From contig NZ_CP039253.1 in assembly GCF_004795915.1 (NCBI RefSeq), positions 744,001 through 808,000 of the forward strand: DNA of 64,000 nucleotides, given 5' to 3'. A model generated the notes under the pieces. That model made no database searches and was not told where the DNA came from. It saw nothing but the letters and a program-made list of their open reading frames with translations. Below, piece after piece: positions 1 through 64,000 of the stretch (position 1 is the first letter of the stretch; each line of letters begins with the position of its first letter). The DNA is from Rhodococcus sp. PAMC28707. Lineage in GTDB: Bacteria > Actinomycetota > Actinomycetes > Mycobacteriales > Mycobacteriaceae. Both the position numbers and the translations under genes were made by a program.

Positions 1-1794
1 GAAGACCGAGCTGCCAAGGACATCGAGGGTGTCGCAGATCTACTCCGAATGCTGGGGCCGCTGACCGTCGAGGAGGTGGCCGCGCGCACGAGAGGCAACG
101 AGTCTCTACAGTGGCTCATCGAGCTCGGGGCCGCCAAGCGCGCGATGGAGGTGAGCTTCGCAGGCCGAACATGGTGGACAGCCATCGAAGACGCGGGCCG
201 GTTGCGCGACGCCCTCGGTGTTCCACTGCCCATCGGCACACCGGCAGCCTTCATCGAACCGGTGGAAGACCCGCTGACCGACCTCGTGAGCCGGTATGCG
301 CGCACCCACGGCCCGTTCTCGGTCACCGACCTCGCTGCCAGGTTCGGGATCGGGACGGCGGTCGCTCGCGGTGTTCTCACCACGCTCGGTGCCGACAAAA
401 GAGTCGTCGAGGGAGAGTTCCGACCCGATACGACGGGCAGCGAATGGTGCGACAACGAGGTCCTACGCCGTCTGCGCAGACGGTCGCTCGCTGCGGCGCG
501 TCATGAGGTCGAGCCGGTCGGCACCGCAACCCTCGGCCGATTCCTCCCAGCGTGGCAACACGTCGGAAGTCGGCAACTCAACGGAATCGACGGTGTTGCA
601 ACAGTTGTCGAGCAGCTCGCCGGGGTACCGATCCCCGCATCGGCCTGGGAGCCGCTCATTTTCGCTTCGCGAGTCCGCGACTACTCCCCCGCGATGCTCG
701 ACGAATTGACCTCCACCGGCGAGGTGCTCTGGTCCGGCCACGGATCCATCACCTCGAAGGACGGTTGGGTCTGTCTACACATGGCCGAGACCGCCCCGTT
801 GACTCTTGCTCCGCCCGCCGAATCGGATCTTTCCGAACTACAACTGTGCGTGTTGGACGCGGTCGCAGCTGGAGGCGCATATTTCTTCCGACAGCTCTCG
901 GACACGGTAGGCAGTACCGACGACGACAGTCTGCACGCCGCACTCTGGGAACTCGTATGGGCCGGCCGACTCAGCAACGACACCTTCGCACCCTTGCGCG
1001 CTCTCCTCAACGCGACGACCCGCGCGGCGCCGAGCCACCGAGCGCCGAGGAAGACACCGCGTCTGCGCTCGTACCGTCGATTCGAACGGCCCACGCTGCC
1101 GACCCGGACCGGGCCTCCCACAGCAGGAGGGCGCTGGTCCAGACTCCCAGAGCTCGAACCTGATCCGACAGTGCGAGCACACGCTACCGCCGACATGCTG
1201 CTCGAACGCTACGGCGTGGTCACGCGAGGTGCGGTGATGAACGAAGGGGTGCCCGGCGGATTCGCAATGATGTACAAGGTGCTCACCACCTTCGAGGATT
1301 CCGGCCGCAGCCGCCGCGGGTACTTCGTCGATTCACTCGGTGGCGCGCAGTTCTCCACTTCCGATGTCGTCGATAGATTGCGAACGTACGACGAACGAGA
1401 AAAGACCGGCGCAATGGTCCTGGCAGCCTGCGACCCGGCCAACCCCTATGGTGCCGCGCTCACCTGGCCGAAGCCCGACGAGAAAGATGATTCGCCTCGA
1501 CATCGGCCAGGACGGAAAGCGGGAGCACTCGTCGTACTCCATGAGGGCGACCTTGCTCTGTACGTCGAACGGGGTGGCAAGACCGTGTTGACATTCTCCG
1601 ACGACGAAGCCGTCATCGAAGCGTCGGCCCGTGCGCTCGCTGCGACTGTGAAGAGGGGCGGGGTAGAGAAGTTGTTGGTCGAACGGGTGGATGGTCACGA
1701 CATCCACGGGACGGCATTTTCCAAGACCTTGACCGAGGCAGGCTTCTCCGCGACCCCTCGGGGCTTACGTCTGCGGGGGCAGCTTCATGCCTGA
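1..1794 (+). CDS. lhr: Lhr ATP-dependent helicase, C-terminal part (5' end outside window)
   Basis: The frame is open from the first base, so the ATG at 49 is internal and the true start lies upstream. About 597 residues are visible. Lhr is a large superfamily 2 helicase (about 1500 residues in mycobacteria) that unwinds DNA and RNA:DNA duplexes and is linked to repair. The helicase core is outside the window; what is seen is the C-terminal region, which in the family holds winged-helix and beta-barrel modules. Recognition rests on the segment around DIEGVADLLR at residues 8-17 of the visible part and on the following nei-type gene, the same order as Rv3296-Rv3297 in M. tuberculosis. Its last 8 bases overlap the nei start, which suggests translational coupling of two repair genes. 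Confidence 0.85.
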   Translation, partial: EDRAAKDIEGVADLLRMLGPLTVEEVAARTRGNESLQWLIELGAAKRAMEVSFAGRTWWTAIEDAGRLRDALGVPLPIGTPAAFIEPVEDPLTDLVSRYARTHGPFSVTDLAARFGIGTAVARGVLTTLGADKRVVEGEFRPDTTGSEWCDNEVLRRLRRRSLAAARHEVEPVGTATLGRFLPAWQHVGSRQLNGIDGVATVVEQLAGVPIPASAWEPLIFASRVRDYSPAMLDELTSTGEVLWSGHGSITSKDGWVCLHMAETAPLTLAPPAESDLSELQLCVLDAVAAGGAYFFRQLSDTVGSTDDDSLHAALWELVWAGRLSNDTFAPLRALLNATTRAAPSHRAPRKTPRLRSYRRFERPTLPTRTGPPTAGGRWSRLPELEPDPTVRAHATADMLLERYGVVTRGAVMNEGVPGGFAMMYKVLTTFEDSGRSRRGYFVDSLGGAQFSTSDVVDRLRTYDEREKTGAMVLAACDPANPYGAALTWPKPDEKDDSPRHRPGRKAGALVVLHEGDLALYVERGGKTVLTFSDDEAVIEASARALAATVKRGGVEKLLVERVDGHDIHGTAFSKTLTEAGFSATPRGLRLRGQLHA

Positions 1795-2596
1795 GGGAGA
1801 TACCGTCTATCGGGCGGCGAACAAGCTGAGGGACGCGCTCGCCGGACGGGTACTGACGGGTTGCGATATTCGTGTACCTCGCTACGCGACAGTCGATTTC
1901 ACGGGTCGGACAGTGGACTCGGTGGACTCACGTGGCAAGCATCTCCTCATTCGGGTCGGCGGATATACGATCCACAGCCATTTGAAGATGGAAGGAACCT
2001 GGCAGGTCTATGCCCCCGGTGAAAGGTGGCGCAAGCCTGCGTTCCAAGCTCGCGCGATTCTGACGAACGGCAGTGCCTCCGCGGTGGGATTCGAACTGGG
2101 TGTACTGGACGTCGTGGAGGACGAAGACGAGGTCGTCGGATACCTCGGGCCCGATCTACTCGGATCGGATTGGGATGCGGCTCTCGCGATCGCCAATCTG
2201 GGCACCGATCCGACCCGGCCTATCGGAACCGCATTGCTCGATCAACGGATACTGGCAGGCCTGGGCAATGTGTACCGCAACGAGATCTGTTTTCTCCGCG
2301 GTATCGATCCGCGGACCCCAGTCGGTTCTGCAGGCGATCTACGCAAGATCGTCGACCTGTCGTTTCGCACGATCATGGCCAACAAGGATCGACATCAACG
2401 GGTGACCACCGGTGATCGACGTCCGGGGCGCCATTTCTGGGTATACGGACGGCAGAAGAAGCCGTGTAGGCGATGTGGCACACCGATCGAGTTCGGATTG
2501 CTCGGCGATAACCCGCTGGAGGAACGCCAGATCTATTTTTGTCCGTATTGCCAGCCCCCGCCGCCACGATTCTCGGTTGTACACGATTCCCCCTGA
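1787..2596 (+). CDS. nei2: Fpg/Nei family DNA glycosylase/AP lyase (endonuclease VIII-like Nei2)
   Basis: 269 residues. Removes oxidised bases and cleaves the abasic site by beta,delta-elimination in base-excision repair. The N-terminus is Met-Pro-Glu-Gly, and in this family Pro2 and Glu3 are the catalytic residues after Met removal, which fixes the start at the ATG overlapping lhr. The internal LDQRILAGLGNVYRNE segment (about residues 147-162) is the helix-two-turn-helix region. The C-terminus holds a four-cysteine zinc finger (CRRC near 225 and CPYC near 253). Length is usual for the family. Nei rather than Fpg/MutM is inferred from synteny with Rv3297 and from the sequence style. Confidence 0.9.
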   Translation: MPEGDTVYRAANKLRDALAGRVLTGCDIRVPRYATVDFTGRTVDSVDSRGKHLLIRVGGYTIHSHLKMEGTWQVYAPGERWRKPAFQARAILTNGSASAVGFELGVLDVVEDEDEVVGYLGPDLLGSDWDAALAIANLGTDPTRPIGTALLDQRILAGLGNVYRNEICFLRGIDPRTPVGSAGDLRKIVDLSFRTIMANKDRHQRVTTGDRRPGRHFWVYGRQKKPCRRCGTPIEFGLLGDNPLEERQIYFCPYCQPPPPRFSVVHDSP

Positions 2597-2675
2597 GCGC
2601 GATCTCTACTGTGTGTCGGTGAGTCGGCATCGGAATTATCCGTTCACTCGCCGGTAGTGACTACTGTCAATCGGC

Positions 2676-3218
2676 ATGGCACCGAACCTGCGAGACCTCC
2701 TGCACAGACCGCTGCTCTCACGTAGCAGCCCGCTGAGTCCCGGCAATGCCGCCAGTCGAATCAGTGCCTACGTGTACGGCAATGTCTTGATACTCGTGGC
2801 TCTCATTCCGATGACGTCACCGGCCGATCACACCTTTCAAGGTGTGGCAATCGTGCTCGGCACAGCGCTGTCCACCTTCGTCGCGCACGCGTTCGCCGAG
2901 GGCGTCGGTGAAACCGTGCGAACCGGGGCCAAACTCTCGAGGGTCGCCCGCATCGAACAACTTCGGGATTCCGTTCCGGTATTGAGCGCGGCCGTCCTCC
3001 CAGCGGGGCTCCTGGCGATCGGATGGGCAGGGTTGCTCGATCCAGGAGTCGGTCAGATCATGGCCGAAGTAACAGTCATCGCCAGAATTGCGTCGACGAA
3101 CTTCGTCGTAGGTCGACTCCGCGGCGAGAAGCCGACTCGTGGAACGTTTCTTGGATCCATCGTGCTCGCGTTAGTAGCCACCGCGGTGGTCGCACTCAAG
3201 TTGTTACTGACCCATTGA
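2676..3218 (+). CDS. Small integral membrane protein, function unknown
   Basis: 180 residues with about four hydrophobic segments (near 32-50, 57-75, 108-128 and 157-178) and basic linkers. The N-terminal stretch is polar and lacks a cleavable signal. I do not recognise the family. The gene ends 16 bases before a remnant of the glpD 3' end at 3235, so in an ancestor without the PucR-P450 block it would have faced glpD tail to tail. It follows nei2 after 79 bases without strong overlap, so it may have its own promoter. Confidence 0.6.
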   Translation: MAPNLRDLLHRPLLSRSSPLSPGNAASRISAYVYGNVLILVALIPMTSPADHTFQGVAIVLGTALSTFVAHAFAEGVGETVRTGAKLSRVARIEQLRDSVPVLSAAVLPAGLLAIGWAGLLDPGVGQIMAEVTVIARIASTNFVVGRLRGEKPTRGTFLGSIVLALVATAVVALKLLLTH

Positions 3219-3234
3219 CCGCACAGACAGCGCG

Positions 3235-3273
3235 CTACTTGCTCGGCTGCACCGGCTCCAAGATTTCCTGACG
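3235..3273. repeat. Remnant copy of the glpD 3' terminus (left direct repeat)
   Basis: 39 bases matching 6036-6074 at 37 positions, in the same orientation. Read on the minus strand both copies encode the same last 12 residues and stop (RQEILEPVQPSK). The differences are at 3256 (c versus t) and 3261 (a versus g). Beyond the repeat the flanks do not match. The two copies exactly bracket the PucR and P450 genes. Confidence 0.85.
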
Positions 3274-3405
3274 CACAGTGCCATTTACGGATTCCGAGGG
3301 TTGATCCGCCCCGATGGCTGCCTTCGAAAACCAAGCCCGAGTAGTCCTTATGCTGGGGGCAGGCCGGCGGTATCGGGGCCCAATTGTCCAGAGGGAGCGC
3401 AGAAA

Positions 3406-4665
3406 ATGGCGAGTGCAACACGGGCCGAAGAGTGGATGCGCAGTTACGTTGCCGAAAGTCTCTCCCACGCAGATATCGCACGGTTCGTCGACTATGTCGC
3501 GCAATCCATGGGGTCAGACGTCCCGGAGCTATCTACTGACGCAGATGTTCGGAGGGACTTACAGTTAGCTGTTCGCAGCCAATTCCGCAACATTCTTGCC
3601 GCTCGGCAGTCCGACAACGCTGCCCTGTGGGATGCTCCGGTAGCTGCGGAAGCTCATTCTCTTGCCCGAACCATCGCGCGCCGGGGACTCGAATTGCGAG
3701 TTCTCTCCCATCTGTACCACGCCGGTCACCGAGCGGTATGGCGGTTTGTGGCGGATTTCGTCAGCAATGCCGCTGTACCGGAGGATTTCAAGGTGGAACT
3801 CGTCGTCATGATGTGGAAGCAGACGAGCGAGATCATAAATTCGATGCTCGAGGAACTTGCCGCCACATACACGTGCGAACGAGAACGTCTGCTCAGCGGC
3901 ACATTCTCGATGCGGGTGAACACGGTCCGCGAAATTCTGGACGGCACATTGAACGACGCTGAGGTCGCATCGGTACAGCTGAGCTACCCGGTCCATCGCG
4001 TCAATACTGCCTTGGTGTTATGGACCACCGACCACGCAATCTCGATCGACTCGCGGATCTTCGAACCATTGGCATCGCGGCTGGCGCGGTCAGCATCAGC
4101 GACGGAGATCCTCTGCATCCCGTCCGGGGCCCGGGGGTTGTGGGTTTGGATGGTGGCCGGGCATGACGAAGAACCCACGATCGACTCGACGCTCGTGCCG
4201 CCCGGGGTGCGCGTCGCGGTGGGCAGGCCGGGAGAGGGCATCGACGGGTTCCGGCGAGCTCACAGGGAGGCTCTGGCTGCGCAAGAAGTCGCTATGCGGG
4301 CGCAACAGCGAATACCCGTCACCAGCTATCGAGACATCGAACTCGTCTCGATGCTCGTATCTCGTCCCGACGCGATGAACACCCTCATCGAACGCGAATT
4401 GCCTGGGCTCTTGGTGGACGACGAGCTGTCCGCGCGACTCCGGAAGACGCTACGCGCGGTACTGTCATGCCCGGGAAATCTCGAGGCCGCCGCTAGCCAG
4501 CTCGCCGTGCACAAAAACACTGTGCGATACCGCATCCAACAGATCGAGGAGCGCATCGGCCAGCGGATCACCTCCCGCTCGCTTCACCTCGAACTGGCAC
4601 TCGATTGCTTCGACACCTTCGGCTCGAACGCAATCACATATGTACCCTCCGAACAAAAAGATTGA
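3406..4665 (+). CDS. PucR-family transcriptional regulator
   Basis: 419 residues from the ATG at 3406, preceded at 3391 by the ribosome site gaggga; an upstream in-frame TTG at 3301 lacks such a site. The N-terminal half (about 10-170) is alpha-helical. The middle (about 180-310) resembles the degenerate GGDEF-like sensor module of the family. The last 60 residues hold the PucR-type helix-turn-helix, with AASQLAVHKNTVRYRIQQIE as the recognition region. Such proteins usually activate adjacent catabolic genes in response to a substrate. The P450 gene begins 82 bases downstream on the same strand, so it is the obvious candidate target. Flanking glpD-tail repeats suggest the pair arrived together. 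Confidence 0.85.
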   Translation: MASATRAEEWMRSYVAESLSHADIARFVDYVAQSMGSDVPELSTDADVRRDLQLAVRSQFRNILAARQSDNAALWDAPVAAEAHSLARTIARRGLELRVLSHLYHAGHRAVWRFVADFVSNAAVPEDFKVELVVMMWKQTSEIINSMLEELAATYTCERERLLSGTFSMRVNTVREILDGTLNDAEVASVQLSYPVHRVNTALVLWTTDHAISIDSRIFEPLASRLARSASATEILCIPSGARGLWVWMVAGHDEEPTIDSTLVPPGVRVAVGRPGEGIDGFRRAHREALAAQEVAMRAQQRIPVTSYRDIELVSMLVSRPDAMNTLIERELPGLLVDDELSARLRKTLRAVLSCPGNLEAAASQLAVHKNTVRYRIQQIEERIGQRITSRSLHLELALDCFDTFGSNAITYVPSEQKD

Positions 4666-4747
4666 GGAACCTTGGCCAAGTAAGCCAATCCGCAGCAGTC
4701 GTTTCACTGGAAGGCTGACTGCTATCAGCCCCAATGAGGAGTGCGAA

Positions 4748-5992
4748 GTGCCCACACCGAAAATTGCCGAAGGTTTCGACCCCACTGATCCAGACATCTA
4801 CGCCACTCATATTCCGCACGCGGAGTTTGCTGAGCTACGCAAAACAGCACCCGTCTGGTGGTGTCCACAACCACCCACCGTCGGCGGATTTCACGACGAC
4901 GGGTATTGGGTTGTTACTCGGCATGAGGACGTCAGGGAGGTCTCGCGCAACGACGTATATTCCACGTGGGAAAACACCGCGATCGTCCGGTTCGACGACG
5001 ACATCCCTCGCGAGGCCATCGAACTACAGCGCCACATTCTACTGTTCAAAGACGCCCCAGAGCACACCAAGCTGCGAAAGATCATTGCTCGCGGCTTCAC
5101 CCCACGCGCAGTGGCCAGCCTCAAGGACGCCCTGTCCGAGCGTGCGTCGACGATTGTCGAAGAAGCCCTGACCGTAGGGGCAGGCAATTTTGTCACCCAG
5201 GTCGCGACCGAGCTGCCGCTTCAGGCGATTGCGGAGCTCATCGGCATCCCGCAACAAGATCGTGGAAAGGTCTTCGATTGGTCCAATCAGATGACCGGTT
5301 ACGACGACCCGGAATTCGAGGGTGACCCCCAGGTCGCGTCGATGGAGCTCCTCGGGTACGCCTACCAAATGGCAGAAGAGCGTAAGAAGTGTCCCGCCGA
5401 TGACATCCTCACCCAGCTGCTGAATGCCGAAATCGACGGTGATGAACTGCGCCCCGAAGAGTTCGGCTTCTTCGTCATCCTGCTCGCTGTTGCGGGCAAC
5501 GAGACCACCCGAAACGCCATCACGCACGGAATGATCGGTTTCCTCGAGAACCCCGATCAGTGGGAGCTCTACAAGAACGAGCGCCCAAGCACCGCGGTCG
5601 ACGAGATTATTCGCTGGGCGACTCCCATTACCGCGTTTCAGCGGACAGCGCTTGCTGACACCACTCTTGGTGGTCAGAAGATCAGAAAGGGCGACCGAGT
5701 TGCGATGTTCTACGCCTCGGCAAACTTCGACGAGGATGTCTTCGACGATCCGAAAAAATTCGATATCATGCGCGACCCGAACCGGCACTTGAGTTTCGGT
5801 GGAACCGGGGCGCACTTCTGCGTGGGCGCAAATTTGGCGCGTCTCGAGATCGATCTGATCTTCAACGCGATTGCTGACCACATGCCCGACATCACCAAGC
5901 TGGGCGATCCGAAGCGACTTCGATCTGGTTGGCTCAATGGCATCAAGGAGTTCGAGGTCGACTACGGAGGTCGGTGCCCGGTCGAACACTGA
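4748..5992 (+). CDS. Cytochrome P450, CYP125-like
   Basis: 414 residues from the GTG at 4748, which has gaggag six bases upstream; the longer ORF from the ATG at 4640 has no comparable site. A soluble monooxygenase needing ferredoxin and reductase partners, none of which lie nearby. Seen: I-helix oxygen-binding motif AGNETTR at 249-255, ExxR at 286-289, and heme loop FGGTGAHFC with the thiolate Cys358. The sequence closely follows the steroid C26-monooxygenase CYP125 group (N-terminal MPTPKI, RGFTPRA, ELPLQAIAELIG and the C-terminal SGWLNGIK). CYP125 enzymes start cholesterol side-chain oxidation, but no other sterol gene is present, so the substrate could be another sterol, terpenoid or alkyl chain. 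The last base lies 43 bases before the convergent glpD stop. Confidence 0.85.
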   Translation: MPTPKIAEGFDPTDPDIYATHIPHAEFAELRKTAPVWWCPQPPTVGGFHDDGYWVVTRHEDVREVSRNDVYSTWENTAIVRFDDDIPREAIELQRHILLFKDAPEHTKLRKIIARGFTPRAVASLKDALSERASTIVEEALTVGAGNFVTQVATELPLQAIAELIGIPQQDRGKVFDWSNQMTGYDDPEFEGDPQVASMELLGYAYQMAEERKKCPADDILTQLLNAEIDGDELRPEEFGFFVILLAVAGNETTRNAITHGMIGFLENPDQWELYKNERPSTAVDEIIRWATPITAFQRTALADTTLGGQKIRKGDRVAMFYASANFDEDVFDDPKKFDIMRDPNRHLSFGGTGAHFCVGANLARLEIDLIFNAIADHMPDITKLGDPKRLRSGWLNGIKEFEVDYGGRCPVEH

Positions 5993-6035
5993 GTTCCAGT
6001 CGCGCATCGTTGGCAGCAAGTGCGAGCCTGCTGCC

Positions 6036-6074
6036 CTACTTGCTCGGCTGCACCGGTTCCAGGATTTCCTGACG
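6036..6074. repeat. Direct repeat within the glpD 3' end (right copy)
   Basis: The intact copy of the 39-base repeat: last 12 codons plus stop of glpD, minus strand. Its partner is at 3235-3273. It forms the right boundary of the PucR-P450 block. Confidence 0.85.
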
Positions 6075-7769
6075 GGCCTCGGGTGCGACGACGCGTAGTG
6101 CATCGGCGGACTCGTCGTCGGGTTGCATCTGCGACTTGATCTCCGCCTCGACGCGCGCGGTGTACGTCGCGACCTCACGATCGACCGCCGCGGAGTCCCA
6201 TCCGAGAATGGGCGCAGCCAAAGCCGCGACCTGTCCCGCGCAATGGACTCCACGATGGGAGTACTCGATCGATATGCGCGTTCGGCGCGCGAGGATGTCC
6301 TCCAAGTGGAGCGCACCTTCGGCAGCAGCGGCGTACACGACCTCGACCTGGAGGTAGCTGGGCGCGTCGGTGATCGGCTGCAAGAGTTCAGGCTTGCCCT
6401 TCGCCATGTCGAGCACCTCGTCGATCAACGAGCCGTACCGATCGAGAAGGTGGGTCACCCGGTAGGGATGCAGGCCGTACATCTTCGCGAGATGATGCGT
6501 CTGATTGACCAGGGCGAAGTAGCCGTCGGCACCGACGAGCGGAACTTTTTCCGTGATCGACGACGCAACCCTGGCAGGGATGTCCTCGGCGGCAAGATCG
6601 ACGGCGTCCTCGGCCATCACACGGTAGGTGGTGTATTTGCCGCCCGCGATCGCCACGAGGCCGGGCGCGACGCGAGCGACGGCGTGTTCCCGGGACAGCT
6701 TCGACGTCTCGTCGCTTTCACCCGCCAGCAGTGGACGCAGGCCTGCGTAGACGCCATCGATGTCCTCGTGCGTCAGTGGCGTCACCAGCACTGTGTTGAC
6801 CTCGCCGAGGATGTAGTCGATATCGGCTTTCGTGGCAGCAGGATGCGCCAGGTCGAGCTTCCAGTCGGTGTCGGTGGTGCCGATGATCCAATGTGCACCC
6901 CACGGAATGATGAACAGCACCGATTTCTCGGTGCGGAGAATGATCGCGGCCTCGCTGACGATGCGGTCGCGCGGCACCACGATATGTACGCCCTTCGATG
7001 CGCGTACACGAAACCGTCCGCGCTGCGAGGACAACGCCTGGATTTCGTCGGTCCACACACCGGTTGCGTTGATGACCACGCTTCCACGTACCTCGGCGGT
7101 GGCTCCGTTTTCCGAATCACGCACGCGCACACCGGAAACTCGATCGGCCTCACGCAGAAATCCCACGACCTGCGTCGAGGTACGAACGACGGCCCCGTAA
7201 TGTGCCGCGGTGCGAGCAACACTCATCGTGTGGCGTGCGTCGTCGACGACGGTGTCGTAGTAGCGGATTCCGCCGATGAGGGATTTGCGCTTGAGGCCCG
7301 GCGTCATCCGCAACGCACCCGATCGGGTGAGGTGCTTTTGCGCCGGAACGGACTTCGCGCCGCCCATCCTGTCGTAGAGAAAGATTCCCGCAGCGATGTA
7401 GGGACGTTCCCAGACGCGATGCGTCAGCGGGAAAAGGAACTTCAGCGGTTTGACGAGGTGCGGCGCCAACGTCGACAGCGACAGCTCGCGCTCGTGCAGA
7501 GCTTCACGTACCAGACCGAACTCGAGCTGCTCGAGGTATCGCAGACCACCGTGGAACATCTTCGAGGACCGACTGGAGGTTCCCGATGCGAAGTCACGAG
7601 CTTCGACGAGAGCAACCTTCAAACCGCGAGTCGCAGCGTCGAGCGCAGCACCTGCGCCGACGACGCCACCGCCGATGATGATGACGTCGAAGTACTCGGA
7701 TCCGAGCCGCTCCCAGGCATCGACTCGCGCCTGAGGCCCCAGCAAAGTGGTGTTCGATCGATTGCTCAC
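6036..7769 (-). CDS. glpD: Aerobic glycerol-3-phosphate dehydrogenase (FAD)
   Basis: 577 residues from the GTG at 7769, which has a ggggag site upstream; an in-frame ATG at 7793 would add eight residues. Membrane-associated flavoenzyme oxidising glycerol 3-phosphate to dihydroxyacetone phosphate with electrons passed to quinone. Seen: N-terminal FAD-binding GGGVVGAGAALDAATRG, then EARDFASGTSSRSSKMFHGGLRYLE, and later GTTDTDW and GGKYTTYR, all typical of GlpD. Nearly collinear with mycobacterial GlpD2 (Rv3302c). Divergent from glpK across 98 bases. Its last 39 bases are duplicated at 3235, so this terminus may have been rebuilt during an insertion. Confidence 0.95.
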   Translation of the reverse strand: MSNRSNTTLLGPQARVDAWERLGSEYFDVIIIGGGVVGAGAALDAATRGLKVALVEARDFASGTSSRSSKMFHGGLRYLEQLEFGLVREALHERELSLSTLAPHLVKPLKFLFPLTHRVWERPYIAAGIFLYDRMGGAKSVPAQKHLTRSGALRMTPGLKRKSLIGGIRYYDTVVDDARHTMSVARTAAHYGAVVRTSTQVVGFLREADRVSGVRVRDSENGATAEVRGSVVINATGVWTDEIQALSSQRGRFRVRASKGVHIVVPRDRIVSEAAIILRTEKSVLFIIPWGAHWIIGTTDTDWKLDLAHPAATKADIDYILGEVNTVLVTPLTHEDIDGVYAGLRPLLAGESDETSKLSREHAVARVAPGLVAIAGGKYTTYRVMAEDAVDLAAEDIPARVASSITEKVPLVGADGYFALVNQTHHLAKMYGLHPYRVTHLLDRYGSLIDEVLDMAKGKPELLQPITDAPSYLQVEVVYAAAAEGALHLEDILARRTRISIEYSHRGVHCAGQVAALAAPILGWDSAAVDREVATYTARVEAEIKSQMQPDDESADALRVVAPEARQEILEPVQPSK

Positions 7770-7867
7770 GAGCTCGCTCCCCACATAGACCATTTCCCTG
7801 ACCGCCTCTGCAGGCTACCGTTCGAGGTCGATACCCGCGTCACCTCCGAGTCGAACAAAGGAACGTA

Positions 7868-9397
7868 GTGACCTCCGACACCAGCACCGATGTGACCTCC
7901 GGCACCTTCATCGCCTCGATCGATCAGGGCACGACGTCTTCTCGCTGCATCATTTTCGGCCACGACGGTAAGCCGGTCGGCTCGGCGCAGAAGGAGCACC
8001 GTCAGATCTTCCCGCGCGCCGGCTGGGTAGAACACGACGCCGAGGAGATCTGGGTCAACGTTCGCGAAGTCGTCGGCGCCGCTCTGGGGAATGCCGATGT
8101 CAAAGCGCAGGACATCGCCGCTGTCGGTATCACCAACCAGCGCGAAACGACGCTGGTCTGGGATCGAACCACCGGTAAACCGGTCTACAACGCAATCGTC
8201 TGGCAGGACACTCGCACCGACGAATTGTGTCGGGAGCTGGCCGGGGACCACGGAGCCGACCGCTATCAGCGGATCACCGGCCTGCCGCTGTCCACGTATT
8301 TCGCCGGGCCGAAGATTCGTTGGATTCTCGACAATGTCGAAGGCGTTCGGAGCCGTGCCGAGGCCGGCGAACTTTGCTTCGGGACGATGGATTCCTGGGT
8401 GTTGTGGAACCTCACCGGCGGAGCCGACGGCGGCAAGCACATCACCGACGTCACGAACGCGTCTCGCACGCTGTTGATGGATCTCGAAACACTGTCCTGG
8501 CGCGAGGACATCTGCGCCGACTTCGCGATTCCGATGTCGATGCTGCCCGAGATCCGCACTTCCTCCGAGGTGTATGCCGAAGTTCGTCCTCGGGGTGTGC
8601 TCGCCGGCGTCCCGATATCAGGAATTCTGGGCGACCAACAGGCCGCTACGTTCGGACAGGCGTGCCTGTCGCCAGGTGAGGCCAAGAATACGTACGGCAC
8701 CGGAAACTTCCTGCTACTCAACACCGGGACGACGCCGGTGCACAGTAAACATGGACTGCTCACCACCGTCTGTTACAAGCTCGGTGAGAAGGATGCTGTC
8801 TACGCCCTCGAGGGCTCGGTCGCTGTCACCGGCTCCCTCGTGCAGTGGCTACGCGACAACCTCGGCATCATCGAGCGCACCGCCGATATCGAGCGCCTCG
8901 CTGGAGGGGTCGAGGACAACGGCGGCGTGTACTTCGTTCCCGCGTTTTCCGGTCTGTTCGCGCCTCGGTGGCGGCCCGATGCGCGCGGTGTCATCTCGGG
9001 TCTGACGCGTTTTGCCAACAAGGGCCACATCGCCCGAGCAGCGTTGGAAGCGACGGCATTTCAAACACGAGAAGTCATCGACGCGATGTATGAAGATTCC
9101 GAGGTCACGCTGACGACATTGAAGGTGGACGGCGGAATGGTCGTCAACGAGCTCCTCATGCAGTTCCAGTCCGACGTTCTCGGCGTCCCTGTGGTCCGGC
9201 CGGTCGTCAACGAAACCACTGCATTGGGTGCGGCCTACGCTGCGGGCCTGGCCGTCGGCTACTGGAGTGGCGAGGACGAGATCGTCGCGAACTGGGCTGC
9301 GGACAAGACCTGGGAGCCCGATCTGGCATCCGATGCCCGAGAGGCAATGTACGACAAGTGGAATCGCGCTGTGGAACGCACCTACGACAGTGTATGA
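7868..9397 (+). CDS. glpK: Glycerol kinase
   Basis: 509 residues, usual family length. Phosphorylates glycerol to glycerol 3-phosphate, the substrate of the divergently encoded GlpD. Seen: N-terminal phosphate-binding [14 protein letters not shown], the FGGY signature regions [21 protein letters not shown] and [15 protein letters not shown], and the C-terminal helices. The GTG start has an aaagga site about six bases upstream. The 3' end overlaps the opposing aminotransferase gene by 16 bases. No glycerol facilitator gene is present nearby. Confidence 0.95.
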
Positions 9398-10563
9398 GCG
9401 GCCGACAACCGCCGCACGGCCTCGCGGAGAACGTCCGGAGACGAACTCGCGAAACATAATCGGGCCGCGCCCGAGTACTGGGGAGAATTCGCGAAGGCAC
9501 GGCCGGGCACGAAGGCAACGCCGTGATCGAGCGCTCGCGGCAGCAACGCCGTGGTGTCGGTGCCGTCCTGAAACTCCACCCACAGGAACATTCCGCCGTT
9601 CGCGGGTGAAAGCACCAGTCGGTCACCGAAGGTGCCTTTCAGTGCACCCTCGAGGGCGTGTGCGCGTGCACTGTACTGCGAGCGCAGGACCCCGAGGTGG
9701 CGCTCGAGCCACGCGGCGTCGTCGAGCATGTCGGCGGCCATCTGCTGGGTCATCGACGACCCGCACAGGTCGGCACCCTGCTTGAGCAGTTCGACGGCCT
9801 GGCACACAGCCACCGGTGCGGTCAGCCAGCCGACCCGAAGCGAAGGAGCGATGATCTTCGACGCACTGGAGAGCCGGACCACGCGGTCGGAGTATGCAGC
9901 TATGGACTTCGGGGGTTGCACGTCGAACCACAACTCGCCGTACGGGTCGTCCTCGAGGATCCAGAATCCGTAGCGATCGGCGAGCGCGGCGAGCTGTTTG
10001 CGGCCGAGATCCGACATCGTCACGCCGCGGGGATTGTGGAAGTTGCTCACGGTGTGGACGAGTGTGGGCCGAAGACCTGCTTCTAGCCTGCGGGCCAGTT
10101 CGTCGGTGTCCATTCCCGCACTACCGATTGGGATTGCGTGGATATCGGCCCCTGCTATCGAGAAGACCTGCAGCGCGCCGGTATAGGCAGGCTCATCGAC
10201 GACGACCACGGCGCCGGGATCGAGCAGTGCCTGAGCGAGGAGGGTGAGCGCTTGCTGCGAACCGTGCGTGACTACCACCTCGTCGGAGGTGACTTCTTTT
10301 GCTATCGGGCATGATTCACGGGTCGCGATAATCTCACGGAGCGGGCGCCAACCGGAGGTTTCGCCGTACTGCACCGAGGACGGTGTCCTCAGCACTGCCT
10401 CAGCTGATTGTCGAATGCGGTGCGCGGGAATCAGCTCCGTCGCCGGAAGACCGCCGGCAAGACTCAACACGTCTTCTCGCGCAGTCAGAGCGAGCAGCTC
10501 TCGAATCGCAGAACTCTGCAACGAATCGAGACGCCGGGCAAACGAGGGCAGAGCGGAAGTCAT
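9382..10563 (-). CDS. PLP-dependent aminotransferase, fold type I (2-aminoadipate/MocR-like catalytic domain)
   Basis: 393 residues from the ATG at 10563, with a ggga site nine bases upstream. Transfers amino groups using pyridoxal phosphate; the substrate is not evident. Seen: N-terminal [14 protein letters not shown] typical of the LysN/MocR-aminotransferase group, PVxxDEPAYTG-like cofactor region, the [10 protein letters not shown] aspartate loop, and the Schiff-base lysine in [15 protein letters not shown]. There is no N-terminal GntR domain, so it is an enzyme rather than a MocR regulator. It overlaps the glpK end and lies between glpK and lpdA, where mycobacteria have glpD2 next to lpdA. 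Confidence 0.85.
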
Positions 10564-10619
10564 TGATTTTCCCCAGGATCGAGTGCGGATTGCGAAGTAC
10601 CCGAGGATCCGCTGGGGCA

Positions 10620-10652
10620 TGAAGTGAGCCGGGTGGTGGTCGGCTCACTTCA
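10620..10652 (-). terminator. Inverted repeat downstream of lpdA
   Basis: Twelve-base arms (10620-10631 and 10641-10652) with a nine-base loop lie 72 bases past the lpdA stop and ahead of the aminotransferase start. No T-run follows. It is either an lpdA terminator or a regulatory hairpin for the aminotransferase. Confidence 0.45.
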
Positions 10653-10723
10653 CTGTGCCACTCCAGCTCGAGGAATGACATTCAGTTCTCACATCATGAG
10701 AAATTTGCCACCGACCCTGCGTA

Positions 10724-12127
10724 TCAGTCCAGATCGTCGTGGCGCATCAGTTGCCGTGCCGCCTCGGTGATCGATCCCGTCAACGATGGGTAGATCGAGA
10801 ACGTCGCTGCCAGATCATTGACCGACAGGTTGTTCTGCACCGCCATGGCGATGGGCAGAATCAACTCGGACGCCGTCGGAGCGACAACCACCCCACCGAT
10901 CACGACGCCGGTCGCCGGTCGGCAGAAGATCTTCACGAAGCCGCGCTTGAGGCCCGACATCTTTGCTCGCGGGTTGGTGGCAAGGGGCAACATGACGGTA
11001 CGTGCCGGCACGTCGCCGTTGTCGATGGCCGACTGGCTCACCCCGACCGACGCGATCTCGGGACGCGTGAACACCGCTGAGGCAACAGTTTTCAGCTTGA
11101 TCGGGGTGACGCCTTCGCCGAGAGCGTGGTACATCGCGATACGTCCCTGCATCGCAGCGACGGAGGCGAGGGGCAGCAGACCAGTGCAGTCACCCGCGGC
11201 ATAGATGCCCGAAACAGAGGTCCGCGATACTCGATCGACACGCAGATAGCCGCCACGATCCAGTTCGATTCCAACCTTCTCGAGTCCGAGCCCGGAAGTG
11301 TTGGGAATGGAACCGACGGTCATCAGCGCGTGAGAACCTTCGACGGTACGTCCGTCGGCGAGGCGAACGATCACGCCGCTCTCGGTCCGCTGGACGGATT
11401 CTGCTCGCGCATGCTTGACGAGAGTGACACCTCTCTCGTTGAACGCGTCCTCGAGCACGAGCGCGGCATCCTCGTCCTCGTGCGGCAGCACACGGTCGCG
11501 GCTGGAGACTGCTGTCACCTTGACGCCCATCTCGGTGTAGGCCGAGACGAACTCGGCGCCGGTCACACCGGACCCGACCACGATCAGATGCTCGGGAAGC
11601 GCCTCGAGGTCGTAGAGCTGGCGCCAGTTCAAGATGCGTTCTCCGTCCGGCTCCGCGCCCGCGAGGACCCGTGGGCTCGCGCCGGTCGCCACCAGGACGA
11701 CATCTGCGTCGAGTACGCGTTCCGAACCGTCCGCCGAAGTCGCTCGAATCTGGTGCGCAGCCATACCGACATGCGAGTCGATCATTTCGGCGCGACCGGA
11801 AATGAGTTCGACGCCGACCGAGCGCACCCGCGCTGCAATGTCGGAGGACTGCGCCTGCGCGAGCGCTTTGACGCGCTCGTGGATCTGCGGCAGAGCAACC
11901 GTCGCCTGCGATGGATCCATCGCGATACCCAGATCGTTCGCTCGTCGCATCTCGGTCCTGATACCTGTCGAGGCGATGAAGGTCTTCGACGGTACGCAGT
12001 CCCACAGAACGCAGGCACCTCCGATGCCGTCCGAATCGACCAACGCCACAGTCCCCCCGTGCTGCGCTGCCACCAGTGCTGCCTCATACCCTGCGGGTCC
12101 GCCACCGATGATCACGATCCGGGTCAT
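10724..12127 (-). CDS. lpdA: LpdA-type NAD(P)H quinone reductase (flavoprotein disulfide reductase family)
   Basis: 467 residues. Homologous to Rv3303c, a lipoamide-dehydrogenase relative that reduces quinones rather than lipoamide. Seen: N-terminal FAD motif IIGGGPAGYEAALVAAQ, NAD-binding VVGSGVTGAEF, and the second FAD motif GIYAAGDCTG. Two cysteines spaced like the redox disulfide are present (Cys39 and Cys44 in GGACVLWDC), while the C-terminal His-Glu pair of true lipoamide dehydrogenases is replaced (IYPSLTGSITE instead of a HPT-containing motif). The start ATG has an agagga site. Followed by a hairpin and the aminotransferase. Confidence 0.9.
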   Translation of the reverse strand: MTRIVIIGGGPAGYEAALVAAQHGGTVALVDSDGIGGACVLWDCVPSKTFIASTGIRTEMRRANDLGIAMDPSQATVALPQIHERVKALAQAQSSDIAARVRSVGVELISGRAEMIDSHVGMAAHQIRATSADGSERVLDADVVLVATGASPRVLAGAEPDGERILNWRQLYDLEALPEHLIVVGSGVTGAEFVSAYTEMGVKVTAVSSRDRVLPHEDEDAALVLEDAFNERGVTLVKHARAESVQRTESGVIVRLADGRTVEGSHALMTVGSIPNTSGLGLEKVGIELDRGGYLRVDRVSRTSVSGIYAAGDCTGLLPLASVAAMQGRIAMYHALGEGVTPIKLKTVASAVFTRPEIASVGVSQSAIDNGDVPARTVMLPLATNPRAKMSGLKRGFVKIFCRPATGVVIGGVVVAPTASELILPIAMAVQNNLSVNDLAATFSIYPSLTGSITEAARQLMRHDDLD

Positions 12128-12299
12128 TTGTCCTCTTCCACGTTTGTCACAAAAAATGCACAGTTACGTGCCAACGGTATTCCAGTCGACGTCTCCCCGC
12201 ATCGGTAAGGATTACTTAACATCTGTATCACCTGCTGAAACCTGCCGCTCGGGCCTTCCGCCGCCGCGCCGATTCACCAGACGGTTTAGGCTGGCCGAC

Positions 12300-12764
12300 G
12301 TGCCAATCTATGCCGCCTACGGGTCGAACATGCATCCGGAGCAAATGCTTCAGCGCTGCCCCCATTCCCCGTCGTCGGGAACTGGCTGGCTACACGGCTG
12401 GCGATTGACCTTCGGCGGCGGTGACATCGGGTGGGAAGGTGCACTGGCAACGGTCGCGCAGGACGCCGATTCGCAGGTGTTCGTGGTGCTGTACGACGTC
12501 TCGGAAGAGGACGAGGAAAGCCTCGACCGCTGGGAGGGTTCCGAACTCGGAATACACCGCAAGGTCCGGCTGCGCATCGATACCGTGGACGGACCCGTGC
12601 TGGCCTGGCTGTACGTACTCGACGCCTACGAGGGCGGCTTACCGTCCGCGCGCTACCTGGGAGTCATGGCCGAGGCGGCCGAGATCGCCGGTGCTCCCGC
12701 AGAGTACGTCCGTGGACTGCGCACACGGAACAGTCGTAACGTCGGGCCCGGCACTTCCAGCTGA
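12300..12764 (+). CDS. Gamma-glutamylcyclotransferase-like family protein
   Basis: 154 residues from the GTG at 12300, where the conserved PIYAAYGSNMHPEQM begins; the open frame upstream is antisense to lpdA. Members share the AYGSNM nucleotide/glutamyl-pocket loop and the later glutamate (here near WEGSELG), and cyclise gamma-glutamyl compounds or act in repair of modified amines. Clear counterpart of Rv3304. Divergent from lpdA and only three bases from the stop of the opposing M20 gene. The actual substrate is unknown. Confidence 0.85.
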   Translation: MPIYAAYGSNMHPEQMLQRCPHSPSSGTGWLHGWRLTFGGGDIGWEGALATVAQDADSQVFVVLYDVSEEDEESLDRWEGSELGIHRKVRLRIDTVDGPVLAWLYVLDAYEGGLPSARYLGVMAEAAEIAGAPAEYVRGLRTRNSRNVGPGTSS

Positions 12765-12767
12765 ACT

Positions 12768-13931
12768 TCAGTTCGGTTCGAGTGCGAGACCGGTCATCAC
12801 CTTCACACCGACGGCGAGCGCTCGCTCGTCGAGATCGAATGTGGCCTGGTGGATATCGAGCTGTGGTCCGGTACCGGACCACACGCCGAGCCGAGCCATC
12901 GCTCCCGGAATGTCTTCGAGGTACCACGAGAAGTCCTCGCCACCACCGGACTGAGCGGTATCGGCCAACGCTGCCGGTCCGACGCGTCGAATAGCGTTTT
13001 CGAATGTCCGCGTCACTGCTGGGTCGTTGACCACGGGTGGCACCCCACGCTTGTAGTGCAACTCGTAACGCACCCCGGTCGGAGCCAGCAGCCCGGCGAC
13101 GATCTCGCCGACCATGGGCTCGAGTAGAGCCCACGTCTCGTGATCACCGGTGCGTACAGTGCCGGTGAGCATGCCGCTCTGCGGAATGGCGTTGGGTGCC
13201 TGACCTGCCACGACTGCGCCCCACACCATCACTGTGCTCGTCCGCGGATCGATTCGGCGGCTGAGCATCCCAGGCAGGCCGGTGATGACCGTGCCGAGGG
13301 CGTAGACGAGGTCGGTGGTCAGGTGAGGACGCGAAGTATGTCCACCAGGAGAGTCCAGACGAAGCTCGACGGTGTCGGCCGCCGACGTGATGGCACCTAC
13401 CCGCACACCGACCTTGCCCACCTCGAGCCGAGGATCGCAATGCAGGGCGAAGATCTTCGATACGCCCTCGAGCGCACCGGCCGCCACGACATCCAATGCC
13501 CCACCCGGCATGACCTCCTCGGCAGGCTGAAAGATCAACCGAACACCGAACGGCAGATCGGGCAGCGACGCCAAGGCCAACGCGGTTCCGAGCAGCACCG
13601 TCGTGTGCGCGTCGTGGCCGCATGCATGCGAGACTCCGGGAACGGTCGAGCCGTAGGTTGCCCCGGTGAATTCTTGCAATGGGAGCGCATCCATATCCGC
13701 CCGCAAACCCACCAGTGGTCCACTCGGTCCGATATCACAGGTCAAACCTGTTCCACCGGGGAGAAGCTTCGGCGACAGACCGGCGGCCTCCAGGTGACCG
13801 ACGACGAAAGCAGTTGTCGCGTATTCCTGCCGTGCCAACTCCGGATGCGCGTGAATATGGCGTCGCCACAACGACAACTCGGCGGTGTGGTCGAGAATCC
13901 ACGCGTCGACCGCGGCATGCAGATCGGTCAT
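12768..13931 (-). CDS. amiA1: M20-family amidohydrolase (AmiA1-like)
   Basis: 387 residues from the ATG at 13931. Metal-dependent amidase/peptidase of the N-acyl-amino-acid hydrolase type. Seen: LRADMDALPLQE, GHDAHTTVLLG (metal ligands), the EEVMPGGA glutamates, the dimerisation lid region around GGHTSRPH, and C-terminal GGEDFSWY. The start ATG overlaps the stop of the upstream amidohydrolase by an ATGA, so the two are translationally coupled, as for Rv3305c-Rv3306c. A longer ORF reading back into the neighbour is an overlap artefact. Confidence 0.88.
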   Translation of the reverse strand: MTDLHAAVDAWILDHTAELSLWRRHIHAHPELARQEYATTAFVVGHLEAAGLSPKLLPGGTGLTCDIGPSGPLVGLRADMDALPLQEFTGATYGSTVPGVSHACGHDAHTTVLLGTALALASLPDLPFGVRLIFQPAEEVMPGGALDVVAAGALEGVSKIFALHCDPRLEVGKVGVRVGAITSAADTVELRLDSPGGHTSRPHLTTDLVYALGTVITGLPGMLSRRIDPRTSTVMVWGAVVAGQAPNAIPQSGMLTGTVRTGDHETWALLEPMVGEIVAGLLAPTGVRYELHYKRGVPPVVNDPAVTRTFENAIRRVGPAALADTAQSGGGEDFSWYLEDIPGAMARLGVWSGTGPQLDIHQATFDLDERALAVGVKVMTGLALEPN

Positions 13932-15100
13932 CGAGCCGTCATCCGTGCTTCGACACCTTCGAGCAACCGGCTCCGTGTGTCTGCGTCGAGGGCCGTACGA
14001 ACCACCGTTCGCGCAAGCAATCGGGCGCCGTCGAGTACGGCGGTGTCCGCCGACTCGGTGATGCACGCTGCGGCGAACTCCGGCTGGTGCGTGACGGCGC
14101 CACCCGAGTCGAGACCGATCACCGGGTGGATCCCGGGCAGAACCTTCGTCACATTTCCCATATCGGTGCTGCCCAGAGGGCGAGATCCTTCCAACTCGAG
14201 TGCCAGGGGTGTGCGGCCGATCGACTCGACCTCATCTCGATAGGTGGCGGTGAGCCACGGATCGGGTGTCAGCTCTGTGTAGATCGGCGATACGGTGCGA
14301 ATCCGATGGGTGCAACCGGTAGCGATCGCACCCGCCTGGAAACACGCATGCGCCTTCGAGGTCAACGCAGCCAATGATTCCGAGGTGTTCGCGCGCAGGT
14401 AGTAGGCAAGCTCGGCGTGCCCGGGCACGATGTTGGGCGCGAGACCACCCTCGGTCACGATTCCGTGCAACTGTTGCCCCGGCGCCAGGTGCTGACGCAG
14501 CAGGCCGATGGCAACTTGACTGATGGTCACCGCATCACCGGCATTGATTCCCCACTCGGGGGCTGCAGATGCGTGTGCGGTGCGGCCGGTGAACGATACG
14601 GCTATGTCGGACAACGCAAGTGATGTTGCACCCACGATGTCGATCGGTCCGGGGTGAACCATCAGTGCCGCGGCAACACCGTCGAAGACGCCGCGTTCGA
14701 GCATCAGCACTTTCCCCCCACCACTTTCCTCGGCAGGAGTTCCGAGTACTCGAATGGTGATGCCGAGCCGCTCGGCGAGCGAAGCCAACGCAATCGCCGC
14801 GCCGGCAGCGGATGCGGCGATGATGTTGTGGCCGCAGGCGTGGCCGATCTCCGGCAATGCGTCGTATTCAGCGCAGAGTGCGATAACCAACTCGCCACTG
14901 CCATACGTCGCGGTGAACGCGGTCGGCAGATCGGCGACGCCAGTGTGGACGGCGAAGCCATGATCGCGAAGAAGGTCGCAGACCTTCGCTGCACTGCGGT
15001 GCTCTTCGAACGCGAGTTCCGGCTCGGAGTGAATCGAGTGCGACAACGCAAGCAGGTCGGGTGCAGCACGCTGCACACCAGCATCGGTCTCGGCGATCAC
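13928..15100 (-). CDS. amiB1: M20-family amidohydrolase (AmiB1-like)
   Basis: 390 residues, GTG start. Second member of the coupled amidohydrolase pair, related to p-aminobenzoyl-glutamate hydrolase/AbgB-type enzymes. Seen: CAEYDALPEIGHACGHNI (metal-binding cluster), PAEESGGGKVLM, GRTAHASAAPEWGINA in the dimerisation region, and a C-terminal SxDMGNV. Differs clearly from its partner, so it may act on another substrate or form a heteromeric enzyme with it, as AbgA/AbgB do. That is inference from pairing. Confidence 0.88.
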   Translation of the reverse strand: MIAETDAGVQRAAPDLLALSHSIHSEPELAFEEHRSAAKVCDLLRDHGFAVHTGVADLPTAFTATYGSGELVIALCAEYDALPEIGHACGHNIIAASAAGAAIALASLAERLGITIRVLGTPAEESGGGKVLMLERGVFDGVAAALMVHPGPIDIVGATSLALSDIAVSFTGRTAHASAAPEWGINAGDAVTISQVAIGLLRQHLAPGQQLHGIVTEGGLAPNIVPGHAELAYYLRANTSESLAALTSKAHACFQAGAIATGCTHRIRTVSPIYTELTPDPWLTATYRDEVESIGRTPLALELEGSRPLGSTDMGNVTKVLPGIHPVIGLDSGGAVTHQPEFAAACITESADTAVLDGARLLARTVVRTALDADTRSRLLEGVEARMTAR

Positions 15101-15150
15101 CGGCTCAGTCTGTCACTAGTGCTCTCCGCAGCTGAATTCAGCGCGGCCGA

Positions 15151-15855
15151 TTACTTGCCGAAGGCGAAATTACTCTCTTCGGTCGGTGTGTTCAGCGCGG
15201 CAAGAAGATCGCCGTGGATAGCGCGCTTGATTCCCGCAAGGTTGTCACCGCGCGTGCTCGTCAACGCCGTAGCGCGCTCGACAGCGGAGGACAACACGGC
15301 GTCCTCGGCAACAGCGACGTCGGCGATACCGGCTGCGACGGCGTCTGCTCCGCCGAAGCGTCGACCCGTGGTCATTGCCTCGACGGCCGTCTGCTTGGGG
15401 AGTCTGCTGGTGATCAGGGCTGACATGCCCACGGTGAACGGCATGTTCAGGTTCACCTCGGGCAGGCAGTAGAAGCCGCGGTCGGCGCGGACCACCCGGA
15501 AGTCGTGGGCCGTCGCAAACATGGCCCCTGCGCCGAACGCGTGACCTTGAACAGCTGCGACCGTCGCCATCGGGAACGTGAGCAGGCGGGTGTAGAGCGT
15601 GTGTACCCGGTCCAGGTAGCCGGTGATCTTGTCGAGGTTGGCAAAAAGCCAGTCGGTGTCGAGACCGTTGGTGAAGAATTTTCCGGTCGCGGTGGTCACC
15701 AGCGCCCCGGGCCCCGATATCGATTCGACCTCGTCGAGAAGAGCGTGAACGCCCTCGATCCAGTCCGGATGAAACCGGTTCTCCGGGTTCTGAGCTGAGT
15801 CCTGCGCACCGAGGTAAAGGATGTGCACGTCACCGTCATGTTCGAGATAAGGCAT
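15151..15855 (-). CDS. Enoyl-CoA hydratase/isomerase family protein
   Basis: 234 residues, slightly short for crotonases. Seen: [10 protein letters not shown] in the first oxyanion-hole region, [21 protein letters not shown] in the second, and [14 protein letters not shown]. This pattern resembles delta3,delta2-enoyl-CoA isomerases more than hydratases: the usual second catalytic glutamate position sits in PEVNL. Only six bases separate a TAGTAT box from the ATG, so the mRNA may be leaderless. Located 50 bases from amiB1 and divergent from deoD. Confidence 0.8.
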
Positions 15856-15973
15856 GGAGGGATACTACCCGGCGGTAACTTCAGCCGGTCAAGGTCTGCC
15901 CGCCCGAGCCTCCGCCGAGGGCAACGCATGGCCTACTGCAGAAACTGTCGCGCATCTCCTAGGGTTGCTCCCC

Positions 15974-16801
15974 GTGGCAACAACGAATATCGACGCAGCA
16001 GATCCGACCCTCGATCCGCAGGGCGCTGCAGCGCTCGCCGCAGCAGCGATTGCGGAAGCCACCGGCGTCGCCACTCATGCGGTGGCGATCGTGCTGGGAT
16101 CCGGCTGGCAGGCCGCAGCGGATCGTTTCGGTTCCCCGACTGCGAGCATCGCCATGGCCGACCTTCCGGGCTTCACTCCTCCCTCCGCATCCGGGCACTC
16201 CGGAACCGTCACCTCGGTGAGCGTCGACGGCACCCATACGCTGCTGTTGCAGGGCCGTACCCACGCATACGAAGGGCACGACTTGGCCCGAGTCGTCCAT
16301 CCGGTGCGCACGGCAATCGTGGCCGGAGCTACCACCGTCGTTCTCACCAACGCCGCGGGTGGAATCCGAGATGGAATGGACGTCGGCCAACCGGTTCTCA
16401 TCTCCGATCATCTCAATCTCACCGCACGCTCGCCGTTGACGGGTGCCGAGTTCGTCGACCTGGTCGACGCCTACTCGCCGGAACTTCGCGCACTGGCGCG
16501 CCGCATCGATCCTTCACTGGAAGAGGGCGTGTACGCGGGGCTGCCAGGGCCACATTACGAAACGCCCGCCGAGATTCGAATGTTGCGCACCATGGGTGCC
16601 GATCTGGTCGGTATGTCCACCGTCCACGAGACGATCGCAGCGCGGGCCCTCGGAGCGAGGGTTCTCGGGCTTTCTCTCGTCACCAATCTTGCCGCAGGAA
16701 TGACCGGTGACCACCTCGACCACAAAGAGGTGCTCGCAGCAGGGAAGACCGCAGCTTCGCGCATGGGTGAATTTCTGTATCGGCTGGTGTCGACGCTGTG
16801 A
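15974..16801 (+). CDS. deoD: Purine nucleoside phosphorylase (trimeric type)
   Basis: 275 residues from the GTG at 15974; the longer frame from 15854 lacks homology upstream. Phosphorolyses inosine/guanosine-type nucleosides to base plus (deoxy)ribose 1-phosphate. Seen: [14 protein letters not shown] phosphate loop, [27 protein letters not shown] and the family signature [28 protein letters not shown], with the purine-site region LVTNLAAG. Matches Rv3307. Overlaps pmmB by a GTGA, so the sugar-phosphate product is made next to a sugar-phosphate mutase. Confidence 0.93.
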
Positions 16802-18399
16802 CGGCCGAATTGACGAATCAGGTCGCGGAGTGGATCGCAGGTGATCCCGATCCGTCGACGCGTGCGGAATTGGCTTCACTGCCGAAAGACGAACTACGCG
16901 AGAGGTTTCGCGCTCCGTTGAGCTTCGGCACGGCGGGTCTGCGCGGCGAGGTTCGAGCCGGTCCCAACGGGATGAATGTCGCCGTCGTGGTGCGCACCTC
17001 GATGGGGATTGCCGCGTGGCTGCAGAAGCAGGGTCTGGGCGGATCGACCGTCGTCGTGGGCCGTGATGCACGGCACGGATCGGATACCTTTGCCGCTGCA
17101 GCCGCGGAAACCTTTGCTGCACAGGACTTTTCTGTAGTTCTACTACCTCGACCACTGCCTACACCGGTACTCGCATTCGCGGTCCGCTCGCTCGATGCCG
17201 ACCTCGGCGTCCAGATCACCGCCTCGCACAACCCTGCTGCCGACAACGGTTACAAGGTCTACCTCCGTGGTGGTGCACAAATCATCCCGCCGGTCGACAA
17301 GGAAATCGAGGCCGAGATCGCCGCCGTCGGTCCCGCAGTGGACGTGCCCCGCACCTTCGTCTCACCGGGTGGATCGAGCGTCACCGCACAATATCTGGAC
17401 CGACTTCCTGCGCTGGTCCGTTCACAGAAGCGCAACATTCGGATTGCTCTGACGCCTCTGCACGGCGTCGGGGGCGACGTCGCGCTCACTGCACTACGCG
17501 GCCTCGGATTCCGAGACGTCCATGTTGTGGCCGATCAATTCGAGCCCGATCCCGAGTTCCCGACCGTCGCCTTTCCCAACCCGGAAGAGCCCGGTGCAGC
17601 GAAAAAACTGTTGACCCTTGCCGCCGAGGTGAAGGCAGATGTCGCGATTGCACTCGATCCCGACGCAGATCGATGCGCGATAGGCGTGCCGGGGCCGTCG
17701 GGGTGGCGAATGCTCAGCGGAGACGAAACCGGAGCGCTGCTGGCCAACCACATACTCCACACTGCGCCACCGAACTCGTTGGTCGCGAACACCATCGTTT
17801 CTTCTCGACTTCTCTCCGTACTCGCCCCTGCTCGTGGCGCGCGCTACGCGCGTACGTTGACCGGATTCAAGTGGCTGGTTCGCGCCGGCCAAGGTCTGGT
17901 CTACGCCTACGAGGAAGCAATCGGCCACTGCGTGGACCCGTCTTTCGTCAACGACAAGGACGGGATCTCGGCAGCTGTCGTCCTCGCGGACCTCGTCGCC
18001 TTGCTCGCGGCAGAGAACCGCACATTGAGCGATGTCCTCGACGACCTGGCGCTCGAATTCGGTGTTCACGCCGGAGCGCAAGTCTCCACCCGAGTGGATG
18101 ATCTCGCGGAGATCGCGACCATGATGGAGCGGCTCCGCGCGGATCCACCTACCGAACTGGCGGGCACCTCCATCGCGGTCACCGACCTCCTCGCCGACGA
18201 CGGCCCCCTGCGGACCGATGCCGTCGAATTGGCAGGAGACGGCATCCGTGTCATCGTGCGTCCGTCGGGAACCGAACCGAAGGTCAAGGCGTACCTCGAG
18301 GTCGTTCTCCCGGTCCGCGACCGCGCAGACTTGTCGGCCGTGCGCGCCGAAGCCGACGCTGTACTCGCAACGTTGAGGAAGTTCGCGACCAGCCTGTGA
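16798..18399 (+). CDS. pmmB: Phospho-sugar mutase (PmmB family; possible phosphopentomutase)
   Basis: 533 residues, GTG start overlapping the deoD stop. Alpha-D-phosphohexomutase fold: [18 protein letters not shown] at the N-terminus, phosphoserine loop [16 protein letters not shown] with the catalytic Ser, metal loop [12 protein letters not shown], sugar loop YEEAIGH, and the phosphate-binding [10 protein letters not shown] near the C-terminus. Annotated as phosphomannomutase in mycobacteria (Rv3308). Coupling to deoD suggests interconversion of ribose 1- and 5-phosphate, but the sequence alone cannot tell mannose, glucose and pentose specificity apart. Confidence 0.88.
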
Positions 18400-18406
18400 T
18401 CCTGTT

Positions 18407-19252
18407 CTAGAACAGTGCGGACTGAACCGCAGGCAACGTGGATCGGTAATCACCGAACCGAACCCGACGGCCCTTCAACTCGTGCAGGTCCACCACGTAG
18501 GAAGCGCCGTCGACGTCCACCACCGCAGCTTGTCCGATGCATGCGCGCACAGTGAAGCCGTGCGGGCCGATCGTGAGGTCGCTCGGATAGGAGACGCGGT
18601 TGCCTGTCGCGAGTTCACGGAATCCGGCTACCTGCCATGATTCGTCCACCGTGCGATAGGTGTCGTCACCGATCGGCGGGGCGATGGAGTTCCGCACTCT
18701 ATCGGCCAGAGCTGCCGTCGCAGCGTCGAGACGGGCGGTGTCGACGGGCAGTGCGAGCGCCGCAGCTTTGATCGAGGATCGCACGGACTGCCGCACCTGT
18801 AGTTGCTCGGTCACCCTATCTTCGAGTACCCGAACCACCTTTCCGTCCGCTGCCCACGCGACATAGCGCGCGCACATGGCCCCTTGCTCGGCGAGCCTGC
18901 CCCATTTGCGGGTGTCGGCCGCGGTGCCGACCTTGTGCACACCGTTCGCAAAGGTCGCGATGTACAACCAATGTGGCTGCATCACATGGGCTTCGAGCTC
19001 ACGGGAGACGAAGCCTCCGCGATGGATCGTGTGGACGAAGCGAAACGAGTCCTTCGACTCGCACCCTTCGCACTGCGAACCTGTCTCGACCGGCAACTGC
19101 TCGGGACACGGAACGTACTCGGAGGGCGCCCCTTTGCGGAATGCGATTCGCCCCGTACACCACCGCTGCGGCCCGAGCGCCTCGAACCCGACACGACCGC
19201 CGCGCAGTTCCACGTAATCGACCTCACGCGAGAGGACATCTACGACGCGCAA
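18407..19252 (-). CDS. DUF2797 family protein
   Basis: 281 residues from a TTG; the exact start is uncertain. Conserved unknown family. Seen: a CEGC-type cysteine pair near 60 with a distal cysteine near 49, likely metal binding, and a LYIATFANGVHKVGTA segment near 96-111 resembling the first strands of a GIY-YIG fold. The rest is alpha/beta without a recognisable active site. Convergent with pmmB; its stop sits inside a 14-base palindrome at 18402-18415 shared by both gene ends. Confidence 0.75.
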   Translation of the reverse strand: MRVVDVLSREVDYVELRGGRVGFEALGPQRWCTGRIAFRKGAPSEYVPCPEQLPVETGSQCEGCESKDSFRFVHTIHRGGFVSRELEAHVMQPHWLYIATFANGVHKVGTAADTRKWGRLAEQGAMCARYVAWAADGKVVRVLEDRVTEQLQVRQSVRSSIKAAALALPVDTARLDAATAALADRVRNSIAPPIGDDTYRTVDESWQVAGFRELATGNRVSYPSDLTIGPHGFTVRACIGQAAVVDVDGASYVVDLHELKGRRVRFGDYRSTLPAVQSALF

Positions 19253-19305
19253 TCGTGGGTCGCCTTCACTGGCCGGCCAGGTGACACCGAGGACGAGTGA
19301 CGTGC

Positions 19306-19929
19306 TCAGCGCGGACCGAACTGGCGGTCGCCCGCATCACCGAGACCCGGAACGATGAAGGCATCGTCGTTGAGTCGATCGTCGATACTGGCGGTGACGA
19401 GCCGAACCGGTAGGCCCGAGTTCTCGAGTGCAGCGACCCCCTCGGGGGCAACCACCACGCAAATTGCAGTGACATCCGCCGCGCCTCGCTCCACCAACAA
19501 CTCGATGGTGCGCACCATCGAGCCACCGGTGGCAAGCATCGGATCGAGAACGTAGACCGGTGTGCTCGACAGATCCTCGGGCAGCGATTCCATGTACGGC
19601 ACCGGCTCATGGGTCTTCTCGTCGCGCGCCATTCCGACGAAGCCGACGCGGGACTGAGGAATCAAGCTGCTCGCCTTCTCGACCATGCCGAGCCCGGCAC
19701 GCAAGACCGGCACGAGCAGCGGCGGCTGCGACAGACGGGTGCCCTGCGTGAGAGCAACCGGCGTCTTCACCTCGAAGGTGGTGATCGCGGCGTCCCTGGT
19801 GGCCTCGTACACCAACATGTGGGTGAGCTGGCGCAGCGCCGACCGAAAAGTTGCGTTGTCGCTGCGCTCGTCGCGCATCGTCGTCAGTAGGGCAGCAGCC
19901 AAGGGATGTTCGACGACATGTGTATCCAT
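19306..19929 (-). CDS. upp: Uracil phosphoribosyltransferase
   Basis: 207 residues from the ATG at 19929, usual length; the longer frame upstream is antisense to the next gene. Converts uracil and PRPP to UMP. Seen: N-terminal [19 protein letters not shown], and the PRPP loop [13 protein letters not shown]. No Shine-Dalgarno is visible, but TATCCT ends seven bases before the ATG, the arrangement of a leaderless actinobacterial transcript. Matches Rv3309c. Divergent from the type VII-linked operon. Confidence 0.95.
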
Positions 19930-20026
19930 GAGAAGAAGGATAAGTGCGGGAACCGATCGGGCCTCACTTGCGTCAAAACCTGTGTAGATCCATTTCAGAT
20001 GCAGAACAGTCCCGAGGGGAACACCG

Positions 20027-20326
20027 ATGGCAGAAGTATCGGCAACAGCGGCTGGAATACTCGCGTATTCCGCGACGGCCGGGACGATGTCCGCGCAAGT
20101 GACGAGCGCCGCCGCAGCGGCCACAGCCTGCGGTCCTGCCGTCCTGACGCCGGTGTTCGGGGCGATCGGCAGTGAGTTCCTCGCCGCATTCACCGGCACC
20201 CACTCCGCCCACACCGCTGCGTTGGCACGTCTGGCCGAAGTACTGGGCAGCATCGGTAGCGCAGCCGCTGGTTCGGCTGCCGGTTATCAGGCAACCGACG
20301 CAGCGGCAGCCGGGCGCCTACTGTGA
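20027..20326 (+). CDS. EspC-like type VII secretion substrate candidate (YxxxD protein)
   Basis: 99 residues, Ala/Thr/Gly-rich and predicted all-helical, with no signal peptide. A helix-turn-helix layout with an F-x-A-A-F segment near 51-55 is followed by the C-terminal motif YQATD at 87-91. In ESX systems YxxxD/E after the second helix is the export signal of EspC, PE and EsxB-type proteins. A gagggg site precedes the ATG. First gene of a four-gene operon in which each junction is a four-base overlap. Family placement is by motif and style only. Confidence 0.65.
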
Positions 20327-21501
20327 TCGACGTTCTGACTCGCCCGATCATCGACCTCCTCGGCGCCTTCGGATCGGGTGAGATTCCCACCGGTGGGCCC
20401 GCCGACGTCATTCGCTCTTCCTCCTCCGCATTGGATGCGGTCGAGCGGATCGGGGTGAACGCTGTGGCCGAGCTGGCAGGTTCATGGAGCGGGCCCGCAG
20501 CAGTAGCAGCAATCGAGCTGGCTGGGGCCGCCCACACGAGCGCCATCGCACTTGCCGATCACGGAAACGAGATCGCTGCGGTCGTGGATCGAGCGTGTGA
20601 GAAGGTCCAGACCGGAATTCTCGAACTGAACGGAATACTTCAGTCGTTCGTGTCCATTGCCGTCGCGGCAGCCCCAGTCCTGTTCACCCCTGCCGGTCAG
20701 TCGATGGTCATCGCGGCAGCCATCGAGCACTTGGAACGCGCCCTTGCCGTCGTGGCGCGGGTTCGAGCCGAGCTTGCAGTGCACGCAGCCGAGGTCGGGC
20801 GTTATCTCGCGCCGCCCTCGGTACCTGCCCCTGCAGGCACCGAAGCTTCGACACCACCTGCCGCAGCGCCACCGGCCGGGCCTGCACCGACAGCACCCGC
20901 GAGTTCGGATCCTGCAGGCCAGTTCGTGCGCAACTTCGCTCAATCGGTGTCCGCTCCCCCGTCGTCGATGACCCCGGACAGCGCCTCGAACCTGCTTTCC
21001 TCACCCAACGCAACGACGTCACCCACCGCAACGATGCCGAATCAGGGGCCGGCGATGTACAGCGGCGCAACACCACGAGAGCCCGGTGACGTCGGTGCGA
21101 AGGGCACGGGCGTCGAGGTCGCGCTACCTGACGGAAGCGTCGTGACGGCTCCGAACGAACAGGCAGCAGGCGCGGTCCGAAACGCACTGAGTCAACAGGG
21201 CACGCCGTACGTGTGGGGCGGCACCGAACCGGGCCGCGGCCTCGATTGCAGCGGCCTCACTCAGTGGGCCTACGCGGAGCAGGGGGTCGAGCTCCCCCGG
21301 CTGGCGCAGGAGCAAGATATCGGCACCCCGGTGACCCAGGACGAGCTCATGCCCGGAGATCTTGCAATCTGGGACGGCCATGTCGCCATGGTGATCGGTA
21401 ACGGACAATTCGTCGAAGCTGGAGATCCAGTGCAGGTCAGCGATATCCGAACGACCAACAGCGGTATGGGCTTCAAAGGTTTCTACAGGCCGACCGAATG
21501 A
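20323..21501 (+). CDS. WxG-domain NlpC/P60 peptidoglycan hydrolase, putative type VII-exported
   Basis: 392 residues, GTG start in a GTGA overlap. Three parts are seen. An alpha-helical N-terminal domain (1-160) contains Trp55-Ser56-Gly57 between two helices, the WxG turn of ESX substrates. A Pro/Ala/Ser-rich linker spans about 163-250. A C-terminal NlpC/P60 domain (280-390) has DCSG with catalytic Cys309, GDLAIWDGHVAMVIG with His353, and a later polar residue in the GQFVEAG strand. NlpC/P60 enzymes cut D-gamma-glutamyl-diaminopimelate bonds in the wall. No Sec or Tat signal is present, so export would fit the adjacent YxxxD partner. Confidence 0.8.
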   Translation: MIDVLTRPIIDLLGAFGSGEIPTGGPADVIRSSSSALDAVERIGVNAVAELAGSWSGPAAVAAIELAGAAHTSAIALADHGNEIAAVVDRACEKVQTGILELNGILQSFVSIAVAAAPVLFTPAGQSMVIAAAIEHLERALAVVARVRAELAVHAAEVGRYLAPPSVPAPAGTEASTPPAAAPPAGPAPTAPASSDPAGQFVRNFAQSVSAPPSSMTPDSASNLLSSPNATTSPTATMPNQGPAMYSGATPREPGDVGAKGTGVEVALPDGSVVTAPNEQAAGAVRNALSQQGTPYVWGGTEPGRGLDCSGLTQWAYAEQGVELPRLAQEQDIGTPVTQDELMPGDLAIWDGHVAMVIGNGQFVEAGDPVQVSDIRTTNSGMGFKGFYRPTE

Positions 21502-21821
21502 TCGAGATCTCGGCTACTGCTGCCACGCGCTCGGACTCGGTTCGCGTCCGAGCCACCGAAAGTGGGACCCCGACGGAAATCCATGTCGATCGAAGCGAAT
21601 TCCACTACGGTGGAACAGAATTGGCCCGAACAATCCTGCACTTGTGCGCGCGTGCCACCGAACTCGCGCAAGCCGAGCGCCGCACCCTTCTCGAAAACGA
21701 CGGTATGGAGGCCCACATTCTCGATCGCCTCGGGCTGCCGCGGGCATCGACGGTAGCCGCTGAAGAAAATCGACGACTGGACGTAGAACCTGCACCGACG
21801 AGTTGGCTGAGGTCGGTATGA
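21498..21821 (+). CDS. Small YbaB-fold-like protein of the type VII-linked operon
   Basis: 107 residues, ATG overlapping the preceding stop (ATGA). Strand-rich N-terminal half (SVRVRATESG then TEIHVD) followed by a long helix (TELARTILHLCARATELAQAERR) and a polar tail. This order resembles the YbaB/EbfC fold found in EspL-type proteins of ESX loci, where they may act as chaperones or nucleoid-associated factors. No catalytic motif. Assignment is structural inference from the sequence pattern. Confidence 0.5.
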   Translation: MIEISATAATRSDSVRVRATESGTPTEIHVDRSEFHYGGTELARTILHLCARATELAQAERRTLLENDGMEAHILDRLGLPRASTVAAEENRRLDVEPAPTSWLRSV

Positions 21822-22123
21822 CCGACAACGCCGTCGAAGCACTTGTGTCCCGAGCCGACCTCGCCCTGGACACCATGCACCTCGCGTCGGAGGGGCTCGT
21901 ACACCTGCGTATCACCAGGCATTCGGCAGATGGGCTGGTCGGTGTGACGGTCGACAGCACCGGGGCCATGGTGGGTCTGGAATTGGCCGAAGATCTCTCT
22001 CGCCAGTCCGCACGGAAACTCACCGAGTCCATCACCGGAGTCGCCGCCGCGGCTGCTCGCGACGCACTCGACCAGCGTCGGCGGATCCTCGAACGGATGC
22101 GAAGTTCACTATCGGCGACCTGA
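21818..22123 (+). CDS. YbaB/EbfC-like small protein of the type VII-linked operon
   Basis: 101 residues from the ATG at 21818, again overlapping the preceding stop by ATGA; a TTG at 21803 would add five residues. Helix (about 4-20), strands (about 28-52, with GLVGVTVDSTGAMVGLEL) and a long C-terminal helix, the YbaB arrangement. It closes the four-gene coupled set. The next gene starts 15 bases on, so the transcript may continue. Confidence 0.55.
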   Translation: MTDNAVEALVSRADLALDTMHLASEGLVHLRITRHSADGLVGVTVDSTGAMVGLELAEDLSRQSARKLTESITGVAAAAARDALDQRRRILERMRSSLSAT

Positions 22124-22138
22124 GATAGGCTTCCGGCC

Positions 22139-23392
22139 ATGGCTGGCGACATCATCCCGATCGAACTCTGTCTCACCCGCGGCAACTTCGTCACCCTCTG
22201 GGCTCCGGAGTGGCACGAAGGAGACGACGAGTGGGAAGCATTCCTCGGACGCGACGAGGACCTCTACGGATTCGAGGCCGTCGCGCACCTCGCGGCGTTC
22301 ATCAGAAACGACAGCGACAACGACCTCGTCGACCACCCCTCGTGGACCGTGGTCTCGGCTCTCGCAGCCAATGAACTCGAACCCGATGATCTTCACCGTT
22401 TCGACCTCGTCGGTGTTCCCGAACTGGTCGCCGAGGATCCCGACTCCGATGTCCTCAGCGAGCTCGCGGCAACCTTCGAAATGGTCCAGACCCTCGGTGA
22501 TGTCTGTGAACTGAGCACGGTCACCGCATTTTTCGCCGGTAACCCACATCTGGGATCAGTGGGAATGGGCGTGGAGGCATACCTGGGCAAGGACGGTCAG
22601 GACCTCTGGGATCGGATCGGCACCTCGATCGCGAAGAGTTGGGGTGCGGTGATCGACGCCATCGACTCGGTCGTGACGACACCCGATGTCGACAGCGCGG
22701 CCGTCGACGTGGCCGAAGCGGAACTGCTCGCGGCCGCGGAGAACATCGTCGATGTCGACGATGTATCGAACGACGACGAAACCGATGACGACGACGAGAC
22801 CGACGACGAAACTCCGGATCCCATCGCCGACGCAGCCGCGGAGGAGAGCTTCTGGACCTCTGTCGGCATCGACCCGATCCGGATCATCACCTCGGACGAA
22901 ACGCTGTACACACTGCGCTGCTACATCGACGACGATCCGATCTTCCTCGGCCGCGCAGGCGCCATCACCGTCTTCGGATCCGAACGCGCACTGGCTCGCT
23001 ACCTCGCCGACGACCATGACCACGAACTGGCAAAGGTGAGTACGTACGCCGAAGTACAGACCGCCGCGGTGGACGGATCGCTCCGTATCGAGGTGACCGA
23101 CGAGAACGTGTACGTCCTTCCCGGACTGGCGGACGATCTGGCCGACGGGCCCACGGCCGTCGACGCGGATCAGCTCGATCTTGCAGTGGAGTTGTTCACC
23201 GACGCAGCCGACTTCGCGGAGGACGATTCCGTCGAAACGGCACTGGCGAGTTCCACCCCGCTGGGCTGGTTCGTGTCCTACACTCTCGAGCCCGATCCGA
23301 ACAGGCTCGCGCCCAGTGCCCCGTTCCATGTCGAGTCGGAGGCGTGGCGTGAACTCGAGCGCGAGTTCGAGGGTCGTCTGCGCAAGGAGTGA
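22139..23392 (+). CDS. Conserved acidic protein, Rv3311-like, function unknown
   Basis: 417 residues, very rich in Asp and Glu. The N-terminal half (1-180) and C-terminal half (235-417) look like two alpha/beta modules joined by an extremely acidic linker (about 201-228, mostly Asp/Glu/Thr). No transmembrane segment or signal. Position and length match Rv3311 (about 420 residues), another unknown protein next to upp in M. tuberculosis. It starts 15 bases after the YbaB-like gene on the same strand and is convergent with add. Partner function with the secretion-linked operon is possible but unproven. Confidence 0.6.
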   Translation: MAGDIIPIELCLTRGNFVTLWAPEWHEGDDEWEAFLGRDEDLYGFEAVAHLAAFIRNDSDNDLVDHPSWTVVSALAANELEPDDLHRFDLVGVPELVAEDPDSDVLSELAATFEMVQTLGDVCELSTVTAFFAGNPHLGSVGMGVEAYLGKDGQDLWDRIGTSIAKSWGAVIDAIDSVVTTPDVDSAAVDVAEAELLAAAENIVDVDDVSNDDETDDDDETDDETPDPIADAAAEESFWTSVGIDPIRIITSDETLYTLRCYIDDDPIFLGRAGAITVFGSERALARYLADDHDHELAKVSTYAEVQTAAVDGSLRIEVTDENVYVLPGLADDLADGPTAVDADQLDLAVELFTDAADFAEDDSVETALASSTPLGWFVSYTLEPDPNRLAPSAPFHVESEAWRELEREFEGRLRKE

Positions 23393-23399
23393 AGTTCCG

Positions 23400-24524
23400 C
23401 TAGCCGATCAGTACTGCGTAGCCGGGCTTGACGATGTCGTCGATGATCTCGAGACGCTCGTCGAACGGGATGAAGGCCGACTTCATGGCGTTGATGGTGA
23501 AGCGCTCGAGATCGGTCCATCCGTAGCCGAATGTGGTGACCAGCTTGTGCATTTCACGGCTCATCGAGGTGTCGCTCATGAGCCGATTGTCGGTGTTCAC
23601 CGTGACACGGAACCGGAGTCTGGCAAGCAGATCGAACGGATGCTTCTGCAGGCTCTCCACGGCTCCGGTCTGCACGTTCGAACTCGGACACAATTCGAGG
23701 GGCATCCGCGTATCCCGAACGTAGGCGGCGAGTAGTCCCAGTGATGCCGTGCCGTCGGGCGCGACGGTGATGTCGTCGGTTATCCGGACACCGTGACCGA
23801 GCCGATCCGTGCCGCAGAATGCGACAGCCTCTTGAATGGACGGCAGACCGAAGGCCTCGCCGGCATGAATTGTGAAGTGTGCGTTGGCTGCTCGCATGTA
23901 TTCGAACGCGGCGAGGTGGCGACTCGGAGGGAACCCTGCCTCGGCACCGGCGATGTCGAAGCCGACGACGCCGCGGTCACGGAACCGTACGGCCAGTTCG
24001 GCGATCTCCCGCGAGCGTGCGGCATGTCGCATGGCGGTGAGCAGGCACCCCACCCGAATTCGCTTGCCTTTCACTTGCGCTGCAGATTCTCCGGCACGAA
24101 AGCCCGCCAGTACATGTTCGACGACCTCGTCCAGCGAGAGTCCCCGCTCGAGATGCTGTTCGGGTGCGAATCGAACCTCGGCGTAGACGACCGAGTCGTC
24201 GGCCAGATCCTCGGCGCACTCCTGGGCTACCCGCGAAAGACCCTCGGGCGTCTGCATCACCGCAACGGTGTGGGCAAAAGTCTCGAGATACCGCTCGAGC
24301 GAACCGCTGTCGGCGGCATTGCGGAACCACTCCCCCAGCGCCGCGCCATCGGTCGCTGGAAGACCGTCGTATCCGCACTGATCGGCGAGTTCGAGAACCG
24401 TCTGCGGGCGCAATCCACCATCGAGATGATCGTGCAGCAGCGCTTTCGGAGCAGTCTTGATGGAACTGGAGTCGAGCGGCATCGCGCCGCCGGAAAGTGT
24501 CGAAAAAATCTCGGCGGTGCTCAT
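23400..24524 (-). CDS. add: Adenosine deaminase
   Basis: 374 residues. Deaminates (deoxy)adenosine to inosine, feeding DeoD. Seen: zinc motif [10 protein letters not shown] near 31, [11 protein letters not shown] with the catalytic Glu region, [21 protein letters not shown] and NTDNRLMSD, all hallmarks. A TACCGT box ends seven bases before the ATG at 24524, so a leaderless start is possible; an internal ATG at 24482 gives a protein closer to the mycobacterial length. Same strand as the cdd-deoA pair and 45 bases after deoA, so probably one operon cdd-deoA-add. Confidence 0.94.
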
Positions 24525-24569
24525 ACCGTGAACGGTAGCCCGCCGAGTCCGAGCTGTCCTGGGCTCGAC

Positions 24570-25853
24570 CTACCGTCCGACACGATCGAGCACGATGGGC
24601 GATATTCCGGGCGCGGAGTGACCGATGCTCCAGGCCGCACTGATCGCCTCGGTTGCATAGTCGAACTTCTCCGGTGTGTCGGTATAGAGCGTGGCGAGTT
24701 GCTGGCCGGCGACAACTCGATCCCCCGGCTTGGCATGCAGGCGTACCCCCGCACCGGCCTGAACGGGCTCGCCCTGGCGCTCACGTCCGGCGCCCAACCT
24801 CCAGGCCGCGACGCCCACCGCCATGGCGTCGAGTTCGGTGATGAAACCGTCCTGCTCTGCCGTGACGGTCCGAGATTCCTTCGCCACTGGAAGCGGCGCA
24901 TCCGGATCGCCACCCTGGGCGGCCACCATCGCTCGCCACCGATCCATGGCGGAGCCGTCGGCAAGCTTGTCCGCGGGGTCGATTCCCTCGATACCGGCCA
25001 CGGTCAGCATGGTTCGGGCCAGTGTGATCGTCAGCTCGACGATGTCCGCGGGGCCGCCGCCGCTCAGCACCTCGAGCGATTCCTCGACTTCGAGAGCGTT
25101 GCCCGCAGTCATCCCCAGCGGGGCATCCATAGCGGTGAGAAGTGCGACCGTGCGCACCCCGGCATCGGAGCCGAGAGCAACCATGGCTGTGGCGAGTTCA
25201 CGAGCATCGTCGATGTTCTTCATGAAGGCGCCTGCCCCGACCTTGACGTCGAGCACCAGTCCGCTGGTTCCCTCGGCGATCTTCTTGCTCATGATCGAGC
25301 TGGCGATCAGGGGAATGGATTCGACGGTTCCGGTGACGTCGCGAAGTGCGTAGAGCCTCTTGTCCGCGGGCGCCAGGTCTGCGCCCGCTGCGCACACCAC
25401 CGCGCCCACAGCCGAATCGGCCAGAATCGAGTGGATTTCCGCTGCGCTCAGATCGGCGCGCCACCCAGCGATGGACTCGAGCTTGTCGAGGGTGCCACCG
25501 GTATGGCCGAGGCCCCGACCGGACAGCTGCGGCACCGCCGCTCCACATGCGGCGACGAGCGGAGCCAACGGCAGGGTGATCTTGTCGCCGACGCCTCCGG
25601 TCGAATGCTTGTCGACGGTCGGTCGAGCGATATCGGAGAAGTCCATCCTGCTGCCCGAGTCGATCATCGCGGCCGTCCAGTCGCTCAGCTCTCTCCGGTC
25701 GAGACCGCGCCAGAGAATCGCCATCGCGAGTGCGGACATCTGCTCGTCGGCGACGGTGCCGCGAGTGAACCCGTCGATGACCCAGTCGATCTGCCGCTTG
25801 GTCAGTATGTGTCCGTCGCGCTTGGCGGCGATGATCGATACGGCGTCAGACAT
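24570..25853 (-). CDS. deoA: Thymidine phosphorylase
   Basis: 427 residues from the ATG at 25853, which has gggagag upstream. Splits thymidine/deoxyuridine into base plus deoxyribose 1-phosphate. Seen: N-terminal KRDGHILTKRQIDWVIDGF, the signature region SGRGLGHTGGTLDKLES, phosphate-binding KHSTGGVGDK, and the C-terminal beta-hammerhead region AGVRLHAKPGDRV. The start codon lies inside the end of cdd (8-base overlap), implying coupled translation. Matches Rv3314c. Confidence 0.94.
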   Translation of the reverse strand: MSDAVSIIAAKRDGHILTKRQIDWVIDGFTRGTVADEQMSALAMAILWRGLDRRELSDWTAAMIDSGSRMDFSDIARPTVDKHSTGGVGDKITLPLAPLVAACGAAVPQLSGRGLGHTGGTLDKLESIAGWRADLSAAEIHSILADSAVGAVVCAAGADLAPADKRLYALRDVTGTVESIPLIASSIMSKKIAEGTSGLVLDVKVGAGAFMKNIDDARELATAMVALGSDAGVRTVALLTAMDAPLGMTAGNALEVEESLEVLSGGGPADIVELTITLARTMLTVAGIEGIDPADKLADGSAMDRWRAMVAAQGGDPDAPLPVAKESRTVTAEQDGFITELDAMAVGVAAWRLGAGRERQGEPVQAGAGVRLHAKPGDRVVAGQQLATLYTDTPEKFDYATEAISAAWSIGHSAPGISPIVLDRVGR

Positions 25854-26259
25854 GCTCGCTCTCCCGTCCCGCTGCGAGATCATCGGGGCCGAATGCGGAG
25901 GGCAGTAGATCGCCCAGCGACACAGGGCCCGCGTCGGTGTCGACGATCAACTGTGCGCCACCGAACTCGAACAGAAGTTGCCTACATCGGCCGCACGGCA
26001 TCAGCTTTGCTCCGCGACTGTCACAGCAGGTGAAGGCGATCAGACGTCCGCCGCCAGTGGAATGCAAGTTCGAGACCAATCCACACTCTGCGCACAGGCC
26101 CAAACCATATGAGACATTTTCCACATTGCATCCCGTCACGATTCGGTCATCGTCTACGAGCGCGGCCGCACCCACAGGGTAGTTCGAATAGGGTGCATAG
26201 GCTTGCCTCATTACCCGATGAGCGCTGTCTCGCAAGGGTTTCCAGTCGATTTCCGGCAT
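25846..26259 (-). CDS. cdd: Cytidine deaminase
   Basis: 137 residues from the ATG at 26259 (MPEIDW); a longer frame from 26343 adds an unlikely hydrophobic extension. Converts (deoxy)cytidine to (deoxy)uridine, substrate of DeoA/Upp routes. Seen: GCNVENVSYGLGLCAE with the zinc Cys and catalytic Glu, and MPCGRCRQLLFEF with the other two zinc cysteines. Small homotetrameric type. First gene of the pyrimidine salvage operon and divergent from sdhC. Confidence 0.94.
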   Translation of the reverse strand: MPEIDWKPLRDSAHRVMRQAYAPYSNYPVGAAALVDDDRIVTGCNVENVSYGLGLCAECGLVSNLHSTGGGRLIAFTCCDSRGAKLMPCGRCRQLLFEFGGAQLIVDTDAGPVSLGDLLPSAFGPDDLAAGRESEHV

Positions 26260-26521
26260 ACCTGCAATCAAATCACGAACACTCGTCACGTGCAGCCTCG
26301 CTACTGAACCCATCACGTAAAATTGGGAAGGCATACCTAACAAAGATTTTCGGGTCGGTACGAACCTCGAGTCGAATTAGTTCCGCGTTTCCATGGGGAT
26401 TACAGTTCGAAGAAGGAGGCTCTTCTTTAACCGTTGAGCCGGAGTAAGACAAATCGAGCCGGTCACAGTCCGGGGCCCAGGCTCGATGCGTCCATCAATG
26501 ACGTTGGAGGCATTGCACTCG
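26260..26521. other. cdd/sdhC divergent intergenic region
   Basis: 262 bases without a gene. It must carry the promoters of the salvage operon and of sdhCDAB. A purine-rich stretch gaagaaggagg near 26410 and an sdhC ribosome site ggagg at 26506-26510 are visible. No convincing operator or riboswitch was seen. Confidence 0.5.
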
Positions 26522-26932
26522 ATGAGTAGCACGACGGAAGCCGCTCCGGCCAAGGAGCGAAAGCGGTCGCTGTACCGCGGTGATCCGGGAATGTGGTCCT
26601 GGGTCTTACACCGAATCACGGGCGTGTTGACGTTCTTCTTCCTGTTCGTCCACGTCTTGGACACGGCAATGGTTCGTGTCAACCCCGAAACGTACGACGC
26701 GATCATCGACACCTACAAGACCCCACTCGTGGGCTTGATGGAGCTCGGTCTCGTCGCTGCGGTGCTCTATCACGCACTCAACGGTATTCGCGTCATGCTG
26801 GTGGACTTCTGGTCCAAGGGACCGAAGTACCAGAAGCTGATGTTGTGGGTCATCGCCGCGGTATGGATCGCGGTCATGGTTCCGGGGGCAGGAAGAATCT
26901 TCTACAACATGTTCACAGCGAGCGGGCACTGA
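26522..26932 (+). CDS. sdhC: Succinate dehydrogenase cytochrome b subunit
   Basis: 136 residues from the ATG at 26522, eleven bases after ggagg; the upstream ATG at 26486 has no site. Membrane anchor with three hydrophobic segments (about 29-48, 66-88 and 101-124). Seen: the RGDPGMWSWVLHRITG entry with the quinone-site Ser/Arg type residues, FVHVLDTAM, and the heme-type His in LYHALNGIR. Matches Rv3316. Overlaps sdhD by one base. Confidence 0.9.
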   Translation: MSSTTEAAPAKERKRSLYRGDPGMWSWVLHRITGVLTFFFLFVHVLDTAMVRVNPETYDAIIDTYKTPLVGLMELGLVAAVLYHALNGIRVMLVDFWSKGPKYQKLMLWVIAAVWIAVMVPGAGRIFYNMFTASGH

Positions 26933-27387
26933 TGGCAATGACACACGGACCCGAGGCCAAGTCCCTCGGCAGGATCTACGACCGTCCGGCAAGTCTGGAC
27001 AACCCACGTTCCCCGCGCCGTAAGTCGAGGAGCAACTTCGAGCTCTACGCGTGGCTGTTCATGCGCTTCTCAGGGCTGGCGCTCGTCGTCCTCGTCCTGG
27101 GCCACATGTTCATCATGCTGATGCTCGACGAGGGTGTGCACCGCATCAACTTCGCATTCGTAGCGGGCCGCTGGTCGAGCCCGTTCTGGCAGTTCTGGGA
27201 CCTCTCCATGCTCTGGCTTGCTCAGTTGCATGGCGGCAACGGTCTGCGGACGATCATCGCGGACTATTCACGCAAGGATTCGACGCGATTCTGGCTGACG
27301 ACACTGCTCGTGCTGTCCATGATTCTCATCATGGGACTGGGTACGTACGTCATCTTCACCTTCGATCCGAACATTTCGGCGAGCTAA
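26932..27387 (+). CDS. sdhD: Succinate dehydrogenase membrane anchor subunit
   Basis: 151 residues; the ATG shares its A with the sdhC stop (TGATG). Three transmembrane helices (about 40-63, 78-100 and 119-145) after a basic N-terminus. LVLGHMFIMLM carries the likely axial heme His, and LAQLHGGNGLRTI is the conserved second-helix His region. With SdhC it binds quinone and heme and anchors SdhAB to the inner face of the membrane. Confidence 0.88.
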   Translation: MAMTHGPEAKSLGRIYDRPASLDNPRSPRRKSRSNFELYAWLFMRFSGLALVVLVLGHMFIMLMLDEGVHRINFAFVAGRWSSPFWQFWDLSMLWLAQLHGGNGLRTIIADYSRKDSTRFWLTTLLVLSMILIMGLGTYVIFTFDPNISAS

Positions 27388-27403
27388 GGGAACTGAAGCA
27401 TTC

Positions 27404-29155
27404 ATGCAGGAATATCGTTATGACGTGCTCATCGTCGGCGCCGGTGGCGCAGGCATGCGAGCGGCCATCGAGGCCGGGCCCCGCGCCCGCACCGCAGTTC
27501 TGACCAAGCTCTACCCCACTCGTTCGCATACCGGCGCAGCTCAGGGCGGAATGTGCGCAGCGCTGGCCAATGTCGAGGAAGACAACTGGGAGTGGCACAC
27601 GTTCGATACCGTCAAGGGTGGCGACTATCTCGCCGACCAGGACGCTGTGGAGATCATGGCCAAGGAAGCGATCGACGCCGTTCTCGACCTCGAGAAGATG
27701 GGCCTGCCGTTCAACCGCACGCCCGAGGGCAAGATCGACCAGCGCCGGTTCGGTGGCCACACCCGTGACCACGGCAAGGCGCCCGTTCGTCGCGCGTGTT
27801 ACGCCGCCGACCGCACCGGACACATGATCCTGCAGACGCTCTACCAGAACTGCGTCAAGCACGACGTCGAGTTCTTCAACGAGTTCTACGCACTCGACCT
27901 GTGCCTCACCGAGACCGAAGACGGCCCGGTAGCCACCGGCATCATCGCGTACGAACTGTCGACCGGTGAGCTGCACATCTTCCACGCCAAGTCGATCATC
28001 TTCGCAACCGGCGGTTCGGGACGTATGTACAAGACGACGTCCAACGCCCACACCCTCACCGGCGACGGCATGGGCATCGTCTTCCGTAAGGGCCTCCCGC
28101 TCGAAGACATGGAGTTCCATCAGTTCCATCCGACAGGCCTCGCCGGTCTTGGGATCCTGATCTCCGAAGCCGTTCGCGGTGAGGGAGGCATCCTTCGTAA
28201 CGAATCCGGTGAGCGCTTCATGGAGCGCTATGCCCCGACCATCAAGGATCTCGCACCCCGCGACATCGTTGCGCGGTCGATGGTTCTCGAAGTTCTCGAA
28301 GGGCGTGGCGGCGGTCCCAACAAGGACTACGTCTACATCGACGTCACGCACATCCCAGAAGAAGTTCTGGACGAGAAGCTCCCCGACATCATGGAGTTCT
28401 CCCGCACCTATCTCGGTGTGGATCCGGTCAAGGAGCCCGTGCCGGTCTACCCGACGTGCCACTACGTCATGGGCGGTATCCCCACCAAGATCAACGGTGA
28501 GGTGCTGCGCAACAACGACGACATCGTGCACGGCCTGTACGCGGCCGGCGAGTGTGCATGTGTTTCGGTACACGGCGCCAACCGCCTCGGCACCAACTCA
28601 CTGCTGGACATCAACGTCTTCGGTCGTCGCGCCGGAATCGCCGCAGCTCTGCACGCCAACTCGGTCGACTTCACGCCTCTTCCCGAAGAGCCCGCGAAAA
28701 TGGTCCAAGAATGGCTCGCACTCGTATTGTCCGATCACGGCCACGAGCGTGCGGCCGACATCCGGACCGAACTGCAGCAGTCGATGGACAACAACGCCTC
28801 GGTGTTCCGTACCGAGGAGCGACTCGAGACCGCACTGAAGGATGTTCGCGCCCTCAAGGAGCGTTACAACCACATCACGGTGCAGGACAAGGGAGCTCGG
28901 TACAACAGCGACCTCCTCGAGGCAGTCGAACTCGGCTTCCTGCTCGAAATGGCGGAGGTCACCGTCGTCGGTGCACTCAACCGCAAGGAATCACGTGGCG
29001 GACACGCTCGTGAGGACTACCCGGACCGCAACGACGCGGAATACATGAAGCACACCATGGCCTACAAGCAAGGCGAAGGTCTGCTGACCGACATCCGTCT
29101 GGACTACAAGCCGGTAGTGCAGACCCGCTACGAGCCGATGGAGCGGAAGTACTGA
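27404..29155 (+). CDS. sdhA: Succinate dehydrogenase flavoprotein subunit
   Basis: 583 residues, usual length. Oxidises succinate to fumarate with covalent FAD. Seen: IVGAGGAGMRAAIEAG, the FAD-attachment His42 in RSHTGAAQGG, FHQFHPTGL and ERYAPTIKDLAPRDIVARSM with catalytic Arg, HYVMGGIPT, and the C-terminal RKESRGGHAREDYPDRND. Corresponds to the Sdh2 set (Rv3318). Lies 16 bases after sdhD and one base before sdhB. Confidence 0.97.
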   Translation: MQEYRYDVLIVGAGGAGMRAAIEAGPRARTAVLTKLYPTRSHTGAAQGGMCAALANVEEDNWEWHTFDTVKGGDYLADQDAVEIMAKEAIDAVLDLEKMGLPFNRTPEGKIDQRRFGGHTRDHGKAPVRRACYAADRTGHMILQTLYQNCVKHDVEFFNEFYALDLCLTETEDGPVATGIIAYELSTGELHIFHAKSIIFATGGSGRMYKTTSNAHTLTGDGMGIVFRKGLPLEDMEFHQFHPTGLAGLGILISEAVRGEGGILRNESGERFMERYAPTIKDLAPRDIVARSMVLEVLEGRGGGPNKDYVYIDVTHIPEEVLDEKLPDIMEFSRTYLGVDPVKEPVPVYPTCHYVMGGIPTKINGEVLRNNDDIVHGLYAAGECACVSVHGANRLGTNSLLDINVFGRRAGIAAALHANSVDFTPLPEEPAKMVQEWLALVLSDHGHERAADIRTELQQSMDNNASVFRTEERLETALKDVRALKERYNHITVQDKGARYNSDLLEAVELGFLLEMAEVTVVGALNRKESRGGHAREDYPDRNDAEYMKHTMAYKQGEGLLTDIRLDYKPVVQTRYEPMERKY

Positions 29156-29156
29156 T

Positions 29157-29936
29157 ATGAGCGCCCCCACTCTCGACAAGGCAGACCAGTCCTCGCAGCC
29201 GCCCGTTCCCAACGGCGCGGTCATGGTGACTCTCAAGATCGCCCGCTTCAATCCGGAGAGCGGCGACGGACAGCGCTGGGACAGCTTTCAGGTCCCGACG
29301 TTGCCGACCGACCGCCTGCTGAACCTGTTGATGTACGTCAAGGGTTACCTCGACGGCACGCTGACCTTCCGCCGCTCCTGCGCCCACGGCGTGTGCGGTA
29401 GTGATGCGATGCGCATCAACGGAGTCAACCGTCTGGCCTGCAAGGTGCTGATGCGCGACATGCTTCCGAAGGATTCGTCGAAGTCGCTGACCATCACGAT
29501 CGAGCCCATCAAGGGTCTTCCGGTCGAGAAGGATCTGATCGTCGACATGGAGCCGTTCTTCGACGCGTTCCGTGCCGTCAAGCCGTTCTTGATGACTACG
29601 GGTAACGAGCCGACGCGTGAGCGGATCCAGTCCGCCGCCGACCGCGCTCGGTTCGACGACACCACCAAGTGCATCCTGTGCGCTTGCTGCACCACCTCGT
29701 GCCCCGTGTTCTGGAGCGACGGTAGCTACTTCGGACCCGCCGCCATCGTCAACGCACACCGGTTCATCTTCGACAGCCGCGACGAGGGTGCATCCGAGCG
29801 TCTGGACATCCTCAACGACGTCGAAGGCGTGTGGCGTTGCCGCACCACCTTCAACTGCACCGACGCTTGCCCTCGCGGCATTCAGGTGACGAAGGCGATC
29901 CAGGAAGTCAAGCGGGCTCTGCTCTTCGCTCGCTAA
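29157..29936 (+). CDS. sdhB: Succinate dehydrogenase iron-sulfur subunit
   Basis: 259 residues. Transfers electrons from SdhA to quinone. Seen in order: [2Fe-2S] ligands in CAHGVCGSDAM plus the downstream Cys of RLACK, [4Fe-4S] CILCACCTTSCPVF, and the [3Fe-4S] segment CRTTFNCTDACPRGI. Note Asp in GSD of the first cluster, common in the family. Last gene of the operon, followed within 20 bases by a strong terminator. Confidence 0.97.
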   Translation: MSAPTLDKADQSSQPPVPNGAVMVTLKIARFNPESGDGQRWDSFQVPTLPTDRLLNLLMYVKGYLDGTLTFRRSCAHGVCGSDAMRINGVNRLACKVLMRDMLPKDSSKSLTITIEPIKGLPVEKDLIVDMEPFFDAFRAVKPFLMTTGNEPTRERIQSAADRARFDDTTKCILCACCTTSCPVFWSDGSYFGPAAIVNAHRFIFDSRDEGASERLDILNDVEGVWRCRTTFNCTDACPRGIQVTKAIQEVKRALLFAR

Positions 29937-29953
29937 ATTTTCGCAACCGCGTG

Positions 29954-29994
29954 AAAGGCGCATTCATACGATTCGATCGTATGAATGCGCCTTT
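29954..29994 (+). terminator. Rho-independent-type terminator after sdhB
   Basis: A 19-base perfect inverted repeat (29954-29972 with 29976-29994) with a 3-base loop, beginning 18 bases after the sdhB stop and ending in cttt before tcttgcgttt. It is the strongest hairpin noticed in the window and separates sdhCDAB from the inositol genes. Confidence 0.85.
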
Positions 29995-30081
29995 CTTGCG
30001 TTTGCGGGTCGGACAGCAGATCTACCCTCGAGTTGATACTTTCGACACTGGGCATGAACACTTTCCAAGGGAAGGCTCGTC

Positions 30082-31089
30082 ATGGGCGTAACAGTCGGTG
30101 TGATCGGCCTCGGCCGGATCGGCGCTTTTCACACCGACACTCTGAGCACACTCGACGGAGTCGACGGCCTCGTCGTCACCGACGCACGCGCTGACCTCAC
30201 GGCAACTGTCGCAGCGAAGTTCGGCACACTGCCGGTCGATTCCGCACAGGCGCTGCTGGCATCGGGAGTCGACGGCGTGGTCGTTGCCGCAGCCACGCCG
30301 TCGCACGCATCACTGGTCCTCGCGTGCGTCGACGCCGGAATTCCGGTGTTCTGCGAGAAGCCACTTGCCGCGACACCCGGTGAATGCCGTGCCATCGTGC
30401 AGAAGATCTCGATGTCCTCCGTCCCGGTACAGGTCGGATACAACCGAAGATTCGCACCCGCCTTCGTCGCTGCCAAAGACGCTGTGGTCTCCGGTGATCT
30501 CGGTTGGCTGCATACCGTCCGCTCCACGACATTGGACCCAGCGCCCCCGTCGATGGAGTACATCGCAGTTTCCGGCGGCATCTTCCGCGACTGCAGCGTG
30601 CACGACTTCGACATCGTCCGGTGGATCGTCGGCCGCGAGGTCATCGAGGTGTACGCAGCGGGCGCCAACCAGGGTGATGCACGGTTCACCGTAGCCGGTG
30701 ACGTCGACACTGCCACGATCATCCTCACGTTCGACAACGGCACGATCGGTGTCGTGTCCAACACCCGCTACAACGCCCGCGGTTACGACTGTCGGCTCGA
30801 AGTGCACGGATCGACAGACTCCGTCGTCGCCGGTTGGGATGAGCAGATTCCGGTCCGCAACCTGGAAGTAGGCGTGAGATTCCCCAGCGGTATCCCCCAT
30901 ACCTCCTTCATGGACCGATTCACGACGGCGTATCGGGCAGAACTCACCGCGTTCGTCGATGTGATCGTGGGCCGACGCGAATCACCCTGCACCGCAAGCG
31001 ATGCACTCGAAGTGGCTTTCATTGCGGAGGCCGCAACCCTGTCGCTACAGCAGCACCGCCCGGTGCGAATAGACGAGGTCCGCCTGTGA
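30082..31089 (+). CDS. iolG: Inositol 2-dehydrogenase
   Basis: 335 residues. NAD-dependent oxidation of myo-inositol to 2-keto-myo-inositol (scyllo-inosose), first step of the pathway. Seen: Rossmann VIGLGRIGAFH, AAATPSH, VFCEKPLA with the catalytic Lys, and GGIFRDCSVHDFDIVRWIVG with Asp/His of the active site. Gfo/Idh/MocA family; inositol specificity is set by the neighbours. ATG with an aaggga/gaagg site. Overlaps the next gene by GTGA. Confidence 0.92.
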   Translation: MGVTVGVIGLGRIGAFHTDTLSTLDGVDGLVVTDARADLTATVAAKFGTLPVDSAQALLASGVDGVVVAAATPSHASLVLACVDAGIPVFCEKPLAATPGECRAIVQKISMSSVPVQVGYNRRFAPAFVAAKDAVVSGDLGWLHTVRSTTLDPAPPSMEYIAVSGGIFRDCSVHDFDIVRWIVGREVIEVYAAGANQGDARFTVAGDVDTATIILTFDNGTIGVVSNTRYNARGYDCRLEVHGSTDSVVAGWDEQIPVRNLEVGVRFPSGIPHTSFMDRFTTAYRAELTAFVDVIVGRRESPCTASDALEVAFIAEAATLSLQQHRPVRIDEVRL

Positions 31090-32021
31090 CCACGAGCGAC
31101 ATCGCCGACATTCGTATTGCCGGAGCACCGATTTCGTGGGGCGTCTGCGAGGTCCCCGGATGGGGATATCAGATGGCGTCCGAGCGAGTTCTGAGCGAGA
31201 TGCGCGACGCCGGGCTGACTGCGACCGAGATCGGGCCCAAGGGTTTTCTGCCAGTGGATCCACGTGAACTTGCAGCAACGCTGGAACGACATCATCTCGA
31301 GTGCGTCGGTGGATTCGCGCCGGTGTTGCTGCATCACGCTCAGCACGACCCGGTTCCTGGGATTGCCCCACTGCTCGACGCGTTCGTCGCCTCCCGCGCC
31401 GAGGTACTCGTCTTGGCTGCCGCGACCGGCTTGGACGGCTACGACTCGCGCCCCGAGCTCGATGATGCGCAGTGGGACACGTTGCTCGAGAACCTCGACC
31501 GTATGCAGGAGGCGGGTGCCGAGCGCAAGGTTCGTGTCGTTCTGCATCCACATGTGGGCACGGTCGTCGAGAAGCGCGAGGAGGTCGACCGGGTATTGGA
31601 AGGTTCGGCGATTCCTTTGTGCCTCGACACAGGTCACCTGCTGATCGGTGGCACCGATCCCCTCGAACTCGTCGAGGGGCACGCGAACCGCATCACGCAT
31701 GTTCACCTCAAGGATGTCGACTCCGCACTCGCGGCTCGGGTCCGCGGCGGTGAGCTCACCTATACCGACGCTGTCGCCGAGGGGATGTACACCCGGTTGG
31801 GTACCGGTGACGTCGATATCGCCGGAGTCGTCAACGGCTTGCTCGACGTCGACTACGACGGCTGGTTCGTGCTCGAGCAGGACACCGTTCTCGTGTCCGA
31901 ACCTACCGGCGCCGGTCCGGTCGCCGAAGTGATCGCCTGCGCCGAGTATCTGCGGAGCGTCGTCGACTCGCGCAGGCGGCCTGGTCACCGTGCCGCATAC
32001 CGCGCAGGAGCAAGATCTTGA
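31086..32021 (+). CDS. iolE: Inosose dehydratase-like sugar isomerase/epimerase (TIM barrel)
   Basis: 311 residues, GTG start overlapping iolG. Dehydrates scyllo-inosose to the diketone used by IolD. Seen: the N-terminal APISWGVCEVPGWG typical of IolE, then TEIGPKGFLP, HPHVGT with metal His, CLDTGHLLIGG, HVHLKDVD and EQDTVL with the metal Glu/Asp set of the xylose-isomerase-like barrel. Operon context between iolG and iolC supports IolE over IolH. Overlaps iolC by TTGA. Confidence 0.88.
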   Translation: MTTSDIADIRIAGAPISWGVCEVPGWGYQMASERVLSEMRDAGLTATEIGPKGFLPVDPRELAATLERHHLECVGGFAPVLLHHAQHDPVPGIAPLLDAFVASRAEVLVLAAATGLDGYDSRPELDDAQWDTLLENLDRMQEAGAERKVRVVLHPHVGTVVEKREEVDRVLEGSAIPLCLDTGHLLIGGTDPLELVEGHANRITHVHLKDVDSALAARVRGGELTYTDAVAEGMYTRLGTGDVDIAGVVNGLLDVDYDGWFVLEQDTVLVSEPTGAGPVAEVIACAEYLRSVVDSRRRPGHRAAYRAGARS

Positions 32022-32977
32022 CCAGCTCGGCCGGTGCCATCGACGTGCTCGCCATTGGACGCTGCGGTGTGGACCTCTACCCGTTGCAAACCGGTGTCGG
32101 CCTCGAACACGTCAAGACGTTCGGTAAATTTCTCGGTGGTAGTGCAGCGAACGTCTCGGTTGCGGCCGCGCGCCTGGGTTCGAGAACTGCGCTCATCTCA
32201 GGAGTCGGCAACGATCCTTTCGGACGGTTCGTCTCCGCTGAACTTGCTCGTTTGGGCGTCGACACTCGCTATGTCGTCACCGACCACCAGTTCGCCACCC
32301 CGGTGACGTTCTGTGAGATCTTCCCTCCCGAGAACTTTCCGCTGTACTTCTATCGCAAGCCCTCGGCCCCGGACCTGCACATCCGGCCCGAGGACATCGA
32401 CTGTGCCGTCGTGGCGAACGCGCGTCTCTACTGGTCCACGGTGACCGGCCTGTCCGAAGAGCCCAGCCGCAGTGCACACTTCACCGCTTTCGAGGCACGA
32501 GCTCGAGCACCGTTGACAGTCCTCGATCTCGACTATCGACCGATGTTCTGGGAGTCACCCGCGGCAGCAACCGAGCAGGTACAGCGAGCGCTCCTCCAGG
32601 TCACGGTTGCCGTCGGCAACATCGAAGAGTGCGAGATCGCCGTCGACGAAACCGATCCGCACAAGGCCGCTGATGCACTGCTCGATCTCGGTGTCGAACT
32701 GGCAGTCGTCAAACAGGGCGCCAAGGGTGTTCTCGGCAAGACCAAGTCGCAGACGGTGACAGTTCCGCCGTACTTCGTCGACGTCGTCAACGGTCTCGGC
32801 GCCGGTGACAGTTTCGGCGGGTCACTCTGCCACGGGCTCCTCGCAGACTGGCCGCTGGAGATGATTCTTCGCTATGCCAACGCGGCCGGAGCTATCGTCG
32901 CTTCGCGTCTCGAATGCTCCACCGCGATGCCCACCGCGAGCGAGGTCGCTGCGCTTGCCGAGTCTCTCGATGTCTGA
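32018..32977 (+). CDS. iolC: 5-dehydro-2-deoxygluconokinase
   Basis: 319 residues from a TTG with aggag seven bases upstream. PfkB/ribokinase-type kinase phosphorylating 2-deoxy-5-keto-gluconate. Seen: IGRCGVDLYPLQTGVGLE, GGSAANVSVAAARLG, and the ATP/catalytic signature NGLGAGDSFGGSLCHG with the catalytic Asp. Substrate assigned from the typical IolC N-terminus and cluster. Followed by 88 bases before iolB, the only real gap in the cluster. Confidence 0.92.
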   Translation: MTSSAGAIDVLAIGRCGVDLYPLQTGVGLEHVKTFGKFLGGSAANVSVAAARLGSRTALISGVGNDPFGRFVSAELARLGVDTRYVVTDHQFATPVTFCEIFPPENFPLYFYRKPSAPDLHIRPEDIDCAVVANARLYWSTVTGLSEEPSRSAHFTAFEARARAPLTVLDLDYRPMFWESPAAATEQVQRALLQVTVAVGNIEECEIAVDETDPHKAADALLDLGVELAVVKQGAKGVLGKTKSQTVTVPPYFVDVVNGLGAGDSFGGSLCHGLLADWPLEMILRYANAAGAIVASRLECSTAMPTASEVAALAESLDV

Positions 32978-33065
32978 GCGCGTCAGCTCACCCGGTTCGA
33001 TATCCTCCGCCGATACATATGTTGAGGTCAGCGCCATTCGCACACCAAAGGTGGTGAGATGACAT

Positions 33066-33962
33066 ATGAATTCCGAGTACTACATCGCCGCAGGCACCGG
33101 CGGCCACGGCGACTTCGACGTCGTCGTGACACCGACGTCCGCGGGGTGGACCGAGTCCAGCCTGTGGATTCTGAATCTCGCTGCGGGCCGATCCGCGGAA
33201 CTGCTATCCGAGCGGGACGAGATCCTGATCGTGCCGCTTTCGGGATCTGCTGCCGTGACCAGTGACGGCACCACATTCGAACTACGGGGCCGACGTTCGG
33301 TGTTCGACGGACCCACCGATTTCGTCTACGTCGGCAAGGGCTCCTCGTACTCCGTCTCGAGCGTCGATGGTGGGCGTTTTGCACTGTGCGGCGCGCGTGC
33401 AGCGTCGAAGTTGCCGTTTCGCTACGTTCCTGCGGCGGAAGTTTCGGTCGAACTGCGCGGGGCCGGTAACTGCAGCCGTCAGGTGCACAATTTCAGTACA
33501 GCGGACGCCTTCGATGCTGATTCGATCCTCGCGTGCGAGGTCATCACTCCGGGCGGGAACTGGTCCTCGTACCCGGGCCACAAGCACGACGAGAACACTG
33601 CCGAAGAGTCTGCCTTGGAAGAGATCTACTACTTCGAAATCGCTGAAGGGCCCAGCGAAAGCAGAGGATTCGGCTATCACCGCGTCTACGGCACGACAGA
33701 TCGCCCTATCGAGGTCCTCGAAGAGGTCCGCACCGGCGATGTCGTCTTGGTGCCGCACGGATACCACGGCCCGTCGGTCGCCGCGCCGGGCTACGACATG
33801 TACTACCTCAACGTCATGGCCGGGGCGGGTGCCGTGCGCGCCTGGAACATCGTCGACGATCCCGAGCACTCCTGGATCCGAGGCACCTGGGCCGATCGCG
33901 CCGTCGACAACCGCCTTCCACTGTCAATCCCGACACCCCGCACCGCATCCGAGGGAGCATGA
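33066..33962 (+). CDS. iolB: 5-deoxy-glucuronate isomerase
   Basis: 298 residues, cupin fold. Isomerises 5-deoxy-glucuronate to 2-deoxy-5-keto-gluconate. Seen: first cupin half with LSERDEILIVPLSGSA, and the second with GGNWSSYPGHKHDEN (metal His) and EEIYYFEI (metal Glu), HGYHGPSVAAPGYDMYYLNVMAG near the end. ATG at 33066 follows aggtggtgag. Overlaps iolD by ATGA. Confidence 0.93.
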   Translation: MNSEYYIAAGTGGHGDFDVVVTPTSAGWTESSLWILNLAAGRSAELLSERDEILIVPLSGSAAVTSDGTTFELRGRRSVFDGPTDFVYVGKGSSYSVSSVDGGRFALCGARAASKLPFRYVPAAEVSVELRGAGNCSRQVHNFSTADAFDADSILACEVITPGGNWSSYPGHKHDENTAEESALEEIYYFEIAEGPSESRGFGYHRVYGTTDRPIEVLEEVRTGDVVLVPHGYHGPSVAAPGYDMYYLNVMAGAGAVRAWNIVDDPEHSWIRGTWADRAVDNRLPLSIPTPRTASEGA

Positions 33963-35908
33963 CCGTGGTGCCCACTGTGCCGATCCCCGCGAACAAGTGC
34001 GACAACACCGAAGGGACGGTTCATCTCACGGTGAGCCAGGCGGTGGTGAAGTTCCTGGTGAACCAGTTCGTCGAACGCGACGGCCACCGCACCAGATTCT
34101 TCGCAGGCGCGTTCGGCATTTTCGGGCACGGCAACGTCGCCGGCCTCGGGCAGGCATTGCTGCAAGCCGAGATCGATGCCGCCGAAGCCGGCACCGAATC
34201 GGAACTGCCCTACGTCCTCGGTCGAAACGAGCAGGCCATGGTGCACAGCGCCGTCGCCTACGCACGTCAGAAGGACCGGTTGCAGACGTGGGCCGTAACC
34301 GCCAGCGTCGGGCCGGGTTCGACCAACATGCTCACCGGGGCTGCTCTCGCGACGATCAATCGATTGCCTGTATTGCTGCTCCCCGCAGACACTTTCGCGA
34401 CGCGGGTCAGCGCGCCGGTACTGCAGGAGCTCGAACTCCCGTCCAGCGGTGACATCACCGTCAACGACGCATTCAAGCCACTGTCTCGATACTTCGACCG
34501 TCTCTGGCGACCGGAGCAGTTGCCGAGCGCACTGCTCGGCGCGATGCGGGTACTCACCGATCCGGTCGAGACAGGTGCAGCCACCGTTGCTATTCCTCAA
34601 GACGTTGCGGCCGAGGCGTTCGATTGGCCCGAGTCACTTTTTGCGCCGCGCACCTGGCACATCCGACGACCGTTACCGGAACCGTCGGTCATCGCCCGAG
34701 CCGCCGAGCTGATCCGCACGGCCGAGAGACCGTTGATCGTGGCCGGTGGCGGCGTCGTCTACTCCGGTGCTACCGACGCGCTCACTGCGTTTTGTGAGCA
34801 GACCGGTATCGCGGTGGGTCAGAGCCAAGCAGGCAAGGGATCGTTGCGGTACGACCATCCACAGTCGGTCGGCGCTATCGGGTCCACCGGCACGACTGCC
34901 GCCAACGCATTGGCTACCGACGCTGACGTGGTCATCGGAATCGGCACGCGGTACAGCGATTTCACGAGCGCGTCGCGGACCGCATTCAACAATCCGAATG
35001 TCCGCTTCGTCAACATCAACGTTGCGTCCATGGACTCGGTCAAACAGGGGGCACTCTCGGTGGTCTCCGACGCTCGCGAAGCACTCGAGGCCCTCACGGG
35101 CGCATTGGCCGACTACGAGGTGTCGAGCGAATATCGCACGCGAACAACGTCGTTGAACGAGGAATGGAACGCAACGGTCGCTTCGGCTTACCGGATCGAC
35201 GATCCGACCGCACCGCTGAACCAGAGCCAGATCATCGGTCTGACGAACACGATGTCCGGGCCTTCGGATGTGGTCGTCTGTGCCGCGGGCTCGATGCCCG
35301 GCGATCTACACAAGCTCTGGCGCGTCCGGGACCCCAAGGGCTACCACGTCGAATATGGCTACTCGTGCATGGGCTACGAGGTCGCCGGCGGCATCGGAGC
35401 CAAAATGGCCGAGCCGAACCGCGACGTCTTCGTCATGGTCGGCGACGGTTCGTACCTGATGATGGCAACCGAGTTGGTCACCGCCGTACAGGAAGGTGTC
35501 AAGATCATCGTAATCCTGGTGCAGAATCATGGGTTCGCGTCCATCGGTTCGTTGTCGGAATCGCTCGGCTCTCAGCGATTCGGGACCGCGTACCGCTATC
35601 GCGACGACCGGGGTGGCGGTGTCCTTCCGGTGGACCTCGCGGCAAACGCGGCAAGCTTGGGCGTCGCGGTGGCGCGCGTGCGGAACTCTGCCGAGTTCTG
35701 CGATGCGATAGAGGCCGCCAAGGCGAGCGATAGAACCACCGTCATCCACGTAGAGACCGACCCATTGGTCGGCTCCCCCGATTCCGAATCCTGGTGGGAT
35801 GTTCCGGTCAGCGCCACTTCGACGCTCGAGTCGACTCGAGCCGCACATGCAATCTACGAGAAATGGAAGAAGATCCAGCGCCCTTTCCTCCGACCGTCAG
35901 GAAACTGA
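33959..35908 (+). CDS. iolD: 3D-(3,5/4)-trihydroxycyclohexane-1,2-dione acylhydrolase
   Basis: 649 residues. Thiamine-diphosphate enzyme opening the inositol-derived ring to 5-deoxy-glucuronate. Seen: N-terminal TVSQAVVKFLVNQF, GIFGHGNVAGLGQ, NEQAMVHSA with the catalytic Glu, and the C-terminal ThDP/Mg motif MVGDGSYLMMATEL. Last gene of the visible iol cluster; no iolA/mmsA, iolJ or transporter follows, because the next gene is dacB. Those steps must be encoded elsewhere. Confidence 0.94.
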   Translation: MTVVPTVPIPANKCDNTEGTVHLTVSQAVVKFLVNQFVERDGHRTRFFAGAFGIFGHGNVAGLGQALLQAEIDAAEAGTESELPYVLGRNEQAMVHSAVAYARQKDRLQTWAVTASVGPGSTNMLTGAALATINRLPVLLLPADTFATRVSAPVLQELELPSSGDITVNDAFKPLSRYFDRLWRPEQLPSALLGAMRVLTDPVETGAATVAIPQDVAAEAFDWPESLFAPRTWHIRRPLPEPSVIARAAELIRTAERPLIVAGGGVVYSGATDALTAFCEQTGIAVGQSQAGKGSLRYDHPQSVGAIGSTGTTAANALATDADVVIGIGTRYSDFTSASRTAFNNPNVRFVNINVASMDSVKQGALSVVSDAREALEALTGALADYEVSSEYRTRTTSLNEEWNATVASAYRIDDPTAPLNQSQIIGLTNTMSGPSDVVVCAAGSMPGDLHKLWRVRDPKGYHVEYGYSCMGYEVAGGIGAKMAEPNRDVFVMVGDGSYLMMATELVTAVQEGVKIIVILVQNHGFASIGSLSESLGSQRFGTAYRYRDDRGGGVLPVDLAANAASLGVAVARVRNSAEFCDAIEAAKASDRTTVIHVETDPLVGSPDSESWWDVPVSATSTLESTRAAHAIYEKWKKIQRPFLRPSGN

Positions 35909-35998
35909 CCCGGCGCAATCGATACAGCGGCGAACAGCAGTGGGGCGTTCGGTGGGTCGGCGCAGGTTCGCCGATCGGAGCGCATACCGTGGTTCGCG

Positions 35999-37300
35999 AT
36001 GAGAACGATCCTCCGGGTGACCGCTGCCCTCGCCACGACCGCTGCCCTGTTCGTCGCGAGCAGCCCTGCCCTCGCGCAGCCTGCCGCCGAGCCTCCGGCC
36101 GTGACGACTCCACCGTTCACGACGCCGAACACCGACGACTGCCCGTTCGCCACGTCACCGCCTCCGGCAATCGACCTCTCCGAGGTACCGACGCCAGGCG
36201 AGACTGTTCCCGCCCCACGACCCGTCCCTGCCGACCCGGTCGGTGGCTCACAGCTGAGCCGATGTGGCACCATCACCCCGGACGACGCTCCTCCGCTTCC
36301 AGCCGACATTTCTGCAACCGGGTGGGTGCTCTCGGATCTCGATTCCGGCGACGTCATCGCCGCGAAGGACCCACACGGCCGTTATCGGCCCGCGAGCACC
36401 ATCAAAATCCTGTTGGCATTGGTGGCGCTGGACGAACTCGACCTCAGCAAGGTCGTCGTCGCGACGGCAGAGGACGCTAATGCCGAAGGTAGCGCAGTCG
36501 GAATCGGCAAAGACGGCGTCTACAGCAACTTTCAGCTGATGCAGGGTCTCGTGATGGCTTCGGGAAATGACGCCGCCCACGCTCTGGCGACCCAATTGGG
36601 TGGTGACGCCGCGGCGGTGGAGAAGATGAACGCGCTCGCCGAGTCGCTGGGCGCGCTGGACACGCACACTGCAACGCCGTCCGGCCTCGACGCACCAGGG
36701 ATGTCCAGTTCTGCCTACGACCTCGCCTTGTTCTTCCGTGCCGCACTGGAAAATCCGACCTTCGCTGCGCTCATCTCGACCGAGACCGTTCAATTCCCAG
36801 GATTCCCCAAGGACCCCAGCATCCCGGATGATCAAGATCGCCCGGGTTTCATCCTGTCCAACGACAATCAACTTCTCTACAACTACGAAGGCGCTCTCGG
36901 CGGTAAGACCGGCTATACCGATGATGCTCGGCAAACGTTCGTCGGTGGTGCACAGAAGGACGGTAGAAGGCTGGCGGTGACGATCATGAAGGGCGACGTC
37001 TTACCCATCCGGCCCTGGGAGCAAGCAGCACGCCTGCTGGACTACGGATTTGCGCTTCCATCAGGGACGAGTGTCGGCACGCTGGTGGAGCCTGAGTCGG
37101 TCGGCGACGTCACGAGCACTCGAGCGACAGCCCCGGTCCCTGCGCTTGCAGCTCCGCCGGCGGATGGTGGGTCGATCGCCCGTGCGTCCGCTCTGGAAAC
37201 GAGCGGCGACACGGCAGTCCGGGTTGGGATCGGTGCGATCGGACTACTCGTAGTGCTCGGGCTGATGCTGGGGGCGCGTCAACTCAACCGGCGCCGATGA
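35999..37300 (+). CDS. dacB: D-alanyl-D-alanine carboxypeptidase (DacB-type PBP)
   Basis: 433 residues. Trims the terminal D-Ala of peptidoglycan stem peptides outside the membrane. Seen: signal peptide (about 1-26, cut after ALA), a Pro-rich segment with two cysteines (48 and 89), then the serine-enzyme triad: STIK at 133-136, SGN at 188-190 and KTG at 303-305. A C-terminal hydrophobic helix (about 406-424) followed by basic RRR anchors it to the membrane. Matches Rv3330 in family. Convergent with the YihY gene. Confidence 0.93.
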   Translation: MRTILRVTAALATTAALFVASSPALAQPAAEPPAVTTPPFTTPNTDDCPFATSPPPAIDLSEVPTPGETVPAPRPVPADPVGGSQLSRCGTITPDDAPPLPADISATGWVLSDLDSGDVIAAKDPHGRYRPASTIKILLALVALDELDLSKVVVATAEDANAEGSAVGIGKDGVYSNFQLMQGLVMASGNDAAHALATQLGGDAAAVEKMNALAESLGALDTHTATPSGLDAPGMSSSAYDLALFFRAALENPTFAALISTETVQFPGFPKDPSIPDDQDRPGFILSNDNQLLYNYEGALGGKTGYTDDARQTFVGGAQKDGRRLAVTIMKGDVLPIRPWEQAARLLDYGFALPSGTSVGTLVEPESVGDVTSTRATAPVPALAAPPADGGSIARASALETSGDTAVRVGIGAIGLLVVLGLMLGARQLNRRR

Positions 37301-37303
37301 GGC

Positions 37304-37325
37304 CGGCCGTCATTTACGACGGCCG
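37304..37325. terminator. Inverted repeat between convergent dacB and YihY gene
   Basis: Eight-base GC-rich arms (37304-37311 and 37318-37325) around a six-base loop, starting three bases past the dacB stop and spanning the stop codon of the opposing gene. Likely acts on both transcripts. Confidence 0.5.
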
Positions 37326-38338
37326 AGCAACCCGGTAAGTCCTATCGCAGCGAGTGCTCCCGCACCGACGAGGGCGATGCCGCCTTTGAGGGACGGGCCG
37401 TCGCTGACCTCGACGCGGGTGGTGATGACCGCCGAGTCAGGCGGCGGCACGAATGCCATAGCCATGCTTTCACTCGTGGTCGCCGAGAAAGCTGTCGCGA
37501 ACAGCACGAACCGTGAAGTCGTGAAGACGAATACGAGTAAACCGATGATGGGACCGAACACCACACCGGCAGGCCCGCTGGTCACCGATGCCAAATAGAT
37601 GGCCGCTATCTGCTTGAAGATCTCGAAACCGATGGCAGCCAGCAGCCCGCCCATCAAGGCGCTACGAAACGGCACCGGCTCCCGTGGCAGACGCGAGATC
37701 ACCCAGGTGAACAGGCCCCACGTCGCAATGAGCGCCAACAGCACCGACACGACCCGTAGGAAGATTCCGACACCCGGCACACTATCGAGCTTGAAGAACT
37801 CGAGTAGGCTCCGCATCACCGACCCGCCATTGAGCGCCGACAAGCCGAGCGAAACGACGATAGCCAGACCGAGACCGAAGAGCGCCGCCAGATCTTTCAA
37901 CTTGGTCGCGACGAAACCGTCCTGCTCGCGTTGACTCTCCCACATCGCAGTCAGCGCAGCTCGAAGCTTCGCCACCCAACCCAGCCCCGCATACAACGCG
38001 CCCAAAAGACCGATGATGCCGACGCTTGCCCGTGACTCGATGGCTGACTCGATGAGCGAATTGACGGTCTCGCCCAAGCTGCCGGGGATACTCTCCGATA
38101 TCTGAGTACTGATGCTGTTCAGCCACTCCGGGTGCCCCACGAGGACGAAGCCAGCTATCGCGAACGCCACCATGAGCAGCGGGAACAGCGCAAGCACACT
38201 GAAGTACGTCATTCCGGCGGCGTAGTAGTCGCCCATTTGTGCCTGATAACGCTGTGCGGCCCTGACCGTATGGTCGAGCCACGGCCACTTGTCCCGGCGT
38301 TGCTGCAGTATCGCTGTGAAGTCGGGAACGACAATCAC
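37310..38338 (-). CDS. YihY/BrkB family membrane protein
   Basis: 342 residues with six predicted transmembrane helices (about 40-65, 97-120, 150-170, 190-212, 227-248 and 255-280). Seen: DYYAAGMTYFSVLALFPLLMVAFA, YAGLGWVAKLRAALTAMWE and a late GPIIGLLVFVF, characteristic of the family once called ribonuclease BN. Function is not firmly known. GTG start; position before trpS resembles Rv3335c-Rv3336c. The C-terminus has a hydrophobic tail and ends in GRRK. Confidence 0.85.
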   Translation of the reverse strand: MIVVPDFTAILQQRRDKWPWLDHTVRAAQRYQAQMGDYYAAGMTYFSVLALFPLLMVAFAIAGFVLVGHPEWLNSISTQISESIPGSLGETVNSLIESAIESRASVGIIGLLGALYAGLGWVAKLRAALTAMWESQREQDGFVATKLKDLAALFGLGLAIVVSLGLSALNGGSVMRSLLEFFKLDSVPGVGIFLRVVSVLLALIATWGLFTWVISRLPREPVPFRSALMGGLLAAIGFEIFKQIAAIYLASVTSGPAGVVFGPIIGLLVFVFTTSRFVLFATAFSATTSESMAMAFVPPPDSAVITTRVEVSDGPSLKGGIALVGAGALAAIGLTGLLGRRK

Positions 38339-38378
38339 CCTCTCGCCTGTCTCTGGCCTGGTCGGTGCTCCCGAGCTG

Positions 38379-39464
<1,086 letters not shown>

Positions 39465-40271
39465 CTAGCGGTAGCGAACGGTGACCGGGGCGTGGTCGGA
39501 CCAACGCTGGTCGTATGCTTCGGCGCGTTCGGTGACGGCGTCTTTGGTGCGCTCGGCCAGTGACGGCGTGGCCAACTGGTAGTCGATTCGCCAGCCCGCG
39601 TCGTTGTCGAAGGCCTTGCCGCGATACGACCACCAGCTGTACGGGCCCTCGACCTCCGGGTTGAGCTCGCGCACGACGTCGGTCCACGGGGACGTCGGGG
39701 CAAGGAGTGCGGCCACCCACTCGCGCTCTTCAGGTAAAAATCCGGATTTCTTCCGGTTGGTCTTCCACGCTTTGATATCGAGTTCGGTGGGCGCGATATT
39801 CCAGTCTCCGCACACGACGACATCACGGTCCTCGGCGATCGCGGACGTCGCCGTCTCCGCGAGATATTTCGCGAAGACCGCCATGAAACGTTCCTTTTCA
39901 TCCTGGCGCTCGGTTCCGACCTCACCGGACGGCAGATACAGACTGGCCACCGTCACATCGGCAAAATCCGCCTCGATGTAGCGGCCGGACTCTGCAAACT
40001 CCTCTGCGCCGATCCCAACGCGAACGGCGTCCGGAGCGGTACGCGAGAGAATGGCAACACCATTACGGCCTTTGATCGACGGCTCAGCCGACGCCAGATG
40101 CCAGCCGCCGTCCAGTGCCGGGGCCAGCGCCTTGGTCAACTCGCCGTCGTTCGCACGGGTCTCCTGCAGGCAGATCACGTCGGCGTCGGTCGCCTCCAAC
40201 CACGGGAGCATTCCTTTACGCGTGGCAGCACGAATTCCGTTGACGTTGACTGTGGATACGGTGATAGGCAC
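39465..40271 (-). CDS. xthA: Exodeoxyribonuclease III (AP endonuclease)
   Basis: 268 residues from the GTG at 40271 (VPITVSTVNVNGIRAA); the open frame further upstream is not homologous. Cleaves abasic sites and trims 3' ends. Seen: NVNGIRA, LQETR with metal Glu, YLPSGEVGTER, GDWNIAPTELD and the C-terminal RIDYQLAT and WSDHAPV with catalytic His. A TACGGT box six bases before the GTG suggests a leaderless mRNA. Same strand as trpS. Confidence 0.93.
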   Translation of the reverse strand: MPITVSTVNVNGIRAATRKGMLPWLEATDADVICLQETRANDGELTKALAPALDGGWHLASAEPSIKGRNGVAILSRTAPDAVRVGIGAEEFAESGRYIEADFADVTVASLYLPSGEVGTERQDEKERFMAVFAKYLAETATSAIAEDRDVVVCGDWNIAPTELDIKAWKTNRKKSGFLPEEREWVAALLAPTSPWTDVVRELNPEVEGPYSWWSYRGKAFDNDAGWRIDYQLATPSLAERTKDAVTERAEAYDQRWSDHAPVTVRYR

Positions 40272-40397
40272 GTGGGCACCGTATCCGAGCCCAGCGACAC
40301 TCCACGTCACCGCCACCATCGCTTCACATACCGACGATCTTCGAGAGGTAATTCTCGAGAAACCGCAACGCCAGCTCGTGAAACTACACTCGAACAC

Positions 40398-40738
40398 ATG
40401 CACAGGATCTTCTCCACGAGCTTTGCGGCCGTGTATCCGCTGTATGTGAAGAAGTTGGAACGCAAGGGGCGCAACAAGGCCGAACTCGATCAGGTGATCG
40501 AGTGGCTCACCGGCTTCGACGAAGCCGCGTTGAACGCTCATCTGGCCGCCGAGACGACGTTCGAGGACTTCTTCGCGGACGCGGAGATGAACCTGGTTCT
40601 TCGCTGATCACCGGCAAGGTGTGCGGGGTGCGCGTCGAAGAGGTCGAAGATCCACTGATGCAGAAGATTCGTTTCCTCGACAAGTTGGTCGACGAGTTGG
40701 CGAAGGGCCGGCCGATGGAGAAGGTTCTACGGGCATAG
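40398..40738 (+). pseudogene. DUF2200 family gene broken by a one-base frameshift
   Basis: The N-terminal part ([19 protein letters not shown]...) reads from the ATG at 40398 to a TGA at 40605-40607 (69 residues). The family continues with a segment matching [27 protein letters not shown], which is present but in the +2 frame up to 40738. The total of 341 bases is one short of 114 codons, consistent with loss of a single base near 40590-40600 (aacctggttct). Both halves are well preserved, so the change is recent, a sequencing error, or a frameshift site. Unknown small cytoplasmic family. Confidence 0.8.
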
Positions 40739-40755
40739 TTCGGCGCTTCGAAATG

Positions 40756-42234
40756 TCACCGCACTGCATGGGTTGCGCACTGTCGTCTCGGTTGTTCGAT
40801 CAGAATTCGACGGGCCTGTGAGTCGGCAAAATTCCATTCGTTCCAACTCCGCTGCGCTCCTACCGCGTTGCCGATCGCACAACTGCGGTACGGCTCGGGA
40901 AGTCGGTCGAGTTCTTCGGTGGCGTCGGCGGACAGACGGGAAAGATATGTCGTGTCGATCTTCCCCGTCTGCTCGAAGCGATCCACGTTCTGCCGGGCGA
41001 TATATGCGTCGGGGTTGATCACTGTCAACGCGAGGACGGCCAGGACGGCACTTCCCACAACCGCGCGGGGTAGCCATCGGCCGGACATCGACACTCCGGT
41101 GGCCATCAACAGAACGAACACCGACCCGAGCCACAGTTCCGCAGCGGTGACGAACACCCGCAGCGTCGTGTATCCGTATTGCTGTTCGTACAGGGACATG
41201 CGATGAAGTGCCGATCCGACGATCACCAAGGACAGTACACAGAGCACGCCGAGCAGCAGACGCAGTGCAAGTCGGTCGGATCCGGACACGCGGGACGCCT
41301 TTCGGATCGTGACCGCGAGCACCAGCAAAGTCAGTACCGTCACCGCGAGAAGCTGCCAGAACCCCTGGCGCGCATATTCGGCGTTCGTCAATCCGCCGGT
41401 CGTCCTGACGTGTGCTTGCCCTCCGAACAGGGTTCGGAGCTGAACGAAGACGAACATCGTGAACAGAACGACCAATGATCCCAGCGGAACAGTCCACTCC
41501 CACAGCCGGAGCGATCCGGCGCTCGGCCGAGCCAAAGCATCGAATCGGGGCGGATTGGCGACGACGTACGACACCGCGAGAGTCCCCGCTGCAACCAGTG
41601 CGAAGAGGAAAATCCGGGCGAACCCGCTGTCGAATCGCACTGTCGGTGTCGCACTGGACAGGACGTCGGCGAACTGCGGGTCGGCTCCGGCGAAAAGACC
41701 TGCGAACACGAGGAACAGGACGGCCGTCGTGGCGCCGACGCGAAATACTCGACCAGGCGCAAATCCCCGCATGTCGATTTTGCGCGATCCCCGTGTGCAC
41801 CAACGCAGTACGCGGGCCGGCACCAGTAAGGGAATCAGTGCACCGAGAGCGACCCCTGTCCACGTCCACGAGCGGGAGAGCACGACCCCGGCGACGAGCA
41901 CGGCCATTACGACGGCGAGCGTCACGAGCCATTCCGCGGCACGGAGTGCGGCGATCGAACTCAGGGCGACGACTCCAACAGCGCCGACCATCTGCCACCG
42001 CGTCGGTGCGCCCTTCGATGCACGTAGTGCCGCGAAGATGATCGCCACGGCAGTGATGGGGTAGCCGATCCCGCGATCACCGAGAACGACCGCACCGATG
42101 CACCCGACGACCAGCGCGCCGATCAAGGCATTGCGCGGCGCTGCCGCGTAACGGCGTGCCGGCCAGACTCGGCGTGGCCATAGGGACCAGTTCTGCTTTT
42201 TCACAACGACTTCGGGCTGTTCTACGATGATCAC
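40756..42234 (-). CDS. DUF4173/DUF4153 family multi-pass membrane protein
   Basis: 492 residues from the GTG at 42234, seven bases after aagagg; an ATG at 42279 would add 15 residues. About ten to eleven hydrophobic helices. The middle has LFAGADPQFADVL and the later segment has FVFVQLRTLFGG and GLTNAEYARQGFWQLLAVT, typical of the DUF4173 domain, followed by a soluble C-terminus (about 415-492). Function unknown. Upstream genes on the same strand are the two-component pair, 80 bases away, so it may be under their control. Confidence 0.8.
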   Translation of the reverse strand: MIIVEQPEVVVKKQNWSLWPRRVWPARRYAAAPRNALIGALVVGCIGAVVLGDRGIGYPITAVAIIFAALRASKGAPTRWQMVGAVGVVALSSIAALRAAEWLVTLAVVMAVLVAGVVLSRSWTWTGVALGALIPLLVPARVLRWCTRGSRKIDMRGFAPGRVFRVGATTAVLFLVFAGLFAGADPQFADVLSSATPTVRFDSGFARIFLFALVAAGTLAVSYVVANPPRFDALARPSAGSLRLWEWTVPLGSLVVLFTMFVFVQLRTLFGGQAHVRTTGGLTNAEYARQGFWQLLAVTVLTLLVLAVTIRKASRVSGSDRLALRLLLGVLCVLSLVIVGSALHRMSLYEQQYGYTTLRVFVTAAELWLGSVFVLLMATGVSMSGRWLPRAVVGSAVLAVLALTVINPDAYIARQNVDRFEQTGKIDTTYLSRLSADATEELDRLPEPYRSCAIGNAVGAQRSWNEWNFADSQARRILIEQPRRQCATHAVR

Positions 42235-42314
42235 GAGTAGACCTCTTTCTGTTGCAGGCATGACAGAGCTCCACGGCACTGGTAAGCCGCGGTGGTGGTG
42301 AGCTGATTTCCGTT

Positions 42315-43316
42315 TCAGTTACAAGGAATGGATACCCGGATATGACATCCGGGACTACGATCGAGCACTTCGATTGTGCCGCCGTGCAATTCGGTCGCCC
42401 AGCGGGCGATCGTCAGACCCAGCCCGGTGCCGCCATCGGTGGAACCACCGCGAGTGAACCGGTCGAACACCCTCGACCGTTCTTCGGGTGCGATACCCGG
42501 GCCGTCGTCGACCACGTCGAACAGAAGTCGGCCACCGACCTGTCGAACCGAGAGTGCGACGTCCGCTCCGGACGATGCATGCCGAACGGCATTGTCCACC
42601 AGGTTGTTCACGACCTGGGTCAGTCGCGCTTTGTCGGCCACGATCGACAGGGTCGGCGGCACCACGTCGATGTGCACGCGGGGTTGCCCCTTCGTCGTGT
42701 CCGACAGGAACTCGTACACCCCGAAGAGTTCCGCGTGGAGGGTGAGGACCCCCGCTTCCAACCGCGACAGGTCGAGTAGCTCGGTCACTAGATCACCGAG
42801 CTTCTCCGTCTGCCGCAGCGCAACGGACAGGGTTGCCGGTTCGGGTTCACTGACCCCGTCGACCAGGTTCTCCAGTACCGCTCGCAACGCTGCGATAGGG
42901 GTCTTCAGCTCGTGCGAGACGTTCCCGATCAGCTCTCGTCGATACTTCTCGGCTGCTTCGAGATCTGTCGACATCGTGTTGAAGGCTGCAGCGAGTTGCC
43001 CGATCTCGTCCCGAGAAGTCGCGCGTACCCGTCTCGAATAGTCTCCTCGCGCCATCGCCCCCGCCGCCACGGTCATTTCTCGCAACGGCGAAGTCATCCC
43101 GTGTGCCACTACCTGCGTCGCCACCAACGAGATGACAAGTGCTGCCAACAACGCATAGCGAAACTGCCACCCCGCCCCGAACCAGAACGTGATACTTGCC
43201 GCCGCCAGCACCAAACCCACGATCAAGGACACCTTCAACTTGAACGAACCCAGCGGATCGAGCGGGCGCGGCAACCTGCGCGTCATCGACACGAAGGCGT
43301 CGGTCACGGAGGTCAT
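42315..43316 (-). CDS. Two-component sensor histidine kinase
   Basis: 333 residues. Two transmembrane helices (about 28-47 and 51-71) are separated by only a few residues, so there is no extracellular sensor and sensing is probably within the membrane. Then HAMP (72-124), H-box GNVSHELKTP with His135, N-box NNLVDNAVRHA, and G-boxes DDGPGIAPEE and GGTGLGLTIA. The start overlaps the response-regulator stop by ATGA. A DUF4173 membrane protein follows; kinases of this layout often respond to cell-envelope stress, which is inference. Confidence 0.9.
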   Translation of the reverse strand: MTSVTDAFVSMTRRLPRPLDPLGSFKLKVSLIVGLVLAAASITFWFGAGWQFRYALLAALVISLVATQVVAHGMTSPLREMTVAAGAMARGDYSRRVRATSRDEIGQLAAAFNTMSTDLEAAEKYRRELIGNVSHELKTPIAALRAVLENLVDGVSEPEPATLSVALRQTEKLGDLVTELLDLSRLEAGVLTLHAELFGVYEFLSDTTKGQPRVHIDVVPPTLSIVADKARLTQVVNNLVDNAVRHASSGADVALSVRQVGGRLLFDVVDDGPGIAPEERSRVFDRFTRGGSTDGGTGLGLTIARWATELHGGTIEVLDRSPGCHIRVSIPCN

Positions 43317-43987
43317 CGCGGCACCTCCAACGCGTACCCGACGCCGTGCACAGTTCTGATGAGGTCGCCACCGAGCTTGCGTCGCAACGCCTTCACATGG
43401 CTGTCGACGGTACGGCTACTCGCCGAGTCCTCCCATCCCCACAATTCCGCCAGCAGCGTGTCACGGCCGACGGCGGTCCGGGGGCGAGAGGCAAGATACG
43501 TCAGAATGTCGAATTCGGTTCGTGTCAAATGAATTTCACCGTCGGCGCCCGATACTCGGCGCGCATCGTGATCGATCCGAATGGAACCGATACGGGTGGG
43601 AGCGGATTCGTCGACCATCACGCGCTCCGAGCGCCGGACGAGCGCATGAACGCGGGCAACCAGCTCACGCATGCTGAAGGGCTTGGACAAGTAGTCGTCC
43701 GCACCGACACCCAAGCCGACCAACATGTCGGTCTCGTCGGACTTCGCGGTAAGCATCAGGACCGGCACCGAACGCTGTGCCTGAATTCGCCGACACACCT
43801 CGAGCCCGTCGAAGCCCGGCAGCATCACGTCGAGCACCACCACGTCGGGCCGAGTTCTCGCGCACACCTCGACTGCGGTGGGACCGTCAGCAGCCGTCAC
43901 GACGTCGAAGCCCTCACCACGCAGGCGCGCGGCAAGCGCGTCGGAGATGGTCGGTTCGTCGTCGACGACCAGGACTGTGCGGTTCAT
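43313..43987 (-). CDS. OmpR-family response regulator
   Basis: 224 residues. Receiver domain with acidic pocket Asp9-Asp10, phosphoacceptor Asp53 (VVLDVMLPG), Thr in MLTAKS and Lys in LSKPF. Winged-helix C-terminal domain (about 128-222) with EIHLTRTEFDILTYLA and SRTVDSHVKALRRKLG. Phosphorylated by the downstream coupled kinase. Probably binds its own promoter region (43988-44089), which holds nothing else clearly recognisable. Confidence 0.92.
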   Translation of the reverse strand: MNRTVLVVDDEPTISDALAARLRGEGFDVVTAADGPTAVEVCARTRPDVVVLDVMLPGFDGLEVCRRIQAQRSVPVLMLTAKSDETDMLVGLGVGADDYLSKPFSMRELVARVHALVRRSERVMVDESAPTRIGSIRIDHDARRVSGADGEIHLTRTEFDILTYLASRPRTAVGRDTLLAELWGWEDSASSRTVDSHVKALRRKLGGDLIRTVHGVGYALEVPR

Positions 43988-44089
43988 GCCCCTGACCCTA
44001 GAGGTCGGCTATGGAGGGGAACGACGGGAAATGTGGAGGTTCGGTGAAGATCGCGCCGCACAGTCACAACCCGCCCGGCGGAGTCTCGG

Positions 44090-45352
44090 CTAGAGCGCGG
44101 CTTTCGCGTCGGACTTCTTCTGCATCATGACCGCAGCAGTCAGCACGACCATGCCACCGAGCGCCAACACACCGCCGACAGCCGCAGGAGCGGTGTATCC
44201 GAAGCCGGCAGCGATCACTGCACCACCGACGGCTGCGCCGATCGCGTTGGCAAGGTTGAACGCGGCATGGTTGAGCGAGGCGGCGAGAGTCTGTGCATCG
44301 GCTGCGACGTCCATGAGTCGGGTCTGCAAACCAGGCACCATCGACGAACCGGATGCGCCGATCAGAAACACGAACAGCAAGGCCGTGTACGGGTTCTGCG
44401 CCGCGAACACGAAACCGAACAAACTCAGGGCGATCGCGGTCATCGAGATGTACATCCCCCGAATCAGCATGCGGTCCGCGATATGGCCACCCGCATAGTT
44501 GCCTGCGACCATGCCGAGCCCGTAAATCATCAGCGCAACGGGAACGAAAACCTTCGACAGGCCCGAGACGTCGGTGAGAGTGGTTGCGATGTAGGTGTAC
44601 ACGGCGAACATCCCGCCGAAACCGACGACGGCGATGATCAGTGTCATCCACACTTGCGGACGACCCAAGGCACCGAGCTCGGTTATCGCCCGCGTGGTGG
44701 GCATTCCGTTCAGGCGTGGCATCCACGCAACGATCGCAGCGACGGTCAAGGCACCGATGACCGTGACGATGCCGAAGGCGCTGCGCCATCCGAAGGACTG
44801 CCCGACCCACGTGGCCACCGGCACCCCGACGACGTTGGCGATCGACAGACCCATCATGACCATGGCCACCGCTTTGGCGCGTTTGCCCGGCTCCGCCAGG
44901 TGCGCGGCGACCAACGCCGCGACACCGAAATAGGCGCCGTGCGGAAGGCCTGCAACGAAACGCGACGCCATCAACTCGTAGAAACTCGGCGCGAAGACCG
45001 TGCCGAGATTGCCGAGGGTGAATGCGACCATCAAGGCGAGCAGCAACACCCGGCGAGGTACGCGTGCTGCCAGTATTGCGATGACGGGGGCGCCGATGAC
45101 CACTCCGAGTGCGTAGGCCGAGATGAGATGTCCGGCGCTCGGCTCGGAGACGTTCATGGTCGTTGCCATTTCGGGTAACAGACCCATGGACACGAACTCG
45201 GTGGTGCCGATGCCGAAGCCGCCGATGGACAGGGCAAGCATCGCGAGCCGTCGACGAGTGGACAATGTTCTGCGATCGTCACTCGGACCGTTCGACACCC
45301 GCCCGCGCACAGCGCTGACGTTCTTGGCGAACGCGGAATCGGTGACAGTCAC
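44090..45352 (-). CDS. MFS transporter, DHA1-type drug/sugar efflux family
   Basis: 420 residues with twelve predicted helices. Seen: GGFGIGTTEFVSMGLLPEMA in helix 1, the A-motif-like region after helix 2 (PRRVLLLALM), and RFVAGLPHGAYFGVAALVAA in helix 4-5, a pattern of AraJ/YdhP-type proton-driven exporters. GTG start with aaaagg upstream. Substrate unknown. Stands alone between the two-component pair and icd. Confidence 0.88.
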   Translation of the reverse strand: MTVTDSAFAKNVSAVRGRVSNGPSDDRRTLSTRRRLAMLALSIGGFGIGTTEFVSMGLLPEMATTMNVSEPSAGHLISAYALGVVIGAPVIAILAARVPRRVLLLALMVAFTLGNLGTVFAPSFYELMASRFVAGLPHGAYFGVAALVAAHLAEPGKRAKAVAMVMMGLSIANVVGVPVATWVGQSFGWRSAFGIVTVIGALTVAAIVAWMPRLNGMPTTRAITELGALGRPQVWMTLIIAVVGFGGMFAVYTYIATTLTDVSGLSKVFVPVALMIYGLGMVAGNYAGGHIADRMLIRGMYISMTAIALSLFGFVFAAQNPYTALLFVFLIGASGSSMVPGLQTRLMDVAADAQTLAASLNHAAFNLANAIGAAVGGAVIAAGFGYTAPAAVGGVLALGGMVVLTAAVMMQKKSDAKAAL

Positions 45353-45526
45353 AGCAGAACAACCTTTTCATCGAGATGGGAGTCGGATCGGCGTCGAACA
45401 TAAAGAAGAAGACGCCCCCGGTAGGGAACGTCCCCCTCTGCGATTCTCATCCCGCGTGCACTCTATTTCCGAGTCCATGCCCGGTGATTGTCCTCACCCG
45501 AGCAGGTGCTCAGCTGTGCAACTGAA

Positions 45527-46750
45527 CTATTTCAGGGCCCTCTGCAGGTTTTCGTCGAGTGCGCCGAGGAACTCTTCGGTGGAGAGATAGCCCTGATCTC
45601 CCCCGACGAGCGCGGCTAGGTCCTTGGTCATCTGGCCACCTTCGACGGTCTTGACGACGACGTCTTCCAATGCCTGAGCGAAGCCGATGACCTCGGGAGT
45701 GCTGTCGAGCTTGCCGCGGTGCTCGAGACCGCGAGTCCACGCGAATATCGATGCGATCGGGTTGGTCGAGGTCGGCTTGCCTTGCTGGTGCTGACGAAAA
45801 TGGCGAGTCACCGTGCCGTGTGCGGCCTCTGCTTCACACGTCCTACCGTCCGGCGTGAGCAGAACCGACGTCATGAGGCCGAGCGAACCGAAGCCCTGCG
45901 CGACGGTGTCCGACTGGACGTCGCCGTCGTAGTTCTTGCAGGCCCATACGTATCCGCCCTCCCACTTCATGGACGACGCGACCATGTCGTCGATGAGGCG
46001 GTGCTCGTACGTCAGTCCGGCAGCGTCGAACTCCGCCTTGAATTCCTTTTCGTAAATATCCTGGAAGGTGTCCTTGAATTGGCCGTCGTAGGCCTTGAGG
46101 ATCGTGTTCTTGGTCGACAAGTACACCGGGTAGTTCTGCTGCAAACCGTAATTCAGCGACGCACGGGCGAAATCGATGATCGACTGATTGAAGTTGTACT
46201 GACCTTGCACGACGCCGCCGAGACTCTCCTCGGTGAACCTGACCAACTCGTGCTGGATCGGCTCACTGCCGTCCTCGGGCATATAGGTGATGGTCACGGT
46301 GCCGGGTCCGGGGACCTTGAAGTCGACGGCGCGGTACTGGTCACCGAAGGCGTGACGGCCGATGATGATCGGCTTGGTCCAGCCCGGAACCAGACGCGGA
46401 ACGTTGGAGATGATGATCGGTGCCCGGAAGATGGTGCCACCCAGAATATTGCGAATGGTCCCGTTCGGCGAACGCCACATCTTCTTCAGGCCGAATTCCT
46501 CGACGCGAGCCTCGTCCGGAGTGATCGTCGCGCATTTGACGCCGACGCCGTGCTTCTTGATTGCGTTCGCGGCATCGACGGTGACCTGGTCATCCGTCTT
46601 GTCCCTGGATTCGATTCCCAAGTCGTAATACTCGAGATCGACGTCGAGGTACGGATGGATGAGCTTGTTCTTGATGAACTGCCAGATGATGCGTGTCATC
46701 TCATCGCCGTCGAGTTCGACGACCTTGCCTTCGACCTTGATCTTGGACAT
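45527..46750 (-). CDS. icd: Isocitrate dehydrogenase (NADP), homodimeric type
   Basis: 407 residues. Oxidatively decarboxylates isocitrate to 2-oxoglutarate. Seen: [28 protein letters not shown] with substrate Ser/Asn/Arg, NYDGDVQSD with metal aspartates, and [13 protein letters not shown] for NADP binding. Eukaryote-like dimeric class, as Icd1 (Rv3339c). Divergent from the methionine operon. Confidence 0.95.
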
Positions 46751-47094
46751 GTGGGGTTCGCGTCCTCCTGGGAAGTATGCCGTTTTCGTCTTCCGAAGCT
46801 GTCAGTGTTGCCGCAGAACCGACGTTGTGGGTCGATCAGCGGTCCCACCCGTAGTACGCCTCTTCCATGCTGGGCCGAGTGCGTGTACTCGACTCGAACG
46901 TATACGCCGCGCGCGTAGTGCGGTGAGCGTGCGAGGAAACAAGACAAGCGTACTGCTTGACCGCTCCGGCACGGCTGGTACCCCTATCAGGGAAGCTCTG
47001 AACGCCCACCACTGTGCTCCCTGGTCACAGCCCGATCGGCATCCACACCGGTGTCGCTATTCCACGTGTCGGAGGACACGCTAGGATCTGCGAA
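46751..47094. other. icd/metY intergenic region upstream of the riboswitch
   Basis: 344 bases without a gene. It must hold the icd promoter and the promoter of the metY-metX transcript. A run of alternating cgcg at about 46910 and AT-poor sequence throughout; no clear operator, hairpin or coding pattern was found before the riboswitch starts at 47095. Confidence 0.5.
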
Positions 47095-47221
47095 GGTCAT
47101 GAGTGCCAGCGTCAAAGCCCCGGCTTGCTGGCCGGCAACCCTCCAACCGCGGTGGGGTGCCCCGGGTGAGAAGACCTGGTTAGTCGACTGCGTTCGCGTA
47201 GTCGGAGAACAAGCGCGGGTT
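47095..47221 (+). ncRNA. SAM-IV riboswitch
   Basis: Begins ggtcatgagtgccagcgtc and contains the conserved gccccggcttgctggccggc hairpin, the caaccctccaaccgcggtgggg core and the ggtgagaagacc segment, followed by a variable stem (gtcgactgcgttcgcgtagtc) and gcgcgggtt. This is the SAM-IV layout known from actinobacteria, including the one ahead of the M. tuberculosis metY homologue (Rv3340). It senses S-adenosylmethionine and here controls metY-metX. Recognition is by the conserved core; no covariance search was run. Confidence 0.9.
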
Positions 47222-47266
47222 CGCCCAGGGGCGAACCCAACAACCGAGCACAGCCATGCTCGGTTG
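47217..47266 (+). promoter_or_regulatory. Tandem hairpins between riboswitch and leader ORF
   Basis: Two perfect stems: 47217-47225 with 47230-47238 (9 bp), overlapping the riboswitch 3' edge, and 47241-47250 with 47257-47266 (10 bp). No T-run follows, so an expression platform acting on translation or Rho is more likely than intrinsic termination. They lie directly before the ribosome site aggagg at 47277-47282. Confidence 0.65.
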
Positions 47267-47287
47267 CAAGCCCCTAGGAGGTTCACG

Positions 47288-47371
47288 ATGTGTTGTCGCT
47301 TCGATACGCCCCGCCCGGTTCGCTACGCCGAGCCCCAGCCGAATCGCACTCTTGAACCGAAAACGGAGTAG
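47288..47371 (+). CDS. Leader peptide ORF of the metY-metX mRNA (27 residues)
   Basis: ATG preceded at six bases by a perfect aggagg. Encodes 27 residues beginning Met-Cys-Cys-Arg and ending before a TAG nine bases short of the metY ATG. Its stop lies between the metY ribosome site (ggag at 47365-47368) and start, so ribosomes finishing the leader sit on the metY initiation region. Adjacent cysteine codons at positions 2-3 are typical of leader ORFs that read out cysteine supply in actinobacteria. Regulatory role is inferred from this arrangement. Confidence 0.6.
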   Translation: MCCRFDTPRPVRYAEPQPNRTLEPKTE

Positions 47372-47380
47372 TTACCCACC

Positions 47381-48718
47381 ATGAGCGAGAACACGCCCGA
47401 CGTCGTAGATGCCGCCGGCTCACCCATCGAAGATCCCGCCGCGTCGTGGAGCTTCGAAACCAAGCAAATCCACGTAGGCCAGAACGCTGACGGCGTTACA
47501 CGCGCACGCGCGCTACCGATCTACCAGACGACGTCGTACACCTTCGACAGCACCGACCACGCTGCCGCGCTCTTCGGACTGACCGAGCCCGGCAACATCT
47601 ACACCCGCATCATGAACCCGACGCAGGATGCCGTGGAGCAGCGCATCGCAGCGCTGGAGGGTGGCGTCGCGGCACTGCTCTTGGCCTCCGGACAAGCTGC
47701 CGAGACTCTTGCAATTCTGAACATCGCCGAAGCAGGCGATCACATAGTCTCCAGCCCGCGCTTGTACGGCGGGACGTACAACCTTTTTCATTACACGTTG
47801 CGGAAACTGGGTATCACCGTCAGCTTCGTCTCCGATCCGGACGATCTCGAGCAATGGCGCTCCGCGATCACGCCGAAGACGAAGGCGTTCTACGGCGAAA
47901 CGATCTCGAACCCGAAGAACGACATCTTCGACATTCCCGGAGTGTCGAAGATCGCGCACGAGAACGGCCTTCCACTCATCGTCGACAACACTGTCGCGAC
48001 GCCGTATCTCATCCAGCCGCTGAAGCACGGCGCCGACATCGTCGTCCATTCGGCCACCAAGTACCTCGGTGGCCACGGCACGGCTATCGCAGGCGTCATA
48101 GTCGACGGTGGCACATTCGACTGGACCCAAGGGCGCCACACCAACTTCACCACTCCCGACCCGAGCTATCACGGCGTGGTGTTTGCGGACCTCGGTGCAC
48201 CGGCCTTCGCCCTCAAGGCTCGGGTCCAACTGCTTCGCGACATCGGAGCCGCAGTCGCACCGTTCAACGCATTCTTGATCAGCCAGGGACTCGAGACGCT
48301 GAGCCTTCGGATGGAACGCCACGTCGAAAACGCTCAGAAGGTAGCAGCCTTCGTCGAGGCTCGTAGCGAGGTCGTGAGCGTCAATTACGCAGGCCTGAAG
48401 TCCTCCCCGTGGTTCGCACGTGGCCAGGAATTGGCACCGAAGGGGCAGGGCGCAATTGTCGCTTTCGAACTGAAGGGCGGCATCGACGCCGGCAAGAAGT
48501 TCGTCGACGCACTGAGCCTGCACAGCCATGTCGCTAACATCGGTGATGTGCGCTCACTCGTGATTCATCCCGCATCGACAACTCACTCGCAGTTGTCACC
48601 CGAGGAGCAGATCGCGGCGGGCGTCACTCCGGGACTGGTGCGCCTCGCGGTGGGCATCGAAGGGATCGACGACATCGTCGCTGATCTCGAGCGCGGATTC
48701 GCTGCGGCGGCGTCTTGA
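47381..48718 (+). CDS. metY: O-acetylhomoserine aminocarboxypropyltransferase (sulfhydrylase)
   Basis: 445 residues. PLP enzyme making homocysteine from O-acetylhomoserine and sulfide. Seen: [54 protein letters not shown] cofactor region ([15 protein letters not shown]) and the Schiff-base Lys in [16 protein letters not shown]. Matches Rv3340. Controlled by the SAM-IV riboswitch and leader ORF upstream; overlaps metX by TTGA. Confidence 0.95.
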
Positions 48719-49869
48719 CCATCGGCTCAGTGCACGACGTCCGTTCGGCCGCAGGTTTTCCTGCGCCGGACGGACGGCTCGGCTACATCGACATCGGTCG
48801 GCTGGACCTCGAGAACGGCGCGTCACTGCCACAGGTGACCATCGCCGTTCAACGCTGGGGTGAGCTGTCCCCGAATCGCGACAACGTGGTGCTCGTCGAG
48901 CATGCATTGACCGGGGACTCGCATGTGTCCGGACCTGCCGGAGGTGCTCATGCCTTGCCCGGGTGGTGGAACGGGATGGTCGGACCCGGTGCTCCGATCG
49001 ACACGGACGAGTGGTGTGTCATCGCCTCCAACGTGCTCGGTGGTTGCGGTGGGACAACCGGACCGTCTTCGCTGAATTCGAGCGGAGTCCCGTACGGCAG
49101 TGCCTTTCCGGAGATCTCGATCCGCGACCAAGTGTCCGCGGAGATAGCTCTCGCCGATGTACTCGGCATCGAAAGGTGCGCAGCCGTGGTCGGCGGCTCG
49201 ATGGGAGGCATGCGCACCCTCGAGTGGATAGTCGGATACCCGGACCGCGTCGCGTCAGCTCTGGTGCTCGCGGTCGGAGGTCGCGCAACTGCCGACCAAA
49301 TCGGTACGCAGACAACTCAGATCGAGGCGATCAAGTCCGATCCTGACTGGCAGGGCGGCAACTATCACGGAACCGGCCGGGCCCCACGGGTCGGACTGGG
49401 CATAGCGCGCCGGATCGCACACTTGACCTACCGAACCGAGAGCGAGCTCGACCTGAGATTCGCCAACTCCGGCCAAGGTGAAGAAGATCCGTGGCAGGGC
49501 GGACGGTACTCGGTCGAAAGCTACCTACAGCACCAAGCGAGCAAGCTGGTCGACCGTTTCGACGCGAGTACCTACGTATTGTTGACCGAAGCCATGAACC
49601 GGCACGACATCGGACGTGGGCGTGGCGGATTCGACGCGGCCTTGGCCATGGCAACCGTCCCGACGATCGTCGGCGGCGTCGACTCCGATCGACTCTATCC
49701 GTTGCGGCTACAGAAGGAACTCGCTCGCGGCCTCCCGGAATGCCGCGGCCTCGAGGTCATTCAGTCACGTGATGGCCACGACGGATTTCTGACCGAAGCC
49801 AGCGCAGTATCCGCACTGCTCGGCGAGACGATGAAGCATGCGCGCGTGTCGACGGGTCGCACCAGCTGA
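48715..49869 (+). CDS. metX: Homoserine O-acetyltransferase
   Basis: 384 residues, TTG start overlapping the metY stop. Acetylates homoserine with acetyl-CoA, providing the substrate of MetY. Alpha/beta hydrolase: nucleophile Ser in [14 protein letters not shown], Asp in the [10 protein letters not shown] region and His in [10 protein letters not shown]. The usual [14 protein letters not shown] loop is present. Ends within a 28-base palindrome shared with the opposing gene. Confidence 0.95.
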
Positions 49870-49893
49870 GTATTCGACCGGTCGAATACTCAG
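49866..49893. terminator. 28-base perfect palindrome spanning both convergent stop codons
   Basis: ctgagtattcgacc followed directly by its reverse complement. It contains the metX TGA (49867-49869) on one strand and the DUF3017 stop (49890-49892) on the other. Probably a bidirectional terminator, though without T-runs. Confidence 0.65.
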
Positions 49894-50165
49894 TCGGTGC
49901 CGAGCGGATCGATCGACGCCGACAGCAACACGATCGCTCCCCCGACCAGCGCCATAGCCGAGACGTCGAAGGTCCTGCTTCGGACCTGCAGTAGGCCGAC
50001 GCGATTCTCCGGCAAGCACAACCGGAAGCCTGCGGCCGCTATCATCGCCACACCTAATACGAAGGCACCTCGGCGCCACCGATCCGCAAGAACGAGAACG
50101 AGCGCCGCCGCAATGATCACGAGCACGATGACGAACGGCAGGTTCTTGCGAATCTGGGACCACAT
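49890..50165 (-). CDS. DUF3017 small membrane protein
   Basis: 91 residues with three hydrophobic helices (about 10-28, 34-47 and 69-84) and basic connecting residues. Actinobacterial family of unknown function, almost always downstream of folD. Starts six bases after the folD stop, so co-transcribed. Confidence 0.8.
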   Translation of the reverse strand: MWSQIRKNLPFVIVLVIIAAALVLVLADRWRRGAFVLGVAMIAAAGFRLCLPENRVGLLQVRSRTFDVSAMALVGGAIVLLSASIDPLGTD

Positions 50166-50171
50166 CGAAGG

Positions 50172-51041
50172 TCAGACCGCTTCTGTGGTGGTTGCGAGAG
50201 CCTGCTCGGCCCGCTCGACCACGTTCGAAAGTAGGAACGCTCTCGTCAACGGCCCGACTCCACCCGGGTTGGGTGAGAGAAAACCGGCGACTTCGGCCAC
50301 CTCGGGCGCAACGTCCCCGCGCAGTCCCTCATCCGTTCGAGTAACCCCGACGTCGAGCACTGCGGCACCGGGCTTGATCATGTCCGCGGTGACGATCCCG
50401 GGAACACCCGCGGCCGCAATGACGATGTCGGCGCGGCGAACCTCCGCGGCCAAGTCTTTGGTCCCGGTGTGGCACAGGGTGACGGTGGAGTTCTCGCTCT
50501 TGCGAGTGAGCAGCAGACCGATAGGACGGCCAACCGTCACCCCTCGACCGATGACGACAGCATGGGCCCCGTCGAGCGCGACGTCGTAGCGTCGGAGGAG
50601 GTGGACGATCCCACGTGGGGTGCAAGGCAACGCCGCTTGCTTGCCGAGGACGAGTCGGCCGAGGTTGATCGGGTGCAGTCCATCGGCGTCCTTGGATGGA
50701 TCGATTCGTTCGAGCGCAGCGTTCTCGTCGAGATGCTTCGGAAGTGGAAGCTGCACGATGTAACCGGTGCACTCGGGATTGGCATTGAGCTCGTCGATCA
50801 CGGCGTCGAGCTCCGCCTGTGAGATGTCTGCAGGCAGATCACGTCGAATCGAGGTGATACCGACCTTGGCGCAGTCGTTGTGTTTGCCGCGGACGTACGC
50901 CGCCGAGCCGGGGTCATCGCCCACCAGCACCGTGCCGAGTCCGGGAACGATCCCGTGTTCTCGTAGCTTTGTCACTCGCTGAGTGAGATCGACGAAGATC
51001 TCGTCTCGAGTTGCTTTGCCGTCCAGAATCTTCGCAGTCAC
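50172..51041 (-). CDS. folD: Methylenetetrahydrofolate dehydrogenase/cyclohydrolase
   Basis: 289 residues, GTG start. Bifunctional enzyme of one-carbon metabolism, converting methylene-THF to formyl-THF with NADP. Seen: [14 protein letters not shown] with catalytic Lys region, [21 protein letters not shown], and the Rossmann segment [15 protein letters not shown]. Matches Rv3356c. Followed by DUF3017. Confidence 0.95.
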
Positions 51042-51095
51042 GATTGCTATTGTTCCAGGTGCCGGCAGGTGGAGCGGACGCCGGTCCGCAAGTAG

Positions 51096-51704
51096 TCAGC
51101 CCTCGACCGAAAGCCCGTGCGCCTGGGCGTAGGCGACCGCCTGTGTCAACTCGATCCGGGCACCGGTCACCGTCGCAGACATCCAGAGGTGTGCGTCGAT
51201 CCGGGCCCCGCGAAGATCGGCTTCTTGCATCTTGGCGCCTACGGTTCTTGCGCCGCTGAGATCCACCGAACGCAATATCGCCTTGCGCAGGTCGGTGTTC
51301 ACCAAGTTCGCCTCGACCATGCGGCAGTCGGTCAAGTCCATCCCGCGCATGTCAGCTCCCCCCATTCCTACCAACGTGAAGTCGACCTCGTCGAAAGTCG
51401 ACGGGCGCATCCGACAATCGACGAACGTCGAGCCGATCATGGTCGAGTGACGGAAGACGCTGTGTTGCAGGTTGGTCCGCGCGAAGGTGCAGGAGCGAAA
51501 AGCCGCGTTGACATGGACCGATTCGGTCAGATCCGTGCCGGTGAAGTCACATTCCGTGAAGACCACCGCGGTGGTCTTCACGCCGCTCAGGTCGGCGTCT
51601 CGAAAGTTGCACGCCACGTACTCACGGTCGTCCCATTGCTGTTGGTCGAGTCTCGCGTCGGAGTAGTCCTCGCCGATAATCTGTTTCTCGTGCACCTCTG
51701 CCAT
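51096..51704 (-). CDS. mfpA: MfpA-type pentapeptide repeat protein
   Basis: 202 residues from the ATG at 51704. About 30 tandem pentapeptide units centred on Leu/Phe form the right-handed beta-helix that mimics B-DNA; in mycobacteria MfpA binds DNA gyrase and lowers fluoroquinolone susceptibility. Seen: DLSGVKTTAVVFTECDF, AAFRSCTFARTNL, GMGGADMRGMDLTDCR and the terminal QAVAYAQAHGL that closes the dimer in the family. Sequence runs parallel to Rv3361c. The conservon genes that accompany it in mycobacteria are absent. A small hairpin (51074-51089) lies after its stop. Confidence 0.88.
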   Translation of the reverse strand: MAEVHEKQIIGEDYSDARLDQQQWDDREYVACNFRDADLSGVKTTAVVFTECDFTGTDLTESVHVNAAFRSCTFARTNLQHSVFRHSTMIGSTFVDCRMRPSTFDEVDFTLVGMGGADMRGMDLTDCRMVEANLVNTDLRKAILRSVDLSGARTVGAKMQEADLRGARIDAHLWMSATVTGARIELTQAVAYAQAHGLSVEG

Positions 51705-51738
51705 TGTTCCCGGTACCGCTGATGGCAGAGTAAGCCGG

Positions 51739-52203
51739 GTGTTTCGCCTCATGTTCTTTCAGCCGCGTATCCCTCAGAACACCGGGAACGCGATCCGACT
51801 CGTCGCCGGCACCGGATGTGAACTGCACCTGGTCGGTCCGCTGGGCTTCGACATGTCCGAGCCCAAACTCAAGCGCGCCGGACTGGACTACCACGATCTG
51901 GCCTCGGTGACCGTCCACGAGAACCTGCATGCCGCCTGGGAGGCATTGGCGCCGGAACGGGTGTTCGCCTATACCGCGCATGCGAGCAAGTTTCACGCGG
52001 CCGTGTCGTACCTACCGGGTGATGTGTTGCTGTTCGGTCCCGAACCGACCGGTCTTCCCGAGGAAGTGCTCGGCGATCCGCTGGTCACCGAACAGTTGCG
52101 TATTCCGATGATCGAGGGTCGACGATCGCTCAACCTTGCCAACGCGGCAGCTGTCGTCATGTACGAGGCATGGCGCCAACACGGATTCGCCGGGAGCGTG
52201 TGA
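51739..52203 (+). CDS. trmL: TrmL/SpoU-type tRNA (cytidine/uridine-2'-O-)-methyltransferase
   Basis: 154 residues, GTG start. SPOUT knotted methyltransferase modifying the wobble base of certain leucine tRNAs in the family. Seen: N-terminal PRIPQNTGNAIRLVA, LFGPEPTGLPEEVL and the C-terminal SAM-knot SLNLANAAAVVMYEAWRQ. Counterpart of Rv3366. Starts 34 bases from the divergent mfpA, and its stop lies three bases from the opposing lipoprotein gene. Confidence 0.92.
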   Translation: MFRLMFFQPRIPQNTGNAIRLVAGTGCELHLVGPLGFDMSEPKLKRAGLDYHDLASVTVHENLHAAWEALAPERVFAYTAHASKFHAAVSYLPGDVLLFGPEPTGLPEEVLGDPLVTEQLRIPMIEGRRSLNLANAAAVVMYEAWRQHGFAGSV

Positions 52204-52206
52204 CGG

Positions 52207-52659
52207 TCACGTCGGTTCTGCGTCTTCGACATCATTCCCCTGACTCGACCCTCTGGTTCGACCCTCTCGGTGGTGCCGCGGCAAACGATCCTGACGATGA
52301 CGTAGACGATCGGAGCACTCACTGTGAGAGTTCCCAAGCACGTAAATGGCCCCGCTGAGGGCCACCAGCGAGTCTCTCCCGGTGTCGACAAGCGAATTCC
52401 ATCCAGCGACGATTCCGTCCCAGAAGTTGTTCGGCCACGGTGAGGGTGCGAGGTCCTCGGTACTGAATTGGACCGTGACAGTGGACAAATCCATTGCTCC
52501 AGAGGCCGTGAACGTCGAATCCGACGCCGGAACCTGCCCTTCCCCACTGCTCCCACTGCACCCGGCGAGGGGAACGAACAACCCGACCAAAGCGACGAGC
52601 AGAGTGCGCTTCGTCGAAGGATCGTAAGGCAACTCCCCGACAGCGAACGAGGCCCGCAA
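52207..52659 (-). pseudogene. Probable lipoprotein gene, shortened and frameshifted
   Basis: 150 residues as read. Signal with lipobox PLAGC (Cys34) then a short Ser/Thr-rich region and STVTVQF, followed by a Trp-rich segment NNFWDGIVAGWNSL. After GAIYVLG the frame turns into an Arg-rich tail, whereas dropping one G of the run at 52333-52335 gives a hydrophobic TLTVSAPIVYVIVRIV helix. The pieces resemble the two ends of DUF4349-type lipoproteins without the central domain. Hence likely a remnant, but a short genuine lipoprotein cannot be excluded. Confidence 0.45.
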
Positions 52660-52770
52660 AGGCGTGCCGAATTGTTACACGGTGTAGGGATAATTCACTG
52701 ATGACCGCAGGCCAGAACCGGGGTACGGTGTGCCGCACCGACCCATTTCGTTTCCTTGAAGGAGCCCCTG

Positions 52771-53328
52771 TTGTTCTCCGCTTTTTCTTCGCTCGTCCGC
52801 TCGGCATCGTTCACCTCGACATCACAGGGCCTTTCACGGTCGGCTAGTCGATTGTCCCGTACCGCAGCAGTTCTCGCGGTTTCCAGCGGCTTCGTCGCTG
52901 CCGGATTCGCCGGAGCCGGCGTCGCAAATGCAGCTCCGGTGACGTGCGTATCTCCACCGTCGGCCAATCAAATCCTCGTCGACGGAACCGCGAGCTGTGG
53001 GGCAACGGCCGCGGAAGGATCGCGTTCGACCGCCACGGCAGCAGATAGTGGAACGGCCGTCAGTGTCGCCGAAACCGGTGGCACCTCGAACACCTACGCG
53101 ACGGGATTCGGAACGGCCCTCGGCGCGTCACGCGCGGGCGGCACATCTTACGCGGGCGCAATCGGCGGCGGCATCGCACATTCCTGGGCAGACGCAGGTT
53201 CGACCACCATCGCGATCGCCGGTTGGGGTTCCGGCGCAACCGCCGAAGCTGCAGGCGTCGACTGCGTCGGGCCACTGTCTCTCGCGTTGAACCTCGCCTC
53301 GGGACAGTTCTGCATCCTCGGAAGTTGA
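52771..53328 (+). CDS. Secreted low-complexity protein (DUF6764-like)
   Basis: 185 residues from the TTG at 52771, six bases after aaggag. Long basic N-terminal region then a hydrophobic signal (about 31-56) ending VANA-AP. The mature part is Ala/Gly/Ser/Thr-rich with loosely repeated units (TAVSVAETGG, GTALGASRAGG, GGGIAHSWADAG, GWGSGATAEAAG) between cysteines at the two ends. The pattern suggests a beta-solenoid or surface protein. Family name is tentative. Followed at once by a terminator hairpin. Confidence 0.65.
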   Translation: MFSAFSSLVRSASFTSTSQGLSRSASRLSRTAAVLAVSSGFVAAGFAGAGVANAAPVTCVSPPSANQILVDGTASCGATAAEGSRSTATAADSGTAVSVAETGGTSNTYATGFGTALGASRAGGTSYAGAIGGGIAHSWADAGSTTIAIAGWGSGATAEAAGVDCVGPLSLALNLASGQFCILGS

Positions 53329-53335
53329 CCCTTGG

Positions 53336-53363
53336 CGCGCCTCGTGTACACGCACGAGGCGCG
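53336..53363 (+). terminator. Terminator hairpin after the secreted-protein gene
   Basis: Eleven-base GC-rich arms (53336-53346 and 53353-53363) with a six-base loop, seven bases after the stop. No T-run, as is common in actinobacteria. Confidence 0.65.
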
Positions 53364-53450
53364 TTCGGGCCGACCCAATCTACGACGAAAGGTAGTAACT
53401 CCTTCTCCAGCGGTTTATGATTATTGTCACTTCCATCGTCAGGAGGATCA

Positions 53451-55229
53451 GTGACCGCTGTAGAGCCCAGACCTACCCCCACTGTGGAAGCGGTGCGGCC
53501 TTTCCCACCTCGAATGGGACCGAAAGGTTCGTTCATTCACAAGGCGGTGACGACGACAGATCCCAAGGTGTTGGGGATCATGTACATCGCGACTTCCATC
53601 TCGTTCTTCCTCATCGGCGGCTTGATGGCGTTGCTCATTCGCGCCGAGCTGGCGTTACCGGGCTTGCAGTTTCTCTCGACGGAGCAGTACAACCAGCTGT
53701 TCACCATGCACGGCACGATCATGCTGTTGCTGTACGCGACGCCGATCGTGTTCGGCTTCGCCAACTACATCCTGCCGCTGCAGATCGGTGCGCCGGACGT
53801 GGCGTTCCCGCGGTTGAACGCATTCTCGTATTGGCTCTACCTGTTCGGCGCAATAGTCGCTACCTCCGGTTTCGTCACCCCCGGTGGTGCAGCGGACTTC
53901 GGTTGGACCGCGTACACCCCGCTCTCCAGCGCGGTGTACTCACCAGGTGTCGGTGCAGACCTGTGGATCATGGGTCTCGCGATTGCCGGTCTCGGCACCA
54001 TTCTCGGCGCGGTCAACATGATCACGACGGTCATCTGCTTGCGAGCACCTGGTATGACGATGTTCCGGATGCCCATTTTCACGTGGAACATCCTGGTCAC
54101 CAGCATCCTGATTCTTCTTGCTTTCCCGCTGTTGACGGCCGCGCTGTTGGGGGTGGCGGCCGATCGACATCTCGGTGCGCATCTGTTCGATCCGGCGACC
54201 GGTGGAGTGTTGTTGTGGCAGCACTTGTTCTGGTTCTTCGGCCACCCCGAGGTGTACATCATCGCGTTGCCGTTCTTCGGGATCGTGTCCGAGGTGTTCC
54301 CGGTCTTCTCCCGTAAGCCGATGTTCGGATACACCACCTTGATCTACGCAACGATCGCCATCGGTGCCCTCTCGGTGGCGGTGTGGGCCCACCACATGTA
54401 CGCCACAGGTGCGGTGCTGTTGCCGTTCTTCTCCTTCATGACCTTCCTGATCGCGATACCCACCGGTGTGAAGATCTTCAACTGGATCGGCACGATGTGG
54501 CGAGGTCAGGTCACACTGGAAACCCCGATGCTCTTCGCCATCGGCTTCTTGATCACCTTCCTCTTCGGCGGCCTCTCCGGTGTCCTGCTCGCCAGCCCGC
54601 CGATCGACTTCCACGTCACCGACACCTATTTCCTGGTGGCGCACTTCCACTACGTGGTCTTCGGCACGGTGGTTTTCGCGACGTTCTCCGGCATCTACTT
54701 CTGGTTCCCGAAGATGACGGGTCGGATGATGGACGAGAGGTTGGGCAAGTGGCACTTCTGGCTCACGTTCCTCGGCTTCCACGGCACCTTCCTGGTCCAG
54801 CACTGGCTCGGCGCCGAGGGCATGCCGCGTCGTTACGCCGACTATCTCTCTTCCGATGGATTCACCACGCTGAACATCATCTCCACCATCAGCGCGTTCG
54901 TACTCGGCGCTTCGACACTGCCGTTCGTGTGGAACGTCTTCAAGTCCTATCGCTACGGCGAGGTCGTCACTGTGGACGACCCATGGGGCTACGGCAACTC
55001 GCTGGAATGGGCCACATCATGCCCACCGCCGCGGCACAACTTCACGGAACTTCCGCGAATCCGTTCCGAGCGTCCGGCGTTCGAACTCCACTACCCCCAC
55101 ATGGTGGAGCGCATGCGCGCCGAGGCTCATGTCGGCCCGGGCAGTCATGGCGATCAGACCACCGAAGTTCTCGAAAAGGCCCGCCGCGCACCTATCGCAA
55201 CGGGCGAGGACGAGCACTCGGGGGACTGA
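53451..55229 (+). CDS. ctaD: Cytochrome c oxidase subunit I (aa3 type)
   Basis: 592 residues from the GTG at 53451, four bases after aggagg. Twelve-helix catalytic subunit reducing oxygen to water and pumping protons. Seen: [11 protein letters not shown] with low-spin heme His, [14 protein letters not shown] with CuB His cross-linked Tyr, WAHHMYATG with the two CuB histidines, the K/D-channel TGVKIFNW, and HFHYVVFG with the two heme histidines. Long soluble C-terminus, as in Corynebacteriales. Stands alone, as in mycobacteria, where the other subunits are elsewhere. Confidence 0.96.
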
Positions 55230-55323
55230 CCTCCGAGGAGAGTTGCTCTCAGACAGTTCTCAGCACTGGAAGTAATACTTCAGCGATGTCGAATTCACTG
55301 CCTACGGCATCGTCTGTTCGGCG

Positions 55324-56271
55324 ATGGCGCTTCGGGGTCGGCAATTGAATTTCTCGCTCCACAGCCGGATCCGGGTTCTCATCATCAGTCTGGCAGCACT
55401 CGCGGTTGCCGTGAGCGCACTGGCCATCTACCTGGTCACCGAACAAGCATTGCGCTCCCAGGTGGCCGATCGAGTGTCTCGAAATGCCGACGCGCTCATC
55501 GCAAGTGCCACGTCCGGAGTTCCCTCGACCTTCTTCGGGTTCGGAGTCGGCACGACCGACGGGCCAGCGATCAAAGTTGCGTTGGTGACCTCGGACGGCG
55601 AACTCGTGACCTTCACCGCAGAATCTCGGCCGTTCACCAACACCGACGGCACTCTCGATGCCGCCGAAGAGTCGGTCGCAACCGGCTCGACCGACCAATC
55701 GCTCCGCGAGGTGCGCGGGTACATGCTGTCGGCCAAGAGGACCGTATCGGGCGAAACGGTCATGGTGGCAGAGTCGTTACAGTCCAATGCGCCGTTACTC
55801 GGCAAGTTGACGCTTGCGCTTGTCGCGATCGGGACCCTTCTCATCGTCTTGGCCGGGATCGCCGGAACAGCAGTAGCTCGGACCGGACTGCGTCCGGTCA
55901 AACGCTTGCGCAACGCCACCGAACGGGTAGCTCGCACCGGTGATTTGCAACCGATCGCCGTTACCGGTGACGACGAGCTTGCATCACTGGCGACGAGCTT
56001 CAACGACATGCTGGCTGCCCTTGCCCAATCCGGTGCGCGCCAAAACCGTCTGATTACCGACGCGGCAGAGGAACTGATGGGCCCGTTGCATACGCTTCGG
56101 GGAAAGATCGATGTCCTGATGGCCCTCGACGGACACGATGGACCGGCCCTGTCCCCTGCCGAGCAGGATGAGTTGCGTACCGGAGTCATGTCGGACATGG
56201 ACGTCATCATCCGATTGGTACACGACCTGGTGGATCAGGCGCGCGACATCCCCGAGTCAGCGAGCGCGTGA
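55324..56271 (+). CDS. HAMP-domain sensor-kinase-like protein lacking phospho-His and catalytic domain
   Basis: 315 residues. Two transmembrane helices (about 18-40 and 160-184) enclose an extracellular domain of some 120 residues, followed by HAMP (about 185-236) and a dimerisation-type helix pair (240-305). The layout and DAAEELMGPLHTLR motif follow MprB-type kinases, but the phospho-accepting His is Glu249 and the protein stops before any N- or G-box. No response regulator is adjacent. The 3' end overlaps the opposing phosphatase gene by 15 bases. Either a decayed kinase or a signalling partner without catalytic activity. Confidence 0.75.
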   Translation: MALRGRQLNFSLHSRIRVLIISLAALAVAVSALAIYLVTEQALRSQVADRVSRNADALIASATSGVPSTFFGFGVGTTDGPAIKVALVTSDGELVTFTAESRPFTNTDGTLDAAEESVATGSTDQSLREVRGYMLSAKRTVSGETVMVAESLQSNAPLLGKLTLALVAIGTLLIVLAGIAGTAVARTGLRPVKRLRNATERVARTGDLQPIAVTGDDELASLATSFNDMLAALAQSGARQNRLITDAAEELMGPLHTLRGKIDVLMALDGHDGPALSPAEQDELRTGVMSDMDVIIRLVHDLVDQARDIPESASA

Positions 56272-56775
56272 TCGAAGGCGTGGATCTAGCCGATGCAGTT
56301 CGACGTCGTGCAAAATCCCGTCGCTGATTTCGGCTGTCAGATAGGTGCAGAACGGCTGCTTGCGTCTGTCGGTAGGTGAACCAGGGTTGAGCAGCCGCAC
56401 ACCGGTGTCCGTCACGGTATCCCACGGAATATGACTGTGTCCGAACACCAGAACATCGATGCTCGGGTACTTCGCTGCCATCCGCTGTTCGCGTCCGGCT
56501 GAGCTGCCCGTCTCATGAACGACGGCAATCCGAACCCCGTCCAACGTGACTCGTGCGCATTCGGGCATCCGGGCACGGAGATCGTCACCATCATTGTTGC
56601 CCCAGCATGCGATCAACCTCTTCGACCTGGCAGAAATCTCCTCGAACACGGTCAGATCGACCCAGTCGCCAGCATGAATCACCACATCGGCGTCGTCGAT
56701 GGCCGTCCACACTTGCTCCGGCAACACCCGAGCCCGAGTGGGGACATGGGTGTCCGCGAGCAGAAGCAGTTTCAC
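56257..56775 (-). CDS. YfcE/MJ0936-type metallophosphoesterase
   Basis: 172 residues, GTG start. Calcineurin-like fold with ADTHVP, HAGDW, WGNNDGD (metal-bridging Asp/Asn) and GHSHIPW, followed by LLNPGSPTDRR. Small soluble phosphodiesterase; substrate unknown. Lies 52 bases after dnaE2 on the same strand. Confidence 0.87.
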   Translation of the reverse strand: MKLLLLADTHVPTRARVLPEQVWTAIDDADVVIHAGDWVDLTVFEEISARSKRLIACWGNNDGDDLRARMPECARVTLDGVRIAVVHETGSSAGREQRMAAKYPSIDVLVFGHSHIPWDTVTDTGVRLLNPGSPTDRRKQPFCTYLTAEISDGILHDVELHRLDPRLRSRAR

Positions 56776-56826
56776 ATCTCACCGAATGCAGGTGCGGTCA
56801 TCGCGTCAGATTATCCCGCCCGGTCT

Positions 56827-59800
56827 CTAACGAAAGTCCCGGGATTTCGACATCACCCGTAGGTCCATGAGCTGCAGATGATCGGCCACCACCGTCGCAG
56901 CACCTTCGGCGTTCTGGACTTTCCCGCGGATGAGCAATGCCGGAGCCGTCAGCGCCAACTTCCGGTACTTGGCCCACAATCCCACCGAGCACACCACGTT
57001 GACCATCCCCGTTTCGTCTTCGAGATTGACGAACGTGACCCCCGCAGCCGTAGCCGGTCGCTGCCGATGCGTCACGGCACCACCGACCAGGACCCGGTCC
57101 CCGTCGGGAACCTGCAGTAGACGATTCGCCGTAATCACCCCCAGCGCATCCAGCTGTTCACGAAAAAATTGAGTCGGGTACGAATCGGGTGAAACTCCAG
57201 TAGCCCAGACGTCCGCCGAGGCCATATCGAGATCGCTCATCCCAGGCAATACCGGCGCTCGAGTGGATGCCCCGAGCCCGGGAAGTAGATGCGCCCTCTC
57301 CCCTGCTGCTGCACCTGCCGCCCAGAGCGCTTCCCGGCGAGTGATCTCGAAACACCCCAATGCTCCTGCGGTAGCAAGTGATTCAGCTTGTGTAGTGGAC
57401 AGTTCGACTCGTCCCGTGAGATCGAGGAACGATACGAACGGACCGCCTGCTGTGCGTGCGTCGACGATGCGTTCGGCAAGATCCTGCCCGATGTACTTCA
57501 CGTCAGCGAGTCCCATACGAATCTCGAGACCCTCGGCAGTGAGATCCGCATACCACGAACTGGCATTGACGTCCGGGCCGTGCACACGCACTCCATGCCG
57601 TCGAGCGTCCGCCACCAGAGACTGCGGTGAGTAGAATCCCATCGGCTGTGCACGCAACAGACCTGCGCAGAACGCGGCAGGATGGTGAAGCTTGAACCAC
57701 GACGAATAGAAGACCAGCGAGGCGAAGCTCTGTGAATGGCTTTCGGGGAAACCGAAATTGGCGAATGCAGAAAGCTTCTCGTAGATTCGATCGGCCGCGT
57801 CACCGGTGATGCCGTGCAGGTCTCGCATTCCATCGTAGAAGCGATCACGTAGCAGGTTCATCTTCTCCGGCGAACGCTTCGACCCCATCGCACGACGAAG
57901 TTGATCGGCGTCGGCAGCGCTGAATCCAGCCACATCGATGGCCATCTGCATCAATTGTTCCTGAAAGAGTGGCACTCCGAGCGTGCGGTCGAGAGCCTTC
58001 TTCAACGACGGATGATCGAATGTGACGGGTTCGATTCCGTTGCGGCGCTTGATATACGGGTGAACGGATCCACCCTGGATCGGACCCGGTCGAATGAGTG
58101 CGACCTCGACCACCAGGTCGTAGAACTCACTCGGCTTCAACCGCGGCAACGTCGCCATCTGGGCTCGGGATTCCACTTGGAACACACCGATCGAATCGGC
58201 CCGCTGCAGCATGTCGTAGACGGCTTTCTCACTCAAATCGATGTCCGCGAGGTCGATGCGTTGCCCTTTGTGCTCGACGAGAAGATCGATCATGTAGTGC
58301 AATGCCGACAACATACCGAGACCGAGCATGTCGAATTTCACCAAACCTACTGCAGCACAATCATCTTTGTCCCATTGCAATACACTACGATTGGCCATCG
58401 TCGCCCATTCGACAGGGCAGACATCGGCAATAGGGCGATCGCAGATCACCATTCCGCCCGAGTGGATACCCAGATGACGGGGGAAGCCTTCGATCTGCTG
58501 GGCAAGTTCGAGAACAGGCTTCGGAATGCCACTGTCTGCCTGATCTCCGACGCCCGACCACCGGGTGACCTGTTTGCTCCAGGCATCCTGTTGCCCCTGC
58601 GAGAACCCGAGCGCACGTGCCATGTCACGTACCGCGGACTTACCTCGGTACGTGATCACGTTCGCCACCTGCGCCGCGTACGCGCGCCCGTACTTCTCGT
58701 ACACGTGCTGAATGGCTTGCTCGCGCCGGTCGGACTCGATGTCGACATCGATATCCGGAGGTCCGTCTCGTTCCGGAGCAAGGAAACGCTCGAAAAGAAG
58801 TTTGTTCGCCACCGGATCGACGTTCGTAATTCCGATGGCGTAACAGACAGCCGAGTTCGCTGCCGAACCTCTTCCTTGACAGAGAATGTCGTGTGTCTTA
58901 CAAAAGTCCACGATGTCGTGCACCACGAGGAAATAACCAGGGAAGTTCAACCGCTCGATGATGTCGAGTTCGTATTCGAGCTGCGAGTAGGCGGCCGGGT
59001 GCGCACTGGGTGTGCCGTATCTGCGCGCAGCACCGTCGAGCGTAAGGGCACGTAGATAGCTGGCTTCGGTGTGGCCGGCAGGCACGTCGAACGGCGGTAG
59101 TTGTGGGGCGATCAGGTGCAGATCGAAAGCACACTCTCGACCCAGTTCGACGGCACCACGAACCGCACCGGGATGATGCTCGAACAATCGAGCCATCTCC
59201 GCGCCGGATCGCAGATACGTACCTCCCGTGGGCGCCAACCACCCCGCGGCGTCGTCCAGACTGCTGCGTGCACGTACCGCTGCCATCGCCATGGCCAAAC
59301 GCCCGCTCCGCGGAGTCGCATAGTGCGCCGCAGTCGTAGCAACGATCGGAAGACCGAATCTCCGTGCCAATTCGGCGAGCGCATCGTTGCGCTCGTCGTC
59401 TTCAGGGATGCCGTGATGAGTCAGTTCCACGGTCACTCGGCCGGCACCGAATCTCTCGATCAGATCCGCCAGAGCCGCACCTGCTGCCTCGACGCCACCG
59501 GCATCCAACGCCCGTCGAACATGCCCTTTTCGACATCCGGTGAGAATCTGCCAATGGCCACCTGCAGCCTCGGACAGGGCGTCGAAATCGTAACGGGGCT
59601 TTCCTTTGACTCCCCCGGCAAGGTGAGCTGCGGCAATTTCACGCGACAGCCGTCGGTACCCCTCTTGCCCACGTGCGAGAACCAGCAGATGAGTACCCTC
59701 CGGATCCAATTCACCTGTCCTCGACATCGTCGTGTCCAACGACAACTCGGCGCCGAAAATGGTCTTGATGCCCAGCGCCTTTGCTGCCTCGGCGAAGCGC

Positions 59801-60111
59801 ACGACACCATAGAAGCCATCGTGGTCGGTGATGGCGACGGCTTCGAGCCCGAGCCGTACTGCTTCTTCGACCATCTCCTCCGGTTGGCTGGCGCCGTCCA
59901 GAAAGCTGAAAGCCGAATGCGCATGTAGCTCCGCGTACGCCGTCGTCGTCGTAGGTTTCGATATCGTCTTCTCGTACGCCGCCCGTTTGCGTGACCACGC
60001 TGGACTGTCACCACCGTCCCCGACGATGTCCACGACTTTCGGATGTGAGGGACGGCCGGACAACACCCGTTCCATTTCCGACCACGTCGGCGGACCGTCG
60101 TTCCATCCCAT
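56827..60111 (-). CDS. dnaE2: Error-prone DNA polymerase DnaE2
   Basis: 1094 residues. Translesion C-family polymerase used after DNA damage. Seen: PHP domain at about 58-260 starting YAELHAHSAFSFLDGAS, palm with the catalytic aspartates in PPDIDVDIESDRREQAI, FPRHLGIHSGGMVI, ALIRPGPIQGGSVHPY, and a C-terminal OB fold (GGAVTHRQRP...). Shorter than DnaE1 and lacking the exonuclease/tau-binding tail, as expected. Start has gagg upstream. A LexA-type SOS box lies 20 bases before the start. imuA/imuB partners are not in the window. Confidence 0.95.
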   Translation of the reverse strand: MGWNDGPPTWSEMERVLSGRPSHPKVVDIVGDGGDSPAWSRKRAAYEKTISKPTTTTAYAELHAHSAFSFLDGASQPEEMVEEAVRLGLEAVAITDHDGFYGVVRFAEAAKALGIKTIFGAELSLDTTMSRTGELDPEGTHLLVLARGQEGYRRLSREIAAAHLAGGVKGKPRYDFDALSEAAGGHWQILTGCRKGHVRRALDAGGVEAAGAALADLIERFGAGRVTVELTHHGIPEDDERNDALAELARRFGLPIVATTAAHYATPRSGRLAMAMAAVRARSSLDDAAGWLAPTGGTYLRSGAEMARLFEHHPGAVRGAVELGRECAFDLHLIAPQLPPFDVPAGHTEASYLRALTLDGAARRYGTPSAHPAAYSQLEYELDIIERLNFPGYFLVVHDIVDFCKTHDILCQGRGSAANSAVCYAIGITNVDPVANKLLFERFLAPERDGPPDIDVDIESDRREQAIQHVYEKYGRAYAAQVANVITYRGKSAVRDMARALGFSQGQQDAWSKQVTRWSGVGDQADSGIPKPVLELAQQIEGFPRHLGIHSGGMVICDRPIADVCPVEWATMANRSVLQWDKDDCAAVGLVKFDMLGLGMLSALHYMIDLLVEHKGQRIDLADIDLSEKAVYDMLQRADSIGVFQVESRAQMATLPRLKPSEFYDLVVEVALIRPGPIQGGSVHPYIKRRNGIEPVTFDHPSLKKALDRTLGVPLFQEQLMQMAIDVAGFSAADADQLRRAMGSKRSPEKMNLLRDRFYDGMRDLHGITGDAADRIYEKLSAFANFGFPESHSQSFASLVFYSSWFKLHHPAAFCAGLLRAQPMGFYSPQSLVADARRHGVRVHGPDVNASSWYADLTAEGLEIRMGLADVKYIGQDLAERIVDARTAGGPFVSFLDLTGRVELSTTQAESLATAGALGCFEITRREALWAAGAAAGERAHLLPGLGASTRAPVLPGMSDLDMASADVWATGVSPDSYPTQFFREQLDALGVITANRLLQVPDGDRVLVGGAVTHRQRPATAAGVTFVNLEDETGMVNVVCSVGLWAKYRKLALTAPALLIRGKVQNAEGAATVVADHLQLMDLRVMSKSRDFR

Positions 60112-60130
60112 ACCGACACCTCACTTTCGT

Positions 60131-60146
60131 TCGAACGTATGTTCCA
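60131..60146 (-). promoter_or_regulatory. SOS box (LexA site) ahead of dnaE2
   Basis: tcgaacgtatgttcca: matches the actinobacterial consensus TCGAAC-N4-GTTCGA except for the fifth base of the second half, with 20 bases to the dnaE2 start. Damage-inducible control of dnaE2 follows from established knowledge. Confidence 0.85.
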
Positions 60147-60238
60147 TTAGACCTCGTGGGTACGACACAAATCAATCTGCCTCGAGGGGCAGTTAGGCTC
60201 GCCGTGACATACAGCAGCCGAAAGAGCCGGAGAAGAAT

Positions 60239-62368
60239 GTGAATCGTTGGGCCTCGTTCGTCGTCTCCCACAAGCGTTGGGTGCTCTCCATCGCGGTGGT
60301 GGTCGTAGCCCTGAGCGGAATATGGGGACTCGGCGTCTTCGGCAAGCTCAGCGAGGGCGGGTTCATCGACCCCGGTAGTGAAGCTGCGGAGGTTTCGGAG
60401 CTCGTCGCAGGATTGGGGCAGCAAACCCCCGATATCGTCGCCATCTACACCGCGCCCGAAGGCAAGAGCATCGACGACATCGCCCCGGACGTCACCTCGG
60501 TACTCGACGCCTTCCAGAACAAGTACGCAGTCGCGAACGTCACCTCCTACTGGACAGCCGATACCGGGACGAAGCAATTCCTGGTCTCGAAAGACCGAAC
60601 GAAGGCACTCGCGACGGTCACTCTCGGCCCCGACTCCGGCATCACCTTCGCCACGTTCGGAGAGATCCCACCGCAGCTCGAGGTACCGGGCGTCACCTCC
60701 CAGTTCGCCGGTGGCTCCGTGGTCGGGGTCTCCTTCAGCCAAACGCTCCAGGAAGATCTGGTTCGCTCGGAAGCCATCGCCATCCCCATCACGCTCGTTC
60801 TGCTGATCGTGATCTTCGGTGGCGTCGTAGCGGCCGCCGTCCCGGTCTTCGTCGGCATCCTGAGTGTCCTGAGTGCGTTGGCAATCCTGCGTACCCTTAC
60901 CTCGTTCACGGAAGTCAGCTCGTTCTCCATCAACGTCGCATCACTTCTGGGTCTCGGGCTCGCCATCGACTACGGGCTGTTCATCGTCAGTCGATATCGA
61001 GAAGAAATGCGCGACGGTGCAACACCGGCCGATGCAGCGATTCGTACAGTTCTGACGGCAGGCAGAACGATCGTCTTCTCGGGTTTGCTGCTGATCTGCG
61101 CCTTTGCCGGCATGCTCGTCTTCCCACAACCGGTGATCAAGTCGCTCGGTTTCGGGGCCATGGCCGCTGTAGCCAGCGCCGCAATCCTGTCGTTGACAGC
61201 GGTGCCCGCATTGCTGGCGATCCTCGGACCACGCATCAATTCTCTGACGTGGAGCAGGACCGCGTCCGATCGAGGTGAGGCGCGCGCCCAGAAGTTCTGG
61301 GGCGGCGTCGTGACCCGAGTGATGCGCAAGCCAGGCATTGTAGCGGCAGTGATCATCGCCGGACTTCTCGTACTGTCGGCTCCGATACTGAAGGTCACAC
61401 TCGGCGAGGTCGACTACACCGCGCTCCCCAAGGACGATCCCGCTCGCGTCGCCGTCGAGACCCTCGGCACCGAGTTCCAATCTTCGGGTGAGAGCGCAAC
61501 GGTCGTACTCCGGGGCCTCGATGGAGCCAAACCCCAGGGCGCGCCGATAGCCGACATCACCCGTCGAGCAGAATCCGTCGACGGCATCGCTCGAGTGTCG
61601 TTCATCGGATCCACAGACGATATCGTCGCTCTGGAAGCAATCTTCAGTGAACCGAGCGACGGTCGTACCGAAGCCGATGCAGCCAGTGCTGCGGTGGCAG
61701 GGCTGCGCGCGATGACGCCACCGGATGGAACCGAGTTGCTCGTCGGTGGCGCACGGGCACTCGTCGACGACGGCAATGCGGCGATCGCCGCATGGCTTCC
61801 GGTCATGATTGCGATCATGGTCGTCTCGACGCTCATCTTGCTCTTCCTGGCATTCGGATCGATCGTGTTGCCGATCAAAGCCGTCCTCATGGCGGGACTC
61901 AGCCTGGGGGCAACATTCGGAGTTCTCACCTGGGTATTCCAGGAAGGACACGGCGCCGATCTTCTCGGGGTGACGCCCGCGCCACTGGAGGCGACCTTCG
62001 TGGTCCTCATCCTCGCTGTGGTCTTCGGCCTGTCGACCGACTACGAAGTGTTCTTGATGTCGCGCATGGTCGAGGCGCGCGCAGGCGGGGCTTCGACGGA
62101 GGAGGCGGTCGTCATCGGCGCCCAGCGCACCGGAAGAATCGTGACAGCGGCCGCACTCATCCTCATCATCGTCACCGGCGCGTTCACCATCTCCGAATTG
62201 TCGATCATGCGGTTCCTGGGGTTCGGTATGATTCTCGCGCTCATCGTCGATGCCACGATCATCCGCATGCTGCTAGTCCCCTCGCTGGTGAAGTTGATGG
62301 GTGAGGCGAACTGGTGGGCTCCGGCGTGGATGAAGAAGGTGCACGAGAAGGTGGGTATCGGTCACTGA
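60239..62368 (+). CDS. MmpL-family RND transporter
   Basis: 709 residues, GTG start with ggagaag nearby. Twelve predicted helices: one near 15-35 and five in 183-320, a central cytosolic/extracellular pair of domains, then the second bundle 371-390 and 515-680. Seen: LGLGLAIDYGLFIVSRYREEM and VVFGLSTDYEVFLMSRMVEAR, the paired Asp-Tyr proton-relay motifs of MmpL proteins that carry lipids or siderophores outward. Closest in style to MmpL11/YdfJ. Divergent from dnaE2; substrate unknown. Confidence 0.9.
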   Translation: MNRWASFVVSHKRWVLSIAVVVVALSGIWGLGVFGKLSEGGFIDPGSEAAEVSELVAGLGQQTPDIVAIYTAPEGKSIDDIAPDVTSVLDAFQNKYAVANVTSYWTADTGTKQFLVSKDRTKALATVTLGPDSGITFATFGEIPPQLEVPGVTSQFAGGSVVGVSFSQTLQEDLVRSEAIAIPITLVLLIVIFGGVVAAAVPVFVGILSVLSALAILRTLTSFTEVSSFSINVASLLGLGLAIDYGLFIVSRYREEMRDGATPADAAIRTVLTAGRTIVFSGLLLICAFAGMLVFPQPVIKSLGFGAMAAVASAAILSLTAVPALLAILGPRINSLTWSRTASDRGEARAQKFWGGVVTRVMRKPGIVAAVIIAGLLVLSAPILKVTLGEVDYTALPKDDPARVAVETLGTEFQSSGESATVVLRGLDGAKPQGAPIADITRRAESVDGIARVSFIGSTDDIVALEAIFSEPSDGRTEADAASAAVAGLRAMTPPDGTELLVGGARALVDDGNAAIAAWLPVMIAIMVVSTLILLFLAFGSIVLPIKAVLMAGLSLGATFGVLTWVFQEGHGADLLGVTPAPLEATFVVLILAVVFGLSTDYEVFLMSRMVEARAGGASTEEAVVIGAQRTGRIVTAAALILIIVTGAFTISELSIMRFLGFGMILALIVDATIIRMLLVPSLVKLMGEANWWAPAWMKKVHEKVGIGH

Positions 62369-62410
62369 GCGCCGCCGGTCACCCTGGTGGGTTCTACCGA
62401 CCTGGCCCGT

Positions 62411-62432
62411 CAACTTACTTCAGAGTAAGTTG
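62411..62432 (+). promoter_or_regulatory. Operator-like inverted repeat before the reductase gene
   Basis: Nine-base perfect arms caacttact and agtaagttg around tcag, ending five bases before the ATG at 62438. Size and position suit a TetR-family repressor site overlapping the promoter or ribosome site. The regulator is not in the window. Confidence 0.6.
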
Positions 62433-62437
62433 TGTCC

Positions 62438-64000
62438 ATGTCGAACTACATTGTCACCGGCGGTACGGGTTTCCTCGGGCAAAATCTGATCCCGCTGCTG
62501 CTCGAGCGCGACCCAGCGGCCGAGATTCACGTGTTGGTTCGCCAGAAGTCGATCGGGAAACTCGAACGGCAGGTCGACATGCTCGCCGACAAGACCCGGA
62601 TTCACCCGTTGATCGGCGATCTCACCGAACCCGATCTTGGATTGGATGCCATCCCGGACGGCATCGACCACATCGTTCACCTGGGCGCCATCTACGACAT
62701 GACCGCCGGTGACGAACAAGCATCGACCAACGTCGAGGGCACCCGTGCGGTGGTGGCACTCGCCGAGCGGACCGGTGCCCGGTTGCACCACATCTCCTCG
62801 ATCGCCGTTGCTGGAAATTACGCAGGGACATTCACCGAAGACGACTTCGACAAAGGACAGAGCTTCCCAACCGCGTATCACCGCACCAAGTTCGAATCCG
62901 AGAAGGTCGTGCGTGAATCCTCGGTCGATTGGCGCGTCTATCGTCCGTCGGTCGTGCTGGGGCACTCCGAAACCGGGGCGATCGACAAGATCGACGGCCC
63001 ATACTTCTTCTTCCCCCTCTTCGCCGCGTTGGCCACACTGCCTACTGCGCTTCCCATCACGGTTCCGAAGATCGGGGCCACCAATCTGGTGCCGGTCGAT
63101 TACGTCGCCACTGCGATCGTGGAATTGATCCACCGAGGCGAGGACGATCAGCGAGTGTTCCACCTGGTCAATACGCAAGCGCAGTCGATGCACGAGGTGT
63201 ATCGCGCATTCTCCGAGGCCGCAGGTTCGAAAGCGAAGGTCATCGACATTCCCGGGGCCGTTGCTGCCGCCGTCGTAGCACCGAAGGCCAACATCGTCCG
63301 CACCGGACGCAACACTCTCCTGGACAGATTCGGCATACCGCCGGTAGTGCTCGAACATCTCACCTTGCCGACGACCTTCGACTCGGCAGCGACCCAGAAA
63401 GCACTGTCGGGCAGCGGAATCACCCCACCACCACTGGCGACCTACGCAGACCGCCTGTGGCAGCACTGGCGCGCGCACCTGGACCCGAACCGCGCACAGC
63501 GCGACGATCCTCGCGGCCCGCTCTTCGGACGACACGTCATCATCACCGGCGGATCCTCCGGCATCGGAAAGGCGAGTGCCGAAGCTGCAGCACGCAAAGG
63601 TGCGACCGTCATTCTGCTTGCCCGCGGTACCGAACAACTCGACTCCGTCGTGGCGAACATCCGCGCTCGAGGTGGTGATGCCTTCGGATACACCTGCGAC
63701 ATCACGGACACCGAGTCGGTCGAGCAGACCGTGAAAACTATTCTGAGCGAACATGATCACGTGGACATGCTGGTCAACAACGCGGGCCGGTCCATCCGTC
63801 GATCGTTGTACCGCTCCACCGATCGACTGCACGACTTCGAGCGCACCATGGCCGTCAACTACTTCGGCGCTGTTCGCCTAGTCCTGGCACTGCTTCCGCA
63901 CATGCGCGAACGCCGCTTCGGGCACATCGTCAACGTCAGTAGCGCAGCAGTGCTCGGTCACGCTCCTCGATTCGCCGCCTACGTAGCCAGCAAGGCCGCA
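62438..64000 (+). CDS. Two-domain short-chain dehydrogenase / fatty acyl-CoA reductase-like protein (3' end outside window)
   Basis: 521 residues visible, frame open to the window edge. N-terminal extended SDR domain: TGGTGFLGQNLIPLLL at 7-22, HLGAIYD, and YHRTK catalytic Tyr/Lys. C-terminal classical SDR domain begins near 365 with IITGGSSGIGKASAEAA, then NNAGRS, NVSSAA and the YVASK catalytic motif at the very end. This fusion matches AcrA1-type (Rv3391) NADPH-dependent fatty acyl-CoA/aldehyde reductases making aldehydes or alcohols for wax esters or other lipids. A hairpin-like operator precedes it. A 470-residue frame on the other strand is only its shadow. Confidence 0.82.
   Translation, partial: MSNYIVTGGTGFLGQNLIPLLLERDPAAEIHVLVRQKSIGKLERQVDMLADKTRIHPLIGDLTEPDLGLDAIPDGIDHIVHLGAIYDMTAGDEQASTNVEGTRAVVALAERTGARLHHISSIAVAGNYAGTFTEDDFDKGQSFPTAYHRTKFESEKVVRESSVDWRVYRPSVVLGHSETGAIDKIDGPYFFFPLFAALATLPTALPITVPKIGATNLVPVDYVATAIVELIHRGEDDQRVFHLVNTQAQSMHEVYRAFSEAAGSKAKVIDIPGAVAAAVVAPKANIVRTGRNTLLDRFGIPPVVLEHLTLPTTFDSAATQKALSGSGITPPPLATYADRLWQHWRAHLDPNRAQRDDPRGPLFGRHVIITGGSSGIGKASAEAAARKGATVILLARGTEQLDSVVANIRARGGDAFGYTCDITDTESVEQTVKTILSEHDHVDMLVNNAGRSIRRSLYRSTDRLHDFERTMAVNYFGAVRLVLALLPHMRERRFGHIVNVSSAAVLGHAPRFAAYVASKAA

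Follow-up and report, generated by a model that had tools for sequence, protein, structure and literature searches.

A conserved four-gene locus of Rhodococcus sp. PAMC28707 predicted to encode an ESX-type export pair with a fused NlpC/P60 domain

Introduction

According to PMC11217815, ESX-4 is the most ancestral of the ESX systems and the sole type in non-mycobacterial Actinomycetota. The closest described counterparts of the locus analyzed here belong to ESX-1, where the EspE-EspF-EspH(-EspL) and EspA-EspC-EspD sets combine a small EspC/EspF-type protein with a larger partner and with YbaB-like or related stabilisers (PMC6107294, PMC6319747). As reported there, EspE is bound by EspH, which is predicted to be YbaB-like and is needed for secretion of EspE and EspF; the EspH homologue EspD stabilises EspA and EspC, and EspL, which has a YbaB domain, stabilises EspE, EspF and EspH. 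The present locus differs from these sets in that its large partner (hyd) bears an NlpC/P60 domain and the system appears to be of ESX-4 type. The small-partner gene also comes first here, unlike in the gene order that we take the ESX-1 esp loci to have. To our knowledge, the everyday cargo of ESX-4 is poorly known, and the module described below is a concrete candidate for such cargo, with an enzyme of predictable activity and hosts that are not pathogens.

Hyd has the same NlpC_P60 domain as RipA, RipB, RipC and RipE, and its Cys-His-Glu residues are as in RipA, RipB and RipE; the same source describes signal peptides in RipA and RipB, whereas hyd has a WxG-type domain in that place (PMC12067865). 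A dedicated wall hydrolase is also associated with the S. aureus T7SSb; this enzyme, EssH, is however described as a CHAP enzyme that has a Sec signal peptide and is secreted independently of the type VII machinery (PMC13059805). A further parallel is sapM-satS, published as an operon in M. tuberculosis, in which, as here, an export cargo gene lies directly upstream of satS; SapM, however, is a phosphatase with a signal sequence, and the parts of PMC6333443 drawn on here describe no EspC partner. SatS is presented in that work as a cytosolic export chaperone that binds SapM, functions in SecA2 export and affects Mce proteins in the same pathway.

The fusion found in hyd has already been annotated. 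UniRef relatives from Prescottella equi (P0083, P0085) are named 'bifunctional WXG100 family type VII secretion target/C40 f...', and these entries give the protein name alone, with neither module, chaperones nor ESX link. We did not find the module with its ESX and SatS links described in the open-licence literature.

Results and Discussion

Organization of the locus

The window analyzed comprises 64,000 nucleotides (bases 744001-808000) of the single-contig, 4.73 Mb genome of Rhodococcus sp. PAMC28707. A previous sequence-only reading had placed four overlapping genes at 20027-22123; their coordinates, product lengths (99, 392, 107 and 101 aa) and three 4-base overlaps are all as it claimed. 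The features of the locus are as follows.

19306..19911, minus strand: upp, divergent left neighbour and conserved flank (the ORF list also has a longer ORF, to 20253)
20027..20326, plus strand: espC-like gene, 99 aa, proposed small export partner (PF10824 family)
20285..20299, plus strand: YQATD, a YxxxD-type motif, residues 87-91 of the EspC-like protein (sequence)
20323..21501, plus strand: hyd, 392 aa, WxG helical domain plus NlpC/P60 (NLPC_P60 E 5e-20; model mean pLDDT 80.4)
20323..20805, plus strand: N-terminal helical domain of hyd, residues 1-161 (model; ESAT-6 by profile; PPE41 by Foldseek)
20485..20493, plus strand: WSG, hyd residues 55-57 (sequence; WxG conserved in 71 of 74 relatives)
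20848..21102, plus strand: hyd linker, residues about 176-260 (model, confidence mostly low)
21112..21498, plus strand: NlpC/P60 catalytic domain, hyd residues 264-392 (profile, alignment, model and fold matches)
21247-21249, 21379-21381 and 21415-21417, plus strand: hyd C309, H353 and E365, respectively
21498..21821, plus strand: yb1, 107 aa, YbaB-like core, proposed chaperone (model and fold matches)
21818..22123, plus strand: yb2, 101 aa, YbaB family, proposed chaperone (PF02575); ATG start at 21818, with a longer TTG form from 21803 also in the ORF list
22139..23392, plus strand: satS homologue, 417 aa (NCBIfam SatS; solved SatS 6dnm)
23400..24524, minus strand: add, convergent right neighbour, a flank kept in many loci

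The satS homologue, absent from the sequence-only reading, is separated from yb2 by a 15-bp gap and, given this distance, possibly belongs to the same operon. A scan of the locus gave no promoter-like sites and one terminator-like site, which did not exceed shuffled sequences. For the four genes, dN/dS was 0.11-0.42 against the more distant Rhodococcus loci L017, L018, L020 and L063, and ranged over 0.10-0.60 when all six tested loci were taken in. A PADLOC search returned no match at E 0.01.

The small EspC-like partner

The first product falls in the EspC family (PF10824, E 1.6e-7; 32.1 bits vs. a curated cut-off of 23.5), within the groups to which the sequence-only reading had tied it, and 34 of 35 aligned EspC partners match the same family (E up to 0.1). 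The YQATD motif lies at residues 87-91 as claimed, 8 residues from the protein end. A YxxxD/E motif is found in 45 of 73 relative EspC partners; the other 28 lack it, so the motif is not load-bearing across the family, and many Nocardia partners have L in place of Y with the D retained. Since 3% of shuffles of one sister EspC yield YxxxD/E beyond residue 60, the motif is weak by itself, and the Pfam match is the stronger support for EspC identity.

The WxG domain of hyd and its export signals

In the structure model of hyd, helices 26-54 and 58-115 form a hairpin with WSG 55-57 at the turn, followed by a third long helix (123-161). The N-domain matches ESAT-6 by profile (E 1.6e-4), and PPE41 is among the Foldseek matches of its model (E 0.02, prob 1.00). 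Its scores lie below the curated cut-offs for WXG100 (PF06013, 14.1 vs. 27.3 bits) and EspA_EspE (PF18879, 14.6 vs. 27), so that by profile the domain is akin to both without being a filed member of either. The PPE41 match recalls the PE25-PPE41 pair. Unlike PE-PPE pairs with EspG, the chaperone candidates of the present locus are of YbaB fold, and no window protein received a PE/PPE Pfam assignment; PPE was weakly matched by 4 of 18 N-domains. The PF10824 matches of the small partners, the profile links of the N-domain to WXG100 and EspA/EspE and the PPE41 fold match all support the earlier proposal of a type VII substrate pair.

No Sec-type signal was seen in hyd, as had been claimed, judging by hydropathy alone: the peak 12-residue value in the first 40 residues is 1.31, the family median is 1.46, and only 2 of 74 members reach 2.0 or more.

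The NlpC/P60 domain and what follows the WxG domain in relatives

The fused NlpC/P60 domain is borne out by a PF00877 score of 71.9 bits (cut-off 23) with retained catalytic residues. C309 and H353, like WSG 55-57, are at the positions given in the sequence-only reading, and together with E365, taken as the third catalytic residue by its spacing, they are invariant across 37 aligned rows. The nearest named relatives of hyd are from Rhodococcus.

Since its C-terminal part matches phage tail families (PHROG 329, E 1.3e-23), hyd could be thought of as a phage-derived lysin or tail remnant. These matches, however, fall on the stretch that contains the widespread NlpC domain, no PHROG family was matched at E 0.001 by espC, yb1 or yb2, and the conserved synteny of the chromosomal slot disfavours such an origin, which we regard as the most remote of the alternatives.

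Paralogues L087, L088, L089, L095 and L098 combine an N-domain and an EspC-type gene with a tail in which no Pfam enzyme domain is found; by eye, a similar C-terminal stretch is common to four of these five. In L099 (2534-3625, minus strand) the N-domain is joined in one protein with an SLT transglycosylase domain (E 2.7e-11). This interchange of NlpC, SLT and tail behind the WxG domain, together with further WXG-led clusters in the same genome (L079), would be expected if NlpC/P60 were a polymorphic C-terminal toxin sent by ESX to other bacteria, with yb1 or yb2 as its immunity protein. Against this, the NlpC domain is strongly conserved (91% identical to that of R. yunnanensis over 115 columns), and yb1 and yb2 are YbaB-fold proteins that were not detected in several hyd-bearing genomes; we consider a toxin improbable. 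One delivery domain joined to two different wall-cutting domains rather favours a wall-directed role.

YbaB-fold chaperone candidates

Two small YbaB-fold proteins had been proposed downstream of hyd. This stands for yb2, which exceeds the PF02575 cut-off (E 8.1e-6; 26.4 vs. 25.5 bits) and whose profile picks up solved YbaB proteins as well as Rv3716c (E 5.4e-8). It stands in part for yb1, which is below the cut-off (E 0.18) and resembles YbaB in its predicted fold: its model has a YbaB-like core (residues 1-70) and a C-terminal part with conserved W103, and the top fold matches are YbaB-type with weak E-values (0.013 and above). The yb1 profile matched no YbaB protein in the PDB, and 7 of 23 yb1 members matched the YbaB Pfam model with E-values of 0.1 or below, the window protein not among them.

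The precedents of EspH, EspD and EspL, of which YbaB-like EspH and EspL are the proposed chaperones of EspE and EspF in the sources consulted (PMC6107294, PMC6319747), support the earlier suggestion that yb1 and yb2 are chaperone candidates. YbaB/EbfC has also been described as a DNA-binding nucleoid protein (PMC9610160), and on that model yb1 and yb2 would be nucleoid proteins and the NlpC domain would act in the cytosol on internal or recycled muropeptide. The EspC partner, the WxG domain, the PPE41 fold match and the ESX linkage presented below all argue against a cytosolic role, and we find it hard to credit.

Conservation of the module beside satS

When related genomes were searched for the same four genes, as the sequence-only reading had proposed, 63 named loci from Rhodococcus, Nocardia and mycobacteria were compared, and 54 of them contained all of espC, hyd, yb1, yb2 and satS. 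These follow a single gene order, espC-hyd-yb1-yb2-satS (by 3′ ends), with upp on the left. Among the nine loci without all five genes, L032, L036, L044 and L071 are at or near contig ends. The mycobacterial loci L062, L064 and L065 have no yb genes, and their espC, found by eye and by profile, was missed at the threshold of the five-gene count. Downstream of hyd in L019 and in L015, itself close to a contig end, the ORFs look transposase-like or phage-like by eye; in L019 (9221-16834) phage-like ORFs occupy the place expected for yb1, yb2 and satS.

Across 201 genomes of the family, the N-domain was detected in 172, SatS in all 201 and EccB in 198. The satS gene lies within 6 kb on the same strand for 75 of the 150 N-domain matches listed, and among these matches the two are adjacent in at least 14 of 30 genera; individually retrieved loci add g29 (L094) and g4 (L120). 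With this distribution, the description of the locus as a variable spot does not hold. Retrieved satS-linked loci include some with yb1-yb2 (L080, L090, L091, L093) and some with no yb match (L081, L082, L083, L084, L085, L086, L094). In an order-wide survey, 5 of 54 genomes outside the family gave an N-domain match (best E 2.4e-7), and the domain in its present form looks restricted to the family. In G054 (contig 18, 45388 to 60917) the hyd-satS distance is about 15 kb vs. about 1.3 kb in neighbours of the same genus.

The satS product matches the NCBIfam SatS model, named for mycobacteria, along the full length of that model (E 4.7e-159), and also matches the solved SatS C-domain 6dnm (E 4.7e-67). 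As its 529.9 bits are below the equivalog cut-off of 700, we term it a SatS homologue. In L092, from genus g28, in which the members with hyd cluster with named mycobacteria, the slot between upp and satS is filled by a 309-aa ORF that we read as a SapM-like phosphatase; this is the one mycobacterial-type genome examined with such a replacement, and it agrees with the published sapM-satS operon (PMC6333443). L096 and L097 keep satS, with module genes unmatched within the retrieved stretch.

This neighbourhood raises the possibility that hyd is exported, without a signal peptide, as a client of SatS and SecA2, its ESX-like domains being merely ancestral. The sapM-satS operon offers a parallel, the role of SatS in SapM binding and SecA2 export is described in PMC6333443, and satS is close to hyd both in the window and in half of the matches listed above. 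An espC-hyd-satS arrangement without yb genes was also found in one genome each of g8, g10, g17 and g29 and in three of g28, counting L085 and L086, where satS is 1.2-3.2 kb further off. Set against this, hyd has no visible Sec-type signal by hydropathy, whereas the SapM preprotein has a signal sequence (PMC6333443). Moreover, 29 genomes have satS and no N-domain match at the search depth used, which indicates that satS has other work.

Linkage to type VII secretion loci

The sequence-only reading had noted that the window holds no ESX machinery, which is correct for EccB, EccC and WXG100, the components searched for there, and had called the module an orphan. That label has to be dropped, since the genome has an ESX-4-type locus at about 860-872 kb, recognized by the joint presence of EccB, EccC, EccD and WXG100 genes. 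This locus lies some 94 kb from the module and starts about 52 kb after the window ends. In addition, the whole module occurs within ESX loci of two other genera. The 'type 4' label is based on one EccB and on the statement in PMC11217815.

Downstream of eccC in L121 (G013, genus g13) come espC, hyd with its NlpC domain, yb1, yb2 and an EsxB-like gene. L122 (G024, genus g24) has the first four of these after its eccC as well, with eccD and eccB close by and satS on a different contig; the hyd of Rhodococcus sp. D2-41, placed by UniRef in the taxon Speluncibacter, is identical to the one in L122. The position directly downstream of eccC in two genera ties the module to type VII secretion. L123 holds a paralogous yb1-yb2-espC-WxG set with no enzyme, about 5 kb from eccB. 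Such linkage is rare in the lists compared: of 64 listed N-domain matches that share a contig with a compared EccB match, one was within 25 kb of it, in a comparison that took in most of the listed EccB matches. G013, where EccB was not found and EccC is at a contig end, was identified apart from it, and the compared lists do not include two N-domain matches of lower strength, on G046 contig 26 and G021 contig 112, each at a distance of about 6 kb from EccB. Simple ESX co-occurrence was discarded as evidence, being uninformative with EccB in 198 of the 201 genomes. Trees of the N-domain (35 rows) and of NlpC (27 rows) did not resolve the deep forks, so we claim no direction of movement between the ESX-linked and satS-linked places.

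Two genomes, G102 and G033, have no detectable EccB, EccD, full EccC or strong WXG100 pairs, yet both have retained espC and hyd. G033 has a hyd with an altered end, and yb1, yb2 and satS do not adjoin it, a state that would fit decay, whereas all module genes of G102 appear intact. Either these two genomes weaken the case for a strict dependence on ESX, or they stem from gaps or a recent loss. The retention of hyd and satS in G102 is as expected for export through SatS and SecA2; the retained EspC partner and the module inside an ESX locus in two genera count against that route, which we judge unlikely, although it is the strongest of the alternatives.

Proposed function

We favour the reading that the four genes encode an ESX-type, EspF/EspE-like export pair whose large partner carries a peptidoglycan D,L-endopeptidase, with yb1 and yb2 as EspH/EspL-like chaperones, and give this reading as a whole a probability of about 0.7. 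Its basis is gene content, domains, catalytic residues, predicted fold class, conservation and eccC linkage in two genera. In this view the locus is a module for a secretion substrate of ESX-4 type, in which the WxG N-domain of hyd would pair with the EspC-like protein as PE/PPE- or EspF/EspE-like helices, and yb1 and yb2, possibly together with the SatS homologue, would keep the pair export-ready in the cytosol, by analogy with EspH, EspD, EspL and SatS. Judging from gene position in the two other genera, EccC would export the pair. Outside the cell, the flexible linker may free the NlpC/P60 domain to reach peptidoglycan, where it is predicted to cut the D-Glu-meso-DAP bond, as its Cys-His-Glu residues match those of RipA and RipB. 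The single copy in this genome, the wide conservation and the lack of an evident immunity gene make local, self-directed wall remodelling tied to ESX function or growth the most likely use, rather than action as a toxin; our confidence in this exact use of the enzyme is lower than in the export pair.

The module suggests where SatS may have come from, and also that YbaB-fold proteins may serve type VII systems as chaperones generally, not in ESX-1 alone. Quite tentatively, a peptidoglycan D,L-endopeptidase might have been the ancestral cargo of ESX-4 in mycolic-acid bacteria, with SatS arising as its chaperone and SapM taking the slot later; the arrival of SapM beside satS in some mycobacteria might then have drawn SatS into SecA2 export. 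If true, two export pathways held to be separate would become joined.

The best NCBIfam match of hyd is RipC, far below its cut-off. In the mycobacterial-type loci L101 and L102 an NlpC/P60 ORF adjoins DUF4226 ORFs, a possible split-gene cousin of hyd; we take this to be the RipE locus. In L079 (bases 3655001-3675000 of the PAMC28707 genome) an EspC-family ORF (PF10824, E 2.4e-6) is accompanied at 14854-16400 by a 243-aa partner that is weakly WXG100- and EspB-like. At 2134-4093 of the same stretch, a WXG100 protein stands beside a 429-aa protein just below the WXG100_2 cut-off and a small neighbour, an arrangement that resembles polymorphic toxins.
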